Source: Bacteroidota bacterium (GTDB lineage: Bacteria > Bacteroidota > Ignavibacteria > Ignavibacteriales > Ignavibacteriaceae). From it: a DNA stretch of 12,910 bases. Below, one piece after another: positions 1 through 12,910 of the stretch. Where the stretch lies: the NCBI GenBank assembly GCA_022567875.1, contig JADFGB010000009.1, forward strand, positions 1 through 12,910. Direction: 5' to 3'. Position 1 is the stretch's first letter. Each line of letters opens with the position of its first letter. The notes under the pieces were generated by a model that did not search any database, was not told where the DNA came from, and was given only the letters and a program-made list of their open reading frames with translations. The translations under genes and the position numbers were made by a program.

Positions 1-293
1 GCATATTCATTAAGTTCGACTTTCCGTGTCTTAATACTAAATCCAAACTTATTAGACTCTACAAGTTTCCATGATGGAAATTCTTGATCGCCCGGAGGTG
101 TTACCGCAATAGCATATGGAATGCTTGGTAACTCTTTTAGTTTACGTGAATTTATCCACCTTGTTTTAAAGTGAGGTACTATTCCAGCAGCAGCACCCGG
201 TGGTCTCGGATAACTATTAAGTTCTAAAACATTTTGTTTAGTAACATTAAAGTTTGTTCTAAACGATTTAACTTCTTTCCAACTAGATAACAT
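1..293 (-). CDS. Uncharacterised protein, N-terminal part (runs off the window edge)
   Basis: An open frame of 97 codons begins at an ATG at 293 and remains open to the window edge, so the C-terminus is missing. An in-frame TAA lies about 30 nt upstream of the ATG, so the start is reasonably fixed, although no Shine-Dalgarno is visible. The product starts MLSSWKEVKSF and has a proline/glycine/alanine-rich stretch (SYPRPPGAAAG) and a second one (AVTPPGDQEFPSW). I see no signal peptide, membrane segment or recognisable catalytic motif, and I do not recognise the family. It starts only 22 bp after the proS stop on the same strand, so it is probably cotranscribed with proS. Hand-counted GC (about 40 percent in 181-240) matches the housekeeping genes beside it, which supports real coding sequence. 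Confidence 0.55.
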   Translation of the reverse strand, partial: MLSSWKEVKSFRTNFNVTKQNVLELNSYPRPPGAAAGIVPHFKTRWINSRKLKELPSIPYAIAVTPPGDQEFPSWKLVESNKFGFSIKTRKVELNEY

Positions 294-315
294 TGAGAAA
301 GTAAAAGATTGTTTT

Positions 316-2004
316 TTATTTTAACAATTCCTGAACTTTAGAAATAAGTTCATCAATATCAACATCCATTCTTTCACCGGTTGCACGTAGTTTTAATTCA
401 ACTTTATTTTCATTTAATTTTTTATTGCCGACAATTACTTGTATGGGCATACCGAGAAGATCGGCTTCTTTGAACTTATAACCTGCTTGCGCATCAATTC
501 TGTCGTCATATAATACTTCAATATTTTCTGATATAAGTTTTTCATAAATGGAATCAGATGTATTAGCAACATCTTCGTTTTTCATATTGAGTCCCATTAA
601 ATGAACCTGAAATGGAGTAAGAGTTTTATTCCAGATTATTCCGTTTTCATCGTTGTGCTGTTCAATATAGCACGCCATCACACGTTCAACGCCAATTCCG
701 TAGCTTCCCATTATTATCGGTTTTTCGTTACCATCTTCGTCTAAGAATGTTGCACCAAGGGCTTCAGAATATTTTGTACCAAGCTTGAAAATGTGTCCTA
801 ATTCTATAGCCGTAAAAACATCTAATTTATTATTACAATTAGGACATCTTTCACCTGAAGAAACAAACCGAAGGTCAAAATATTCTATTCCCTTTACATC
901 TCTTTTCAGATCAATTCCGCCAAGATGGAAATCATTTTTATTTGCACCGCTGTATAGATTATTGGCATCTTTCAATCTGTTATCTGCAATTATTCTTCCC
1001 TGATATTTTACAGGTCCGATTGAACCCGCTTCCGCACCGGTAATTTCAATAAGTTCTTCGGGATGAGCCGGACGAACATTCCCTCCGAACTCCTTTTGAA
1101 GCTTTACTTCGTTTACTTCATCGTTGCCGAGCATTAAAACTAAGACAGGTTTTTCATCAGCGATATAAACTCTTGATTTTGCACATTGGGTTTCATCAAT
1201 TTTTAAAAACTCGCAAAGTTCATCAATTGATTTTACGTTGGGTGTGGAAATCTCTTTTACTTCTTCGCTTTTGTCATCACGTAGTTTAGAATCAATTTTT
1301 GAAATAGCAACTTCAAGATTTGCCGCATAACCGCATTTAGTACAATGTGCAACAGTATCTTCGCCTGCATCGGATTTTATCATAAACTCTTCAGAACCCG
1401 CCCCTCCCATAGCTCCGCTTGAGGCACCCACAACAAAATAATCAATTCCGCACTTGTCAAATATATTTCTGTAAGCTTGATCGTGCAGCATATAACCTTT
1501 ATCAAGCCCTTCGGTTGTTGCATCAAGAGTATAAGCATCTTTCATTAAAAATTGTCTGCCCCTTATAACACCGCTTCTCGGTCTCGTTTCGTTTCTGTAT
1601 TTTGTTTGTATCTGGTACCATATCTGGGGTAAATCTTTATAAGATTGAATATGATTTTTAGCAGTAGATGCAACAATTTCTTCGTGGGTTGGGGCAAGCA
1701 CATATTCTCTGTTTTTTACATGAAATAAAGTATCTCCGAATGCTTCAACGCGTCCTGTTTGTTCCCAAATTTCTTTTGGATTAAGTCCCGGAAAATGGAA
1801 CTCCTGCCCGCCTATGGCGTTCATTTCTTCTCTAATAATTTCTGATATTTTTCTGATTACCCTGTAACCCAACGGTAAAAAGGAATAAATACCTGCCGAA
1901 AGCATTCTTATCATTCCGGCTCTCAGCATTAATATGTGACTTGTAACCACTGCTTCGTTAGGTGTTTCTTTTAAAGTAGGTACAAATGATTTACTTAGTT
2001 TCAT
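316..2004 (-). CDS. proS: Prolyl-tRNA synthetase (bacterial type with editing insertion)
   Basis: This cytoplasmic class II aminoacyl-tRNA synthetase charges tRNA-Pro with proline using ATP. The 562-residue product is close to the usual length of the bacterial (long, E. coli-like) form and looks complete. Visible landmarks are the THEE segment at 106-109, motif 2 around RNETRPR (137-143) followed by GRQFLMKDAY, and motif 3 GSYGIGVER (433-441). The stretch at about 225-400 between motifs 2 and 3 corresponds to the INS editing domain that deacylates Ala-tRNA-Pro. It is flanked by CxxC pairs at C221/C224 and C387/C390. Residues from about 463 to the end form the anticodon-binding domain. The start MKLSKSFVPT is the normal family N-terminus; no strong Shine-Dalgarno is seen. 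It lies downstream of the U32 gene with a 107-bp gap and no clear terminator between them. Confidence 0.97.
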   Translation of the reverse strand: MKLSKSFVPTLKETPNEAVVTSHILMLRAGMIRMLSAGIYSFLPLGYRVIRKISEIIREEMNAIGGQEFHFPGLNPKEIWEQTGRVEAFGDTLFHVKNREYVLAPTHEEIVASTAKNHIQSYKDLPQIWYQIQTKYRNETRPRSGVIRGRQFLMKDAYTLDATTEGLDKGYMLHDQAYRNIFDKCGIDYFVVGASSGAMGGAGSEEFMIKSDAGEDTVAHCTKCGYAANLEVAISKIDSKLRDDKSEEVKEISTPNVKSIDELCEFLKIDETQCAKSRVYIADEKPVLVLMLGNDEVNEVKLQKEFGGNVRPAHPEELIEITGAEAGSIGPVKYQGRIIADNRLKDANNLYSGANKNDFHLGGIDLKRDVKGIEYFDLRFVSSGERCPNCNNKLDVFTAIELGHIFKLGTKYSEALGATFLDEDGNEKPIIMGSYGIGVERVMACYIEQHNDENGIIWNKTLTPFQVHLMGLNMKNEDVANTSDSIYEKLISENIEVLYDDRIDAQAGYKFKEADLLGMPIQVIVGNKKLNENKVELKLRATGERMDVDIDELISKVQELLK

Positions 2005-2111
2005 AAATTTTTTCTGTTTTTTCTATTACGATAGAATTAAATGTATTTAGTAAAAATACTTAAATGATACAGCTAAATCAAAATAGCTCTTAGATTAGTA
2101 AGAATTGAAGT

Positions 2112-3335
2112 CTAATTTTTACTAACTATTTTATACACTTTATCGCGAGGTCGGATAAGTTCCATGCATGGAAATGTTATCTCTTCACCTTTTGATGCTT
2201 TACTTACTTTTTCGTCATTAGATAAAATAGATTCAATATTTAATTCAACAACTCCTGTAGTTTCACCTATTATATATACTTTATCATTTAAACCCAGATT
2301 TCCGTTCTCTATTTTAACAAAACCAATTTTCTGTTTCTTGAAATAATTTAGAACTTTACCAACATAAGTTTTTTTTACAACCGCCTGGTTACCGTAACCA
2401 TCAGTAAATTCTTCAGTAGAAGGGGGCTTAAAATAAAACCCGGATGAAAATCCTCTGTTATACACTTTTGAGAGTTTTTCCAATAACTCTTTTTTAATTC
2501 CTTTTGTAAGTTTCCCATCAAAATATAAATCAATTGCTTTTCTGTATGCACCAACAACTACCGCTACATACTCGGGGCTTCTTTTTCTCCCCTCAATTTT
2601 AAAAGAATTAATTCCCGCATCAATTAATTCATCTATAAATTCAATAGAGCAAAGATCTTTTGGTGAAAGAATATAGTCTTTACCCAATATCATTTGATTA
2701 CCTGTTTGAGTGTCTTTAATTTCATATTCCCTTCTGCACGGCTGAATACATTCACCTCTGTTTGCGCTTTTATCAAAAAGTTCGTGACTCATAAAACACC
2801 TGCCGCTAACCGCGATACACATTGCTCCGTGAACAAAAACTTCAATTTCAATATCTATTTCTGAGCTTATTTTTTTTATGTCTTCAAGCGTGCATTCACG
2901 GGCAAGCACAACTCTTTTGGCACCAAGCTCTTTATATAATTTTACAGAAGATGAATTAGAAACTGATGCCTGTGTGGAAACAACATAGGGCATGTTATAT
3001 TTTCTGCAAATATTTATTACCGAAAGATCCCAGCAAATTACCATATCAACACCGGAATCTTTTGCTTCACTAACTAATTTTTCAACGAGTTCTATTTCAT
3101 CTTCATAAATTATTGTGTTTAGTGCTAAATAAGATTTCACCTTTTTCTTTCGGCAGAATTCAACAATTTCTTTAAGTTCTTCAATTGAAAAATTTTTTGC
3201 TTTTGCTCGCATATTTAACTGATCAACACCAAAATAAACTGCATCTGCACCTGAGTTAACAGCAGTTCTAAGCATAGTCCAGTTTCCTGCAGGAGCCATT
3301 AGTTCCGGCTTTTTTATTTTATTATTTTTATTCAT
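2112..3335 (-). CDS. U32-family protein, probable prephenate-dependent RNA hydroxylase (TrhP/RlhA-like)
   Basis: This 407-residue protein belongs to the family historically called peptidase U32. Characterised E. coli members TrhP (YegQ) and RlhA are needed for hydroxylation of tRNA wobble uridine and of 23S rRNA C2501, using prephenate and depending on iron-sulfur biogenesis. The sequence shows the N-terminal signature ELMAPAGNW (11-19) followed by the DAVYFG segment. The U32 signature runs from E165 to S183 (EVFVHGAMC...SGRC). Cysteines C173, C180, C196 and C200 match the conserved cluster. The segment SPKDLCSIEFIDELIDAGI and the motif FKIEGRKRS follow. A small C-terminal beta-type domain begins at about residue 325. 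The length and C-terminal extension resemble TrhP more than RlhA, but the RNA target cannot be fixed from sequence. No signal peptide is present, so it is cytoplasmic. Confidence 0.9.
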   Translation of the reverse strand: MNKNNKIKKPELMAPAGNWTMLRTAVNSGADAVYFGVDQLNMRAKAKNFSIEELKEIVEFCRKKKVKSYLALNTIIYEDEIELVEKLVSEAKDSGVDMVICWDLSVINICRKYNMPYVVSTQASVSNSSSVKLYKELGAKRVVLARECTLEDIKKISSEIDIEIEVFVHGAMCIAVSGRCFMSHELFDKSANRGECIQPCRREYEIKDTQTGNQMILGKDYILSPKDLCSIEFIDELIDAGINSFKIEGRKRSPEYVAVVVGAYRKAIDLYFDGKLTKGIKKELLEKLSKVYNRGFSSGFYFKPPSTEEFTDGYGNQAVVKKTYVGKVLNYFKKQKIGFVKIENGNLGLNDKVYIIGETTGVVELNIESILSNDEKVSKASKGEEITFPCMELIRPRDKVYKIVSKN

Positions 3336-3409
3336 ATCACAAAATTAAAGAAATAAGGATTAAAATATTTTCTAACTATTAAAATTTTATTTACACTATA
3401 TTTCAGAAA

Positions 3410-3426
3410 ATATCTTAAAAAGATAT
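3410..3426. repeat. Short perfect inverted repeat in the U32/porin gap
   Basis: ATATCTT, a three-base AAA spacer and AAGATAT form a perfect 7-bp inverted repeat. It lies 75 bp upstream of the U32 start and about 55 bp past the end of the porin terminator hairpin. It could be an operator for the U32 gene, but a palindrome this AT-rich can easily arise by chance. Confidence 0.25.
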
Positions 3427-3479
3427 GACACATAAAAGTTATTAAACTTGATCTTAGGTATGGGAGGTCAAAGAATTAT

Positions 3480-3525
3480 AAAAAAAAAGACTGTCTCAAA
3501 TATAAAAACCATTTGAAACAGTCTT
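3480..3525 (-). terminator. Rho-independent terminator of the porin gene
   Basis: On the minus strand AAGACTGTTTCAAAT pairs with ATTTGAGACAGTCTT across a 9-nt loop. This gives a 15-bp stem with one G-U wobble, followed directly by a run of T (the A run at 3480-3488 on the plus strand). It starts 25 nt after the stop codon of the 3551-4822 gene. On the opposite strand the wobble becomes an A-C mismatch and no T run follows, so it acts in the minus direction. It separates the porin gene from the U32/proS group. Confidence 0.9.
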
Positions 3526-3550
3526 CCCAATAAATTAAAGAAAGGAATTA

Positions 3551-4822
3551 TTAAAATTTTATAGCAGTTTCTATCATAAATCCATCAAAATTACCACCAC
3601 TATAAACATTTGTTGGTCCAAAATCATTATAGTTTTGGTTTATGTAAATTATTTTTGCAAGTACATTGTCAGTTAAAAACCATCCGGCTCCAAATTGAAG
3701 TCTATTTATACTTACATCATTTGGATCACTATTTGCTAATTTACCGCTAACTCTATTATAACTGATTCCAAAATAAAGATTTTCATCTTCTCCAAATCTA
3801 TAAACAACATCACCTGAAATTTGTTTCCAAGTTCTATCTTCTGCAGCACCTTTAAAGTCGCCACCTTTAGTTGTTTCATATACTCCAAATATTTCCAATC
3901 CTTTAATTTTTACAAATGGATTTATCATTATTGAAGTTATATTGTCCTTAAAACCGGGTTTCCATCTTCCAGATGTAAAGACATCGGATGTTGTAGTTTG
4001 CATTACACTATAAAAACGAGAACCTGCTCTGTCACCGCCATAGAGATGTATGCTGGCATTTTTTGAAGTTGTATAAATGGAACCTGTTAATCTTACTCTC
4101 ATATCATTTTTTAATTCCATATCAACACCAAGCTTACCAACAAAAGAAAGTGAATTTTTACCAGGGGATTTAACATCTTGGTTTAACTTTCCATTAGTAA
4201 AACCTGCCATAGCAATTATACCATTTTTCTTATAATAAACTTCGGCACCAATTTCTGTTGTAAAACCATCCATTATTAAATTGCCTATAAACGGATTGTA
4301 AAGTGTTGAAGCATTATCAGATCTTCTAAAGTGAGCATCTCCATAATTAGTTTCCATATGCCCAATTTTTATTGTAACTGATTTCATAAGTTTCTTTAGA
4401 AATCCTTTTTTAATAAAATCGAGTTTATCAATTTGTAGATACCCTGATTTAATCCACGATTCAGTATGATGTCTTGAAGTAAGATAAGAAGTTAAGTGCA
4501 TTCTTACACCATTGGCAAGTTGTGCGTTAAAGGTAAGATTGTATGTAGCTAAATTAAAATTTTTCCCTAAATCTATTAAACTGTTTGCATCATTGCTATG
4601 GTTTAATCCTTGAAATTGCAAGGATGCCGCACCTCCAACCATTACTTTTAAACCATCAAACTTAATAGTATTAAATTTAGATGTTTCAAATGTATTTAGA
4701 CCCCTTTTATCCGGAAAACGATAATATTGTAAATCACGATCATTTCCTATTTGAGCATAACTTGTAAAAGAAAACATAAGTGATGTAATAAAAACGCTTA
4801 TAAAAAATATAATTGATTTCAT
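3551..4822 (-). CDS. Outer-membrane beta-barrel porin-like protein
   Basis: The 423-residue product has a Sec signal peptide (basic MKS, hydrophobic core, probable cleavage after SYA at residue 23, before QIG). The mature part is rich in alternating hydrophobic/polar strands and aromatics, and the protein ends in an aromatic residue (TAIKF), as outer-membrane barrels recognised by BamA usually do. Motifs such as KIGHMETNYGDAHFRRSD and YNPFIGNLIMDGF resemble those I associate with porin-like proteins of Bacteroidota-type bacteria, but I cannot name a substrate. The start is supported by AGAGG (4830-4834 on the plus-strand numbering), 7 nt upstream of the ATG. It is a single-gene unit: it has its own terminator and is divergent from the YceI genes, sharing the 4823-5139 gap. 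It may be coregulated with them, but I found no sigma-54 element facing it. Confidence 0.8.
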   Translation of the reverse strand: MKSIIFFISVFITSLMFSFTSYAQIGNDRDLQYYRFPDKRGLNTFETSKFNTIKFDGLKVMVGGAASLQFQGLNHSNDANSLIDLGKNFNLATYNLTFNAQLANGVRMHLTSYLTSRHHTESWIKSGYLQIDKLDFIKKGFLKKLMKSVTIKIGHMETNYGDAHFRRSDNASTLYNPFIGNLIMDGFTTEIGAEVYYKKNGIIAMAGFTNGKLNQDVKSPGKNSLSFVGKLGVDMELKNDMRVRLTGSIYTTSKNASIHLYGGDRAGSRFYSVMQTTTSDVFTSGRWKPGFKDNITSIMINPFVKIKGLEIFGVYETTKGGDFKGAAEDRTWKQISGDVVYRFGEDENLYFGISYNRVSGKLANSDPNDVSINRLQFGAGWFLTDNVLAKIIYINQNYNDFGPTNVYSGGNFDGFMIETAIKF

Positions 4823-5012
4823 GATAATACCTCTATTGTTAATTGAAATAGATTGCTAATAAGTATTAATCAAAAATGAGACCAAAAAAATAATCTCAAA
4901 GAAAATCTTTTTTTTACATCGTTTTTTAACTTTCTTTCAATATCTCTTAGATTTACACTGAATAAATTATTAAAAGATAGTGTATTCTTGCATTATCCAT
5001 ATATATCATTTC

Positions 5013-5026
5013 GTGCAAGTATGCAC
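5013..5026. promoter_or_regulatory. Perfect GTGCA-N4-TGCAC palindrome, candidate enhancer site
   Basis: GTGCAAGTATGCAC is a perfect two-fold palindrome with 5-bp half-sites. It is notable because G/C-containing half-sites are rare in this AT-rich gap. Its centre lies about 59 bp upstream of the -24 GG of the sigma-54 candidate, roughly -84 from the expected start. That is a typical position for an NtrC-family activator, and such a protein is encoded at 6452-7807. The link to that protein is inference. Confidence 0.5.
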
Positions 5027-5077
5027 TATGTAAACTTGTTTTCTTTTATCTCAGTAATTTTTAGTTAGTTTTAAAAA

Positions 5078-5093
5078 TGGTACGATATTTGTC
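5078..5093 (+). promoter_or_regulatory. Candidate sigma-54 (-24/-12) promoter for the YceI pair
   Basis: TGGTACGATATTTGTC fits the RpoN consensus TGGYACGnnnnTTGC well. The -24 GG is at 5079-5080, ten bases separate it from the -12 dinucleotide, and the ACG and TTG segments are conserved. The weak point is GT instead of GC at -12. The expected start is near 5104, giving a leader of about 35 nt before the ATG at 5140. An NtrC-type activator is encoded at the other end of the YceI genes. Confidence 0.6.
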
Positions 5094-5129
5094 TAATCTG
5101 TTTTAGAAATATTATAATAATCTATATAT

Positions 5130-5133
5130 GGAG
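5130..5133 (+). promoter_or_regulatory. Shine-Dalgarno that fixes the YceI-1 start at 5140
   Basis: GGAG lies 6 nt upstream of the ATG at 5140. An in-frame ATG at 5128 overlaps this element and would add MENL before the signal peptide. The spacing and the canonical MKKIK start of a Sec signal peptide favour 5140. Confidence 0.75.
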
Positions 5134-5139
5134 AACCTA

Positions 5140-5799
5140 ATGAAAAAAATCAAAATACTTGTTTTATCATTATTATTATTTGTAGTGATTCCTGTTGTAG
5201 CTCAAGAAAAAATAGCTAATGCTATACCTATTTCAACCCAAGATCAAATATTAAATCAAAAAGTATTTACACAACAACCCGGAAGTACATTATGGTTAGA
5301 TGGAACATCTACTCTGCATGATTATAAATCCATCAGTAATAAAATTAAATCTGAATTTATAACTAATTCTGATAATTTTGTAGATTTTATTACAAATAAA
5401 GATGGTGCAAAATTTAATTTGAAAACTATTATTCCTGTAATTAGTCTTAAACATAATAAGTTTAATGAAGACTTGGATGATAACCTTTATGATGCCATGA
5501 ACGAAGAAGAATATAAAGATATAGTTTATGAATTAACTTCTTATAAAAGTACTGTTCTTCCGGACTCAGGTAAAAATTGGTATCTTCTTAACACAATTGG
5601 AAATTTAACAATTGCAAGTGTTAAAAAAACAATAGAAATGAAAGCAATAGTATATAACACATCAGATGGTACAATACATTTTAAAGGAAGTAAATTGATA
5701 AATATGGAAGATTATAATATTGAACCGCCGTCGATGATGTTTGGAATGTTAAAAACAGACAAATTTGTAACAATTTCTTTTAATTTAATATTTAAATAA
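5140..5799 (+). CDS. Periplasmic YceI-like protein 1
   Basis: The 219-residue product begins with a Sec signal peptide (MKKIK, long Leu/Val core, probable cleavage after VVA at residue 21, before QEK). The mature protein has YceI-type landmarks. The first strand carries LWLDGTSTLHDY (51-62), like the GTSxLHDW motif of many Bacteroidota members. The central part has the DDNLYDAMNEEEY segment and GNLTIASVKKTIEM. The C-terminal DYNIEPPSMMFGMLKTDK (191-208) leads to the final strand FVTISFNLIF. YceI proteins are lipocalin-like barrels that bind polyisoprenoid lipids in the periplasm, and some are linked to quinone or cytochrome b561 redox systems; the ligand here is unknown. It is the first gene of a two-gene operon, 11 bp before YceI-2, behind a candidate sigma-54 promoter. 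Confidence 0.85.
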   Translation: MKKIKILVLSLLLFVVIPVVAQEKIANAIPISTQDQILNQKVFTQQPGSTLWLDGTSTLHDYKSISNKIKSEFITNSDNFVDFITNKDGAKFNLKTIIPVISLKHNKFNEDLDDNLYDAMNEEEYKDIVYELTSYKSTVLPDSGKNWYLLNTIGNLTIASVKKTIEMKAIVYNTSDGTIHFKGSKLINMEDYNIEPPSMMFGMLKTDKFVTISFNLIFK

Positions 5800-5810
5800 C
5801 AAAAAGTAAA

Positions 5811-6449
5811 ATGAAAATTTTAATAATTATAGGAATATTTTTCGGGAGTATCAGCATAATAGGACAGAGTAAAAATAGTATTACTTTTTTAGATTATAGT
5901 TTGCTTCCTAATAGTACTCTTGAATTTTTAGGTGAATCAACAATTAATACTTTTAATTTTAGGTCTGAATCACTTAAAGGAAGGGGTACTTATATTATTG
6001 ATAATTTTTTAAAAGATAGTTCTTATCTTGCAGAAATTTCTGTTGATATAGAGTCTTTTGATAGTGGTTCAGATTTAATGAATTCAGATATGTATGATGC
6101 TCTTAAGTATGAAGATTATCCAATAATAAATTTTAGATTGATTAAAATAAAACATATACAAAATTCAAATAATTCTCTACTAAATTTCAATGCGGATATT
6201 ATAGGAGTTTTAACTGTTGCCGGTAAAAGCAATAAAATGGACATAATTTTTGAGATTGTAATGCTCTCAGATAGTACATTTTATTTAAAAGGAAACAAAT
6301 CGATATCAATGCCTGATTTTAACATTGATCCCCCTTCTAAACTTTTTGGTTTGATTCAAGTAGATGATACTTTAATTATATATTTTAATTTATATGTTAA
6401 GTTTAAAAAAATCTTTTTTCTTAATTCTAATCTTTCTATATTGAAATAA
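5811..6449 (+). CDS. Periplasmic YceI-like protein 2
   Basis: The 212-residue product has a short Sec-like signal peptide (MKIL, isoleucine-rich core, probable cleavage after SIIG near residue 18). It keeps the YceI layout: an early strand STLEFLGESTINTF (35-48), the MYDALKYEDYPIINFRL segment (94-110), GVLTVAGKSNKMD, and DFNIDPPSKLFGLIQVDD (169-186). The last motif aligns residue for residue in style with DYNIEPPSMMFGMLKTDK of YceI-1, so the two are probably diverged tandem paralogues. The first motif lacks the LHD of YceI-1. About 14 basic and hydrophobic residues (KFKKIFFLNSNLSI) extend past the point where YceI-1 ends. No strong Shine-Dalgarno is seen, so translation may rely on coupling. 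The stop is 2 bp from the convergent stop of the response regulator, with no terminator between. Confidence 0.8.
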   Translation: MKILIIIGIFFGSISIIGQSKNSITFLDYSLLPNSTLEFLGESTINTFNFRSESLKGRGTYIIDNFLKDSSYLAEISVDIESFDSGSDLMNSDMYDALKYEDYPIINFRLIKIKHIQNSNNSLLNFNADIIGVLTVAGKSNKMDIIFEIVMLSDSTFYLKGNKSISMPDFNIDPPSKLFGLIQVDDTLIIYFNLYVKFKKIFFLNSNLSILK

Positions 6450-6451
6450 AT

Positions 6452-7807
6452 TCATTCTACTTCTATCGAATATTTTTGCATTTTACGATAAAGAGTGGAT
6501 TTATCAATAACCAAAATTGATGCTGTTTGAGCACGATTATAGTTGGTTTTTTTTAATACTTGTTCAATGTGATATTTCTCATATGAACCAAGTGCTTCTA
6601 ATAGTTTATCAGGAAATGTCGGTTGTATTTTTTCCAACCCTTTTAAAGAAGCAGGAAGGTCTTCTACTGTTATTTTATCTCCTTCACTTAATAGTACTGC
6701 TCTTTCAATACAATTTTCTAATTCTCTTATATTTCCTTTCCATTCATTATTTATCAATAAATTCATTGCTTCATTTGTAACTGTTTTTATGTTGCGAAAA
6801 AGTTCTTCATTATATTTTTCTATAAAATGGTTTATTAAAAGAGGTATATCTTCCTTTCTTTCTGAAAGCAAAGGCATTTCAATTTCAATAATGTTTAAAC
6901 GGTAATAGAGGTCTTCCCTAAACAACCCTTCATCAATTCTCTTTTTTAAGTCTCTATTACTTGCAGCAACTATTCTTATATCTACTTTTAAAAATGAATC
7001 CGATCCCAATGGTTTAATTTCTTTTTCCTGAATTACCCTTAATAACTTAACTTGCATATTTTCGGGTATTTCAGAAATTTCATCAAGAAAAAGCGTCCCT
7101 TTATTGGCAGATTTAATAGCACCGTCATAATTATTTATTGCGCCTGTAAAGGCACCTTTTTTGTGTCCAAAAAATTCAGATTCCCACAAACTTTCCGGTA
7201 CGGCACCACAATTAATAGGTATAAATGGTTTATTAGATCTATTGCTGCTAGAATGAATAGCTCGAGCAACCAATTCTTTTCCTGTTCCTGTAGGACCAGT
7301 TATTAAAATATTTGTATTTGATTTACTAACTCGTTTGATCATTTTATAAATATTTTTCATTACAGGGCTATTACCAATAATTAAATTGAAATTGAAATTT
7401 TTATCAATTTGTTTACTTAGAGCTTTATTTTCCATAATCAATTGATTATGTTTCAACAAATTTCTAATTCGAATCGTTACTTCGTCAAAATCCAAGGGTT
7501 TAAGAATATAATCGTATGCACCTTTACGGAGTGCCTGTACAGCAGTTTCTACTGAGCCAAATGCAGTAATTAAAACAACGATAGTTTGCGGTGCTACTTC
7601 TATTATCCTTTCCAATAGTTTTATTCCGTCCATTCCAGGCATACGGATATCACTTATTACTAAATCAAAATTTCTTTTTTCTAATTCAATTAAAGCTGAT
7701 TCAGCATTTTCGGAAGTAACACAATCATATCCTTCATCTTGTAATATAACAGAAAGTGAGTCTCTAATTTCTTGTTCATCATCGACTATTAAAATTGTTC
7801 CATTCAT
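6452..7807 (-). CDS. NtrC-family sigma-54-dependent response regulator
   Basis: The 451-residue cytoplasmic regulator has three standard parts. The receiver domain (about 1-120) has acidic pocket D9-D10-E11, phospho-acceptor D53 in the segment DIRMPG, and K103. The AAA+ domain has Walker A GPTGTGKE (171-178), the sigma-54-contacting loop GAFTGA (219-224) and Walker B GTLFLDE (237-243). A Fis-type DNA-binding helix-turn-helix occupies about 405-451 (NRAQTASILVIDKSTLYRKM). All catalytic and sigma-54-contact residues are intact, so it should be a functional phosphorylation-dependent activator of RpoN promoters. Its ATG abuts the TAG of the kinase gene (TAGATG), implying coupled translation with its partner. 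It converges on the YceI pair, whose upstream region has the only good sigma-54 promoter candidate I found, making that a likely target. Confidence 0.96.
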   Translation of the reverse strand: MNGTILIVDDEQEIRDSLSVILQDEGYDCVTSENAESALIELEKRNFDLVISDIRMPGMDGIKLLERIIEVAPQTIVVLITAFGSVETAVQALRKGAYDYILKPLDFDEVTIRIRNLLKHNQLIMENKALSKQIDKNFNFNLIIGNSPVMKNIYKMIKRVSKSNTNILITGPTGTGKELVARAIHSSSNRSNKPFIPINCGAVPESLWESEFFGHKKGAFTGAINNYDGAIKSANKGTLFLDEISEIPENMQVKLLRVIQEKEIKPLGSDSFLKVDIRIVAASNRDLKKRIDEGLFREDLYYRLNIIEIEMPLLSERKEDIPLLINHFIEKYNEELFRNIKTVTNEAMNLLINNEWKGNIRELENCIERAVLLSEGDKITVEDLPASLKGLEKIQPTFPDKLLEALGSYEKYHIEQVLKKTNYNRAQTASILVIDKSTLYRKMQKYSIEVE

Positions 7808-9121
7808 CTATTTTCTCTTTAATGGTAATTTAATTGTAAATTCAGTTCCACACCCTATCTCGGATTTTACATTAATTGTTCCTCCTAATTTAGTAATAAT
7901 TCCAAGACTTACAGATAGACCCAATCCTGTCCCGCTTCCAACAGGTTTTGTTGTAAAAAAAGGATTAAATATTTTTTTAATTATTTCTTCTGACATTCCA
8001 ATACCGTTATCTTCTATCATAAGACTTATAAAATCGCCAGAAATTTTTGTGCTAATATCTATTTGAGAATCTTCAATTTTTTGTGTTGCGTAAGCCGAGT
8101 TTAGAAGAAGATTTACTATTACCTGATGAATATTATCAGCATTTGAAAATATAATTGGTAAATCATTTTCAAGATTTAATTTAATATTAATATTTCTAAA
8201 TATTGAATCATATTTTAGGAGACTAGTTGCAGATTGAATAACATTATTTATATCAACTTCTATCATATCATCTGATGAGGGCCGGGAAAAATTTACCATT
8301 TGTCTCATTATATTTGTAATACGATTTATATGTATTCTCATTTTCTGCAAGTAATCTATAAAAAATTTTTCTTTTGACTTTCTTTGAAGCAATTGAACAA
8401 TTGAAGATATTGCTGTGAGAGGATTTCCTACTTCGTGTGCAACACCTGCAGCCATTTGCCCAATTGCTGAAAGACGTTCAGAGTGCTGCATATTTTCGTG
8501 TTGAATACGAAGTTCTGTAATATCACGCATAATAATAGAACTACCTTTTAACTCTCCAACCTCATTTTTAATAACTGTTTGTGTTAACTGTACAAGAATT
8601 ATATTTTTTTGTTTTGTTATCATTTTTGTTTCAAAATTTTTAATATAGTTTTTATTTATAACACGATCAAAGTGAGATTGCATTTTATTCATTGTAAATA
8701 AATTATCAGGTATAATATTATAAATTGATTTTCCTATTATTTCTTTTTTACTCCATCCAAAAATTTGTTCAGCCCCTTTGTTCCAGGTTTTTATAATTTG
8801 TTTGTTATCTAATGTAAGAATAGCATCAGCTGAATTTTCTATAATATTTTGATAAAGTATTTCTGTGCTTTTAAGTCTTTTTTGATAAAGTTTACGATAA
8901 GTATAGATTGTCCATATTGCCCAAGAACTGATTAATACTACAGATAATACTCCCCTAATTATATAATACCAATGAGTTGTAACAATAGGAAATTTATCAA
9001 AAATGTATGATTCAATTATTTCGATTAGTCCAAAAAGTATTCCAATGATAACAAAAATTGTAAATAATACATATGCATACCCAACATGTAAAATAAACTC
9101 TGATATTTTTTTAATTAACAT
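7808..9121 (-). CDS. Membrane PAS-domain sensor histidine kinase (NtrB-like)
   Basis: The 437-residue kinase has two N-terminal membrane segments (about 15-36 and 52-76) joined by a short loop. A PAS domain follows at about 85-200 (NSADAILTLDNKQIIKTWNK). The dimerisation/phosphoacceptor helix has H229 in the segment GVAHEVGNPLTAI, and the ATPase domain has an N box at 337-341, G1 DNGIGM (371-376), FFTTK (388-392) and G2 GTGLGLS (397-403). The very short periplasmic loop makes a soluble periplasmic ligand unlikely; the signal is more probably sensed in the membrane or by the cytoplasmic PAS domain. No PAS cofactor residue is obvious. It should autophosphorylate and transfer to D53 of the regulator encoded directly after it, with no gap between the genes. 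The start at 9121 is preceded by only a weak purine stretch. Confidence 0.95.
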   Translation of the reverse strand: MLIKKISEFILHVGYAYVLFTIFVIIGILFGLIEIIESYIFDKFPIVTTHWYYIIRGVLSVVLISSWAIWTIYTYRKLYQKRLKSTEILYQNIIENSADAILTLDNKQIIKTWNKGAEQIFGWSKKEIIGKSIYNIIPDNLFTMNKMQSHFDRVINKNYIKNFETKMITKQKNIILVQLTQTVIKNEVGELKGSSIIMRDITELRIQHENMQHSERLSAIGQMAAGVAHEVGNPLTAISSIVQLLQRKSKEKFFIDYLQKMRIHINRITNIMRQMVNFSRPSSDDMIEVDINNVIQSATSLLKYDSIFRNINIKLNLENDLPIIFSNADNIHQVIVNLLLNSAYATQKIEDSQIDISTKISGDFISLMIEDNGIGMSEEIIKKIFNPFFTTKPVGSGTGLGLSVSLGIITKLGGTINVKSEIGCGTEFTIKLPLKRK

Positions 9122-9372
9122 AAAAACACTTCTATTAAATAAAACCTATTAAAGATATTTAATATTTCATAAGATTGCTATAAATAATTTTATAAACTTT
9201 TTCACTAGGTAGAATTAGTTATTAAGAGGAAGATACTATACCATCTTTATTTGTTGTTTAATTTACCTTTTTAGTAATCCTAAAAAAAATAACTAAATAT
9301 TTAACTCAACAACTCCGATGATTACTTTAGAAAAAATTAGCTGAATAATTGATAAAATTTTTAGAGTGAAAA
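9122..9372. other. Intergenic gap upstream of the two-component operon
   Basis: This 251-bp, very AT-rich gap lies between two minus-strand genes and must hold the promoter of the kinase/regulator operon and the 3' end of the Crp/Fnr transcript. I see no gene, no strong hairpin terminator and no convincing promoter. A weak -24/-12 look-alike on the minus strand is listed among the rejected items. Confidence 0.6.
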
Positions 9373-10077
9373 TTAATCATCACTTCTAATTTTTTCCAAG
9401 GCTTCATAATTTAGAATTTTAATTTTTTTGCCAATCAAATCTATTACCTTATCATTTTTAAACTCGGATAGAAAACGAATAAATGTTTCAGTAGCGGTTC
9501 CTGTAAATTGAGCCATCTCTTCTCTTTTTAAATCACACAATAAAGTACCGTCTTCACCTTCCCCCCAAAAATCTTTAATCAATAATATTGTTTCTGCAAC
9601 TCTTTCTCTAACATTTTTTAAAGAAATGGAAACCATATGGTTTTCGGCTGTTTTTAATTTATCAGATAGAAGTTTCATTAAGTTAACTGATAATTCAGGA
9701 TTGGATCTTAGGAGAGCAAAAAAAATATTTTTAGAAATATAGCAAATAACAGAATCTTCCATAGCAGTAGCAGTAGCATTATAATGTTCTCCAACAATTA
9801 AAGACCTATAACCTATTAAGTCACCTTCTTTTGCTAATCTTAATATTTGAACATTTCCATATTTATCATATTTATAAAGTTTGACTTTACCTTTATTTAT
9901 ACAATATATTCCCTCAGATTGTGAATTTTCTAAAAAAATATTCTGACCTTTTTTATAAATTTTAACACATTTAAATTCAGATAATTTTAAAATATCAACT
10001 TCAGAAATATTTTTAAAAATCGACCCAAATCGATTTTCACAATCTTTGCAAACAGGTAAATCATTTCTATAAGTCAT
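9373..10077 (-). CDS. Crp/Fnr-family transcriptional regulator with N-terminal CxxC
   Basis: The 234-residue regulator has an N-terminal cyclic-nucleotide-binding-type beta-roll (about 20-130), a long dimerisation helix (about 128-165) and a C-terminal winged HTH (about 184-221). The recognition helix segment TATETFIRFLSEF keeps the Glu and Arg that FNR and CRP use for base contact, but the FNR serine between them is Ile. Cysteines are at 10, 13, 37, 59, 112 and 181. C10/C13 in CKDCENRF, with C112 near the position of the central FNR cysteine, leave an Fe-S or redox-sensing role possible. However, the CxxCxxR-type N-terminus is common in Bacteroidota-type members that are not proven oxygen sensors. 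It is divergent from the Cyc2-like operon and shares a 190-bp promoter region with an FNR-like box, so it is the obvious candidate regulator of that operon and of itself. Confidence 0.92.
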   Translation of the reverse strand: MTYRNDLPVCKDCENRFGSIFKNISEVDILKLSEFKCVKIYKKGQNIFLENSQSEGIYCINKGKVKLYKYDKYGNVQILRLAKEGDLIGYRSLIVGEHYNATATAMEDSVICYISKNIFFALLRSNPELSVNLMKLLSDKLKTAENHMVSISLKNVRERVAETILLIKDFWGEGEDGTLLCDLKREEMAQFTGTATETFIRFLSEFKNDKVIDLIGKKIKILNYEALEKIRSDD

Positions 10078-10168
10078 AACAATTTTTAAAGAGATTATTA
10101 TTAATCCAGTCCTTTTGCCTTACTAATATACTATTTTAAATAAAAAATATTAAAATAACATTTAAAAC

Positions 10169-10182
10169 CTGATAATAATCAT
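10169..10182. promoter_or_regulatory. FNR-like operator between divergent genes
   Basis: CTGATAATAATCAT matches the FNR consensus TTGAT-N4-ATCAA at 8 of 10 fixed positions and has a perfect TGAT-N4-ATCA core. It lies about 98 bp upstream of the Crp/Fnr-type gene start (9373-10077) and about 92 bp upstream of the ATG at 10268. A class II activator position (centre near -41) would put the rightward start near 10217, consistent with an AT-rich -10 such as CATATT at 10202-10207. Chance matches are possible in such AT-rich sequence. Confidence 0.45.
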
Positions 10183-10267
10183 AAAATATTCAATCCTATC
10201 TCATATTTAATTCAAAAAAATATATCGTTATTAAATTAAAGAATTTAAGAAAAATCTTGAGATAAAT

Positions 10268-10744
10268 ATGAATTCGTTAAGATTTCATTTAATTAAGCAT
10301 AATTTCTTCGAAGGATTTAGTTCTGAACAATTAGAACCACTTTTAAAATTTACTACAGACGAAGTATACAAAAAAGGTCAATTTATTTTCACGTCTTGGG
10401 AAGAAGCTAGAATGTTTTATTTGGTATATAATGGTTTAGTATCGTTAGAAATTCCTTATCTAAAAAATTCTTCTGCAATAATAAACTTTGTTTACCCGGG
10501 TGATATTATAGGTATTGATTGTTTATACGAACCTCACCGCTGGTACTTTGATGCAAGAGTTTTAAAAGAAACAAATGTTCTTTCTATTGCTACTGATTCA
10601 TTAAAAAAAATAATTGAAGAAGATAAAGATTTTGGATATCAATTTGTAAATCAATTAATCTTTCATATTAGAAAACAGATTTTAGATATAAGATTAATTT
10701 TATTAAAAAACTCATCTGAGTTTAAAATAAAAATATTTTCATAA
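10268..10744 (+). CDS. Stand-alone cyclic-nucleotide-binding-domain protein without HTH
   Basis: The 158-residue protein contains one Crp-type beta-roll: KKGQFIF (35-41), FYLVYNGLVSLEIP (50-63) and PGDIIG (77-82), then LYEPHRWYFDAR (86-97) and a C-terminal helix (about 121-147). It stops where Crp/Fnr regulators would continue into the winged helix. The YRWHFDAR-like motif and the total length match a known group of about 150-residue stand-alone domain proteins, so this looks like a complete protein rather than a broken regulator. Only 34 bp follow before the next gene, too few to hold a lost HTH. It has no signal peptide and should be cytoplasmic. Its ligand and partner are unknown; it may sense a redox or nucleotide signal for the operon it leads, or bind the divergent Crp/Fnr protein. 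The ATG has no strong Shine-Dalgarno. Confidence 0.85.
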   Translation: MNSLRFHLIKHNFFEGFSSEQLEPLLKFTTDEVYKKGQFIFTSWEEARMFYLVYNGLVSLEIPYLKNSSAIINFVYPGDIIGIDCLYEPHRWYFDARVLKETNVLSIATDSLKKIIEEDKDFGYQFVNQLIFHIRKQILDIRLILLKNSSEFKIKIFS

Positions 10745-10765
10745 ATACTTTACTAACCAATAATA

Positions 10766-10772
10766 AAAGGAG
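10766..10772 (+). promoter_or_regulatory. Strong Shine-Dalgarno of the Cyc2-like gene
   Basis: AAAGGAG lies 6 nt upstream of the ATG at 10779. It is the best ribosome-binding site in the window, suggesting high translation of the cytochrome-porin relative to the preceding regulator-like gene. Confidence 0.8.
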
Positions 10773-10778
10773 TTAAAA

Positions 10779-12071
10779 ATGAAAAAGTTATACAACTTTA
10801 GGTTAAAATTAAAATCCTCTGGCTTGATTTTAGGATTTTTATTTTTAGCACTTTCAATTTCGGGTGCTTTTAATAAAGCAAGTGCAACCTCACAATGGGC
10901 AAAAAAATACAAAACAGGTTGTACAACATGTCACACAGCATTTCCAAGATTAAATAATTATGGAATGCGTTTTATGATGAATGGTTATCAGGATCCTGAT
11001 TCAGATACTCCTGATGGTGGAAAATTGGGGAAAAAAATGGTTAATACTTATCTATCAATAGATAATCTAAATAATTTTTTAGGTGTTAGACTAAACTTTA
11101 CACCATTAAGAGCTCAAACAAATGCAAGAACTATAAATGGTGTTAAAGAAACTAAATATAGTATAGGTATAACAAATTGGGTGCAATTTTTTGTTGCAGG
11201 TGCACTTAGTAAAAATGTTTCAATTTTTATAGAAATGGAATTCGAACAAGCACACTTTAAATTTTCTTGGTTTAAATTTGGAATTCACAATTTAGCTGAA
11301 TCTACATTGTTAAACTTTGAAGTTGGTAATATATCACCAGTTGATTATGCAAGTTATTCTAATAGATTACGTCAAATTGGTTCATTAAAAGGTGATATTT
11401 TTAGAATAAAGTCTTCTGGTGGTGCAACAACAAACCAACCTGAAGATAAAACAGATGTAAGTGGTTCTCGTCCAGGTTTACAATATTATGGATACAAAGG
11501 TCCTGTTGTTGTATGGGCTGGTGTTTCACCAGGCTCAGTTTCCACTGATCCTAATAATAAAATGCATGGATGGGCAGGTATAAAATTAGTTATTCCTGAA
11601 GAAATGGAATCTAAATTTGAAGGTACGGCTTTAACAGGTTGGATTTATAAGGGTCAAGATGCTTCAAATAGTTCAACAAATCAATTAATAAATTCCTTTT
11701 TTAGATACAGTATTCAAACTAATATAAGATATGATGATTTTGATTTGCAGGCTGCTTATATCAATACATCAGAAGACAATTATTATTTAACAACAACTCC
11801 AATAGAAGAAAATTATAATGGCTTTGCTCTAATTGCAGGTAAATATCTTGTTCCAGATAAAGTATATTTAGCTGTGGGCTATGATAAAATATCTTATAAC
11901 AACCCGATTTTAAATAATTCTAAAAAAAGAAATTTTATTACAGGTTCATTAAGTTACTTTATCCAAGAAAATATTAGACTTGGATTACATACAAAATTTG
12001 ATGTAACAAGCGAAGACTTCGGACATGTTCGTTCAAATGACTTTCAATTAAATGTAAGGACAATGTTCTAA
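10779..12071 (+). CDS. Cyc2-like fused monoheme cytochrome c / outer-membrane beta-barrel
   Basis: The 430-residue product has an N-terminal signal peptide (basic region to about 12, hydrophobic core, probable cleavage after ASA at residue 36). One heme-binding motif follows, CTTCH (C48, C51, H52), in the context CTTCHTAFPRLNNYGMRF and then NGY. This closely resembles the Cyc2 fused-cytochrome motif (CxTCHTxYPxLTPxGRxFKxxGY). The remaining 350 or so residues are strand-rich, with alternating hydrophobic/polar and aromatic positions, and the chain ends in Phe (NVRTMF), as expected for an outer-membrane barrel. Known Cyc2 proteins are about this size and carry electrons across the outer membrane, the best-studied case being Fe(II) oxidation; related single-heme barrels also occur in bacteria with no such phenotype. 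Here the donor or acceptor is inferred only. It overlaps the next cytochrome gene by 1 nt (TAATG). Confidence 0.8.
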   Translation: MKKLYNFRLKLKSSGLILGFLFLALSISGAFNKASATSQWAKKYKTGCTTCHTAFPRLNNYGMRFMMNGYQDPDSDTPDGGKLGKKMVNTYLSIDNLNNFLGVRLNFTPLRAQTNARTINGVKETKYSIGITNWVQFFVAGALSKNVSIFIEMEFEQAHFKFSWFKFGIHNLAESTLLNFEVGNISPVDYASYSNRLRQIGSLKGDIFRIKSSGGATTNQPEDKTDVSGSRPGLQYYGYKGPVVVWAGVSPGSVSTDPNNKMHGWAGIKLVIPEEMESKFEGTALTGWIYKGQDASNSSTNQLINSFFRYSIQTNIRYDDFDLQAAYINTSEDNYYLTTTPIEENYNGFALIAGKYLVPDKVYLAVGYDKISYNNPILNNSKKRNFITGSLSYFIQENIRLGLHTKFDVTSEDFGHVRSNDFQLNVRTMF

Positions 12072-12502
12072 TGAAGAAAACAACATTATATATAATCACT
12101 TTGATATTTAGTTTTGGGTTTGTTTATAGTAGCACAGTAAATGCTCAAACCAAGTCACCAAATGGATTAAAAATTTTCAAAGATAACAAGTGTACCAAAT
12201 GTCATACAATTAGTTCTTTATGTATAGGTGCAAAGGTCAAAAAAGTAGTAAAAAAAGAAGATGATGGTTGGGGATTTGACGATGATGAAGATGATGTTAA
12301 AGCACCTGATCTTTCAGATGTTGGATTAAAGTTCAAAGCTGAATGGATGAGCAAATGGTTACGCAAGAAAGTAAAGTTAGAAGGAAAAAAGCATAAAAGA
12401 CGTTTCAAAGGAAGCAAGGATGAGCTACAAGAATTAGTTAGTTGGTTAGCTACTTTAAGGGATGAAACAAATAAAGTTCCTGAACTTAAAAAAACAAAAT
12501 AA
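12071..12502 (+). CDS. Small periplasmic monoheme cytochrome c with a charged insert
   Basis: The 143-residue product has a Sec signal peptide (cleavage likely after VNA at residue 25, before QTK) and one heme motif, CTKCH (C41, C44, H45). After the heme come a basic stretch (KVKKVVKK, 55-62) and a strongly acidic stretch (about 63-76, with DDGWGFDDDEDD). The class I-like tail begins APDLSDVGLKFK (78-89), passes HKRRFKGS and ends in helix DELQELVSWLATL. The distal ligand is unclear: the usual Met-Pro segment is missing, M93 is the only mature methionine and H107 is an alternative. The gene overlaps the Cyc2-like stop by 1 nt, so the two are translationally coupled. This suggests a periplasmic partner carrying electrons between the outer-membrane cytochrome and an inner-membrane complex. 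The operon ends 17 bp later at a terminator. Confidence 0.88.
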   Translation: MKKTTLYIITLIFSFGFVYSSTVNAQTKSPNGLKIFKDNKCTKCHTISSLCIGAKVKKVVKKEDDGWGFDDDEDDVKAPDLSDVGLKFKAEWMSKWLRKKVKLEGKKHKRRFKGSKDELQELVSWLATLRDETNKVPELKKTK

Positions 12503-12518
12503 AGATTTCCCTTTATGT

Positions 12519-12552
12519 AAAGCCGGGAGCTAAACTCTCGGCTTTTTTTTTT
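12519..12552 (+). terminator. Rho-independent terminator after the cytochrome genes
   Basis: AAAGCCGGGAG and CTCTCGGCTTT form an 11-bp stem with one G-U wobble around a 5-nt loop (CTAAA), followed by a run of T to 12552. It begins 16 nt after the cytochrome c stop. The next gene starts 28 nt past the T run on the same strand, so the hairpin may also act as an attenuating, partly read-through step within a longer operon. Confidence 0.93.
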
Positions 12553-12580
12553 AGTATAGCAATTTATAGGATAATATTTG

Positions 12581-12910
12581 ATGAAGGCTACAAGACGAAA
12601 ATTTATTAAATCTATTTTGGGTGTTGGTGTTGTTGGAAGCATATTCTCTTTTTTATATCCGGTAATATCTTATCTAGTTCCTCCAAAAGTTCCTACAATA
12701 AATGTTAATTCAGTAAATGCAGGTAAATTTTTGGCACTAAAAAAAGGATCTTATAAAATATTAAAATTCGGAAGAGAACCGGTAATATTAATTAAAGATA
12801 AAGAAAATAATTTACATGCTTTAAATGCTACTTGTACTCATCTTGACTGTATTGTTCAATATAAAAAAGATACAAATCTAATTTGGTGTGCCTGCCATAA
12901 TGGTATATAT
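12581..12910 (+). CDS. Rieske [2Fe-2S] protein, N-terminal part (runs off the window)
   Basis: The open frame of 110 codons reaches the window end without a stop. The N-terminus has a twin-arginine-like start (MKATRRKFIK) followed by a hydrophobic segment (about 11-33), typical of Rieske subunits exported by Tat and kept as a membrane anchor. Both cluster-binding boxes are present: CTHLDC (C85, H87, C90) and CACHNG (C103, C105, H106). C85, H87, C103 and H106 should ligate the [2Fe-2S] cluster and C90-C105 form the disulfide seen in high-potential bc-type Rieske proteins. It is therefore probably the iron-sulfur subunit of a quinol:cytochrome c reductase, oxidising quinol (or working in reverse) at the periplasmic face; a cytochrome b gene would be expected just downstream. 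A weak AGG lies 10 nt before the ATG. The upstream gap is too short for an obvious promoter beyond the terminator. Confidence 0.93.
   Translation, partial: MKATRRKFIKSILGVGVVGSIFSFLYPVISYLVPPKVPTINVNSVNAGKFLALKKGSYKILKFGREPVILIKDKENNLHALNATCTHLDCIVQYKKDTNLIWCACHNGIY

What the first reader, a model, noticed from the sequence alone, without database searches (positions are those of the whole stretch)
10779..12910. Candidate outer-membrane-to-quinone electron path: Cyc2-like barrel, periplasmic cytochrome, Rieske
Seen: one CTTCH heme motif in a Cyc2-like context right after a signal peptide, then a strand-rich body ending in Phe; a 1-nt-overlapping small cytochrome c; a bc-type Rieske gene just downstream. 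Known: Cyc2 moves electrons across the outer membrane in Fe(II) oxidisers, and in such chains periplasmic cytochromes can feed a bc complex in reverse. Inferred: this locus encodes a surface electron uptake or release route in a low-GC lineage. The Cyc2 similarity rests on the heme motif and architecture only.
Basis: partly seen in the sequence, partly recalled or inferred. Interest (0 to 1): 0.75.

Follow-up and report, generated by a model that had tools for sequence, protein, structure and literature searches.

The report
Outer-membrane electron conduit gene cassette
In an uncultured, low-GC bacterium, a short gene block appears to encode a wire for electrons between the cell surface and the respiratory membrane, built around an overlooked branch of the Cyc2 iron-oxidase family.

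Summary
ORF 10779-12071 encodes a signal peptide, one CTTCH heme site and, in a confident AlphaFold model (pLDDT 90.7), a barrel of 16 longer strands; its top PDB matches, OprO/OprP, are those published for Cyc2. Profile comparisons and a tree place it in the Cyc2 superfamily, in its own clade (100/99), on the side of a Chlorobium-like PxFAR type. The clade lacks the diagnostic PXFAR motif (0 of 111) and has an invariant penultimate Met (111 of 111; 0 of 61 PxFAR proteins). A small cytochrome c follows in 14 of 31 named relatives (background 1 of 442); its commoner form has an invariant second His (13 of 13) and no conserved Met. The contig ends inside the Rieske gene, but synteny with two same-genus genomes shows that contig C57 follows: cytochrome b, then a nine-heme cytochrome. 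This block of about 6.5 kb is missing at that site in both mates, and its bc genes group with another family, suggesting acquisition. Against: a terminator-like site splits it, a bc complex lies near only 4 of 33 relatives, and direction and substrate are untested.

The parts
9373..10077 (-). FNR/CRP-type transcription regulator (cNMP_binding + HTH_Crp_2), divergent from the conduit genes; part of the block missing in two genus mates
   Evidence: Pfam E 2.5e-20 and 3.4e-14; best NCBIfam model FNR, below its cut-off; no counterpart between the shared flanks in L142 and L143
10268..10744 (+). cNMP-binding-domain protein without an HTH hit, 34 bp upstream of the Cyc2-like gene
   Evidence: PF00027 E 2.3e-11; no counterpart between the shared flanks in L142 and L143
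10779..12071 (+). Cyc2-superfamily fused monoheme cytochrome-porin, 'SQW' clade: signal peptide, CTTCH, barrel of 16 longer strands, C-terminal RxMF
10920..10934 (+). heme c attachment motif CTTCH, followed by AFPRLN (PXL at the Cyc2 spacing)
12057..12068 (+). C-terminal R-T-M-F; R427 and M429 invariant in 111 of 111; M429 proposed as heme ligand (inference)
12071..12502 (+). small monoheme cytochrome c with invariant His108 and no conserved Met (predicted bis-His, inference)
   Evidence: Pfam 21.0 bits against a cut-off of 21.3; His108 13 of 13
12519..12545 (+). intrinsic-terminator-like stem-loop between cytochrome c and Rieske
12578..12910 (+). bc-type Rieske iron-sulfur protein, about 110 N-terminal residues, cut by the contig end
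   Evidence: PF00355 E 4.2e-9; 47-61% identical to the Rieske gene directly upstream of cytochrome b in 14 relatives
7808..9121 (-). left flank: histidine kinase gene, last gene shared with G152 and G198 before the block
   Evidence: 81% and 72% protein identity; DNA collinearity ends at 9121

Best explanation
The block encodes a quinone-linked extracellular electron conduit. Electrons pass between an outside partner and the single heme at the periplasmic end of an OprO/OprP-like outer-membrane barrel, then to or from the small cytochrome c in the periplasm, then the nonaheme cytochrome and Rieske/cytochrome b complex in the inner membrane, and so the quinone pool. Shown: gene content, predicted fold, homology, recurrent pairing with the small cytochrome, and that the block is present in this genome and missing at that site in two same-genus genomes. 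Inferred: heme attachment and plug position, outer-membrane location, order of electron steps, bis-His ligation of the small cytochrome, Met429 ligation of the barrel heme, acquisition by transfer. Direction is open; I lean only slightly to release (quinol to outside acceptor), because a bis-His partner would be expected to have a low potential (general knowledge).
Against: 17 of 31 named relatives, among them three Aminicenantes, have no such small cytochrome c just downstream (with the spurious L017 hit counted as a miss), and 11 of the 32 loci tabulated list no other heme, Rieske or cytochrome b gene in the flank held. A bc complex is near only 4 of 33 and is on another contig in G019, G035 and G212, which carry the Cyc2-like gene. 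A terminator-like site splits the unit. The clade profile also gives a weak hit (E 7e-4) to the heme-less barrel at 3554-4822, so barrel-level similarity alone is not specific. NapC/CymA- and CbcL-type proteins occur in Fe(III) reducers and Fe(II) oxidisers alike (abstract of PMC6295460 as shown), so gene company does not settle the direction. I found no expression, redox or localisation data for the clade.
Confidence: 0.62

Rival explanations
1. Specifically an Fe(II)-oxidising uptake path as in Cyc2 iron oxidisers: the electron of dissolved Fe(II) goes to the barrel heme, the small cytochrome c, and then downhill to an oxidase and uphill through the bc complex run in reverse.
For: Cyc2 of Mariprofundus oxidises Fe(II) (PMC8406198, abstract and passages; section 12); He et al. 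describe Cyc2 to Cyc1/CycA1 to bc1 or ACIII (PMC5566968, passages); the genome holds a COX1 gene and, recognised by eye only, ActA/ActB-like alternative complex III genes on C116; a second, PxFAR-type Cyc2-like gene on C196.
Against: The clade is outside the published Cyc2 motif definition; its partner cytochrome has no conserved Met, which suggests a low potential (inference).
Confidence: 0.3
2. Two independent modules that merely sit together: a Cyc2-like/cytochrome c pair of unknown partner and a separate bc complex.
For: Terminator-like site between them; in 14 of 14 relatives the bc module has no Cyc2-like gene within the short flanks held, about 1.5 kb or less; the Cyc2-like protein's nearest named relatives are Marinimicrobia while the bc genes group with family f2.
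Against: Both are missing together from the same short site in two mates; a bc complex recurs near the Cyc2-like gene in L010, L018, L030 and L034.
Confidence: 0.25
3. A heme-plugged porin that does not carry electrons across the membrane: a redox-gated or heme-stabilised substrate porin.
For: The best structural matches are substrate porins; one heme alone cannot span the membrane (general knowledge).
Against: Recurrent company of cytochromes, MtrAB-type and bc genes; homology to a family with characterised Fe(II) oxidases.
Confidence: 0.1

Closest known systems
Cyc2 fused cytochrome-porin (Keffer et al. 2021, PMC8406198, passages and section 12)
   Same: Signal peptide, one CXXCH, PXL after it, over 365 aa, OprO/OprP-like barrel, profile homology in the cytochrome part and, to the Chlorobium-like type, in the barrel; a c-type cytochrome gene follows directly in 5 of 6 plasmid Cyc2-type loci read (of 9 found).
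   Different: AXPXFAR[QK][TY] replaced by a form such as A[TV]SQ[WF][AS][RK]K[YT]; penultimate Met in 111 of 111 (0 of 61 PxFAR proteins, where Ala or Gly stands in 52); its own clade.
Cyc2-Cyc1/CycA1-bc1 (or ACIII) chain of iron oxidisers (He et al. 2017, PMC5566968, passages)
   Same: Outer-membrane cytochrome, periplasmic cytochrome, quinone-linked inner-membrane complex.
   Different: Partner is a small monoheme with predicted bis-His ligation; the bc complex carries a nine-heme cytochrome; all in one block of about 6.5 kb.
Rieske/cytochrome b/multiheme modules of the same order (loci L078-L091)
   Same: Rieske, cytochrome b (~360 aa), then a cytochrome with 9 or 11 CXXCH where it is not cut; 55-68% identity in cytochrome b.
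   Different: No Cyc2-like gene within the short flanks held of the 14 relatives.

Membership tests
Cyc2 (Keffer et al. 2021 criteria) | CXXCH heme-binding motif, single, near the N-terminus after a signal peptide | tested here: met
   CTTCH at residues 48-52, no other CXXCH; only one CXXCH in 111 of 111 (presence itself was a selection criterion for the 111)
Cyc2 (Keffer et al. 2021 criteria) | length at least 365 aa | tested here: met
   430 aa
Cyc2 (Keffer et al. 2021 criteria) | upstream PXFAR[Q/K][T/Y] motif | tested here: not met
   window reads SQWAKKY; P.FAR[QK] in 0 of 111 clade members
Cyc2 (Keffer et al. 2021 criteria) | PXL four residues after CXXCH | tested here: met
   CHTAFPRL; exact spacing in 109 of 111; note that my Chlorobium-like comparison set has no PXL (0 of 18)
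Cyc2 (Keffer et al. 2021 criteria) | 16-strand porin similar to OprO/OprP | tested here: met
Cyc2 superfamily | statistical homology to PxFAR-type proteins | tested here: met
   hhalign full 2e-36, barrel 5e-9 to the Chlorobium-like type; to the M/plasmid type full 1e-20 but no barrel match (E 0.77)
Cyc2 superfamily | placement in one of the three published clusters / FeGenie HMMs | not testable with these tools
   FeGenie HMMs and the cluster reference set are not held; own tree shows a separate clade
Cyc2 function | Fe(II) oxidation | not testable with these tools
   needs protein
MtrAB-type porin-cytochrome complex | MtrB_PioB-type large barrel with separate multiheme cytochrome | tested here: not met
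   no Pfam hit for the ORF; no PF11854 match in the 77%-complete genome
bc-type complex (Rieske/cytochrome b) | Rieske followed by cytochrome b | tested here: met
   C57 begins inside cytochrome b (PF00033 E 1.4e-45) and is the neighbour of C51 by synteny; the junction itself is unsequenced

The most novel reading that the evidence does not exclude
A distinct branch of the Cyc2 superfamily, outside the published motif definition, works with a dedicated low-potential bis-His cytochrome as a quinone-linked conduit that can send electrons outward, its barrel heme being held by a Met in the last strand of the barrel; and it travels between lineages as a compact respiratory cassette together with its own bc-nonaheme complex.
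Probability: 0.27. Interest if true: 0.8.

Novelty: new variant of a known kind. Interest (0 to 1): 0.62.

Why it matters
Cyc2 is used as a marker gene for iron oxidation. A clade with the same architecture but another signature, perhaps another heme ligand and another partner cytochrome would widen the set of bacteria able to trade electrons with their surroundings, and would warn against reading every fused cytochrome-porin as an iron oxidase. A compact block that is present in one species and cleanly absent in two of its genus gives a natural experiment for testing what such a conduit does.

Tried and rejected
Rejected: MtrB/PioB-type conduit in this genome; a bin mix-up as the source of the contig (proS 92% and response regulator 94% identical to genes on one contig of G152); contig C196's Rieske as the partner of C57's cytochrome b (its best relative, at 32% identity, is the L100 type, while the window's Rieske is 47-61% identical to the 14 that stand before such a cytochrome b). 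Led nowhere: first genome-contig scan with the single protein (12 stretches matched, 0 relatives); homologue search with the small cytochrome c, 2 hits; AlphaFold model of the own PxFAR Cyc2 (pLDDT 57.9), too poor to search; clade profile against PDB sequences, nothing useful (one E 0.008 hit to a multiheme cytochrome over 37 positions, not followed). The proposed ligand Met429 could not be measured because no coordinates are given out. That G000 belongs to the order of Ignavibacteriales is inferred: the contigs of its order-mates G019 and G035 have exactly the lengths of the contigs behind L009 (Ignavibacteriales) and L012 (Stygiobacter). Literature searches: no listing showed a description of this clade, but I looked at listings and at passages of a few papers only, and subscription papers and preprints are not held. 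PMC8478452 (passages) reports FeGenie Cyc2 hits and Ignavibacteriales with iron-oxidation genes; PMC7399161 (abstract and passages) reports porin-cytochrome complexes in Ignavibacteria; so surface electron transfer in the group is not new.

Rows dropped before counts: 9 of 120 listed homologues (380 aa or shorter, or no CXXCH in the first 120 residues) before the 111, so the Cys and His of the motif are invariant there by selection; 54 of 120 before alignment A1; 79 of 111 clade members and 21 of 32 'M' proteins before the tree; every second clade member (56 of 111) was used; the 'M' set itself is 30 of 120 listed homologues plus two loci. In the small-cytochrome count 2 of 33 loci are cut at the gene's end, and the L017 hit (another protein) is counted as a miss. 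Near-duplicate loci (such as L005/L006, L004/L032, L009/L014) were not removed, so the Fisher value overstates independence.

Full report
WHAT IS THERE. ORF 10779-12071 encodes 430 aa with a signal-peptide-like start, a single CTTCH and a C-terminal Phe; ORF 12071-12502 overlaps it by one base and encodes a 143-aa monoheme cytochrome c; a Rieske gene starts at 12578/12581 and runs off the contig. The first has no Pfam hit at E <= 0.1, no NCBIfam hit above a cut-off and no PDB sequence match at E <= 1. A terminator-like stem of 11 pairs with a T tract stands at 12519-12545, between cytochrome c and Rieske (two such sites in the stretch scanned, 0.9 expected from shuffles).

RELATION TO CYC2. 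Keffer et al. screened for CXXCH, at least 365 aa and an upstream PXFAR[Q/K][T/Y] (passages; section 12). The window protein meets the first two and the PXL feature but reads SQWAKKY; P.FAR[QK] occurs in 0 of 111 clade members. Among the 111, W40 occurs in 100, and K43, R104, E152, R427 and M429 in 111; C48, C51 and H52 are also invariant, but partly by selection. The penultimate residue is Met in 111 of 111 clade members, and in 0 of 61 PxFAR proteins, where it is Ala or Gly in 52. The clade's profile finds PxFAR proteins: in the phylum sample 53 of 198 genomes match, three of them (own included) with the full clade-type gene, most others over the cytochrome part only. Median E of the clade profile is 1.5e-20 against 18 Chlorobium-like proteins, 2.3e-16 against 32 'M' proteins and 2.1e-7 against 6 plasmid-borne ones as annotated (two of these had starts annotated too late; extended before the tree). 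hhalign: clade against Chlorobium-like type (own second Cyc2 included) 2e-36 full, 5e-9 barrel only, 2e-20 cytochrome only; clade against M plus plasmid type 1e-20 full but nothing in the barrel (0.77); Chlorobium-like against M plus plasmid type 1e-27 full, 2e-7 barrel. So the clade is at least as close to one PxFAR type as the PxFAR types are to each other. In a 72-row unrooted tree the clade is one side of a branch (100/99) and lies with the Chlorobium-like type and the genome's own second Cyc2, apart from the M/plasmid type (100/100); the long-branched row L051 sits next to it (92/78) and its place is unsure. Against over-reading: a heme-less barrel from this window (3554-4822) scored E 7e-4 with the clade profile, and the Chlorobium-like set has no PXL (0 of 18). 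One strong 'background' hit is a fragment of the window gene itself (L072).

PARTNER GENES. In 31 named relatives with sequence beyond the gene, a small monoheme cytochrome follows in 14 (11 of the window's type and 3, L020, L026, L034, with an ordinary MPxY site), against 1 of 442 other ORFs; 17 lack it. In the 13 window-type sequences aligned (window, 11 loci, P0242) His108 in window numbering is invariant and no Met beyond the start is conserved; in the four family members a His stands at the same place by eye. I infer bis-His ligation and, from general knowledge, a low potential. Other company: MtrB_PioB barrel (E 1.5e-104 and 2.5e-84) with a ten-heme protein beside the gene in Elusimicrobia L034 and Deltaproteobacteria L028; in L034 also a heptaheme with a b561-type domain (CbcL-like by inference), a 14-heme protein with a NapC-type part, Rieske and cytochrome b; a NapC-type protein at +2 in Neomarinimicrobiota L002 and an octaheme with a T9SS sorting tail beside L009 and L025. 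In Nitrospina L010, Rieske, cytochrome b and an octaheme protein lie just upstream on the same strand. Rieske plus cytochrome b occur within the flank held in 4 of 33 named loci; 11 of the 32 loci tabulated show no other heme, Rieske or cytochrome b gene. Of 9 plasmid records with a Cyc2-type protein I read 6; a c-type cytochrome gene directly follows in 5.

THE BLOCK. The genome has one PF13631 cytochrome b match, at the very start of contig C57: 299 residues of a protein that is about 360 aa long in relatives, followed by a nine-heme cytochrome with, by eye, a C-terminal membrane helix. In 14 of 14 relatives whose cytochrome b is at least 55% identical (13 over the full query, G214 in two contig pieces) the Rieske gene directly upstream is 47-61% identical to the window's, and a multiheme gene follows (cut by contig ends in two). 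Independently, window 354-9121 is collinear with contig C3 of same-genus G152 (91.5-93.6% at DNA level, one extra gene in G152 aside), window 4374-9121 with C75 of G198 (80.5%), and in both the next shared sequence, about 160-170 bp on, is C57 from base 2389. So C57 follows C51 with roughly 0.3 kb unsequenced (my estimate from missing residues), and about 6.5 kb lie in G000 where both mates have a short intergenic gap: an FNR/CRP-type regulator, a cNMP-domain protein, the Cyc2-like gene, cytochrome c, Rieske, cytochrome b and the nonaheme. Gain or loss is not formally polarised, but in trees of cytochrome b (16 rows) and of the multiheme protein (14 rows) G000 groups with three family-f2 genomes (100/99 and 100/100), not with its genus mates, and the Cyc2-like protein groups with a Marinimicrobia sequence rather than with the Ignavibacteria one (P0007, P0108). 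I read this as acquisition. Within the family, 5 of 80 genomes carry the full gene, and one mate (G199) a contig-end fragment.

HOW IT MOST LIKELY WORKS. Outside partner, barrel heme, small cytochrome, nonaheme/Rieske/cytochrome b, quinone pool. All steps are inferred from homology and gene company. The direction is undecided. For uptake speak Cyc2 biochemistry and the described Cyc2-Cyc1-bc1/ACIII chain (PMC5566968, passages), the COX1 gene and ActA/ActB-like genes on C116 (by eye). For release speaks the predicted bis-His partner. NapC- and CbcL-type neighbours do not decide it, since such proteins are reported from Fe(III) reducers and Fe(II) oxidisers alike (abstract of PMC6295460). The invariant penultimate Met, and the Arg two residues before it, would by strand alternation face the lumen near the periplasmic rim; this makes Met429 the best ligand candidate, but I could not measure it.

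VERDICT. It is a new variant of a known kind, not a new kind.

Noticed in passing
L065 (G000 contig C196) 5964-8684: The same genome has a second, PxFARKY-type Cyc2-like gene (445 aa), followed by a carboxypeptidase-regulatory-like protein and a different Rieske gene, at another contig end.
   Followed up: partly
L115 (C116) 214-3019 and L116 (C406) 426-2261: ActA/ActB-like (alternative complex III) genes, recognised by eye, and a COX1 terminal oxidase gene: the organism probably also respires oxygen.
   Followed up: partly
L034 (Elusimicrobia) 6756-16972: One long same-strand cluster with a ten-heme protein and MtrB-type barrel, the Cyc2-like gene, a small cytochrome c, three more multiheme proteins, Rieske and cytochrome b: two kinds of outer-membrane conduit side by side.
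   Followed up: partly
window 3551-4822 (-): Heme-less 423-aa outer-membrane-barrel-like protein, 98% identical in G152, with a weak hit (E 7e-4) to the barrel part of the Cyc2-like profile.
   Followed up: no
window 5128-6449 (+): Two tandem YceI-domain proteins next to the barrel gene; conserved in G152 and G198.
   Followed up: no
L076 (C133) 3056-5940: A two-CXXCH protein, a Rieske protein and, by eye, a barrel-like protein in a row: another possible envelope redox unit.
   Followed up: no
L009 11968-13506, L025 7823-9502: Octaheme cytochromes with a type IX secretion sorting tail beside the Cyc2-like gene, so probably on the cell surface.
   Followed up: partly
L019: Clade member on a contig titled Yanofskybacteria, a group not expected (from recall) to have an outer membrane; possibly a mis-binned contig.
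   Followed up: no
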